A stretch of DNA of 35,576 bases from Pseudomonadales bacterium. GTDB lineage: Bacteria > Pseudomonadota > Gammaproteobacteria > Pseudomonadales > Pseudohongiellaceae. The notes beneath the pieces were generated by a model. The model had not been told where the DNA came from. It saw only the letters and a program-made list of their open reading frames with translations, and ran no database searches. The translations under genes were made by a program, and so were the position numbers. This document shows positions 1 to 35,576 of the stretch, piece after piece. How positions within the stretch are numbered: position 1 is the stretch's first letter; each line of letters starts with the position of its first letter. The stretch is taken from contig JALEHB010000046.1 in the NCBI GenBank assembly GCA_022763285.1, positions 1 to 35,576 of the forward strand. The letters run 5' to 3'.

Positions 1-130
1 AGAGAGCGCGGTAAACCGCCAGGGGTTCCTGGGTCTCACTGTGGCGGGCGATATGCAACAGCTCATATTCCATGCCCTTGAAATGACGATAGCGGCCGAG
101 AGTGATTTGGGGAAGGGGGTGGTCAGTCAT
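1..130 (-). CDS. DUF1653 domain protein, N-terminal part (cut by window edge)
   Basis: Reading the minus strand from an ATG at 130 gives 43 codons without a stop before the window ends. The peptide contains GRYRHFKGMEYELLHIARHS followed by ETQEPLAVYRAL, which matches the opening of small DUF1653 proteins (a compact beta-rich domain of about 70 residues, function unknown). Its ATG overlaps the stop of the preceding gene as ATGA (127-130), so it is probably translationally coupled as the last visible gene of the sigma-factor operon. The C-terminal part lies outside the window. Identification rests on the conserved YRHFKG and HSET/VVYRAL-like segments, which I recognise from the family. Confidence 0.8.
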   Translation of the reverse strand, partial: MTDHPLPQITLGRYRHFKGMEYELLHIARHSETQEPLAVYRAL

Positions 131-636
131 TGCGGGGCATCCTGGCGTTCAAAATCGGGTCCGGGTGGGCGCGAACCGTCCGGTCCTGGAGAGCCATCCC
201 GGGGGCCACGGCGCCGGACAAACTCCCGGGCAGACTGCCGCTCCTGGTGGGTCAATTCGCCGAATATGGCAACGGTTTGTTCCTGGGTAGCCTGTTGGTA
301 ACGGTCGCTGGCAGCACGCAGTTCGGCAAAAGCCTGCGCCAGCGCTTCAGGGTCAAATTCTTCGGCCACCATCAATTCATTGACCCGCCGCTGGGCGGCG
401 AAAATGTCGGCACGCAGGGGATTGATTTGTTCGGCTCCGGTGCGAATGCTGTCGCTCAGTTCTGCGCGGCGGCTCTCGCTCAGATCGCGTACGATCCAGC
501 CAAGGTTTGGCGGCAGGGGCCGGGCTGCACGAAATTCCTCCATGCGCAGCATACGCATACCCAGACCACCGATAAAGAACAGGTTCACTGCCACTGAGAG
601 CAGCAAGGCGGCCAGGATGATTCGACGTCTGTTCAT
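127..636 (-). CDS. Periplasmic heavy-metal-sensor / CpxP-like protein
   Basis: A 169-residue protein with an N-terminal signal anchor (basic MNRRR then a hydrophobic stretch, residues 6-25). A helical, charge-rich body follows (about 45-140) of the type seen in the Metal_resist/Spy-CpxP-ZraP superfamily: LSESRRAELSDSIR, then long amphipathic helices rich in Q, A and E. The C-terminal 30 residues are Pro/Gly/Arg/Asp-rich and probably disordered. Family members act in the periplasm as chaperone-like or metal-responsive modulators of envelope stress signalling. The start overlaps the stop of the anti-sigma-like gene (ATGA, 633-636) and its own stop overlaps the DUF1653 gene. The context suggests it modulates, or is an output of, the adjacent ECF sigma system. 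The family call is from composition and architecture, not from catalytic residues. Confidence 0.7.
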   Translation of the reverse strand: MNRRRIILAALLLSVAVNLFFIGGLGMRMLRMEEFRAARPLPPNLGWIVRDLSESRRAELSDSIRTGAEQINPLRADIFAAQRRVNELMVAEEFDPEALAQAFAELRAASDRYQQATQEQTVAIFGELTHQERQSAREFVRRRGPRDGSPGPDGSRPPGPDFERQDAPQ

Positions 637-1088
637 AATTCGACCCGATTGGCGCTGTAGTCAGCCAGGGAAATCATGGCCAGTTCATCTTCCCAGTACT
701 GAGTTGCCTGACTACTCTGGTCCATTGCAAAGTTGCTGAAATTGCCAACGATTACACCAACAAACAGTGGCAGGCAGGCGGCCAGTGCCGGACGCCATAA
801 ACTGCTGCCTGCCTCAAGCGGCAGCAGCCAGTTCAGGAGGCGGTCCATCAGGCCAGCTTGTCGCTGCGGTAAATTCTGGTCGGCGATGCGGGCGCCCAGA
901 CCTGCAAATTTCGGTGCCTCCATGGTAGCCAGCAAGCCATCAATACGCTGGAATTCCGACAGAATATCGCCAGCTTCGCTATTGTCGCGGGCCAGGCTTA
1001 GCATGGCTTGCCGTTGCGCCGATGGCCAGTTGCCGGAATCGGCGCCATGGATCTCCAGCAGTTGAGTAAATTCAGTCAGTGTCATCAT
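633..1088 (-). CDS. Membrane anti-sigma-like protein
   Basis: A 151-residue protein. Its N-terminus carries LLEIHGADSGNWP, the 'GAD..WP' signature I associate with small membrane proteins encoded directly after ECF sigma genes. One hydrophobic segment follows (about residues 98-118, RPALAACLPLFVGVIVGNF), leaving a cytoplasmic N-terminal domain and a short periplasmic tail. The gene lies 35 bp after the sigma gene and overlaps the next gene by ATGA. The inferred role is to sequester the sigma factor at the membrane until a signal is received. There is no zinc-binding HxxxCxxC motif, so it is not a ZAS-type anti-sigma factor. A second Met codon (1085) immediately follows the first, so the exact start is uncertain by one residue. 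Confidence 0.65.
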   Translation of the reverse strand: MMTLTEFTQLLEIHGADSGNWPSAQRQAMLSLARDNSEAGDILSEFQRIDGLLATMEAPKFAGLGARIADQNLPQRQAGLMDRLLNWLLPLEAGSSLWRPALAACLPLFVGVIVGNFSNFAMDQSSQATQYWEDELAMISLADYSANRVEL

Positions 1089-1123
1089 AGTTTTATCGCG
1101 TCAGTTCCGCCCCGTTTCGTCAT

Positions 1124-1693
1124 TCATGCAGCGCTGTCTTCGGTAGACAAGCTTGAGCGCAAATTTCTTCTGGCTCTGGCAAGAGTTGATTCCAGGGCTT
1201 TTACTGAGATTCCCATAATAGCAGCGGCCTCCTGATTGGAAAAACCGCTGTGGGAACACAGCATCAATGCACTCCTTTGTGACTCCGGCAGAGCGGCCAG
1301 AGCCTGTTGCAATTGCCCGGCCAGTTCTTTCCTGCTTTCGTCTTCATGATCCCGCCTGTCAATTGTCTCCGCCTCGGCAAACTGGCCCGGATCTGCTTCT
1401 GCCTGCATGCGCGAATGTTTGCGCAGATGATCGATGCAGAGGTTATGTGTAATCCGGTGCAGCCAGGTACTGAGCCTGGCCTTGCCGGGCTGCCATTTTT
1501 CCGCTTGTTTCCACAGTCTCAGAAACGTTTCCTGACTGATGTCTTCTGCTTCGCTGACATCACCCAGCAATCGAAACGCATAATGGCTGATGGCTTTCCA
1601 GTGGCGATCCACCAGCGCCCGATAGGCTCTGCGGTCGCCCCGGCATACAGCTTCCATCCACTGCTCATCCTGAGTGCCATTGTCATCGGCCAT
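1124..1693 (-). CDS. ECF-type RNA polymerase sigma factor
   Basis: A 189-residue sigma-70 family protein of the extracytoplasmic-function type. Region 2 is clear: YRALVDRHWKAISHYAFRLL, then GDVSEAEDISQETFLRLWK and a region 2.4-like STWLHRITHNLCIDHLRK. Region 4 follows at about residues 130-180 (LPESQRSALML, SNQEAAAIMGISVKALESTLARAR), the helix-turn-helix for the -35 element. An acidic linker rich in D and E joins the two regions. The gene sits 48 bp after the EF-hand gene and 35 bp before the anti-sigma-like gene, all on the minus strand, so the sigma factor probably regulates its own operon. The order (calcium-binding protein, sigma, anti-sigma, CpxP-like protein) suggests an envelope or metal signal, which is inference. 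Confidence 0.9.
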   Translation of the reverse strand: MADDNGTQDEQWMEAVCRGDRRAYRALVDRHWKAISHYAFRLLGDVSEAEDISQETFLRLWKQAEKWQPGKARLSTWLHRITHNLCIDHLRKHSRMQAEADPGQFAEAETIDRRDHEDESRKELAGQLQQALAALPESQRSALMLCSHSGFSNQEAAAIMGISVKALESTLARARRNLRSSLSTEDSAA

Positions 1694-1741
1694 TACGCGT
1701 CACGGTTTTTACATTAGATACTTTAACAATTGTGTCTGTCT

Positions 1742-2227
1742 TTAGTGATCGCGTCCACCGCGTTCGCCACGATTTCCCATGCCTCGGGAAGGGCGCAGTT
1801 CATCGCCACTCAGCAAGTTGTTGCCATCACGGTCCAGACGCAGGAAGGTAGATTCCTGGGCTTCGTCTTTTGACACCAGGCCGTCGCCATCGAGATCCAT
1901 TTCTTCAAAGCGGTCAATCTGGCGCTGCTCCATTTTGGCCTGCCTTTCCTGCAAACGCTCTTCGTCTGCTACCCGCTCGGAATTGCGTGGGCCACGGCCA
2001 GGGCTGGCTGCCAGAAATTCTTCCAGGCTCACCAGGCTATCACCATCTTCGTCCAGTCGATCCAGCCTGGGATTGTCGCCCTGCTGAAATTCAGGGAAGC
2101 TGATGTTGCCATCGCCGTCGCTGTCCAGATCTGCCAGGGGGTTGCCGCGGCCGCGCTGCTCCTGGGCCAGTATGGAACCACTGAGGGTTGCCAGGGTTAG
2201 AAGTACTATCAGTTGCTGTTTAGTCAT
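1742..2227 (-). CDS. Secreted EF-hand calcium-binding protein (four loops)
   Basis: From the ATG at 2227 this encodes 161 residues with a signal peptide (MTKQQLIVLLTLATLSGSILAQ). Four canonical EF-hand loops follow: DSDGDGNISFPE (about 35-46), DEDGDSLVSLEE (about 59-70), DLDGDGLVSKDE and DRDGNNLLSGDE. The start at 2227 is preferred over an in-frame ATG at 2320 because it begins the signal peptide and has a GGAG ribosome site 9 bases upstream. The upstream extension would bury the signal sequence. The C-terminus is Gly/Arg-rich. The protein probably binds Ca2+ in the periplasm. It is the first gene of the ECF sigma operon, so it may be a sensor for, or a target of, that system. Confidence 0.88.
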   Translation of the reverse strand: MTKQQLIVLLTLATLSGSILAQEQRGRGNPLADLDSDGDGNISFPEFQQGDNPRLDRLDEDGDSLVSLEEFLAASPGRGPRNSERVADEERLQERQAKMEQRQIDRFEEMDLDGDGLVSKDEAQESTFLRLDRDGNNLLSGDELRPSRGMGNRGERGGRDH

Positions 2228-2239
2228 AGTGTTGCTCCG

Positions 2240-2285
2240 GTATAAACAATAGCTTTGAACGTTGTCGTTCTTCATTGGTTTATAC
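2240..2285 (-). promoter_or_regulatory. Long hairpin / dyad just upstream of the EF-hand gene
   Basis: The region holds nested inverted repeats with a common centre near 2263: GTATAAAC (2240-2247) with GTTTATAC (2278-2285), and inside them GAACG (2257-2261) with CGTTC (2266-2270) around a TTGT loop. As minus-strand RNA these give a 46-base hairpin of about 7 + 4 + 5 pairs that ends directly before the GGAG ribosome site of the EF-hand gene. It could be a leader hairpin affecting translation or stability, or a DNA operator for a dimeric regulator of the sigma operon. The pairing is seen directly; the function is unknown. Confidence 0.5.
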
Positions 2286-2445
2286 GGGGGCTGCCATAAA
2301 ACCCTTCGCAACCGCTGCAATTTTTTCCTGCCTGTTCACATCGGGCGGGATGGGTGTAAGCTAGACCTGCCGGCATTGCCTGCTTCGACTCGATGATCTG
2401 CCGGTCAAACACCAATAAAATCAATAGCAATAACAAAGGTGTACC

Positions 2446-3360
2446 ATGATCAAACTGTCCCACCTCAAGCCTGTCTCCGTCTTGCTCGCGTTGCTGCTCC
2501 TGGCGAGCCCCGGATTTGCCCAGGATTATGTGCTCGATCCCGATTGGCCCAAGCCCCTGCCGGATGGCATTGAATGGGGCCAGGTTCCCAATGTCACTAT
2601 TGATCAGGAAGGTTATATCTATGCCTTTCAGCGCTCGGAGCCGCCGGTATTGAAGTTTGACAGCGAGGGTAATCTGGTGGATTCCTTTGGCAGCAATTTC
2701 GTGAATCTGCCCCATGGCTTCAGGCTGACGCCCCAGGGAAGTATCTGGGCCACCGATTTCCACCGGCAGTCGGGTCATACCATCACCAAAATCGATACCG
2801 AGGGGCGCATTTTGCTGCGTCTCGGTGCCCGCGGGTTTCCCGGTGCCGGACCCAATACCTTTAACGGACCGGCAGATGTGGCCCAGGCGGACAATGGTGA
2901 TTTTTTCGTGGCCGATGGACACTGGAATAACCGCATCGTCAAATTTGACCGCGATGGGCGTTACCTGATGGAGTGGGGTGGCCTGGGGGCGGGCCCGGGT
3001 CAGCTCAATGTGCCCCACAGCATCGTCATCGACCGACGCGGCAGGGTGCTGGTGGGCGATCGCAGTAATCACAGAATCCAGATATTCAGTCAGGACGGTG
3101 AATACCTGGATGAATGGGACCAATTTGGCTGGCCCAGTGGCTTGTTTATTGATGACAATGACATTCTTTATGTTGCTGACTACCAGGACAAGCTGGGAGT
3201 GACTTACGGCAGTGCCGAAGATGGCACCGTCATGGGCTTTATCAGTGGTACTGCACCTGAAGGCGTGGTGGTGGATGCCGATGGCAATGTCTATGTTGGC
3301 GAAGTGACCGGTGGTCCCGACAGCGATGGCAGGATAATGCGAAAATTTATCAGGCAATAA
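2446..3360 (+). CDS. Secreted NHL-repeat protein (amidating-lyase-like beta-propeller)
   Basis: A 304-residue protein with a signal peptide (hydrophobic SVLLALLLLASPGFAQ, cleavage near residue 26) and then NHL-type repeats that would form a beta-propeller: VPNVTIDQEGYIYAFQRS, LPHGFRLTPQGSIWATD, GPADVAQADNGDFFVADGHW, VPHSIVIDRRGRVLVGDRSN, PSGLFIDDNDILYVAD and APEGVVVDADGNVYVGE. Each repeat ends with a 'facts about origin, object, next strand' pattern typical of the fold. Bacterial homologues are often labelled peptidyl-alpha-hydroxyglycine alpha-amidating lyase-like, but that activity is not demonstrated by sequence alone. The start has an AAGG site 7 bases upstream. The gene is divergent from the EF-hand operon and stands alone. 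Periplasmic location is likely; the substrate is unknown. Confidence 0.85.
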   Translation: MIKLSHLKPVSVLLALLLLASPGFAQDYVLDPDWPKPLPDGIEWGQVPNVTIDQEGYIYAFQRSEPPVLKFDSEGNLVDSFGSNFVNLPHGFRLTPQGSIWATDFHRQSGHTITKIDTEGRILLRLGARGFPGAGPNTFNGPADVAQADNGDFFVADGHWNNRIVKFDRDGRYLMEWGGLGAGPGQLNVPHSIVIDRRGRVLVGDRSNHRIQIFSQDGEYLDEWDQFGWPSGLFIDDNDILYVADYQDKLGVTYGSAEDGTVMGFISGTAPEGVVVDADGNVYVGEVTGGPDSDGRIMRKFIRQ

Positions 3361-3368
3361 GTCTCCAG

Positions 3369-3393
3369 CCGGGGCAGGCCGTGCCTGTTCCGG
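3369..3393 (+). terminator. Hairpin after the NHL-repeat gene
   Basis: CCGGGGCAGGC (3369-3379) pairs with GCCTGTTCCGG (3383-3393) over 11 positions, counting two G-U wobbles, around a 3-base loop, 8 bases after the stop codon. No run of T follows, so it may be an mRNA-end stabilising hairpin or a Rho-dependent end rather than a classic intrinsic terminator. Confidence 0.4.
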
Positions 3394-3422
3394 TGCTTAT
3401 CTGCTACACTCCAGACACTTTT

Positions 3423-3450
3423 TATTGTTAGACAATAGTCAGATGATTGT
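3423..3450 (+). promoter_or_regulatory. Alternating ATTGT/ACAAT repeats in the korA upstream region
   Basis: In the 240-bp gap before korA the sequence runs TATTGT-TAG-ACAATA (3423-3437), a perfect 6-bp dyad. It continues so that GACAAT (3431-3436) also pairs with ATTGTC (3445-3450). Three half-sites therefore alternate, allowing two mutually exclusive hairpins or a multi-site operator. The remainder of 3361-3600 shows no gene I can support, so korAB probably has its own promoter here. I could not place a convincing -35/-10 pair. Confidence 0.3.
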
Positions 3451-3600
3451 CAGCTTTGCTGATGGCAATCCTGTTCAGAAATCCGTTAGCAGCAGGAAGC
3501 TGGTCTTCGCCGTTTCGGCGGACAACAAGTGGATTGCAGTATTGGCCGGTGAACTGCCATTGTCAGCGCAGTTGCTGGTAAGTCGGGAAGTATCAAGCCT

Positions 3601-5487
3601 ATGGAACTAGCAGAAGAAAAACTGGGTGAACATCACCTGGATGAAAAACAGGTCGTGGATGTTGTCGTACGTTTCGCCGGTGATTCCGGTGATGGCATGC
3701 AACTGACCGGCAGCAATTTCACTGAAGCCACGGCGCTGTATGGCAATGACTTGTCTACCTTTCCAGATTTCCCGGCCGAGATTCGGGCACCGGTGGGGGC
3801 CACGTTTGGGGTTTCTGCGTTCCAGATCTATTTTGGTTCCGAGGATGTCACCACCGCCGGTGATGCCCTGGATGTACTGGTGGCCATGAATCCGGCAGCT
3901 CTCACCACCAATATCCACAATCTGGTCAAAGGCGGTTTGCTGATTGTTGACCGGGGCGCTTTCAGTGCCAAGAACCTGGCCAAGGCAAAGTATGAGAATA
4001 ATCCTCTTGATGACGGTTCACTTGAAGACTACCGGGTATTGGATATCGACATTTCTGCCCAGGTGCTGGCGGCAGTAGAGCCTTACAAGCTGGGCCATAA
4101 AGCGGCGCTGCGTTGCAAGAATATGTGGACCCTGGGGCTGGTGATGTGGCTGTTCGACCGGGATCGCAATCCGACTATTGCCAGCCTTGGCGCCAAGTTC
4201 TCCAGCAAGCCTGATATCGCCGAGGCCAATATCGCGGCCCTCAATGCCGGCCATGCCTATGGTGAAACCGCGGAACTGCCTTCAGGCGTACATGTTTATA
4301 AAGTCCCGAAAGCGAAAGTGGCACCTGGCACTTATCGGAATATCACCGGCACCACCGCACTGGCCTGGGGGCTGATAGCCGCCAGTGAACTGGCCGATAT
4401 CGATCTGGTGTTTGCCTCCTATCCCATCACGCCGGCGTCCAATCTCTTGCATGAACTGGCCAAACGCAAACAGTTCCGCATCAATACTTTCCAGGCCGAG
4501 GATGAGATTGCCGCCGTCTGCGCTGCCATGGGTGCTTCCTTTGCCGGTGCTCTTGGAGTGACTTCCAGTGCCGGACCGGGCATCGCCCTGAAAGCAGAAG
4601 GGATTGCCCTGGCAGCGGCTGCAGAGCTGCCGCTGGTGGTTGTTAATACCCAGCGCGGCGGTCCATCTACCGGCTTGCCCACCAAGACCGAGCAATCGGA
4701 TTTCAACATGGCCCTGTTCGGTCGCCATGGTGATACCCCCATGCCGGTGATTGCCGCCGCCACCCCGGCTGACTGTTTCGAGGTGGCCATCGAAGCGGCG
4801 CGCCTGGCAACCCGCTATATGACGCCGATCATGTTGCTGTCTGACGGTTATCTGGCCAATGCGGCAGAGCCCTGGCAAATACCCGATGTGGATAGGCTGC
4901 CGCGTTTTCCGGTGAAGCATCACAGTGAAGCCGAGGGTTTCAAACCTTCCTTGCGCAATAAGGACACCCTGGCGCGAGTCTGGGCCAAGCCCGGTACTCC
5001 GGGGCTGGAACACCGGATCGGCGGAATTGAGCGCAGCTTTGAAACCGGCGATATTTCCTATGATCCGGCCAATCACCAGTTAATGACCGATCTGCGGCGC
5101 GACAAGGTGCAGGGCATCAGCAAGGACATCCCGAAGCAGGAGGTCTGTTTGGGCGAAGAGCAGGCAAGGCTAGCTGTTGTAGGTTGGGGGTCGACCTATG
5201 GTGCTATTCATCAGGCGGTCAAGCGGGCCCGGGCCGAGGGTCTGTCGGTGTCCCATATCCATGTGCGCTACCTGTCACCCTTGCCGGCCAATCTGGGTGA
5301 GCTGTTGGCCGGGTTTGACAAGGTACTGGTGCCGGAAATGAATACCGGACAATTTGTTCGTCACATTCGCGCCGAATTCCTTATCGATGCCGACGGCCTC
5401 AACAAGGTGGCAGGCCAGCCATTCAAGATTGGTGAAATACTGGCTGCCATTCACGAAAAACTGGCAACAGGGGAGAGCAATGAATGA
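3601..5487 (+). CDS. korA: 2-oxoacid:ferredoxin oxidoreductase, alpha subunit with fused gamma domain
   Basis: A 628-residue subunit of a 2-oxoacid (probably 2-oxoglutarate) ferredoxin oxidoreductase, which decarboxylates the oxoacid oxidatively to an acyl-CoA and reduces ferredoxin. Residues about 20-200 are the gamma domain (RFAGDSGDGMQLTG at its start). Residues about 240-480 are the pyrimidine-binding PFOR domain, including YPITPASNLLHELAKR, TSSAGPGIALKAEG and NTQRGGPSTGLPTKTEQSD. Residues about 515-610 form the transketolase C-terminal-like domain (VVGWGSTYGAI, MNTGQFVRHIRAEF). The gamma-alpha fusion and the length are those of the two-subunit KorAB type. The stop overlaps the korB start by ATGA, so the two are coupled. 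No ferredoxin gene is adjacent, so the electron acceptor must be encoded elsewhere. Function in the TCA cycle is inferred from the family. Confidence 0.93.
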   Translation: MELAEEKLGEHHLDEKQVVDVVVRFAGDSGDGMQLTGSNFTEATALYGNDLSTFPDFPAEIRAPVGATFGVSAFQIYFGSEDVTTAGDALDVLVAMNPAALTTNIHNLVKGGLLIVDRGAFSAKNLAKAKYENNPLDDGSLEDYRVLDIDISAQVLAAVEPYKLGHKAALRCKNMWTLGLVMWLFDRDRNPTIASLGAKFSSKPDIAEANIAALNAGHAYGETAELPSGVHVYKVPKAKVAPGTYRNITGTTALAWGLIAASELADIDLVFASYPITPASNLLHELAKRKQFRINTFQAEDEIAAVCAAMGASFAGALGVTSSAGPGIALKAEGIALAAAAELPLVVVNTQRGGPSTGLPTKTEQSDFNMALFGRHGDTPMPVIAAATPADCFEVAIEAARLATRYMTPIMLLSDGYLANAAEPWQIPDVDRLPRFPVKHHSEAEGFKPSLRNKDTLARVWAKPGTPGLEHRIGGIERSFETGDISYDPANHQLMTDLRRDKVQGISKDIPKQEVCLGEEQARLAVVGWGSTYGAIHQAVKRARAEGLSVSHIHVRYLSPLPANLGELLAGFDKVLVPEMNTGQFVRHIRAEFLIDADGLNKVAGQPFKIGEILAAIHEKLATGESNE

Positions 5488-6488
5488 ATACCGCCCTGAA
5501 CAAACTCACACTCAAGGATTACACCTCGGATCAGGAAGTGCGCTGGTGTCCCGGCTGCGGTGACTATGCCATTCTGAAAACCATTCAGAAGTTGATGCCG
5601 GAACTGGATCAGCCCAGGGAAAATCAGGTGTTTGTCTCCGGTATTGGCTGTTCTTCCCGTTTTCCCTATTACATGAATACCTATGGTTTTCACACCATTC
5701 ATGGGCGGGCACCGGCCATAGCCACTGGCGTCAAGCTGGCCAATCCGGAGCTGGATGTCTGGGTTATTACCGGCGACGGCGACGGTTTCAGTATCGGTGG
5801 CAACCATATGCTGCATGTGCTGCGCCGCAACGTGGATTTGCAGATTTTGCTATTCAACAATGAAATCTACGGCCTCACCAAAGGACAGTATTCACCCACT
5901 TCACAAACCGGCACCCGCTCGCCTTCCTCGCCGGAAGGTTCGGTGGATGCTCCTCTGTCTCCCTGTGCAGTGGCGTTGGGTTCAGGTGGCAGTTTCATTG
6001 CCCGTTCCATCGACACCGAAGCCAAACATCTGTCGGCGGTGGTCAAGCGGGCCCATGATCATAACGGGGCCGGCTTCGTGGAAATTCTGCAGAACTGTCC
6101 GATCTACAACGACGGTGTTTTTGAACAGGTGAAAGACAAGAAGATTGCCGCGGACTTTCGCGTTGAACTGGAACACCGCCAGCCCATCGTCTTCGGCAAG
6201 GATCGGGAAAAGGGCATCAGCCTGAACCGTGATACCCTGAGTCTGGAAGTTATCGAAGTGGCAGGCAACGAAGACCGGGTGCTGCTGCATGATGAAACCA
6301 ACAAGATTCAGGCACAGCTTCTGGCGGCCATGGGCGGAGCAGATTTTCCCGTGGCGGTGGGCGTGCTGTACCGTGAAGAGAAGACGTCTTTTGTTGATGA
6401 CACTCATCAGCAATTGAAGAGGGCGCGGCACAGCGAAGGCAGCTTGCAGGATCTGCTTAACAGTGGCCATAGCTGGGACGTCAAATAG
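5484..6488 (+). CDS. korB: 2-oxoacid:ferredoxin oxidoreductase, beta subunit
   Basis: The 334-residue thiamine-diphosphate and [4Fe-4S] subunit. The ThDP motif is GDGDGFSIGGNH (from residue 97) closing with NNEIYG (125-130). Four cysteines fit the cluster ligands of two-subunit KorB enzymes: Cys22 and Cys25 in WCPGCGDY, Cys56 in GIGCSSRFPYY and Cys205 in NCPIYND. SRFPYYMNTYGFHTIHGRA is the expected substrate/ThDP-site segment. The start at 5484 overlaps the korA stop (ATGA) and has a GGGGAG site 8-13 bases upstream. With KorA it forms an alpha2beta2-type enzyme. Specificity for 2-oxoglutarate over pyruvate is inferred from the KorAB-like organisation, not proven. Confidence 0.93.
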   Translation: MNTALNKLTLKDYTSDQEVRWCPGCGDYAILKTIQKLMPELDQPRENQVFVSGIGCSSRFPYYMNTYGFHTIHGRAPAIATGVKLANPELDVWVITGDGDGFSIGGNHMLHVLRRNVDLQILLFNNEIYGLTKGQYSPTSQTGTRSPSSPEGSVDAPLSPCAVALGSGGSFIARSIDTEAKHLSAVVKRAHDHNGAGFVEILQNCPIYNDGVFEQVKDKKIAADFRVELEHRQPIVFGKDREKGISLNRDTLSLEVIEVAGNEDRVLLHDETNKIQAQLLAAMGGADFPVAVGVLYREEKTSFVDDTHQQLKRARHSEGSLQDLLNSGHSWDVK

Positions 6489-6528
6489 CTGCGGACAAAC
6501 AGCTGCGCCTGTCAAACTCCTGCAATAT

Positions 6529-6549
6529 AGGAGGATTAGACTTGCCTCC
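6529..6549 (+). promoter_or_regulatory. Ribosome site paired within a small hairpin before the PhoX-like gene
   Basis: An ideal AGGAGG ribosome site (6529-6534) lies 15 bases from the ATG at 6550, which is longer than usual. The bases just before the ATG are CCTCC (6545-6549), the exact complement of GGAGG (6530-6534), so the mRNA can fold GGAGG-N10-CCTCC. The fold would hide the ribosome site. The complementarity is seen directly; a regulatory role is inferred. Confidence 0.4.
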
Positions 6550-7728
6550 ATGAATAATTTAATGCGTCAACGCCGTCTGTTCCTGCAAATGGGAGTCAGT
6601 GGCGTCAGTCTGTTCGCTGCCGGACTGCTCAAACCTGCAGCGCTCGCCGCCAGTCAATCTGCTGTGTTTCAATCGCTCGCGGATCTTGGCCCGCTGCAGG
6701 CGCCAGACGCCAATGGCATCATGTTGCCAGCGGGCTTGAAGTCCCGCGTTGTGGCTCGCAGTGGCCAGGCGGCCGCCAGTACTTCGTCCTATCTCTGGCA
6801 CGGCGCGCCCGATGGTGGCGCCTGTTTCGCCACTGAGGATGGCGGCTGGATCTATGTCTCCAACTGCGAAGGCAATGATGGCGCGGGTGGCGTTGGTGCT
6901 CTTCGCTTCAGTGCCAATGGCAGCGTGGTGGACAGCTATCCCATCCTGCAAAACACGTCCAGGAATTGCGCCGGTGGCGCCACACCCTGGGGCAGTTGGT
7001 TGTCCTGTGAAGAATTCGATCGAGGTCGGGTCTGGGAATGTGATCCCGCCGGCAACAGTGAGGCTGTACTGCGACCCCTGCTGGGTACCTTCGAGCACGA
7101 AGCAGCGGCCGTGGATCTGGTGCATCAATGCATTTACCTCACCGAGGATGACGGGGAGGGTGGCTTCTACCGTTTTGTGGCCAGCAATGGCCTGCCCGAT
7201 CTCAGTGCCGGTCGTTTGGAGATTGCCGAAGTTATCAGCAGCGGCGAAGAAAACAGTATTCGCTGGCATGAAGTGCCGGATCCCACTGCCGAGCTGATTC
7301 CTACCCGTTTCCAGGTTGAAGCCAGCAGCATCTTCGATGGGGGAGAAGGCATTGCCGTGCATGATGGCAAAACCTATTTCGTCACCAAGGGTGATAACCG
7401 AATCTGGTGCTATCACAACAGCTCGCAAAAGATCGAGGTTTTGTATGACGCCGCCACCCATGATGACCCCATTCTCACCGGGGTGGACAATGTGGTGATC
7501 ACTCCGGCCGGCGATGTGCTGGTGGCAGAAGATGGCGGCAATATGCAGATTGTAGCCCTGACGCCACAAGGCCGATTGTTCCCGCTGCTACAGATCGTGG
7601 GCCATGAAGATTCGGAAATTACCGGTCCGGCTTTTGACCCCTCTCATCAACGCCTGTATTTCAGTTCACAGCGAGGCGCCGAAGGGCGCAGTGATCACGG
7701 CGTGACCTTTGAGATCAGCGCCGTCTAG
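6550..7728 (+). CDS. PhoX-like (DUF839) Tat-exported protein
   Basis: A 392-residue protein from the ATG at 6550, chosen because it begins a twin-arginine signal (RQRRLFLQMGVSGVSLFAAG, ending near AALAAS). The mature part matches the PhoX/DUF839 beta-propeller family: ILQNTSRNCAGGATPWGSWL with the following SCEE, then EHEAAAVDLVHQCIYLTEDD with GEGGFYRF, and later TGVDNVVITPAGDVLVAEDG and SSQRG. In PhoX these segments supply ligands for calcium and iron at the phosphatase site. This version is shorter than the roughly 600-residue PhoX, so phosphatase activity is possible but not certain. Tat export fits a folded, metal-loaded periplasmic enzyme. It lies 61 bp after korB but may be a separate unit. 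The longer in-frame extension from 6463 overlaps korB and precedes the signal peptide, so I rejected it. Confidence 0.85.
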   Translation: MNNLMRQRRLFLQMGVSGVSLFAAGLLKPAALAASQSAVFQSLADLGPLQAPDANGIMLPAGLKSRVVARSGQAAASTSSYLWHGAPDGGACFATEDGGWIYVSNCEGNDGAGGVGALRFSANGSVVDSYPILQNTSRNCAGGATPWGSWLSCEEFDRGRVWECDPAGNSEAVLRPLLGTFEHEAAAVDLVHQCIYLTEDDGEGGFYRFVASNGLPDLSAGRLEIAEVISSGEENSIRWHEVPDPTAELIPTRFQVEASSIFDGGEGIAVHDGKTYFVTKGDNRIWCYHNSSQKIEVLYDAATHDDPILTGVDNVVITPAGDVLVAEDGGNMQIVALTPQGRLFPLLQIVGHEDSEITGPAFDPSHQRLYFSSQRGAEGRSDHGVTFEISAV

Positions 7729-7737
7729 GTTTGTCGC

Positions 7738-7764
7738 CAGACAGGGCAATGGCTGTCCTGTCTG
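7738..7764 (+). terminator. Perfect 8-bp hairpin after the PhoX-like gene
   Basis: CAGACAGG (7738-7745) and CCTGTCTG (7757-7764) are exact inverted repeats around an 11-base loop, 9 bases after the PhoX-like stop. No T run follows, so this is a possible weak terminator, processing site or operator before the dehydrogenase operon. Confidence 0.35.
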
Positions 7765-7844
7765 CGTCTGATATACAGACAACCCCATATTTGCTAGTGT
7801 TCTCAGCTTCAGCGGGACTCTGTCCTGAACGTCTGGAGACTGCC

Positions 7845-8594
7845 ATGAGCAATAATAATAAAAACAGGGGCAGCAAGCATCCGCATCCCGTTTCCGATGC
7901 CCCACAAATCCCCTCACGTCGACAATTGATCAAGGGTGCCGGTCTGATGGGCGCCGCTGCCGTAGGTACGGCCACTTCCAGCGGCCTGATTGCGGCGGAT
8001 TCCGATCGCGCGACGCTTGCCGATGCCTACACCAGTCCGGTGCTGAATGAGGCACTGGAAGTCTTGACGGCGGAAGAAGCCCAAACCCTGGAAGTGATTT
8101 GTGAATGTCTGATTCCATCTGACCGGCACGGTCCCGGCGCCAGGGAAGCCCGGGCCATACACTATATCGATCGTTCTCTGGCCAGCCACAACAGCGCTTA
8201 TCGACATGACTATATGGTCAGTCTTTCGGCGATCAATGACTATGCGCGCCAGACCCGGGGCAAAGCCTATTATGAATTGATTGGCGATGTGCAGAATTCC
8301 ATTCTGCTGGCCTTGCAGCAAGACAAGATCCCCGGTTGTTCGCCATCGAGCAGCGGCTTTTTTAATCTGCTGCGCAGTCATACCATCGATGGCACTTTCT
8401 CCGACCCCTATTACGGTGGCAACCAGAATTTTGTGGGCTGGGATATGCTGCGTTATCCCGGCATTCGCCTCAGCGCCTCGGAAACCGATGTGGCCCAGGG
8501 GGCGGAGTTACCAGCCAACCATCAATCTGCCTATGACCATGCCACCTATCGCAAGATGATTCGCAATCTGCAGGGAGGTAATGACAATGCCTAG
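7845..8594 (+). CDS. Gluconate 2-dehydrogenase subunit 3 family protein (Tat signal)
   Basis: A 249-residue protein from the ATG at 7845, with GGAG 7-10 bases upstream. A twin-arginine signal lies at residues about 23-45 (SRRQLIKGAGLMGAAAVG). The mature helical domain begins LTAEEAQTLEVICECLIPSD, the typical opening of the small subunit of membrane gluconate-type dehydrogenases, and includes FFNLLRSHTIDGTFSDPYYG and GWDMLRYPG, both conserved in the family. It has no cofactor of its own. It is thought to be exported by Tat together with the flavoprotein, which lacks a signal. The gene end overlaps the GMC gene by 8 bases. An in-frame upstream extension (from 7731) lacks a ribosome site and was rejected. 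Confidence 0.88.
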   Translation: MSNNNKNRGSKHPHPVSDAPQIPSRRQLIKGAGLMGAAAVGTATSSGLIAADSDRATLADAYTSPVLNEALEVLTAEEAQTLEVICECLIPSDRHGPGAREARAIHYIDRSLASHNSAYRHDYMVSLSAINDYARQTRGKAYYELIGDVQNSILLALQQDKIPGCSPSSSGFFNLLRSHTIDGTFSDPYYGGNQNFVGWDMLRYPGIRLSASETDVAQGAELPANHQSAYDHATYRKMIRNLQGGNDNA

Positions 8595-10290
8595 AACCCT
8601 GCCGAAAACCGATGTAGTGATTGTGGGCATGGGAGCGGCCGGTGGTGTTGCTGCCTTGCCCCTGACCAATGCCGGGCTGAAGGTTATCGGATTGGAAGCC
8701 GGCGGCTGGCTGTCGCCCCGGGATTTCGCCCCGGATGAACTGCGCAACAATGCCCGCAATTGGCCCCAGTCCTCCCAGAAATGTGCCGATGAAGCGCCTA
8801 CTGTGCGCGCCGACAACAGTCAGCAGGCGGTACAGGGCGGTCATCCCATGATGAATGCCGTGGGTGGTACCACCATGCATTACTGGGCCCAGAGCTGGCG
8901 TCTCAATCCCTGGGACTTCGAGGTGGTTTCCGCCACCCGCCAGCGCTATGGGGAAGCACGCATTCCCGAGGACAGCACGGTGGAGGACTGGCCCTTCGGC
9001 TATGAGGAACTGGAACCCTATTACGACAAGGTGGAATACAGCCTGGGCATTTCCGGTCAGGCCGGAAATGTGCAGGGCCAACTGAATGCCCAAGGCAATA
9101 TTTTCGAAGGGCCGCGCCAGCGGGACTATCCCATGGGGCCACTCAGAGCCTCACCATTTACCGACCTGATGGGCGCCGCCGCAAGACGCCTGGACTGGCA
9201 TCCTTTCCAGGGCCCGGCGGCCATCACCACGGAAGTCTATGAAGGGCGTGCTCCCTGTCAGTATCACGGTTTTTGCAACCGGGGTGGTTGTCATGTGCAG
9301 GCCAAGAGTTCAACCGCCGTGAGCAGTATTCCCAAGGCCATCGATACCGGTAATCTGGAGGTGGTCACCTTTGCCCGCGTCACCCGCATCGTCACCGACA
9401 ACAACGGCCGGGTGACCGGGGTTGATTATCTCAAGGGCAATGAGCATTTCTTCCAGCCGGCCGATGTGGTGTTGCTGGCCAGCTATGCCTATGAAAATGT
9501 GCGGCTATTGCTGTTGTCAGAATCGCGAGCCTTCCCCAATGGCCTGGCCAATCATGGCGGGCAGGTGGGCAGGCACTATATGACACACCATCAAGGGGCG
9601 CCGGTCACGGCCTTGTTCGACCGTGATCTGCACAACTGGTACGGCCTGCCTGCCCAGGGTGTGGCCATCGATGACTGGGCCGATGACAATTTTGATCACA
9701 GTGCTCTGGATTTTATCGGCGGTGCCAATCTCTGGGTTCACACCGACCGTAAACCCATGTCAGCCGCCAAGATGCCCACCTTTGGCAAGGTGCGCAACTG
9801 GGGCTCCGACTGGAAGGCCTTCGTCATGGCCAATGCCGATCGCTACAATTCGTCCTATATCCAGAAGACCACCTTGCCCTATGAGGACAATTACCTGGAT
9901 CTTGACCCCCGGGTGAAAGACCCTCTGGGAATGCCGGTGACCCGCATCACTGCCCATTATCATGACAATGAAAAGCGTATCGCCGAGTTTGCCCAGGACA
10001 AAATGGAGCAGTGGTACCGCGAGGCGGGTGCCATCGAAATCCTGCGCTCCGGTATCGGACATACCATGGGGGCCAGCACCCATGCCTACGGGGGTACCCG
10101 CATGGGACATAACAGCAATACCAATGTGGTCAATCAATGGGGCTTTGCCCACGAGGCGCCCAATTTGGGTATACTTGGCGCCTCTGTTATGGGCACCAGT
10201 GGTGCCCGCAATCCCACATTGACGGTTCAGGCCCTGGCCTGGCGTACCGCCGAATACCTGGCTGAGAACTGGCGGTCAGTAACGGCCTGA
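8587..10290 (+). CDS. GMC-family FAD-dependent dehydrogenase (large subunit)
   Basis: A 567-residue flavoprotein. The N-terminal FAD-binding Rossmann motif is VVIVGMGAAGGVAAL, followed by VIGLEAGG. The second GMC signature region is GHPMMNAVGGTTMHYWAQSW. The C-terminal GMC domain contains HAYGGTRMGHNSNTNVVN and SGARNPTLTVQALAWRTAE, holding the expected His and Asn active-site positions. I place the start at 8587 because GGAGG (8574-8578) is 8 bases away; the ATG at 8581 would be only 2 bases away. It overlaps the small-subunit gene and should form a periplasmic sugar/polyol/alcohol dehydrogenase with it. The usual third subunit, a multihaem cytochrome c, is not encoded next to it. The substrate is unknown. 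Confidence 0.92.
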   Translation: MPRTLPKTDVVIVGMGAAGGVAALPLTNAGLKVIGLEAGGWLSPRDFAPDELRNNARNWPQSSQKCADEAPTVRADNSQQAVQGGHPMMNAVGGTTMHYWAQSWRLNPWDFEVVSATRQRYGEARIPEDSTVEDWPFGYEELEPYYDKVEYSLGISGQAGNVQGQLNAQGNIFEGPRQRDYPMGPLRASPFTDLMGAAARRLDWHPFQGPAAITTEVYEGRAPCQYHGFCNRGGCHVQAKSSTAVSSIPKAIDTGNLEVVTFARVTRIVTDNNGRVTGVDYLKGNEHFFQPADVVLLASYAYENVRLLLLSESRAFPNGLANHGGQVGRHYMTHHQGAPVTALFDRDLHNWYGLPAQGVAIDDWADDNFDHSALDFIGGANLWVHTDRKPMSAAKMPTFGKVRNWGSDWKAFVMANADRYNSSYIQKTTLPYEDNYLDLDPRVKDPLGMPVTRITAHYHDNEKRIAEFAQDKMEQWYREAGAIEILRSGIGHTMGASTHAYGGTRMGHNSNTNVVNQWGFAHEAPNLGILGASVMGTSGARNPTLTVQALAWRTAEYLAENWRSVTA

Positions 10291-10297
10291 TCAGCAC

Positions 10298-11446
10298 ATG
10301 AGTAGTAGCAACAAGCAGCTAATTCCCATTCTGGACATGTTTCGTCTGGCGGCGGCGCTGCTGGTTGCGCTGGTGCATTACGAAATTCTGTTTGGGGATT
10401 TCGTCATCTATGGGGCCTTTGCCACCACCGCGCTGTCCTGGTTTTTTGTACTGAGCGGCTTCATCCTGGCCTATAACTACACCGAGATTGCTGGCAAAGA
10501 GCATTACAAGAAGTATTACCGGCACCGGCTGATTCGTATCTATCCAAGCTATTTTCTGGCGGTCATGGTATCGGGCCTGCTGGTGAGTATTGGCTACAAT
10601 ATTCTCGGCGAGGCTTACTTCACCGAGGTGAGGCGCCCCTTCGAGGTGTCCTATGATCTGCCGGAAGTGAAGGACAATGCTTTCTGGCTGATGGCCATGT
10701 TGCGTCATCTCAGCTTTACCCAGTCCATCGGCAGTATCGAGACCCTGAATCTGGTGTTTAACGGGCCACTCTGGTCTCTGGTGCTAGAGGTTTATTTCTA
10801 CCTCTGCTTTCCGCTATTGATCGTGTTGATCCGGCCCATCAAGACCATGACACAGATCATCGCCGCCCTGGTGCTGGGTTATTTGCTGCAATACCTGCTG
10901 ATTCTCACTTTCCTGCCCGAGGCAGACAGCTACGATGTGATGAATCTGAATCGGCCGGTTTACACCAATCCATTGATTCGCGGCCTGGAATTTATTTTTG
11001 GCATGTTGCTGTACAAGGCCTATGCCTTGCTGCCGGCACCCACAGCCGGGGGCAGGCTGCGCCTGTGGCCGGTGATTCTGGCTTGCCTGTTTTATGTGCT
11101 GACCATTGTGCTCAGTGAGAATTTTGTACCCTATCAGTACCGGATGTACTTTAGCGCCGTACCGGCAGTGGTGTTGCTGGTCTGGACCCTGGCAAGAACA
11201 CCCTGGTATCCAAAGGGCAGGGCGCGTCGATTCTGTCTGTGGTGTGGCGGCATGAGCTATGTGCTGTACTGTTTTCACTGGCCATTGATGGAAATGATTC
11301 AGCTCTGGGATTTGTTGCCGCCGTCTTTACCCTTTGCTGTGCATGTGCCATTGACAGTGGGGGTTTTGCTGCTGGTTTGCCATATCATTTATCGCTTCAT
11401 CGAAACACCGGTCAGAAAGTACTGCTACCGGCGTTTCGATAGCTGA
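10298..11446 (+). CDS. Membrane acyltransferase, acyltransferase-3 family
   Basis: A 382-residue polytopic protein with about ten hydrophobic segments. The N-terminus has the family pattern ending in a membrane-embedded His (MFRLAAALLVALVHYEILFG), followed by ALSWFFVLSGFILAYNY and YRHRLIRIYPSYFLAV, both hallmarks of the OafA/YrhL-type family. LVFNGPLWSLVLEVYFYLCF is also characteristic. Such enzymes transfer acetyl or succinyl groups to sugars of envelope polysaccharides or to other acceptors. The gene begins 7 bp after the GMC dehydrogenase, with no strong ribosome site of its own, and precedes the CapK-like gene by 27 bp, so co-transcription is likely. The acceptor is unknown. Confidence 0.9.
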   Translation: MSSSNKQLIPILDMFRLAAALLVALVHYEILFGDFVIYGAFATTALSWFFVLSGFILAYNYTEIAGKEHYKKYYRHRLIRIYPSYFLAVMVSGLLVSIGYNILGEAYFTEVRRPFEVSYDLPEVKDNAFWLMAMLRHLSFTQSIGSIETLNLVFNGPLWSLVLEVYFYLCFPLLIVLIRPIKTMTQIIAALVLGYLLQYLLILTFLPEADSYDVMNLNRPVYTNPLIRGLEFIFGMLLYKAYALLPAPTAGGRLRLWPVILACLFYVLTIVLSENFVPYQYRMYFSAVPAVVLLVWTLARTPWYPKGRARRFCLWCGGMSYVLYCFHWPLMEMIQLWDLLPPSLPFAVHVPLTVGVLLLVCHIIYRFIETPVRKYCYRRFDS

Positions 11447-11473
11447 GGCTGAGCTCTGACAGAATCCGACGTC

Positions 11474-12817
11474 ATGCCGCTACCCGCTGTTCCCGCGCCG
11501 CTGAAAAAATCACATGCCAATCGTGTGATTCACCAGTTGCTGTTGCAGATGGAATCCTCCCAGTGGTGGTCCGCTGCGCGCATACAGCGCTATCAGCTCA
11601 AACAACTGCGGCAGTTACTCGCCTGGGCAGGCCAGTATTCCCCCCATTACCGCAATGTGCTGCAGGATATTGATCTGGCACAGTTTGAGCTGTCGGACTT
11701 GCAACGGTTGCCGGTGCTGAGCCGGGAGCAGTTGCGATCGCAGCGACAGCAACTGCGCTGCACACAGTATCCCGAGACCCATGGGGCCGCGGATGAAATG
11801 ATGACCTCCGGCTCCACCGGTTCGCCCGTGGTGGTGGACAGCACCGCCCAGGTGGCAGCCATCTGGTCAGCCATCAGCCTGCGTGATCATCTCTGGCACC
11901 GGCGTGATGCCTCCCTGCGTAACGCCTCGATACGCTGGCGGGTGGAGAATATTGGTATGGCGCCTGAGGGCCTGGAGTTTCCCGGCTGGGGTGCGCCGTT
12001 TTCCGATTTCTACCAGACCGGGCCGGGTTATTTTCTCAATTCCAGCAGTGATGTGCGGGATCAGGCCAGCTGGTTACAGCGCACCAATCCCCAATACCTG
12101 ATTTCCCATCCCAGCAATCTGCGGGCCCTGTTACAGGAGATCAGGAAGCGCTCGATAAAACTGCCGGCATTGATCGAACTGCGCACTGTTGGTGAAGCTC
12201 TCGATAATGATTTGCGGCAACTGGCAGATGAAGTGCTGGGTTTGCCACTGGTGGACTGTTACAGCTGTCAGGAAGTGGGTTATATCGCTTTGCAGTGCCC
12301 GGACCATCGACATTATCACCTGCAGGCCGAACATCTGATAATGGAGGTGCTGGATGAGAATAACCAGGCCTGTGAGCCGGGGCAGTCGGGGCGTATTGTG
12401 CTCACCAGTCTTGGCAATTATCACCTGCCCCTGATTCGCTATGACATTGGTGACTACGGGGAACTGGCTGAAGGCTGCAGTTGCGGTCGTTCCCTGCCGG
12501 TGCTGCGGCGAATCCAGGGGCGGGTGCGCAATATGCTGAGCCTGCCTGATGGCAGCAAGCGCTGGCCCAATCTCGGCTTCCGGGAAATCATGTCTATCGC
12601 GGACATCAGGCAATTTCAGTTGCAGCAGCACTCATTGCAGCGGATCGAGCTGAAACTGGTGCTGGCCACAGCACTTGATGCCGGGCAGGAGCAGAAGATC
12701 CGGGATATCCTGTCGCGCTATCTGCGCTTTCCCGGTGCTATCGACATCAGCTATCACGACAGCTTGCCCCGCAGTGCCAGTGGCAAGTTCGAGGATTTTG
12801 TTTCGCTGCTGGATTAG
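11474..12817 (+). CDS. CapK-like adenylate-forming enzyme (phenylacetate-CoA ligase family)
   Basis: A 447-residue protein of the CapK/PaaK-like branch of adenylate-forming enzymes. The phosphate-binding loop is MMTSGSTGSPVVVDS (near residue 110). Other family segments are ELRTVGEALDNDLRQLADEV, YSCQEVGYIALQCP, GRIVLTSLGNYHLPLIRYDI followed by GDYGEL, and GRVRNMLSLPDG. The C-terminal swivel domain carries LPRSASGKF with the catalytic-type Lys. CapK-like proteins activate a carboxylic acid as an acyl-AMP and are often encoded with polysaccharide or lipid modification genes. Pairing with the acyltransferase just upstream suggests that it makes the activated acyl donor, which is inference. No acyl carrier protein gene is near. 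Confidence 0.85.
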   Translation: MPLPAVPAPLKKSHANRVIHQLLLQMESSQWWSAARIQRYQLKQLRQLLAWAGQYSPHYRNVLQDIDLAQFELSDLQRLPVLSREQLRSQRQQLRCTQYPETHGAADEMMTSGSTGSPVVVDSTAQVAAIWSAISLRDHLWHRRDASLRNASIRWRVENIGMAPEGLEFPGWGAPFSDFYQTGPGYFLNSSSDVRDQASWLQRTNPQYLISHPSNLRALLQEIRKRSIKLPALIELRTVGEALDNDLRQLADEVLGLPLVDCYSCQEVGYIALQCPDHRHYHLQAEHLIMEVLDENNQACEPGQSGRIVLTSLGNYHLPLIRYDIGDYGELAEGCSCGRSLPVLRRIQGRVRNMLSLPDGSKRWPNLGFREIMSIADIRQFQLQQHSLQRIELKLVLATALDAGQEQKIRDILSRYLRFPGAIDISYHDSLPRSASGKFEDFVSLLD

Positions 12818-12941
12818 GTTCGGTTCAGGCTGCCGGCCCGGCCCGGACAGTTTCGAAAAGCCCCCTGCCAAAGCCGTTCTGGCAGTCCCCTGAGCGCTGC
12901 CTCTACTTGCCGCGCAGGCCAGAGATTACGCGGCAGGCGCC

Positions 12942-12970
12942 TTGACACTATTTGAGCTTAATGCTTATAT
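12942..12970 (+). promoter_or_regulatory. Sigma-70-type promoter for the 13019-14577 genes
   Basis: A consensus TTGACA (12942-12947) is followed after 17 bases by TTATAT (12965-12970), about 50 bp before the lipoprotein start. The -35 hexamer is perfect and the spacing ideal. Just upstream lies an inverted repeat TGCCGCG (12908-12914) / CGCGGCA (12929-12935), and further up CTGCCA (12865-12870) / TGGCAG (12880-12885). These could end the capK message or act as operators. Confidence 0.65.
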
Positions 12971-13018
12971 CGAGGCCTCCTGAGGGGGAGTTCTTAATAA
13001 AAGCAAAAAGGTAATCCT

Positions 13019-13936
13019 ATGAAGATTCAATGGCTGCTTCTGGCAATGCCCGTGCTTCTTGCCGGCTGTTCACCGTCCGAAACCACTACCGAATCACAAC
13101 CTGCCCAGGTCGCCCAGGCGGCCGAATCTGCCAGCAACGATATTCCGCGCGGCCCCAATGGCAAGCCGGATCTGAATGGCATCTGGCAGGCCATGATGAA
13201 TGCCAATGACAATCTGGAACCGGCGCCGCCCAAGGCCGCCTATCAACTGGTTCCTGGTGATTTCGTGCCGGTTCCGCATCCCGACATCGTCGCCATGGGT
13301 GCCGTAGGTGCCGTACCCGCCAGCTTCGGTGTAGTAGAAGGAGGCACGATTCCCTACAAGCCGGAAGCCTTGGCCAGACGTGATGAAAATGCTGCCAACT
13401 GGCTGGAGCGTGACCCGGAGATCAAGTGCTATATGCCGGGAGTGCCTCGTGCCAACTACATGCCCCATCCGTTCCAGATCTTCCAGAGCGAAAGCGCCTT
13501 CTTCATCGCCTATTCCTTCGCGGGTGCCGTGCGTAATGTCTTTCTTGAAGATCCGGGCCCGGCACCACTGGATTCCTGGATGGGTCAGTCCCATGGTTAC
13601 TGGGACGGAGATGTCTGGGTAGTGGAAGTCACCGGTCTGGACGATCGTACCTGGTTCGACCGCGCCGGCAATTACCATTCCTATGAGTTAAAGGTCACCG
13701 AGCGCTACGAGATGATCGACGATAATGTCATCATGTACTCCGCCACCATGGAAGACCCGCAGGTATTCGAGCGTCCCTGGACCATCAATCTGCCGCTGTA
13801 CCGACGCCTGGAAGAAGGCTTTGAACTGCCGCAGTTCAAGTGTGTGGAGTTTGTTGAAGAGTTGATGTACGGCGAATATCGCAAAGGCGGTGAGTTTGAG
13901 CAGCGTCTGCGTGAGGAAATGCAGGAAGATCAATAA
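13019..13936 (+). CDS. Lipoprotein of the 'GKPDLNGIW' family
   Basis: A 305-residue lipoprotein: signal MKIQWLLLAMPVLLAGC with lipobox LAGC, the lipidated Cys at residue 17, then a Ser/Glu/Ala linker. The mature part starts RGPNGKPDLNGIWQ and contains CYMPGVPRANYMPHPFQIFQ, SHGYWDGDVWVVEVTGLDD and MYSATMEDPQVFERPWTINL. This architecture recurs in large families of uncharacterised secreted proteins of proteobacteria and acidobacteria, usually beside DUF6152 genes, as here. The protein at 23162 belongs to the same broad family (shared GKPDL.G.W and W.GD..VVE.. segments). No catalytic residues are recognised. A strong promoter lies 50-75 bp upstream. The function is unknown; an outer-membrane or periplasmic-face location is inferred from the lipobox. 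Confidence 0.85.
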   Translation: MKIQWLLLAMPVLLAGCSPSETTTESQPAQVAQAAESASNDIPRGPNGKPDLNGIWQAMMNANDNLEPAPPKAAYQLVPGDFVPVPHPDIVAMGAVGAVPASFGVVEGGTIPYKPEALARRDENAANWLERDPEIKCYMPGVPRANYMPHPFQIFQSESAFFIAYSFAGAVRNVFLEDPGPAPLDSWMGQSHGYWDGDVWVVEVTGLDDRTWFDRAGNYHSYELKVTERYEMIDDNVIMYSATMEDPQVFERPWTINLPLYRRLEEGFELPQFKCVEFVEELMYGEYRKGGEFEQRLREEMQEDQ

Positions 13937-13957
13937 GTTACAGGAATAGATAGCGGG

Positions 13958-13991
13958 GTGGTGGTTTTTAGCAGCTTGGAAAAGCCACCAC
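13958..13991 (+). terminator. 12-bp hairpin after the lipoprotein gene
   Basis: GTGGTGGTTTTT (13958-13969) pairs with AAAAGCCACCAC (13980-13991), with a single G-U wobble, around a 10-base loop, 22 bases after the stop codon. The tail TCTTTCG is only moderately T-rich, so this may be a partial terminator letting some transcription reach the DUF6152 gene. Confidence 0.5.
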
Positions 13992-14080
13992 TCTTTCGAT
14001 AAAATAACAGTATTCGTCGCAAAGGCCTGTCAGCAACAGGGAATTCGTGTAAAACTGACAGTATCGATGCGATTAAAGGA

Positions 14081-14103
14081 CAGCCGGCTTCCAGGCCGGG
14101 CTG
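14081..14103 (+). promoter_or_regulatory. Leader hairpin before the DUF6152 gene
   Basis: CAGCCGGC (14081-14088) faces GCCGGGCTG (14095-14103) with one bulged base and a 6-base loop. It ends about 11 bases before the AAGGGG ribosome site of the DUF6152 gene. It could protect the 5' end of a processed message or set relative expression of the two genes. Confidence 0.35.
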
Positions 14104-14127
14104 CAAACCTAAACAAGGGGTGATTTT

Positions 14128-14577
14128 ATGAAAATGAAACTTTTGGCTCTGGCCGCCGTAACCGCCGCTGGCGTTGTTGCGATCAAGCCACCGGCGACTG
14201 CGCACCATGCCTTCTCTGCCGAATTTGATGCCAACCTGCCGGTACGTCTGGGCGGTCCCATTACCCGTGTTGAATGGATCAACCCTCACACCTGGATCCA
14301 CCTGGACAACAATGACCCCGAGTCCACTCGTGATCCCGGTCCCTGGATGGTAGAAGGTGGTACTCCCAATACGCTGCTGCGTCGTGGTATCAACCGCAAC
14401 TCCCTGCAGCTGGGCACTGAGATTATTGTGACTGGTTACCAGTCCAAGGACCGTCTGTGTGAACCCACTTGCCGCGCCAATGGTAGAGACATCACCTTCC
14501 CCGACGGCCGCAAGTTGTTTATGGGTAGTTCTGGTACAGGCGCGCCGCGCGACGGTTCAGACCCGACGGAGAACTAG
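14128..14577 (+). CDS. DUF6152 family secreted protein
   Basis: A 149-residue protein with a signal peptide (MKMKLLALAAVTAAGVVAIK then PPATA, cleavage before HHAFSAEFD). The mature start HHAFSAEFDANLPVRLGGPI followed by TRVEWINPHTWIHLD is the defining pattern of DUF6152, a small secreted beta-domain of unknown function. Two cysteines in CEPTCRANGRDITFPDG may form a disulfide; the same region is conserved in relatives, where a modified form of an OB-like fold has been suggested. The HH pair at the mature N-terminus is a possible metal site, which is speculation. An AAGGGG ribosome site precedes the ATG. It is paired with the lipoprotein gene upstream and ends at a strong terminator. Confidence 0.88.
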   Translation: MKMKLLALAAVTAAGVVAIKPPATAHHAFSAEFDANLPVRLGGPITRVEWINPHTWIHLDNNDPESTRDPGPWMVEGGTPNTLLRRGINRNSLQLGTEIIVTGYQSKDRLCEPTCRANGRDITFPDGRKLFMGSSGTGAPRDGSDPTEN

Positions 14578-14600
14578 TGCTGCTTAATGAGTGCAAAACA

Positions 14601-14624
14601 GCCCGGTTGTTACCGGGCTTTTTT
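14601..14624 (+). terminator. Intrinsic terminator after the DUF6152 gene
   Basis: GCCCGG (14601-14606) and CCGGGC (14613-14618) form a GC-rich stem around TTGTTA, followed by six T residues (14619-14624). An A-rich run upstream gives a weaker terminator for the other strand. Confidence 0.9.
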
Positions 14625-14634
14625 GTGGCTGTTG

Positions 14635-15055
14635 TTTGGACGCGCCGGCTGCGAAACGCTGGCTCCGCGTTGCGGGAAATTTTTGATCGGATCACTTAGC
14701 AACCGTAAGCTCACCGCTCAAAAATTTCCCGCGCCTTGATCCAGCGCTTCTCGCTCGCCGCTCACATTGTCACCCGCCCGATTATTCTCGCCAGCATTAA
14801 GGTTTTGCATCGAACCTGAGCAATCAGCTGATTTCGCCGCTCGTGATCAATAATTGAGGCAGCAAAAACCTCTTGGATGAGATCAAGTTAGGAAAGAACA
14901 GAAAATTCAAACAATAGGTGAGATAGCGAGCAGCGAGCGAGGGACGTCGGAACAAGGCGCGGGATTTTTTTGATTCGGGAGCTTACTGTAGTAAGTGACC
15001 GGATCAAAACAATTCCGCAACGCAGTGCCGGCGTTCCGCAGCCGCTGCGTCCCAA
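14635..15055. repeat. Large inverted-repeat element, non-coding (MITE/REP-like)
   Basis: Two arms of about 140 bp, 14635-14774 and 14917-15055, are inverted copies of each other. By hand alignment about three quarters of the positions agree, with a single one-base gap. Shared blocks include GGACGC at the outer ends, GGCTGCG, GCGTTGCGG, TTTTGATC, TCACTTA, GTAAGCTC, CCCGCGCCTTG, CTCGCTCG and TCACC at the inner ends. Each arm is itself palindromic. In the left arm GCGGGAAATTTTTGA (14672-14686) and TCAAAAATTTCCCGC (14718-14732) are a perfect 15-bp inverted repeat. The right arm has an imperfect version centred on CTTACTGTAGTAAG. The roughly 140-bp middle holds AAGGTTTTGC/GCAAAAACCT and AATCAGCTGATT but no open frame I can support. 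It fills the gap between a terminator and a convergent stop codon. A dispersed, non-autonomous mobile repeat is the best guess. Confidence 0.75.
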
Positions 15056-15057
15056 TA

Positions 15058-15624
15058 CTACAGTCCGACGGGGTCAATGACCCTCTCAAAATCACCGCCG
15101 TCGCGGAAGACGGTGGACGTCTGATAGTAACCCGCTGTATAGAGTCGCAACACCACCATGCCAGACCCGCGGTTTTCCCAGAACCACCCGTGGATACCTG
15201 GGAAGGGGGCGTGGTAGGACCCTGACTTGTTCTCGGCGTTACCCTGCTCAAAACTCTCGGCATATTCCTCACCCAGACCCGCCGGTTCGGCGTGCATGTC
15301 GTAATAGAGCTCGCCGTCGGCAATCCAGCTGAACAGCATGGGGGCATCGAAATCCATCAGATATTTGTATTCCACCGACTGGAACGGGCCCAGTTCGAAC
15401 TCCACGAAGTCCTGGCGGTGATTTTCCAGTTTTTCCTCAATGGCCATTTCGTCTCTGGACAAGGCGGTCAGGCCCAGAGCATCGCCGGTGCCCAGGGGGT
15501 CGACTCCGAATTCCGCGGGCAGAATGGCCACCAGCAGTACGATCACTGCGACGATAAAGGCAATGACACTGGCGATGATAATGTTCTTCGGAGCGGGCGG
15601 GGTGTTGCTGTCAGGTTGTTTCAT
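15058..15624 (-). CDS. Single-pass membrane-anchored protein
   Basis: A 188-residue protein: short Pro-rich cytoplasmic start, one hydrophobic helix (about residues 14-36, NIIIASVIAFIVAVIVLLVA), then a periplasmic domain. The domain ends ADGELYYDMHAEPAG ... FPGIHGWFWENRGSGMVVLR, in which the 'HGWFWEN' plus beta-strand pattern recalls the end of GOLD-like beta-sandwich folds. That resemblance is by eye only. It is the third gene of a minus-strand set after the cytochrome lipoprotein and the HupE/UreJ-type protein (26 bp gap), the kind of partner often annotated simply as 'transmembrane anchor protein'. Its role is unknown. The stop codon lies 3 bp from the inverted-repeat element. Confidence 0.72.
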   Translation of the reverse strand: MKQPDSNTPPAPKNIIIASVIAFIVAVIVLLVAILPAEFGVDPLGTGDALGLTALSRDEMAIEEKLENHRQDFVEFELGPFQSVEYKYLMDFDAPMLFSWIADGELYYDMHAEPAGLGEEYAESFEQGNAENKSGSYHAPFPGIHGWFWENRGSGMVVLRLYTAGYYQTSTVFRDGGDFERVIDPVGL

Positions 15625-15650
15625 GGTGGCTCGATAGAAAATTGATCGGT

Positions 15651-16343
15651 TTAATAGGGCGGCTGCAGGAAGAAGGCGCTCAGTTGATAGCCAGCCAACA
15701 AAAAGCCGCCACTCATCAGGGCGGTGTTGGTGACAAAGGCATGGCGCAAATAGCTGGCGCTCGAACGCCAGACACTGAGGCCGATGAAGACGGCTGACAA
15801 GGCCAGTATCTGGCCTATTTCCACACCCACATTGAAACTGATGATATTGATGACCAGGCCATTTTCGGACAGGGTAAATTCCTGCAACTTGGTGGCCAGA
15901 CCGAGGCCGTGGAACAGGCCGAACACAAACACCGCGATTCGGGTGTTGGGTTCGAAGCCAAGAAATCGGCGAAAGCCATCCATGTTTTCAAAGGCCTTGT
16001 AGACGATTGACAGGCCGATAATGGCATCGATGAGATAGGCGTTTACCTGCAGATTGGCCAGCACGCCAAACAGCAGTGTAATGCTGTGGCCGATGGCAAA
16101 CAGGGTGACATACTGCACCACGTGACCGGGGCGATAGAGGAAGAAAATAACGCCGATCAGAAACAGCAGGTGGTCGTAGCCGGTGACCATATGCTTGGCC
16201 CCCAGATACATGAACGGGAACACCGCCGGGCCATCTATAGCCTGGACGAAGTTGGCGTCGGAACCTTCAATGGTATGACCCAGTGCGGCCATGCTGAACA
16301 GCATTAGCAGTGTCGCGGTACACAGCTTTGTGGCCAGATGCAT
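15651..16343 (-). CDS. HupE/UreJ family membrane protein
   Basis: A 230-residue integral membrane protein with a cleavable or first hydrophobic segment and about six further helices. The signature GAKHMVTGYDHLLFLIGVIF is the conserved metal-binding-type motif of the HupE/UreJ family, followed by FAIGHSITLLFG, VFGLFHGLGLATKLQ and NVGVEIGQILALSAV, with conserved His in or near the membrane. Family members are nickel, cobalt or copper permeases. The metal here cannot be read from sequence. It starts 3 bp after the cytochrome lipoprotein stop, so the two are tightly coupled, and it precedes the anchor gene. There is no hydrogenase or urease gene in the window, so classical HupE or UreJ roles are unlikely. 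Confidence 0.85.
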   Translation of the reverse strand: MHLATKLCTATLLMLFSMAALGHTIEGSDANFVQAIDGPAVFPFMYLGAKHMVTGYDHLLFLIGVIFFLYRPGHVVQYVTLFAIGHSITLLFGVLANLQVNAYLIDAIIGLSIVYKAFENMDGFRRFLGFEPNTRIAVFVFGLFHGLGLATKLQEFTLSENGLVINIISFNVGVEIGQILALSAVFIGLSVWRSSASYLRHAFVTNTALMSGGFLLAGYQLSAFFLQPPY

Positions 16344-16346
16344 TTT

Positions 16347-16868
16347 CTAGTCCGCCGGGCTGACGGCATCGTCAAAGCGATTCAGGATTTCCGGATTATA
16401 AGCCTGGTGGCAGGCAGTGCAGACGCTGTAAAGCTGTGCTCCGGCCTGGAAAAACTCTTCCTCGTCCTGGGCCTCGGCCGCTGCCATGGCGCGCCGGCCA
16501 GCCTCGCTCAGACCCTGGGAGTAAATCAGCCAGGCATCGTCATCCTCGCGACGTCCTGGCAATGCCAGGGAGTTACCGGTTTCCACGATCACCGCAGCCT
16601 GGGCGCGCACATAGGCCCAGCCGTCATCGGTAGTGGGGTAGAGTTCTTCGTAACCGGCCGAGTCCAGCACCCAGCCGCCGGAGTCCCAGAGGATGTCAGA
16701 GGCAGGTTCCAGTACCAGGGCCATCAGTTCCTGCATGTTAAGGCTGGTGTCGTATATGCTGGCTTCGTCCATGCTTTCTGATTCCGGGCTTTCGCCGGAA
16801 CAGGCGATCAGGCTCAGGGCCAGCAGTGCCAGACAGGCAGTGCGCAGACTGGAATTCGGCTTGTTCAT
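16347..16868 (-). CDS. Cytochrome c'-like lipoprotein (C-terminal CTACH haem site)
   Basis: A 173-residue lipoprotein: signal with lipobox LIAC (Cys23), an acidic Ser/Glu linker, then an all-helical domain. The haem c attachment motif CTACH (150-154) lies near the C-terminus, as in class II (cytochrome c'-type) four-helix cytochromes, and a preceding segment AEAQDEEEFFQAGAQLYSVC fits the last helix. The opening STLNMQELM-like region (residues 41-55, LNMQELMALVLEPASDILWD) also matches helix A of that fold, where a Met often sits near the haem. The start has an AGGA site 7 bases upstream. It is the first gene of the set with the HupE/UreJ-type and anchor proteins. The inferred role is electron transfer, gas binding or metal redox at the membrane surface. 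Confidence 0.82.
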   Translation of the reverse strand: MNKPNSSLRTACLALLALSLIACSGESPESESMDEASIYDTSLNMQELMALVLEPASDILWDSGGWVLDSAGYEELYPTTDDGWAYVRAQAAVIVETGNSLALPGRREDDDAWLIYSQGLSEAGRRAMAAAEAQDEEEFFQAGAQLYSVCTACHQAYNPEILNRFDDAVSPAD

Positions 16869-17041
16869 AGTGCATCCTGTGGAAAGTATCCGTTTAACCC
16901 TTTGGCAGGATTGGTCCTGCGCCGGGCTAATTCTCTGATTCGCTGCAAGTCTGCCCTAATTCGGACAGCAGTTCCACTGCCCGGCGATGAGTTCGGCTCT
17001 GGCTGCGATGCCTGCTGTTGGCGGCCTTATCAGGAGTTTGC

Positions 17042-18199
17042 ATGAAGCTTTACACATCTCTGCACCGTTTGTTATTCCTGTGCCTGTTGGTGGGTCTGAG
17101 CGGCGCTGTCGGGGCGGCCGAGCTAAAATTGCTGCCGACACCGGACAATGGCTTGCAGCCGCGCCTGGTGACTGACTCCCAAGGCGCTGTACATTTGCTG
17201 TATTTCAAGAAGCGTCTCAATCGTCCTGCCGCCCGTGAGGGCAGTCTGTTCTATCGGCAGTATTTGCCAGAGCAAGGTCGCTTCAGTAATCCGGTCCGGG
17301 TATCCAGCCAGGCTTTCAATGTACAAAGCTTTGCCATCGCTCGCGCTTCCATGGCCATCGATGCCGCCGGACGTGCTCATGTAATGTGGTACCTGCCCCG
17401 CTCTTCGGTTTATTACTACACGCGTTCCAATCCCGAGCGTACCGCCTTCGAGGAACAGCGGTCCATGGTGCAGGACTATGCCGTGGGGCTGGATGCCTCT
17501 GGCGATGTGGCAGCGATCAATGAACAGGTTGCCATCGTCTGGGCGGCAGGGGATCTGAGTCGTGAAGCGGAGCGAGCCAGCTATGCCCGCTTTTCCCATG
17601 ACGGCGGTGCCAGCTTCGGGCAGGAAACATTGATCAGTAGTCCGGATCTTGGTGCCTGTGCCTGCTGTTCCCTGGCTGCTGACTATCTGAATCAGAACCA
17701 GTTGCTGGTGGCCTACCGGTCGGCTATCGATGGCATCGGCCGGCACATGCAGTTACTCACTGTACAGGGGGTGGACAATGCCCCCACCGGATCCAGCTAT
17801 GCTCCGGTGCAGCCTGGGCAGCAATGGGAAGCCAGTTTCTGTCCCCTCAGCACCAATGACATTGCTGCAGATAGTCAGGAGCGGCGCTGGCTGGTATTCG
17901 AGACCGAAAGTCGCATCATGCAAATGCGCCTGCCAGACGGCGACATTCTGGCTGCGGGCGAGCCGTTTACACAAACCCGCCAGAAACATCCGGCCATGGC
18001 GGTTAATGCAGTGGGTCAGCGCCTGATCGCCTGGGGTGAGGCTATCAGTCATACCCGGGGCGGGCGTCTGAATATGGCGCAGTTTGAGGGGGATGCTGCG
18101 GTCGAGGATTTTGACTTCAGTGAGGAAATCCGCATTCCGGATTTCAGCTTTCCGGCCGCTGCGGCATTGCCGGATGGCAGCTTTCTGGTGCTTTACTAG
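17042..18199 (+). CDS. Secreted BNR/sialidase-like beta-propeller protein with CxCC motif
   Basis: A 385-residue protein with a signal peptide (MKLYTSLHRLLFLCLLVGLS ... GAAE). The start at 17042 is chosen for its AGGAG site and signal; an upstream in-frame ATG at 17018 is poorer. The body shows BNR-like strands: DSQGAVHLLYFKKRLN, DAAGRAHVMWYLPRSSV, FSHDGGASFGQETLISSPDL and AVNAVGQRLIAWGEAIS. The Asp box SHDGGASFG is clear, but the catalytic Arg triad and Tyr/Glu of true sialidases are not evident, so hydrolase activity is doubtful. After LGA comes Cys206-Ala-Cys208-Cys209, an unusual cluster that could bind a metal or form disulfides. It diverges from the cytochrome/HupE set with a 173-bp shared upstream region, so the two may be functionally linked. 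Confidence 0.78.
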   Translation: MKLYTSLHRLLFLCLLVGLSGAVGAAELKLLPTPDNGLQPRLVTDSQGAVHLLYFKKRLNRPAAREGSLFYRQYLPEQGRFSNPVRVSSQAFNVQSFAIARASMAIDAAGRAHVMWYLPRSSVYYYTRSNPERTAFEEQRSMVQDYAVGLDASGDVAAINEQVAIVWAAGDLSREAERASYARFSHDGGASFGQETLISSPDLGACACCSLAADYLNQNQLLVAYRSAIDGIGRHMQLLTVQGVDNAPTGSSYAPVQPGQQWEASFCPLSTNDIAADSQERRWLVFETESRIMQMRLPDGDILAAGEPFTQTRQKHPAMAVNAVGQRLIAWGEAISHTRGGRLNMAQFEGDAAVEDFDFSEEIRIPDFSFPAAAALPDGSFLVLY

Positions 18200-18232
18200 T
18201 CGTCTTTTCAGTCCTTAACCAAGCCCTCTTGT

Positions 18233-18862
18233 CTAGTCGGGGCGGCTCTGTTGCTGGCGCAGGTTTTCCAGTTCCAGTTGCCGCCACAATTCACTGGTTT
18301 CGGCGCGCAAACGTCGATTGACGGCCTCGGTGTTGCTGCTCTGGCTGCGGCGGTAATCCTGATACCAGGCCTGTGAATCAATGCGGCCCGGGCCTGTTGC
18401 TGCCAGAGCCTGTTGCAGGGCGGCAAAACTGCTTGCCACATGCTCGGTGCGTGCCAGCAGGGCGTTCTCTCCGCAATACATTTCGATACTCATCAGTCTT
18501 TGCAGATTGAGGGAATCATCCTGGGCGGGCGCTGCGCCCTGGCGGCTGTCAATCAGCGCCTGGCGCCATTGCTTCAGGGCCTGGCACTGCGCCAGATACT
18601 CAGCCACGGTATTGCCATCAATGGCCGCCAGAAAATCCCGGCAGCGTTCGCCTGCCTGATCCGTTCCGGAATCATCCAGACTCTGTTGGCAGGCAAGCGC
18701 CTGCTGGTCCAATCCCAGCAGCAATTGCCGAATGGTTTCCAGGCGGGCCTCGGGACTGACTGTCTGTGACAGGGCTGCAGGAGCAGTCAGCAGCAGTGCC
18801 AGCCCCCAGGCCAGTGGCAGGGGGAGGCGAAAGCAACGAGGCTGTTTACTCGTATAACTCAA
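18233..18862 (-). CDS. Secreted helical protein of unknown function (TTG start)
   Basis: A 209-residue protein with a hydrophobic signal (LPLAWGLALLLTAPAALSQ, cleavage near residue 33). The mature part is helical and rich in Q, L, A and R, with five cysteines (in ALACQQS, GERCRDF, LAQCQAL and MYCGEN among others) that could form disulfides in the periplasm. The initiation codon is TTG (18862). There is no ATG before the signal, and the only other choices would remove its basic start. The gene overlaps the end of the YkgJ-like gene by 17 bases, so it is probably co-translated with it. I do not recognise a family. Confidence 0.65.
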   Translation of the reverse strand: MSYTSKQPRCFRLPLPLAWGLALLLTAPAALSQTVSPEARLETIRQLLLGLDQQALACQQSLDDSGTDQAGERCRDFLAAIDGNTVAEYLAQCQALKQWRQALIDSRQGAAPAQDDSLNLQRLMSIEMYCGENALLARTEHVASSFAALQQALAATGPGRIDSQAWYQDYRRSQSSNTEAVNRRLRAETSELWRQLELENLRQQQSRPD

Positions 18863-19280
18863 AACGTTTATCCCATTTCTTGAAGCGCTGGCGACAGTAT
18901 TTCATTAACTGCTGGTAGTCGGCAAAAAAGTGTTCGCTGGCCTCTGCAATGGATTCATCGTATTCACAGAAATCGTTCTCGTATTCACGGCATACCCAGG
19001 GCCGCTTCTCATAGATACCGCAGGCGCCACCCGGCAGTAAATGCTGGCAGTGGGCCTTGATGTGTAAAAACCAGCCGTCGGCATCCTTGAAGATATTGAT
19101 GTTGTCATGGGATACCTGCCAGAGCAGATGATCGAAGTCTTCCTTGCTTCTCGGCGCGGGGATCTTCTGGTTGATGGAATTACAGCAAATGGATTTTTTG
19201 CACTTGCCGCATTTTCCGTCGAGTTCAACTTCGCCGATGGCATCCACATCGACAACCTTGATGGCGTTCTTTGCATTCAT
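18846..19280 (-). CDS. YkgJ-family cysteine-cluster protein
   Basis: A 144-residue cytoplasmic protein. Cysteines cluster as CGKCKKSICC (residues 24-33) near the N-terminus and again in HCQHLLPGGACGIYEKRPWV followed by CREYENDFC, the arrangement of the YkgJ (zinc- or iron-chelating, formerly UPF0153) family. Known proteins of the family are proposed to bind an iron-sulfur cluster or zinc, and their cellular role is not settled. The start codon is ATG at 19280. The downstream secreted protein overlaps it by 17 bases. There is no obvious functional partner other than that overlap. Confidence 0.85.
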   Translation of the reverse strand: MNAKNAIKVVDVDAIGEVELDGKCGKCKKSICCNSINQKIPAPRSKEDFDHLLWQVSHDNINIFKDADGWFLHIKAHCQHLLPGGACGIYEKRPWVCREYENDFCEYDESIAEASEHFFADYQQLMKYCRQRFKKWDKRFELYE

Positions 19281-19500
19281 ACTACTTACCGCTGCAGGGA
19301 AGGGCTGTTGTGCTTATCTTAACACCGCTGTGTGAGCAGAATGAATGCATACACTGCACAACGATCACTGCAGCTGCCCGGCTCTTCACAGGGACGTTTG
19401 CGAAGACTCTTCAGAGAGCTTTCTCCAGGTCTTTACAAGCGGACAGTGGCTATCCAAAATGGCAGGGCGATAAAAGCCACGGATCCGGAGCCTGCCTGCA

Positions 19501-21747
19501 ATGACAACAAAAAATTACAAGCGCTTGCTGCTTAGCCTGCTGGCTGGTTTTATGCTGGCTTCCTGCTCCGAAGAGGCAACAGTCCCCACGGCTGGTAGCA
19601 GTTTGACCGATGCCGGTGCCAGCGGACTCAGCCTGCGCAGCGTCTCGACCCAATCCTGGCTGGTCACCGGCGGTGATGTGCTGCTGGAAGCAGAGCTGCA
19701 ATCCGGCGAGTTGCAGACCACCGGGATGGAGCTGCAGGTGAACGGCGAGCCTGCCTCTGCGGCCATGATGGCCCTGTCTTCACAGCGCGTGCAGATGTTG
19801 CTGGAGAATCTGCCCGAGGGGGACAGCACAGTCAGCCTTGCGCTGCCGGCCCAGGGGCTTACAGCCAGCCTGGAAATCAGCAATTACCCCATAGCCGGAC
19901 CGATTATTTCCGGGCCCCATGAAACCCCTTTTTATTGTCAGACCACTGATTTCGAACTGGTCAGCGGCGGCAAGCTGGGGCCGGCCCTGGACAGTGACTG
20001 CTTTGTACCAACCCGGGTGGACTACGTCTATCTGTCCCAAAATGACGGTGAATTCAAAGCCTGGCCGCCGGAGTCTGCTGACGGGGAGGCCGAGCCTGGC
20101 TCGGACCTTGCGCTAATCAGCACTGCCGACGGCGGCAGCATTCCCTATATCGTCCGTGTTGAAACCGGGGTTGTTAACCGGGCTATCTATGAGATTGCCA
20201 TGCTCCACGATCCTGACAGCCCGGCACCGGGGCCGTTCAATCGCAGTGCCAACTGGAATGGCAAACTGGTCTACACCCATGGTGGTGGCTGTCGCAGTGG
20301 CTGGTACCAGCAGGGTGATCGCACTGGCGGGGTAATGCGGGACGGCCTGTTGCGCATGGGCTATGCCCTGGTGTCAGCCTCGCTCAATGTTTTTGGACAG
20401 AACTGCAATGACCTGCTGGCCTCGGAAACCCATATCATGGTCAAGGAACGCTTCATTGAGCACTACGGTGAGCCGATCTATACCATTGCCACCGGTGCTT
20501 CCGGAGGTTCCTACCAGTCCCATCAAACCGCGGACAACTACCCCGGCGTCTTCGACGGTCTGATCGTGGCGGCCAGTTTTCCCGATGTGACATCGGCCAC
20601 TATCTTCACCCTGGCGGATGCCCGGCTGTTGCATTACTACTTCAATGAGATCAATCCTGATGGCTTCGACCCGCAGCAGCAACAGGCTGTGGCCGGCTTT
20701 GGTCGTCATGCCTCCATCGCCAATCTGGCCCGCGGTGCGGCCCGGCTGGACCCGATTTTTGAAGAAGGTATCGCCGAGGAACAGCAGGGAGGCGAAGTCA
20801 GCATCCCGGCACTGGAAGAACGTCGCTATCATCCGGCCGCCGCCAATGGCGTGCGGGCCACCGTGTATGATCACACCGTCAATGTCTATGGCCGACTGGA
20901 CGGGACCACTATCGCCCGACGGCCACTGGACAATGTGGGGGTGCAATATGGCCTGGGTGCCCTCAACAATGGCCATCTTTCTGTGCAACAGTTTCTGGAT
21001 CTGAATCGGGATATTGGCGGCTTTGACTACGATATGAATCATGTCCCGGAGCGGCACCAGGCTGATCGTCTTGCCAGTCAGCGTGCCATCGAATCCGGGC
21101 GCATATTGTTTGGCGGAGCAGGGCTGGCCACTACACCGGTAATCGACTATCGCAGCTATACCGACCACCGTGACGGGGGCGATATTCATATGATCGTGCA
21201 CCAGTTTTCCACTCGCCAGCGAATGGTCCAGGCCAACGGCAGCGCCGACAATCATGTCATGAAAGTGGGCGGGCGCTGGGGCTTTACTGAAGAGGAACCG
21301 GATCTGGCTGAATTGTTTCGGCAGATGGATGCCTGGCTAATGGCCATTGCCAATGACCAGTCTGATCAGGATGCGCGCCAGAAAATGCTGGCCAACAAGC
21401 CGCAGGACCTGATGGATTCCTGCTGGGATAATCGTGATGGACAGCCGGTGGAAGTGTTCGAAACCCAGACCTATATCGGTGATGGCCTTTGTAATGGTCT
21501 TTATCCGGCCTATCCGACGCCACGGCATGTGGCGGGTGCGCCTCTGGCCAATGATATCGTCAGCTGTGTGCTGCGCCCATTGAGCAGATCGGATTATGCC
21601 GTCAGCTTCAGTGATGAGCAGTGGCAACAATTGCAGACCATTTTTCCGGGCGGCGTCTGCGACTGGTCAAGAGGCGATGCCAGTGCTTCCATTCATCAGG
21701 GAGTCTGGGCCTCCTTTGGCCCCTCACCAGTCAACCGCTTGTACTGA
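19501..21747 (+). CDS. DUF6351 family lipoprotein, alpha/beta-hydrolase-like
   Basis: A 748-residue lipoprotein with signal and lipobox LASC (Cys22). Residues about 40-140 look like a beta-sandwich (GGDVLLEAELQSGELQTTGM). The large C-terminal part resembles DUF6351: FNRSANWNGKLVYTHGGGCR followed by SGWYQQG, then ATGASGGSYQSHQTADNYPG, in which Ser334 sits in a GxSxG-type nucleophile elbow, and FDGLIVAASFPDVTS. Late segments such as YTDHRDGGDIHMIVHQFSTR could carry the Asp/His of a triad. DUF6351 members are large secreted putative hydrolases (tannase-like fold suspected) with no assigned substrate. The ATG is preceded by CGGAG 11 bases away. The gene is isolated, with convergent genes downstream. 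Confidence 0.85.
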   Translation: MTTKNYKRLLLSLLAGFMLASCSEEATVPTAGSSLTDAGASGLSLRSVSTQSWLVTGGDVLLEAELQSGELQTTGMELQVNGEPASAAMMALSSQRVQMLLENLPEGDSTVSLALPAQGLTASLEISNYPIAGPIISGPHETPFYCQTTDFELVSGGKLGPALDSDCFVPTRVDYVYLSQNDGEFKAWPPESADGEAEPGSDLALISTADGGSIPYIVRVETGVVNRAIYEIAMLHDPDSPAPGPFNRSANWNGKLVYTHGGGCRSGWYQQGDRTGGVMRDGLLRMGYALVSASLNVFGQNCNDLLASETHIMVKERFIEHYGEPIYTIATGASGGSYQSHQTADNYPGVFDGLIVAASFPDVTSATIFTLADARLLHYYFNEINPDGFDPQQQQAVAGFGRHASIANLARGAARLDPIFEEGIAEEQQGGEVSIPALEERRYHPAAANGVRATVYDHTVNVYGRLDGTTIARRPLDNVGVQYGLGALNNGHLSVQQFLDLNRDIGGFDYDMNHVPERHQADRLASQRAIESGRILFGGAGLATTPVIDYRSYTDHRDGGDIHMIVHQFSTRQRMVQANGSADNHVMKVGGRWGFTEEEPDLAELFRQMDAWLMAIANDQSDQDARQKMLANKPQDLMDSCWDNRDGQPVEVFETQTYIGDGLCNGLYPAYPTPRHVAGAPLANDIVSCVLRPLSRSDYAVSFSDEQWQQLQTIFPGGVCDWSRGDASASIHQGVWASFGPSPVNRLY

Positions 21748-21763
21748 GAACGCCGTGGTTAAT

Positions 21764-21786
21764 GGGCTTGGCACCAGCCAAGTCCC
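21764..21786 (+). terminator. Hairpin after the DUF6351 gene
   Basis: GGGCTTGGC (21764-21772) pairs with GCCAAG-T-CCC (21777-21786, one bulged T) around the loop ACCA. It lies 17 bases after the stop and just before the convergent zinc-finger gene. The following sequence is AT-rich but not a T run. Confidence 0.5.
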
Positions 21787-21819
21787 TAATTGAATTGATT
21801 GTTATGTGTCGATAGCTCA

Positions 21820-22026
21820 TTAGTCTAAAGGAAACCCACTGTCTCTGAGCGCGTCGCACGCATTCCTGATACAGTCTCGGCACAAGAAAACATTGTCACG
21901 CCCAGCAACAACCTTTCCGATATGATCAGGCTTTCGCCGACACAGACGACAAGCTGGAATATCTTCAGCCCTCACATTAGATTGCTGATTTTTAATCTCT
22001 TCACTGGAAATCCAACCATTTTCCAC
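21820..22026 (-). CDS. Stand-alone ClpX-type C4 zinc-finger protein
   Basis: A 68-residue protein read from a GTG at 22026. The core is CRLCRRKPDHIGKVVAGRDN then VFLCRDCI, which matches the N-terminal zinc-binding domain of ClpX: C-x2-C, a 20-residue middle with K..AG, then C-x2-C. In ClpX this domain dimerises and binds adaptors and substrates. Here there is no AAA+ domain after it; the frame closes after NACDALRDSGFPLD. The N-terminal 25 residues are polar and unrelated. It could be a ClpX adaptor or a decoy that competes for ClpX partners. The gene sits alone between a convergent hydrolase gene and the DUF6768 gene (54 bp away, same strand). Confidence 0.75.
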   Translation of the reverse strand: MENGWISSEEIKNQQSNVRAEDIPACRLCRRKPDHIGKVVAGRDNVFLCRDCIRNACDALRDSGFPLD

Positions 22027-22080
22027 GATTATTTACCCATCAGTCTTGCAGTGAATTAAACTAGACACATAGCAGGGGTA

Positions 22081-22455
22081 TTACTGAGCGCCGTTCTTTT
22101 CCAGCATAACTCGCAATTCCAGGCGCTTGATCTCCCGCATCAGCTCCAGTTTCTGCAGTTGTTGCCAGCCTATCACCTTGATCACGATAATGATGGCCAG
22201 GCAGGTCTGAATCGCCAGCATCCACATCAGCTGTTGCTGCAGCTCCTCACTGCCTAAAAACTGGCTCAGGCAGTAGAGCCCCAGCACAAAAATCACCAGC
22301 CCCAGAATCCACATATACCAGGTCAGCCAGGCCTGCTTGCCCTTCAGGGCCATAGCCAGCATCTGGAACAGACCCAGTTGTTCGTCGAGTGCTTGCACCG
22401 CCTGTTGTTCCTCGTCCGACAGGGCAGCACGAATTTTTTCATCGAGCTCGTTCAT
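22081..22455 (-). CDS. DUF6768 family membrane protein
   Basis: A 124-residue protein starting MNELDEKIRAALSDEEQQ, with two hydrophobic helices (about 46-66, WYMWILGLVIFVLGLYCLSQ, and 76-95, LMWMLAIQTCLAIIIVIKVI) and a charged C-terminal tail. The start at 22455 has a GGAGG site 7 bases upstream, inside the sigma gene, and overlaps the sigma stop by 17 bases; a longer frame from 22494 is not favoured. Small DUF6768 proteins recur directly after ECF sigma genes, so it may regulate or anchor that sigma factor. That role is inferred from position. Confidence 0.8.
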   Translation of the reverse strand: MNELDEKIRAALSDEEQQAVQALDEQLGLFQMLAMALKGKQAWLTWYMWILGLVIFVLGLYCLSQFLGSEELQQQLMWMLAIQTCLAIIIVIKVIGWQQLQKLELMREIKRLELRVMLEKNGAQ

Positions 22456-22987
22456 CTTCTTCCTCCAGTAATTTCTGCAGTCTCTTGCGGGCATAGAACA
22501 ATCTGGACTTCACCGTACCCCGGGGAATGTTCTGGATCTCGGCAATTTCCGGCAGACTCAACTCCTCCAGATAGTAAAGTCGCAGCAGGCCAGCCAGTTC
22601 GCCGGGCAATTGCGCCAGCAGGCGGGACGAATCCAGAGCAGCCTCCTGATCATGGGGCACAGATTGTTCCACTTCGCTGCCGGATTCAGCAAACACTTCC
22701 CGGTCGCGGTAGCGTCGCCGTAGCTGGTCCAGACAGCGGCGTTCAACAATGGTAAAACTCCAGCGTGGAAAACTGGCCGGGTCCTGCAGCTTGTACAGGC
22801 TGCGGCAGATCGCCAGCAGGGCTTCCTGTAACACATCCCTGGCACTGTCCGGGTCGCCGAGCCGTTGCCGGATATAGGCCAGATAACGGGGTTGCCACAA
22901 CTCCAGCAGCGGCTTCAGAGCCGGCCGATGCCCCTGCTGGCAGCGCAGTACCAGCCACTCACTGAACGCCTTTTCTTTGTTGTCCAT
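22439..22987 (-). CDS. ECF-type RNA polymerase sigma factor (second)
   Basis: A 182-residue sigma-70 family protein from the ATG at 22987, chosen for its AGGAAG site 8 bases upstream. Region 2: LLELWQPRYLAYIRQRLG, DSARDVLQEALLAICRSLYK, FPRWSFTIVERRCLDQLRRR. Region 4 near the C-terminus: LPGELAGLLRLYYLEELSLP, EIAEIQNIPRGTVKSRLFYA, RKRLQKLL, with the HTH typical of ECF factors. The linker is acidic (EVEQSVPHDQEA). It overlaps the DUF6768 membrane gene by 17 bases, so the two form a unit. It differs clearly from the sigma factor at 1124 and has no canonical anti-sigma or EF-hand partner. The signal and regulon are unknown. Confidence 0.9.
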   Translation of the reverse strand: MDNKEKAFSEWLVLRCQQGHRPALKPLLELWQPRYLAYIRQRLGDPDSARDVLQEALLAICRSLYKLQDPASFPRWSFTIVERRCLDQLRRRYRDREVFAESGSEVEQSVPHDQEAALDSSRLLAQLPGELAGLLRLYYLEELSLPEIAEIQNIPRGTVKSRLFYARKRLQKLLEEEDERAR

Positions 22988-23161
22988 AATTTGCTTCCTG
23001 TTAATCAGGTCGTTCAGCAATCGGAATCGGTTCAAGCGGCTGCCCACTTCTGGCTTGCCTTGATTAAAACGGCGCGCTGGTTTACTTTCCAGAGACTATA
23101 ACAAGAGCTTGCCCAGCCGATTAGCTGCTTTGCAGCGTCGGGCGGCAGCAAGAGGCCCGCT

Positions 23162-24172
23162 ATGCAATTTCCCCGATTACTCACCGCTTTCTCAGTCCTG
23201 GCCCTGACCGGCATGGTCAGTGCCCAGTCCAGCAGCCCTGCCGGCGACTATGAGCCGCCCCGGACCGAATACGGCAAGCCCGATTTGCAGGGCTACTGGA
23301 CCAATGCGTCCCTGACCAGCATGCAGCGTCCGGCCAATTATGCCGACGTTGGCCTGGTGATTCCGCCAGACCGACTGCAGGAATTGACCATGAACCATCA
23401 CCAGAATGTGCGTCAGGCCACCGATGACGGTCTGGTTCAGGGTGAGCTGCTGGATGGTTCGGACCTGGCCCAGGGACGTGGCTATAACGCCTTCTGGGTG
23501 GACCCCGGTGAGCGTTTTGGAGTGGTCAGGGGGCAGGCCCGCACCTCCTGGATTACCTATCCCGAGGATGGACGTATTCCCTTTACCGAGGCCGGCCAGC
23601 AGCGACGACGCATGGCCTATGACCGTGCCCGCACTAATGATGGCCCGGAGGGGCGCGCCCTTGGTGAGCGCTGCCTGGTGGGCTTTGGCAGCACCGGTGG
23701 GCCGCCCATGAACAACGTGCTTTACAATAATCTTTACCAGATTGTGCAGACCGAAGACTATCTGATGATCATGGTTGAGATGGTGCATGATGCACGCATT
23801 ATTCCCATCAATGGCGAGCACCGGCCTGCCGGATTACAGCAGTGGCTGGGTGACTCGGTAGCGCACTGGGAGGGGGATACCCTGGTAGTGGAAACCGTCA
23901 ATATGCATCCCCAACAAGCAGCTCGCAATGCCGCCCCCTTGTCGGAACAGGGCCGCATCATCGAGCGTTTCAGCCGCTATTCCGATGATCAGATTCTCTA
24001 TGAGTTTGAAGTGACGGATCCGGCCTACTACAGCGAAACCTGGCGTGGCGAGATGAGTTTTAACAGCACTGAAACGCGGCCCTATGAGTATGCCTGTCAT
24101 GAGGGCAATTATGGCCTGATCGGTATTCTCGCTGGCGCCCGTCGCCAGGAAGCAGAGACCGGTAGTGATTGA
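23162..24172 (+). CDS. Secreted protein of the 'GKPDLQGYW' family
   Basis: A 336-residue protein with signal peptide MQFPRLLTAFSVLALTGMVS ending near AQSSS. The mature part begins PPRTEYGKPDLQGYWTNASL and includes GERCLVGFGSTGGPPMNN, YLMIMVEMVHDARIIPING, WLGDSVAHWEGDTLVVETVN, RIIERFSRYSDDQILYEFEV and TWRGEMSF, ending EYACHEGNYGLIGILAGARR. These segments recur in large paralogous families of uncharacterised secreted proteins. The lipoprotein at 13019 shares the GKPDL.G.W opening and the later W.GD..VVE segment but lacks this one's C-terminal CHEGNYG block. AGAGG lies 6 bases before the ATG. The gene ends at a strong bidirectional terminator. Confidence 0.85.
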   Translation: MQFPRLLTAFSVLALTGMVSAQSSSPAGDYEPPRTEYGKPDLQGYWTNASLTSMQRPANYADVGLVIPPDRLQELTMNHHQNVRQATDDGLVQGELLDGSDLAQGRGYNAFWVDPGERFGVVRGQARTSWITYPEDGRIPFTEAGQQRRRMAYDRARTNDGPEGRALGERCLVGFGSTGGPPMNNVLYNNLYQIVQTEDYLMIMVEMVHDARIIPINGEHRPAGLQQWLGDSVAHWEGDTLVVETVNMHPQQAARNAAPLSEQGRIIERFSRYSDDQILYEFEVTDPAYYSETWRGEMSFNSTETRPYEYACHEGNYGLIGILAGARRQEAETGSD

Positions 24173-24188
24173 TTATCAATAGATCAGG

Positions 24189-24212
24189 AAAAAGGGCCAT
24201 ATGGCCCTTTTT
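24189..24212. terminator. Bidirectional intrinsic terminator
   Basis: The sequence AAAAAGGGCC-ATAT-GGCCCTTTTT is a near-perfect palindrome centred at 24200/24201, GC-rich inside and flanked by A and T runs, so it can end transcription from both sides. It separates the secreted-protein gene from the convergent ion-channel gene. Confidence 0.9.
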
Positions 24213-24235
24213 TAATGCGTGCTCCACGCGGGCTT

Positions 24236-24697
24236 TTACTGTTTTGCCTGCCTGCTTTGCGGGTCACTGGATTCCTCATCCCAGAAATTGGTCATTTCCA
24301 TAAACATGAAAGCCGCAGACCAGGTGATCAGGGACAGACCGGTAATGGCTTCCAGGCCCGAGAGAAAGCGCAGGCTGCCGCCTGGTTCAATATCGCCATA
24401 GCCCACAGTGGTGTAGTTCACAAAAGAAAAGTAGATGCTGTCCACCAGGCTACCGTCATAGCGGCCGGTGAGGTCACCGAAACTGCCCTGATGATAGAGC
24501 AGGTAGAAGGCCACGCCAAACAGGCAAATTTCGACGATGTGTGCGCAGATGGTGCCAAAAACGCCGAACACCACCCGCAGACGCAAATGAATCTTCATGC
24601 GGGGAATAAGGGTGGAAAGCGCTCGCAGTATTTCGTAGTGAATTACAACAGTCACCGCCACGAGAGCAGCATTGATCAGTAAGGCAATAAAAAGCAT
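24236..24697 (-). CDS. Two-pore-helix-type potassium channel domain protein
   Basis: A 153-residue membrane protein with an N-terminal hydrophobic helix (1-24), a second (about 45-68, FGTICAHIVEICLFGVAFYL), a re-entrant pore loop and a last helix (GLSLITWSAAFMFMEM). The loop carries the selectivity-filter sequence TTVGYGD in VNYTTVGYGDIEP, typical of K+ channels of the Ion_trans_2 family. The cytoplasmic tail is short (WDEESSDPQSRQAKQ), with no RCK or cyclic-nucleotide domain, so gating is not evident. It probably assembles as a tetramer in the inner membrane. No partner gene is adjacent. Confidence 0.87.
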   Translation of the reverse strand: MLFIALLINAALVAVTVVIHYEILRALSTLIPRMKIHLRLRVVFGVFGTICAHIVEICLFGVAFYLLYHQGSFGDLTGRYDGSLVDSIYFSFVNYTTVGYGDIEPGGSLRFLSGLEAITGLSLITWSAAFMFMEMTNFWDEESSDPQSRQAKQ

Positions 24698-24746
24698 ACA
24701 AGCGGTATCCTGAATCCGGGTTGCGACAATTGATTAAGCAATGGTA

Positions 24747-25502
24747 TCAGTGGGTGAGGGAATAAATCAGGTAGTTGATACCCAGTTGGTAGGCAGAGTT
24801 GGCGTACTGGGTTGGATACCACTGATCATAGGTATGTTCCCAACCGTCACCCATATCCGAGTTCCAGTTAATGAGTACCATGACCCGACCATTGTCATCC
24901 AGGATGGCATGATTGCTGGCCACATCAATGCCGGCCTGGCCAAAACCGCGGCGGCCGCCGCGACCAGGAATCATTTGCGGGCCATCAATATCGTAAAAGG
25001 TATGATAGATCTCGTGGTTAGCCTGCAACTCCACCAGTTCCCGGTCCGGGAACAGACGGGAAAAATCCCGGTAGAAGGCATCCCATTGCTGCTGGCCCCA
25101 GAAATCGTCGATTAGCAGAAAACCGCCCCGTAGCAGATATTCACGCAAATTCTCAACCTCGGCAGGGGACAGGGACAAGCCGCCGTTGCGACCCATCTCA
25201 AGGGCGTAGAGAAAGGGGTAATCGAAAATTTCCTCATCGTCGAAACGCAACACGATGGGCTCATCCATGACCCGCACATTGGTAAGCCTGGCCACGCCCC
25301 TCAGGAAGTTTTCATCCGAAGCCGGAAAATCAGTCAGCCAGGGGCCGCCATAGAATCCACCGTCGTAGTAGCTGTCGTATTGCACCCTGACAAAGGCGAA
25401 CTCGCCGGCGATATCATAGAGGTCCTCGCCCGGCTGCTGGGCAGACGCCAGGCCGGTGCTGAGCAGGAATATCAACGAGGCAGTAATTGCGAGGGCTTTC
25501 AT
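24747..25502 (-). CDS. DUF4159 domain secreted protein
   Basis: A 251-residue protein from the ATG at 25502, which starts a clear signal peptide (MKALAITASLIFLLSTGLAS then AQQ). A longer frame from a TTG at 25556 places the signal inside the protein and was rejected, although no strong ribosome site precedes 25502. The body is typical DUF4159: FAFVRVQYDSYYDGGFYGGP, DENFLRGVARLTNVRVMDEP, LREYLLRGGFLLIDDFWGQQ, HEIYHTFYDI and RVMVLINWNSDMGDGWEHTY. The fold is a class I glutamine amidotransferase-like domain in related proteins, but no catalytic Cys is visible here. It is exported to the periplasm and divergent from the gene at 25611. Confidence 0.85.
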   Translation of the reverse strand: MKALAITASLIFLLSTGLASAQQPGEDLYDIAGEFAFVRVQYDSYYDGGFYGGPWLTDFPASDENFLRGVARLTNVRVMDEPIVLRFDDEEIFDYPFLYALEMGRNGGLSLSPAEVENLREYLLRGGFLLIDDFWGQQQWDAFYRDFSRLFPDRELVELQANHEIYHTFYDIDGPQMIPGRGGRRGFGQAGIDVASNHAILDDNGRVMVLINWNSDMGDGWEHTYDQWYPTQYANSAYQLGINYLIYSLTH

Positions 25503-25610
25503 CGGGTTGAAACCAGGGCTGGCGGCGTTGAATTGACCCCTAGTTTGTATCGACAAGCCCGCCAGATCAAGCTATTGTGGATTTAGCAGGCTCGGCGCGA
25601 GTCTCCTGTT

Positions 25611-27077
25611 ATGATGAAAAACAACACCTGTAGCTCTGTGCTCCATTTCTTCCCCTGTGTACTTTTGATGGGCAGCGTCATACTGCTTAATCAAACTGCC
25701 CTGGCTCAGTCCAGCACTGACCGTTTCAATGACGCCGAACAGGCCCTGCAGCGCTATCAGGCAAGTTTGCAGGAACTGGAGTCAGCCCATGGGCCTTATC
25801 ATGAAAGCCTGCTTGAGCCCCTGCAGAGCATGGAAGAGCTATTGTTTGAGCAGGGGCAGTTCGAGGAACTGGCGGCGATTCAGAATCGGCGCCTGCAGGT
25901 GCTGCGAACCACCCGGGGTTTTGAACATCTGGACCAGATTCCCCTGCTGGAAGAAAAAATTTCCACCGCGCTACGCTTGCGACAATGGCAGGAAATTGGT
26001 GACCAACTGGCACATATCCAGCATTTACAGGCGGTGAACTTTGGTGCCGATTCAGATCAGGCACTGGCGGCCATGGACGATCTGGCCACCTGGAAGCTGG
26101 CCCGAATCTATCTGGACGAAGAGGCAGATCGCCCCGAGCTGGTGCTCGATGTGCGGGAAATTTATGACCAGGCCCTGAAACTGCTTGAAGACAGGTTTCC
26201 CGAGCACAGCCCGGAGCTGATTCCCTGGCAGTACAAACGCAGCCTCAGTCTCTACTACCTGGTGGCCTTCATGAATAATGATGACGGGCTGGCCGGCGAG
26301 ACCATTCAGGATGTGATCAAGCGTGACGGTATGTCCCGCCTGCACAGCTATCGGGCCGACGCCTTTGTGACCGGTTTGCGCCCCGGTGGTCTGGACCGAC
26401 GCACACCAATCGTCGAGCAGGGCGATCCGGTTGGCATTGCCTACCTGCGTCAGGCCCTGGCTTATATCAACAAGATCAAGGACACGGCAGAGCAGACCGG
26501 TGACCTGGAACTGCTGGCCATGGCAGAGCTGTATCACGGCGACTATCAGATACTGATGCACAGAAGTTCAGGGCAACGCAGTTACCGCCAGGCACGGCAA
26601 TTGTTTGTGCAGGCTGGCATCAGTGAACATCGCCTGGACAGCTTGTTGGCCCAACCCATTCCGATTCCCCTGCAGGAATTCCACCTGTCCTTCGACAGCC
26701 TGGAAGCGCAGCAGCTTGCGATGCTGGAAAACAGTGATCCGGCGCCCACCGCCCAGGACAGCGAGATTGTCCATTTGGGGGTGTTCAAGGCCTGGGAAGA
26801 AGACCTTTCTGCCGTGGCTTTGCCAAGACGCCTGCCGGAGCCGCTGCGTTTTGAGATTGAATCCAATGCGGTGGAGCTGGAGTTCAGAATCAATTCCCGG
26901 GGAGAAACATCGTCTATCGATGTCATTCAATCCTGGCCCGAGGAGCGGGGTAATGAGCGGGTAGCCTGGCGTGCCCTGCGGGATATTCGCTTTCGTCCTG
27001 CCTTTATCGACAATAAAACCCGCAGCACCAGAAATGCCCGGCTCCGCTACCAGTTCCACGAAGTCGAAGAGCAATAG
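25611..27077 (+). CDS. Secreted helical-repeat protein with TonB-C-like C-terminal domain
   Basis: A 488-residue protein with a signal peptide (CVLLMGSVILLNQTALAQ). Residues about 35-340 are helical with TPR-like character: HGPYHESLLEPLQSMEELLF, EQGQFEELAAIQNRRLQVLR and later YLRQALAYINKIKDTAEQTG, with LLAMAELYHGDYQIL. The C-terminal part (about 405-485) has ELEFRINSRGETSSIDVIQS and AWRALRDIRFRPAF, the pattern of TonB C-terminal domains (beta-alpha-beta with 'V...L..W.FRPA'). It has no TonB transmembrane anchor, so it is not a canonical TonB; it may bind a membrane partner in the periplasm. Two ATGs in a row (25611, 25614) leave the first residue uncertain. The function is unknown. Confidence 0.75.
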   Translation: MMKNNTCSSVLHFFPCVLLMGSVILLNQTALAQSSTDRFNDAEQALQRYQASLQELESAHGPYHESLLEPLQSMEELLFEQGQFEELAAIQNRRLQVLRTTRGFEHLDQIPLLEEKISTALRLRQWQEIGDQLAHIQHLQAVNFGADSDQALAAMDDLATWKLARIYLDEEADRPELVLDVREIYDQALKLLEDRFPEHSPELIPWQYKRSLSLYYLVAFMNNDDGLAGETIQDVIKRDGMSRLHSYRADAFVTGLRPGGLDRRTPIVEQGDPVGIAYLRQALAYINKIKDTAEQTGDLELLAMAELYHGDYQILMHRSSGQRSYRQARQLFVQAGISEHRLDSLLAQPIPIPLQEFHLSFDSLEAQQLAMLENSDPAPTAQDSEIVHLGVFKAWEEDLSAVALPRRLPEPLRFEIESNAVELEFRINSRGETSSIDVIQSWPEERGNERVAWRALRDIRFRPAFIDNKTRSTRNARLRYQFHEVEEQ

Positions 27078-27200
27078 CGCTGTTAGTGGGGGCAATCGGA
27101 GTTATACTTGCTGCTTCTGCAGCCGGCCTGCTTACCGGCCTGCCTCCGGACTCAAAGAGTCAATGATCATACAACGAACCGAAATGGGAGCCATAAGTCC

Positions 27201-27731
27201 ATGTTAAAGCTACGTCATCCAGTCCTGCTTTTTTCACTCTTGCTGCTGGCCGCTTGCGCCAGTAACCAGGGCCTTGATCTGGCAGCGCTGCAGCAAGCCG
27301 AGATTACCAATTTCAGGGCACCCCAGGGCAATGTGCTGTCCAGCGGTCAACCGAGCCAGCAGCAACTGGAAGTCATGGCTGCATCCGGTGTGAAGCATGT
27401 GGTCAATCTGCGTACTGCCTCTGAAGAAGTGGATTTCAATGAACAGGCGGCCGTGGAAGCCCTGGGGATGCGCTACCACTCGATTCCGGTTTCCGGCGTG
27501 GCCGGCATCAATATCGAGAACGCCGCCCGGCTGCAGTCAGTACTGGCTGAGGCAGAAGGGCAGCCGGTACTGGTGCACTGTGCCACGGGTAATCGGGTCG
27601 GTGGTCTGATGGCGGTGAATCATTTTCGCAGTGGCGCCGATGTGGATGCCGCCATTTCCGAAGGTGCCCGCTGGGGTATGACCTCCGAGCGCCTGCAGGG
27701 TGCAGTCCGGGAAAGTCTGGGGAACGACTGA
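27201..27731 (+). CDS. Lipoprotein with cysteine phosphatase-like domain (CX4R)
   Basis: A 176-residue lipoprotein from the ATG at 27201, with GGGAG 10 bases upstream and signal MLKLRHPVLLFSLLLLAAC, lipidated Cys19. The domain follows the DUF442/BLH-phosphatase pattern: SSGQPSQQQLEVMAASGVKH, VVNLRTASEE, then the signature VHCATGNRVGG with Cys127 and Arg132 separated by four residues, one fewer than the classic CX5R loop but as in this family. An Asp/Glu general acid is expected in the loop after VVNLRTASEEVDFNEQ. Because it is exported and lipidated, its substrate would be outside the cytoplasm or at the outer membrane, which is unusual for a phosphatase of this fold. Neighbours give no substrate hint. 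Confidence 0.82.
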   Translation: MLKLRHPVLLFSLLLLAACASNQGLDLAALQQAEITNFRAPQGNVLSSGQPSQQQLEVMAASGVKHVVNLRTASEEVDFNEQAAVEALGMRYHSIPVSGVAGINIENAARLQSVLAEAEGQPVLVHCATGNRVGGLMAVNHFRSGADVDAAISEGARWGMTSERLQGAVRESLGND

Positions 27732-27831
27732 TACAAAACCGGAAGATCAAATCAAACGAAGATCAAATTAAAAAGAGTCCAGGCAAAGTGCAGGCATCTG
27801 TGCAGCCTGACTATCATCAAGGGAGAATGAC

Positions 27832-28677
27832 GTGACAGACAGCAGTGCAGAAGAAAACGGCAAGGCCAGCGGCGCAGCGGGGCAGGAAAACAACAGCGGT
27901 TCACCGCGCACCATCTTGCTGGTGATCAGCATTCTCTGTCTGCTGGCAGGGCTTGGCCTCGGCCTGCTGGCCCTGGCCGGCCCCCTGGCAGTCTGGATGG
28001 GCATGGCAGATTTTCGCCTGGGTTTCGGCTTTTTGCAGATCGTCAATTCCTGGGCTGACTGGATTGCCGGAGTCACCCTGTTGGCGGCGGTGGCAATCTT
28101 CATTATTGGCAAGCAAAAGCAGCTGGCCGACAGTAACCGTCTGGGCGTCCTGGCACTTGTGGGAGCAATCAGTGCCGGTCTGGCCTGGTATGTTCCGGAG
28201 ACCTTTCGTCCTCCTGAAGGCACGCCTCCGATCCATGACATTGCCACCGACCCCTATAACCCCTTGCCCTATGTTGCCATTGCGCCGATCAGGGCGGATG
28301 CGGCCAATAATATGGACTACGGCGTCATGCCTGGCATTGACTCGGTGCAACAGCATATCGAGATGCAGCTTGAGGCCTATCCCGATATCGTGCCCCAGAC
28401 CTACAATGACAGTGTTGAAGCGGTGTTCAACCGGGCTCTGGATGCAGTGCAGGCCATGGGCTGGGAACTGGTGGACTCTGATTCCGGCACTGGTCGCATT
28501 GAAGCCACCGACACCACATTCTGGTTTCGCTTCAAGGACGATGTAGTGATTCAGATCGGCAGGAACAGTGCCGGTGAGACAGAGTTACAGGCCCGCTCCC
28601 TGTCGCGGGTGGGACGCAGTGATGTTGGCAAGAATGCCGAACGTTTGCGCGAGTTCTTCGCCTTGATGAACAACTGA
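27832..28677 (+). CDS. DUF1499 family membrane protein (GTG start)
   Basis: A 281-residue protein starting at GTG 27832, with GGGAG 6 bases upstream. After a polar start come three hydrophobic helices (about 27-55, 66-92 and 103-120: ILLVISILCLLAGLGLGLLA, WADWIAGVTLLAAVAIFIIG, LGVLALVGAISAGLAWYV). The C-terminal soluble domain is typical DUF1499: PPIHDIATDPYNPLPYVAIA, YPDIVPQTYNDSVEAVFNRA, GWELVDSDSGTGRIEATDTT, FWFRFKDDVVIQIG, SRVGRSDVGKNAERLREFF. The domain is found in many proteobacteria and plant chloroplast proteins with no settled function. The gene lies 100 bp after the phosphatase-like lipoprotein gene and ends at a hairpin shared with the convergent cyclase gene. Confidence 0.88.
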   Translation: MTDSSAEENGKASGAAGQENNSGSPRTILLVISILCLLAGLGLGLLALAGPLAVWMGMADFRLGFGFLQIVNSWADWIAGVTLLAAVAIFIIGKQKQLADSNRLGVLALVGAISAGLAWYVPETFRPPEGTPPIHDIATDPYNPLPYVAIAPIRADAANNMDYGVMPGIDSVQQHIEMQLEAYPDIVPQTYNDSVEAVFNRALDAVQAMGWELVDSDSGTGRIEATDTTFWFRFKDDVVIQIGRNSAGETELQARSLSRVGRSDVGKNAERLREFFALMNN

Positions 28678-28686
28678 TGATCAAGC

Positions 28687-28712
28687 CTGGCACCGGCGCT
28701 TGCCGGTGCCAG
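28687..28712. terminator. Perfect 11-bp hairpin between convergent genes
   Basis: CTGGCACCGGC (28687-28697) and GCCGGTGCCAG (28702-28712) pair perfectly around GCTT, in the 43-bp gap between the DUF1499 and cyclase stops. Because it reads the same on both strands it can end either message. The T run is poor (TTATT), so efficiency is uncertain. Confidence 0.6.
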
Positions 28713-28720
28713 TTATTGGC

Positions 28721-30712
28721 TTAATCCAGCTCTGCAATAATCTCTCCGAGCACTTCCACAATGGCCGGGTCGAACTTGCCGGAGCGAACATATTTGTTCA
28801 ATTCGGTAAAGGCCGCATGCCCTTCCCAGGGATCGCGATAGGGGCGTTTTGAGGTGAGGCTGATATAGGCCTCGGCGACCGCCAGAATGCGGGCACCCAG
28901 GGGGATATTCTCACCCTTGATGCCGGCCGGATAGCCGGAACCATCGAAGTTCTCGTGGGCGCATTCAATCAGCTCCAGCATCTTCTCGTTCTCGAAGCCG
29001 GCATTGCGCAGTTTGCGCACCCCTTCCCGGGGATGCATATGGATATGGGTGAAATCATCCTCGGTCAGGCCGCCATTGCGGTTGAGGATATTTTCCGGAA
29101 CGATGGTCTTGCCGATCTGGGAAAAATAACCGGCTTCAAGAATATCGTGCTTCTCCTGATCCACCAGCTTCATGCGGTCGGCAATCAGATAGGCGGTGAT
29201 GCCGATCAGGCGGGAAAAACCCACGGAGCCATCCAGACATTCCACCGGCAATACCAGATCCTCCGGATAGGGCACAAATTTTTGCAGCTTGGGCTGAATG
29301 TCCTCCAGAACGCTGGGGGGAAGCTGACGGGCGCGGGACAGGACATCCCGGAAACCCACCACTTCATACAGATGGACGGTGCTGCGGCGACCGCGCACAG
29401 CCAGATCGCGCTGCTGGTCCAGGCTGACCGCCACCTCGGCAAAGGCCACTTTGACATCGGCATTGTCCGGTGAATCTTCCATGGCCTGCTTGAGATGCAT
29501 ATGGGCCTGCTCCGGATCGTTGGCTTCGCGCAGCAATTTGGCTATCTGGATGCGCAGTTCCGGGTCTCTGGGGTTGGCTTCAATCTGTTGCAGAAGCGCA
29601 TTGATGTCATCGACCAGACCCGGGTTGTCGGACTGGGTATAGGAGGACAAACCGGATACCGGACGGAACTCGAAGATGTCGTTCAGTTCCTTGTAGGTGG
29701 CCTCGTCCACGGTAACCTTGCCGGGCTCACACATGCCCTCGATTCGGGCTGCCAGGTTCACGGTGTCGCCAAAGGCGGTAAAAGACTGGCGCTTGGCACC
29801 AATGATACCGGTGGTGGCAACACCGGTTGAAATACCGATGCGCAGTTTGAAGGGGTAATTGGCCTTGGTCATGCGTTCCTGCATCTTGTAGGCACAGGCC
29901 ACTGCCAGCAGGGGGTGTTTCTCATAGCGAATCGGCGCGCCGAATTCCGACATGATGCCGTCACCCATATATTTGTCGATATGGGCATTGTATTGCAGCA
30001 GGATGTTTTCCATGTCGGCCAGATATTTGTTCAGCTCGGTAATTACTACTTCTGCTGAATGCTCTTCCGAATAGGAAGTGAAACCCTTCAGATCGCAGAA
30101 CATCACCGAAATACGACGGTTCTCGGTGCGGATGCGATTTTCGATCATGAGCTTGACCACCGCCGGGTCCATGGTGGAGTAGAGGGCCTCTTCCACTTTT
30201 TCCTTGTGGGCGCGGATGGATTTGGTTTTTTCTTCCAGTGCCTTGGTGCGCTCCTCCACCTTGTAATCCAGCTCCGATTCGAACTCACGAATAGTGGACA
30301 TGGTCTGTTCCAGCAATTCCGCGTTGCCGGTGGCTTCGGCCTTGGCACGCAGGGCTTCGGTCATCTTCTCCTGCAATTCACGGTGGGTAAAACCGACGAT
30401 GACCGCGGTGAGGATCAGAAAGCCCGCCCAGGTCAGAATATTGGCCCACAGACCAAATACATCGGTGGGGCCGACAAAGCGATCCGGATAGAGGCTGGCG
30501 AATATCACGATCACCAGGAAGGTGAAGAAGGCTCCAAGAACCCCGGAACGGATGCCGAGATAATAGGAGCCAAGCAGTACCGGCAGATAGAAGAAGTTCA
30601 AAAAGGACAGTTTCGAGTCCACCACCCAGACGATGGCGCTGACGACAACCAGGATGACAAGAATGAATACACCTTCGAAGTTATCGATCAGGTATTGTTT
30701 AAGCGCTTCCAT
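28721..30712 (-). CDS. Membrane class III nucleotide cyclase fused to a degenerate HD-GYP domain
   Basis: A 663-residue protein from the ATG at 30712; the longer frame to 31039 adds an unconserved leader. There are four hydrophobic helices in residues 14-107, a charged coiled coil (about 110-180), then a class III cyclase domain (about 198-350). Metal Asp207 lies in MFCDLKGF and Asp251 in YMGDGIM; Lys247, Thr312 and the transition-state pair Asn319/Arg323 in GDTVNLAARIE are in place, so adenylate cyclase activity is likely. A TPR-like stretch spans 362-415. The end (about 490-650) has an HD-GYP outline with GSGYP (591-595) and His560, but the HD pair is Ser531-Gln532 (YFSQIGK where LLHDIGK is usual), the first metal His is Phe499 and the later Asp is Glu614. 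Cyclic-di-GMP hydrolysis is therefore unlikely; a sensing or scaffold role is inferred. Confidence 0.85.
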   Translation of the reverse strand: MEALKQYLIDNFEGVFILVILVVVSAIVWVVDSKLSFLNFFYLPVLLGSYYLGIRSGVLGAFFTFLVIVIFASLYPDRFVGPTDVFGLWANILTWAGFLILTAVIVGFTHRELQEKMTEALRAKAEATGNAELLEQTMSTIREFESELDYKVEERTKALEEKTKSIRAHKEKVEEALYSTMDPAVVKLMIENRIRTENRRISVMFCDLKGFTSYSEEHSAEVVITELNKYLADMENILLQYNAHIDKYMGDGIMSEFGAPIRYEKHPLLAVACAYKMQERMTKANYPFKLRIGISTGVATTGIIGAKRQSFTAFGDTVNLAARIEGMCEPGKVTVDEATYKELNDIFEFRPVSGLSSYTQSDNPGLVDDINALLQQIEANPRDPELRIQIAKLLREANDPEQAHMHLKQAMEDSPDNADVKVAFAEVAVSLDQQRDLAVRGRRSTVHLYEVVGFRDVLSRARQLPPSVLEDIQPKLQKFVPYPEDLVLPVECLDGSVGFSRLIGITAYLIADRMKLVDQEKHDILEAGYFSQIGKTIVPENILNRNGGLTEDDFTHIHMHPREGVRKLRNAGFENEKMLELIECAHENFDGSGYPAGIKGENIPLGARILAVAEAYISLTSKRPYRDPWEGHAAFTELNKYVRSGKFDPAIVEVLGEIIAELD

Positions 30713-31024
30713 TGAGTGGTGGTTTCCTTTATTCGAGTTTCTGTCTTCAGAATCATGGCAACATGACTCCGGCTCGTCTGGAAAATTGTGATTATAGCGG
30801 TGTCTGTTCTGTTTGTTGTTCTGACTCAGGGATAACCGCGGGCTAGCGGGGGTCTTTAACGGGTAAGATTTAAGCACTTTTGCCCAGTGCTCACAACACT
30901 CGGTTATGCTCTGCAGGCCTTTTGCCACGGGCTGCCCAGACCGGTTGTCAGCCATACAGGTGACGGCCAGGGGTGTTGGCCGACCATGGCACTGTAAAAA
31001 GCCTGCGATTGATATCCAATAAAC

Positions 31025-31040
31025 TGTGAACCGCTTCACA
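31025..31040. promoter_or_regulatory. Perfect CRP/FNR-family-type palindrome
   Basis: TGTGA-ACCGCT-TCACA matches the CRP consensus of two TGTGA half-sites with a 6-base spacer at every conserved position. It lies 313 bp from the cyclase start and about 170 bp upstream of the likely gntR transcription start. Given the nucleotide cyclase gene next to it, cAMP-dependent control or feedback is an attractive inference. Confidence 0.65.
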
Positions 31041-31175
31041 ACTGCTGCCGTAGAACAGCCAGTGACATCGCCTGCCCATCTGTCGCTGCCCTACGACCGG
31101 CTGACAGTACCGCGAGACGGGCTGTTCAGCCGCTCTCGCCTTGTCCAGCGATCGTTTCAGTTCGGCGCTCGGTGC

Positions 31176-31203
31176 TTGCAAGCTCGGCTCAGGGCCCTAT
31201 ATT
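31176..31203 (+). promoter_or_regulatory. Candidate gntR promoter
   Basis: TTGCAA (31176-31181) and TATATT (31198-31203), separated by 16 bases, make a plausible sigma-70 promoter. Its start point would be near 31210, inside the tandem operators that follow, which is the expected layout for repression. The -35 matches 4 of 6 consensus bases and the -10 matches 5 of 6. Confidence 0.5.
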
Positions 31204-31229
31204 TGGTCCGACCAATTTGGTCCGACCAA
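31203..31229. promoter_or_regulatory. Two tandem GntR/FadR-type operators
   Basis: The palindrome TTGGTCCGACCAA occurs twice, at 31203-31215 and 31217-31229, identical in all 13 bases and 14 bp apart centre to centre. The core TGGTC-N-GACCA is that of FadR-subfamily operators. They begin 38 bp before the gntR ATG and overlap the expected transcription start, so gntR and the RND genes behind it are most likely repressed by their own product. Confidence 0.85.
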
Positions 31230-31266
31230 TTTTTGGGGTTTTACAGCCCCTTTTCAGGATGTATTG

Positions 31267-31974
31267 ATGACAAGCAATACCACTATCAGCCATGAGATTG
31301 CGGCGACCCTGCGTCGGGAAATCCTCACGCAGCAGTACCGCAGTGGCGAACGCCTGCCCTCGGAGCGGGATCTGGCGGCCCGTTTCAGTGCCAGCCGGGG
31401 CGCCGTGCGGGAAGCGCTGTCACAACTGGAACAGATCGGCCTGATCAGTGTGCAGCCCGGCGGCGCCCGGGTAAAACCGATAGAAGAGGCCTCGATTGCC
31501 ATTCTGGGCCCCATGCTGACCCTGAATGAGCAGCCGGACCCGGCTCTGGTGGATCAGTTCCTGCAAACCTTTGCGGCGCTTGCTGCCCTGAATGCCCGCG
31601 AGGCTCTGGGCCTCGCCAATGGGGAGCAACAGGAAAGGATTCGCGCCATGCTGGCTGAGATGCGCGAGAACAGCGCCGAATTTGAATCCACCCAGCGCCG
31701 CTGGGTTGAACTGCTGGAATATCTGGGCGGCATTGCGGACAACCTGGTGGTGCAACTGATACTCAATGACCTGAAGGCGCAATTTATGGAGCGCATGGTC
31801 AAGGAAGAGTTCAAGCCCTCTCTGAAGAAGAAAGTGCTCAATGACTTGCTGCAAACCCTGATTCGGGCCAGCAATGAAGGTGACCGGGACAGCTTCGCCA
31901 GTGCCGTGTTGCGTTATTTCGACGAATTACGAGCGGCGGTGGTAGTGGATATGAACCGTCGTCTGGCCAGTTAG
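31267..31974 (+). CDS. GntR-family (FadR-type) transcriptional regulator
   Basis: A 235-residue regulator from the ATG at 31267, with AGGA 7 bases upstream. A longer frame from 31141 would run through the operators and promoter and was rejected. The winged helix-turn-helix spans about residues 6-74 (LRREILTQQYRSGERLPSER, DLAARFSASRGAVREALSQL, EQIGLISVQPGGARV). The C-terminal all-helical ligand domain (about 80-230) has the length and helical pattern of the FCD/FadR group, but the metal-binding His/Asp set of typical FCD domains is not obvious, so the effector may be an acyl-CoA or other hydrophobic compound; this is uncertain. It is the first gene of the efflux operon (53 bp before the adaptor gene), with its own operator pair upstream. 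Confidence 0.9.
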   Translation: MTSNTTISHEIAATLRREILTQQYRSGERLPSERDLAARFSASRGAVREALSQLEQIGLISVQPGGARVKPIEEASIAILGPMLTLNEQPDPALVDQFLQTFAALAALNAREALGLANGEQQERIRAMLAEMRENSAEFESTQRRWVELLEYLGGIADNLVVQLILNDLKAQFMERMVKEEFKPSLKKKVLNDLLQTLIRASNEGDRDSFASAVLRYFDELRAAVVVDMNRRLAS

Positions 31975-32026
31975 GCCGGGAGCCAAAATTGGAAATCAAG
32001 AAGTTATCAAGTACAGGAGTCACCGC

Positions 32027-33196
32027 ATGAAGCGCATATTGATCCCGATAGGAATATTAACGGGATGCCTGCTGTTTGCTGCTTACCTGATTCGTACTCC
32101 GACCCAGGTGGAAGAGTCGTCGCCGGAGATCATTCCGGTGTCGGTGCGGGTCACCGAGGTGCAACCGGAAACCGTACAATTGCTGGTGGAATCCCATGGC
32201 AAGGTGCAGGCGGCGCAACAGGTGAATCTGTCGGTGCCGGTGGCCGGTCCGATCGAATGGATATCCCCGTCTCTGGAAGCCGGGGGCTATGTGCAGGCCG
32301 GTGATATCCTGCTGCGTATTGATGGCAGTGATTATGAAACCCTGCTGGCCCGTTCCCGGGCTACGGTACAACAGGCCCGTGCAGAAGCAGAACATGCCGA
32401 GCAGGAACTGGCACGTTTGCTGGAACTGGCAGACCGACGTCTGGCCAGTGAATCGCAGATGGAAGATGCACGCCGCCAGGCGGAGGTGAACCGGGCGCGG
32501 CTGGCCGATGCCGAGGCCAATCTCAGGCAGGCGGAACTGGATCTGGACCGTACTGAACTGAAAGCGCCGTTCAATGCCGTAGTGCAAATGCGTGAAGTGG
32601 AAGTGGGTCAGTACGTTAATCGGGCCCAGAGTGCCGCGGTCCTGTACGGTGCCGACGTGGTGGAAGTACGGGTGCCCCTGGCCATTCGCCAGTTGGGCTA
32701 TCTGGATATTCCCCTGTCCATGCGCGGTGAATTACCGCCGGCCCAGGCCCCCGATGTCAAACTGACCGGCGTTTATGGTGGTCAGGAACAACATTGGCAG
32801 GGCAAGCTGGTGCGTATTGAGGCGGCCATCGATGCCAACAGCAATACCGTGCAAACCATCATCCGCGTCGCCCAGCCTGAAGGCAGCGACGCCTTGCCGC
32901 TACCTATTGGTTTGTATGTGGAAGCCGCTATCGAAGGCAAGCAGGTGAACGATATCATCGCCCTGCCCCGCTCGGTGGTGCGCAATAACAACCAGGTGCT
33001 GGTGGTGGATGCGGAAAACAAAATGTTTTATCGCGAGGTGGATATCTATCGCCTGGAAGAGGAGCGGGTCCTGATCAGCGGCGGACTGCTGCCTGGTGAG
33101 AAAATCTGCGTCTCGCCCATTCAGGCGGTTATCAACGGCATGTCAGTACAGCCGGTGATGGAATCCCTTGCCCCCAGCAGTCAGGCAGCCCTGTAA
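32027..33196 (+). CDS. RND efflux periplasmic adaptor (membrane fusion protein)
   Basis: A 389-residue adaptor with an N-terminal signal anchor (ILIPIGILTGCLLFAAYLI). The lipoyl/biotinyl half-motifs flank a coiled-coil hairpin: VESHGKVQAAQQVNLSVPVA, GGYVQAGDILLRIDGSDYET, then long helices rich in A, E, R and Q (about 110-180), closing with LDRTELKAPFNAVVQMREVE and VGQYVNR. The beta-barrel and membrane-proximal domains follow (LVRIEAAIDANSNTVQTIIR, IGLYVEAAIEGK, ALPRSVVRNNNQVLVVD). It bridges the inner-membrane pump and an outer-membrane channel, which is not encoded in view. AGGAG precedes the ATG. The permease gene starts 29 bp after its stop. Confidence 0.93.
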   Translation: MKRILIPIGILTGCLLFAAYLIRTPTQVEESSPEIIPVSVRVTEVQPETVQLLVESHGKVQAAQQVNLSVPVAGPIEWISPSLEAGGYVQAGDILLRIDGSDYETLLARSRATVQQARAEAEHAEQELARLLELADRRLASESQMEDARRQAEVNRARLADAEANLRQAELDLDRTELKAPFNAVVQMREVEVGQYVNRAQSAAVLYGADVVEVRVPLAIRQLGYLDIPLSMRGELPPAQAPDVKLTGVYGGQEQHWQGKLVRIEAAIDANSNTVQTIIRVAQPEGSDALPLPIGLYVEAAIEGKQVNDIIALPRSVVRNNNQVLVVDAENKMFYREVDIYRLEEERVLISGGLLPGEKICVSPIQAVINGMSVQPVMESLAPSSQAAL

Positions 33197-33225
33197 GGGC
33201 AAACTGAGCGAGGTCGATCCGAGTC

Positions 33226-35576
33226 GTGCGAACACCCATTACATGGTTTGTCAAAAACCCGGTTGCCACCAATCTGTTGATGTGGATATTCCTGGCTGGC
33301 GGTTTTATCGCCTTCATGAATCTCAACCAGGAAGAATTTCCGGACATTGATTTCGGTGTCATTCAGGTCAGCGTCCCCTACCTCGGTGCCACCCCGGCGG
33401 AGGCCGAATCTGCCATTTGTCTGCGTATAGAAGAGGCACTGGAAGGCACGGAGGATATTGAAAGACTGACCAGCACCGCCCGGGAAGGAGGCTGTGACGC
33501 TACGGTGGAGCTGACCAGCGGCGCTGATCTCAACCGTGTGCTGAACGATGTCAAAGGCAAGGTGGATGCCATTACCACTTTTCCCGCCGAAACCGAGCGT
33601 CCCATCGTGCGGGCTATCTCTGCCAGTGGCAAGGTAATGACCCTGGCGCTGTATGGGAATACCGACGATCACAGCCTGAAGATTATCGCTGAAGATATTC
33701 GCAACCAGTTGCTGGATCTGGACGGTATTTCCCAGGTCAATGTGGAATACCTGCGGCCGCTGGAAATTGGCATCGAGGTCTCTGAATTCACCCTGCGCCA
33801 ATATGGCCTGACCCTGGATCAGATCTCCCGGGCCATCGAGCGGGCCTCACTGGACATGCCTGGAGGCACCCTGCGCACCGACTCCGGCGAAATCCTGTTG
33901 CGTACCAAGGGCCAGGTTTACAGTGGCGCCGAATACCAGGACATCGTCATCCAGAGCTATCCCGATGGCACCCAATTACGCCTCGGTGAGATTGCCACGG
34001 TCATCGACGGTTTCGAAGAGGGTTATCTGGACGCCCGTCTTGGTGGCCAGAACGCCGCCACCATCGATGTCATGCGCATTGGTGATGAAGACATTGTCAG
34101 TTCTGCCCGGGCTGTGCGGGCCTGGATGGAATCTTCGCAGCTTGATCTGCCGGAAGGCATGCAACTGAAGATTGTCAGCGATTCCGCCCTGGCTACCCAG
34201 GAGCGTATCTCCACCGTCGCCAAAAACGCCTATACCGGTCTGGCCATGGTGCTGGTGATCCTGGCTTTGTTCCTGCGCTTCAAGCTGGCCATCTGGGTTG
34301 CCGCCGGCATTCCCATCGCCATCGCCGGTGCCCTGAGTCTGTTTCCCGGTATCGGTCTCACTATCAGTTCGCTCACCGTCATGGGATTTATTCTGGTACT
34401 TGGCATTATTGTCGACGATGCCATTGTGGTGGGCGAGCGCATACATACTTATGAGCGCAAGGGGCTCAGTGGGGAAGAGGCCGCCATCGAAGGCACTCTG
34501 GAAGTGTCGGTGCCGGTGATCTTCGGGGTGGCAACTACCATCGCCGCCTTTTTGCCAATTCTGTTGCTGGACGGGCAAATGGGGGCTTTCTTCAATGCTA
34601 TCGGCGGCGTGGTGGTGCTTTGTTTGCTGGCCTCGCTGGTGGAATCGCAGTTGATCCTGCCTGGTCATATCGCCCATCGAAAAACCAGCGGCTATGTCGG
34701 TGAAGGCAGTTGGCCGGTGCGGCAGTGGCAGCATTTTCAGGGCAAGATCGCCCATGGCATGGAATACTTTGCCAGCAACTATTATCAGCGGGCCTTGAAG
34801 AAAGTATTGAAATACCGCTATGCCGCCTGGTCCACGGCCACTGGCGTGATAATCATTACCCTGGCGCTGGTAATCAGTGGTCGGGTCATATTCCAGTTCA
34901 TGCCTTCAGTGGAAGGGGATGTGATATACGGCACCGTGCAGATGCCGGTGGGTTCACCGGTGTCAGTCACCGAGCGGGCGATAAATCGCCTGGAAGAAAA
35001 AGCACTGGAGCTGGAAGTTGAATTGAATCAGCAACTGCCGGAGTTGAAGGCCAGTGGGATAGCGCCTGAATCCACCGAAGCAGTAGTGCAGTCGATTCTG
35101 ACCATCGTTGGTGGACGTGCGCCGCGCGATGGACCGGGTGGTCCCCGCAGCGGCGGTGCTGGCAGTAGCGAAATTGCCGAAGTCGTGATGTACCTGACTC
35201 CTTTCTTCGACCGTGGCCAACTCAGTTCGGCCGAGATACGGGATCGCTGGCGTGAAAAGGTGGGCGAAATTCCTGATGCCCTGGAACTGACCTTTGTCTC
35301 GGACAGTTTCAGCGCCGGCGATGCCATCAATTTCCGTCTCGAAGGACGGGATGAGGACAATCTGAAGTTCGCCGCCACCCAGCTGCGTGAAGAACTGGCG
35401 CTGTATCCGGGGGTATTCGATATCAGCGATTCCTTCAGGGCCGGTAAACAGGAAGTACAGATTCAGATCCTCGAGCAGGGCAAGATTCTTGGCCTCACCC
35501 TGAACGATATTGCCACCCAGGTCCGGCAGGCCTTTTATGGTGCAGAGGCCCAGCGCATACAGCGTGGCAGCGACGA
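33226..35576 (+). CDS. RND-family efflux permease, N-terminal 783 residues (cut by window edge)
   Basis: An open frame from a GTG at 33226 (GAGGT 12 bases upstream) runs off the window without a stop. TM1 lies in ITWFVKNPVATNLLMWIFLA, followed by the porter-domain segment LNQEEFPDIDFGVIQVSVPY and LGATPAEAE. TM2-TM6 start near AMVLVILALFLRFKLAIWV, and the proton-relay pair Asp397-Asp398 lies in LGIIVDDAIVVGE, as in AcrB-type (HAE-1) pumps rather than the metal-exporting HME type. Later segments (ATTIAAFLPILLLDGQMGAF, FQFMPSVEGDVIYGTVQMP) fit the second half. It is a proton-driven exporter of hydrophobic compounds; the substrate is unknown. The C-terminal part, expected to be about 250 residues, lies outside. 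GTG is preferred over the ATG at 33242, which is out of frame. Confidence 0.93.
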   Translation, partial: MRTPITWFVKNPVATNLLMWIFLAGGFIAFMNLNQEEFPDIDFGVIQVSVPYLGATPAEAESAICLRIEEALEGTEDIERLTSTAREGGCDATVELTSGADLNRVLNDVKGKVDAITTFPAETERPIVRAISASGKVMTLALYGNTDDHSLKIIAEDIRNQLLDLDGISQVNVEYLRPLEIGIEVSEFTLRQYGLTLDQISRAIERASLDMPGGTLRTDSGEILLRTKGQVYSGAEYQDIVIQSYPDGTQLRLGEIATVIDGFEEGYLDARLGGQNAATIDVMRIGDEDIVSSARAVRAWMESSQLDLPEGMQLKIVSDSALATQERISTVAKNAYTGLAMVLVILALFLRFKLAIWVAAGIPIAIAGALSLFPGIGLTISSLTVMGFILVLGIIVDDAIVVGERIHTYERKGLSGEEAAIEGTLEVSVPVIFGVATTIAAFLPILLLDGQMGAFFNAIGGVVVLCLLASLVESQLILPGHIAHRKTSGYVGEGSWPVRQWQHFQGKIAHGMEYFASNYYQRALKKVLKYRYAAWSTATGVIIITLALVISGRVIFQFMPSVEGDVIYGTVQMPVGSPVSVTERAINRLEEKALELEVELNQQLPELKASGIAPESTEAVVQSILTIVGGRAPRDGPGGPRSGGAGSSEIAEVVMYLTPFFDRGQLSSAEIRDRWREKVGEIPDALELTFVSDSFSAGDAINFRLEGRDEDNLKFAATQLREELALYPGVFDISDSFRAGKQEVQIQILEQGKILGLTLNDIATQVRQAFYGAEAQRIQRGSD

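Follow-up and report, generated by a model that had tools for sequence, protein, structure and literature searches.

What is the palindromic DNA that fills the space between two convergent genes in the genome of a Pseudohongiella bacterium, and is it one element or more? The locus lies in the window, i.e., the whole 35,576-nt stretch of contig JALEHB010000046.1 (assembly GCA_022763285.1) analysed in the present study. The original prediction, made from the sequence alone, described a single non-coding element of 420 bp with two inverted arms, each of them palindromic, placed between a terminator and a convergent stop codon. The arms were recovered as described: positions 14635-14774 and 14917-15055 are reverse complements with 76.4% identity over 140 positions (blastn, E 8.4e-24, small local database; about 75% over about 140 positions had been predicted), a pairing which an inverted-repeat search reports as two parts, of 73 nt (75%) and 64 nt (80%). 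The perfect 15-bp inner repeat noted in the left arm is contained in a 19-nt inverted repeat with 95% complementarity (14672-14690 with 14714-14732), and the terminator-like stem and the stop codon flank the arms as proposed (Table 1). Each arm is itself an imperfect hairpin that folds better than shuffled sequences: on the favoured strands the RNA z scores are -5.5 for the left arm (minus) and -7.4 for the right arm (plus), compared with -3.9 and -4.0, respectively, on the opposite strands. The locus consists of two such hairpins of about 128 nt (128 and 127 nt), arranged head to head with 162 bp between the copies. Both copies carry CGTC at their end, and four bases separate the right copy from the stop codon of P0001. 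The view of a single 420-bp element, however, had to be abandoned, because the unit occurs in other numbers and spacings at the other loci of the genome and in one or two copies at orthologous loci.

Table 1. Features of the paired hairpin locus and its flanking genes in the window
Feature	Position	Strand	Remarks
Flanking gene P0002, DUF6152	14128..14577	+	Pfam PF19649, E 4.7e-27
Terminator-like stem of the DUF6152 gene	14600..14619	+	T tail to about 14627; precedes the left arm
Hairpin copy 1	14637..14764	- (favoured strand)	R1 127.2 bits, R2 88.8 bits, both full length
Copy 1 inner stem	14672..14732	unassigned	Inverted repeat
Copy 1 putative degenerate leader	14765..14789	-	In other copies ATCGAAGGG...; inferred by eye from the flanks of 96 copies
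Copy 2 putative degenerate leader	14904..14926	+	Inferred by eye
Hairpin copy 2	14927..15053	+ (favoured strand)	R1 133.9 bits, R2 105.7 bits, both full length
Copy 2 basal module	14938..15041	+	CGAG 14938-14941 with CGCAG 15037-15041; conserved in the 24-copy alignment
Copy 2 middle module	14953..15025	+	CAAG 14953-14956 with CGCAG in CAACGCAG 15018-15025
Copy 2 apical part	14978..14999	+	GGAG 14978-14981, stem and loop, GTGAC 14995-14999
Flanking convergent gene P0001	15058..15624	-	Without Pfam family; stop codon 15058-15060

The distribution of the unit was assessed by blastn and by two structure models, of which R1 was built from the genus alone and R2 from 91 relatives; all model-based counts are lower bounds, and the model E-values are rough. 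In the own genome, whose assembly is 91% complete, blastn located the unit on contigs C101, C289, C68 and C189. R1 gave 19 matches at E<=1, corresponding to 14 places and five opposite-strand echoes; at E<=1e-6 there were 12 places, the two of the window included, and these extended to six other contigs. At the same threshold R1 matched at least 37 of the 84 genomes of the genus Pseudohongiella and at least 45 of 293 genomes of the order (at least 29 of 118 genera), counts which are minima because 41 and 11 candidates, respectively, were scored per genome. At the level of the class, where 12 candidates were scored for each genome, matches at E<=1e-6 were present in at least 107 of 274 genomes and at least 90 of 222 genera. 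Further copies, which the original prediction had proposed to look for, are present both in the own genome and in its relatives. Several variant arrangements were encountered among them. One locus (G303:C1 2882055-2882695) carries five head-to-tail copies that recur about every 129 bp. A subfamily in three genomes, G057, G012 and G011 (L020 near 1481, L094 near 1555 and L095 near 1491), contains an extra palindromic insert of about 50 nt (GCCGACAATTGCTCCTGCATTGTCGGC-like) at a single position of the 5' arm, i.e., a nested repeat, and one copy of G044 (L109 1520-1719) is longer by about 70 nt, with the insert near the hairpin tip.

Orthologous loci were traced through P0001, which has a match in 75 of the 84 genus genomes, two of these being weak (36-37% identity). 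Among 30 such loci, P0002 and P0001 form an adjacent convergent pair in 27, with intergenic gaps of 45 to 1219 bp, and seven contain an R1 match at E<=0.01. Both copies are present in the own genome and in G076, a single copy on the P0002 side occurs in G044, G012 and G004, and in G053 and G011 the copies lie near contig ends. In 22 of the 27 loci with both flanking genes in view, no R1 match was obtained at E<=0.01. These empty orthologs align too loosely for a target duplication or an exact empty-site boundary to be read. Together with the copies elsewhere, the copy-less sites support the earlier suggestion of a non-autonomous, dispersed and structured repeat, here in the form of two separate copies. 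In two of the genomes (L141 and L144, from G012 and G076), the P0001 stop codon is separated from the hairpin site by extra DNA that is long and similar in both.

The fold of the hairpin is under selection. When 24 copies, hand-chosen from the blast hits, were aligned with plain MAFFT, the RNAalifold consensus contained 43 pairs, 34 of which show at least one compensatory double change; the covariation which had been proposed as a check was thus found. The later alignments, A2 and A3, were fitted to the R1 structure. Seven sets of copies that share a site, grouped by eye from their flanks, show the same behaviour: 85-96% of the pair cells are paired and 15-32 of the 43 pairs are doubly changed within each set, in an alignment that was fitted to R1 and hence leans to the structure. 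One of these sets is located at the end of what is presumably guaB, with guaA, as we take it to be, next in L102 (both named from sequence). The occurrence of copies at the same site in different species may reflect repeated insertion at one place.

The two strands of the hairpin are not equivalent. Among the pair cells of 96 copies (95 distinct rows), 3225 are Watson-Crick, 363 G-U, 56 A-C and 297 other; one nearly invariant G-U pair supplies 76 of the 363 G-U cells. Removal of this pair leaves G-U to A-C ratios of 108:25 for copies with an antisense gene on both sides and 126:24 for those in convergent pairs, and this equal preference under both arrangements argues against a simple mRNA hairpin. 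Of the 96 genus copies, 93 fold better on the favoured strand than on its complement, as do 79 of 82 wider copies. Conservation is evident in three internal modules, the limits of which, like those of the leader, were set by eye. On our own reading of the sequences, these modules, including the basal CGAG/CGCAG module of copy 2, may be forms of tandem G.A mismatches. The middle module of copy 2 contains the positions of a pair that covaries outside Watson-Crick rules, alignment columns 38 and 191, with G.A in 69 copies, A.C in 23, G.C in two and A.A in one; in other phyla A with A occurs there as well, one side being fixed by the scan pattern itself.

Gene contexts were derived from unannotated open reading frames by a simple rule. 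Of the 96 copies, 93 have a gene past the 3' end of the element, and in 80 of these the gene is antisense; its stop codon lies within 7 nt of the element end in 26 of the 80 and at 59-76 nt in 22, the latter as expected behind a terminator. The 13 copies with a sense gene downstream are counter-examples, and the pair on contig C68, which sits between divergent genes, likewise runs counter to a strict gene-end rule. After the copies were collapsed to 40 site clusters by their 3' flank, the downstream gene was antisense in 31 of the 38 clusters with a call; the orientation bias among co-directional pairs was weaker at the level of sites (13 versus 4, P 0.049). The wider set of 85 hits described below yielded 57 usable contexts, 40 of them with an antisense gene downstream, and in 31 of these 40 the stop codon occurs 15-43 nt after CAACGAAG, at about the end of the outer stem. 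Contrary to a strict gene-end rule, 10 of the 85 hits fall inside an open reading frame. We also considered a hairpin belonging to the 3'-UTR of the neighbouring mRNA but find it less likely, since in most copies the favoured strand is antisense to that neighbour.

The family extends well beyond the class. An exact-pattern scan of genome contigs returned at least 118 stretches, compared to a calculated chance expectation of 0.9, and 80 of them were analysed as loci. Among the matches listed are the isolates Evansella caseinilytica and Listeria fleischmannii, several Enterobacterales, and metagenome-assembled genomes (MAGs) named as Bacteroidales, Clostridia, Deltaproteobacteria, Sulfurimonas, Scalindua and Peribacteria, names which may mislabel their source. 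The motif RAGGC, which lies outside the pattern, is present within 45 nt upstream in 64 of the 82 hits long enough to test. At E<=0.05, R1 matched 66 of the 80 pattern loci and found nothing in the other 14, which weakens the reading given below. RNAalifold on the R1-matched wider loci gave 32 of 36 pairs doubly changed, in an alignment that leans to R1. In 28 chosen genomes, R2 detected from 1 to at least 124 copies per genome at E<=1e-4, with tens of copies (20 or more each) in 16 of them; five of the 28 contributed no row to R2, including the Listeria genome with 47 matches. Evansella contains nine copies that are 80-100% identical, and such similar copies dispersed in one genome point to mobility. 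In one Clostridia MAG, a Gut-1 RNA (RF01706, 60.7 bits; L206 89-165) precedes a hairpin copy by about 130 nt. The family pattern yielded no stretches in viral contigs, and neither did the reversed control, which therefore says little on background. A blastn search against phages matched the terminator part of the query alone, in six Pseudomonas phage records, and one against plasmids gave no hits.

On this evidence, we read the locus as two copies of a non-autonomous mobile hairpin, which represent in Pseudohongiella a family that occurs across bacteria and includes the enterobacterial ERIC sequences, and consider this reading somewhat likelier to be right than wrong. According to the mechanism we propose, a folded single strand, either ssDNA or RNA, would be recognised by an enzyme or a host process. 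Recognition would involve the internal modules instead of terminal repeats, since the outer stems differ between lineages. The recognised hairpin would then be copied to new places, of which those just past stop codons or terminators would tend to survive because little harm is done there. The interpretation originally offered is partly supported by these results; kinship with ERIC did not form part of it.

The main rival explanation is a functional structured RNA of old dispersal, which we regard as rather unlikely. In such a case the favoured strand would be transcribed, by read-through from the upstream gene, together with tRNA precursors or from a promoter of its own, and would serve as an antisense or 3'-end regulator, or as a protein-binding or processing site. 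The compensatory changes at shared sites and the preference of G-U over A-C are in keeping with an RNA, and a structure conserved at such sites hints that the copies are of use where they stand, a property that a purely selfish element need not have. A convergent upstream gene could read through in 44 of the 96 copies, whereas 33 copies are situated between genes that are both antisense to the favoured strand, and these copies show an equal strand bias. Of the 14 loci tested for tRNAs, eight have a tRNA gene (Met, Trp or Phe) on the same strand that starts within 10 nt after the copy; around the window copies, however, there is no promoter-like site. RNA-type tetraloops are not enriched (GNRA in one and UNCG in none of 60 four-base loops), a result near chance and hence weak, and Rfam has no match on the element at the gathering score, two weak sub-gathering hits being obtained in E-value mode.

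The original prediction also considered a pair of REP-like units in BIME arrangement, and for this or any other palindrome mobilised by a RAYT we now see a very small probability. The terminal CGTC of both copies recalls REPs of the CGTC type, the copies are paired in inverted orientation and Y1 transposases do occur in some relatives, but a hairpin of about 128 nt is far longer than a REP. Moreover, the window's genome has no Y1_Tnp match at E<=0.001, none of the 10 Y1 loci in genus and order genomes is flanked by a copy, and 12 of the 16 genomes with 20 or more copies lack a Y1_Tnp match; a RAYT is accordingly not supported as the mover, and the RAYT check proposed earlier came out negative. 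Nor is a reverse transcriptase supported, since the presence of RVT_1 does not track the hairpin in 29 genomes: Y1_Tnp and RVT_1 were each found in 11 of the 29, the window's genome being without either, and among the 16 copy-rich genomes eight lack RVT_1 and six lack both. No mobiliser was found among these two families.

A site of single-strand recombination comparable to the attC sites of integrons, or some other substrate of a tyrosine recombinase, would account for a structure that is better conserved than the sequence of its stems, for conserved unpaired or mispaired positions and for tandem runs such as the five-copy array mentioned above; attC core boxes were not seen by eye, and we hold this explanation to be very improbable. 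One old inverted duplication or a chance palindrome without a wider family, as two adjacent arms that are 76% alike might have suggested, is refuted by the copies on six other contigs and in many genomes.

Known repeats resemble the window hairpin to different degrees. Like MITEs (Correia/NEMIS, RUP, YPAL), as described in the accessible parts of PMC2229807 and PMC10969869, the hairpin is non-coding, dispersed, strongly folding and in the range of 100-200 bp. It differs from them in lacking a terminal inverted repeat that is constant throughout the family, its conservation residing in internal modules, and no partner insertion sequence was found for it in the search of the Y1_Tnp and RVT_1 families. 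The CGTC-tagged REPs and TIR families, in the portion available of Di Nocera et al. 2013 (PMC3733652), also have CGTC near one end, are intergenic and often paired, and occur near convergent gene ends; the same text also describes long inverted repeats whose mover is unknown. REPs, however, are 20-40 bp long by that account, and no tyrosine transposase is associated with the present hairpin.

The closest resemblance is to ERIC, which has been used in strain typing for decades; the apical tip resembles the ERIC-PCR primers. Of 5426 E. coli genomes, 5375 contain matches to the joined primer centre, and 33 of 32,836 ERIC places in E. coli are on plasmids. The apical part of copy 2 matches the centre of ERIC, and E. 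coli ERIC aligns there. R1 aligned with an E. coli ERIC copy at the tip alone (19.2 bits); with a Klebsiella ERIC that does not fall under the scan pattern, it aligned from position 14 to 115 (29.0 bits, E 1.7e-4 over 640 kb). R2 aligned with E. coli ERIC over its full length (positions 1-128, as also in both window copies) with 44.2 bits; neither this score nor those of the window copies are independent of near kin, because the R2 rows include six from enterobacteria and 14 from the genus or order of the window. The E. coli copy scored also ends at a stop codon, that of ybhI.

It is conceivable, though we would put the chance at somewhat below even, that ERIC is only the enterobacterial branch of bacteria-wide mobile hairpins, recognised in the form of a folded single strand and defined by fixed modules of the tandem G.A type, not by terminal repeats. 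These would be copied in a preferred orientation to gene ends without a Y1 transposase or reverse transcriptase, and their fold would then be kept by selection in place. If one covarying hairpin does occur in Pseudohongiella as well as in Listeria, Bacteroidales, Scalindua and Peribacteria, functional questions can be put to hundreds of natural variants. Such a wide family, if real, predicts the important positions and the strand, and both the spread of ERIC and its action as RNA or ssDNA become testable in hosts that are harmless.

ERIC (also IRU or RU-1) is of the same size class as the window hairpin (127 bp in E. coli) and is likewise an imperfect palindrome, dispersed and intergenic. By eye, its consensus in the available part of PMC2759123 shares with the window hairpin both the internal loop CAAGGC...CAACGCAG and the apical tip GGAGCTTAC...GTAAGTGAC. 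The differences are found at the base and the ends: the window hairpin possesses an extra basal module, CGAG/CGCAG, and its copies end differently from ERIC, whose ends are given in the accessible text of PMC2229807 as TATAC...GTATA with a TA duplication. We recognised no report of ERIC-type hairpins outside Enterobacteriaceae and Vibrionaceae in those parts of the open-licence literature (bioRxiv excluded) that were available. ERIC is described from these two families in the available text of PMC10969869, whereas the host of the window belongs to Pseudohongiella; because of this host genus, we file the window hairpin as kin of ERIC and not as ERIC in the strict sense.
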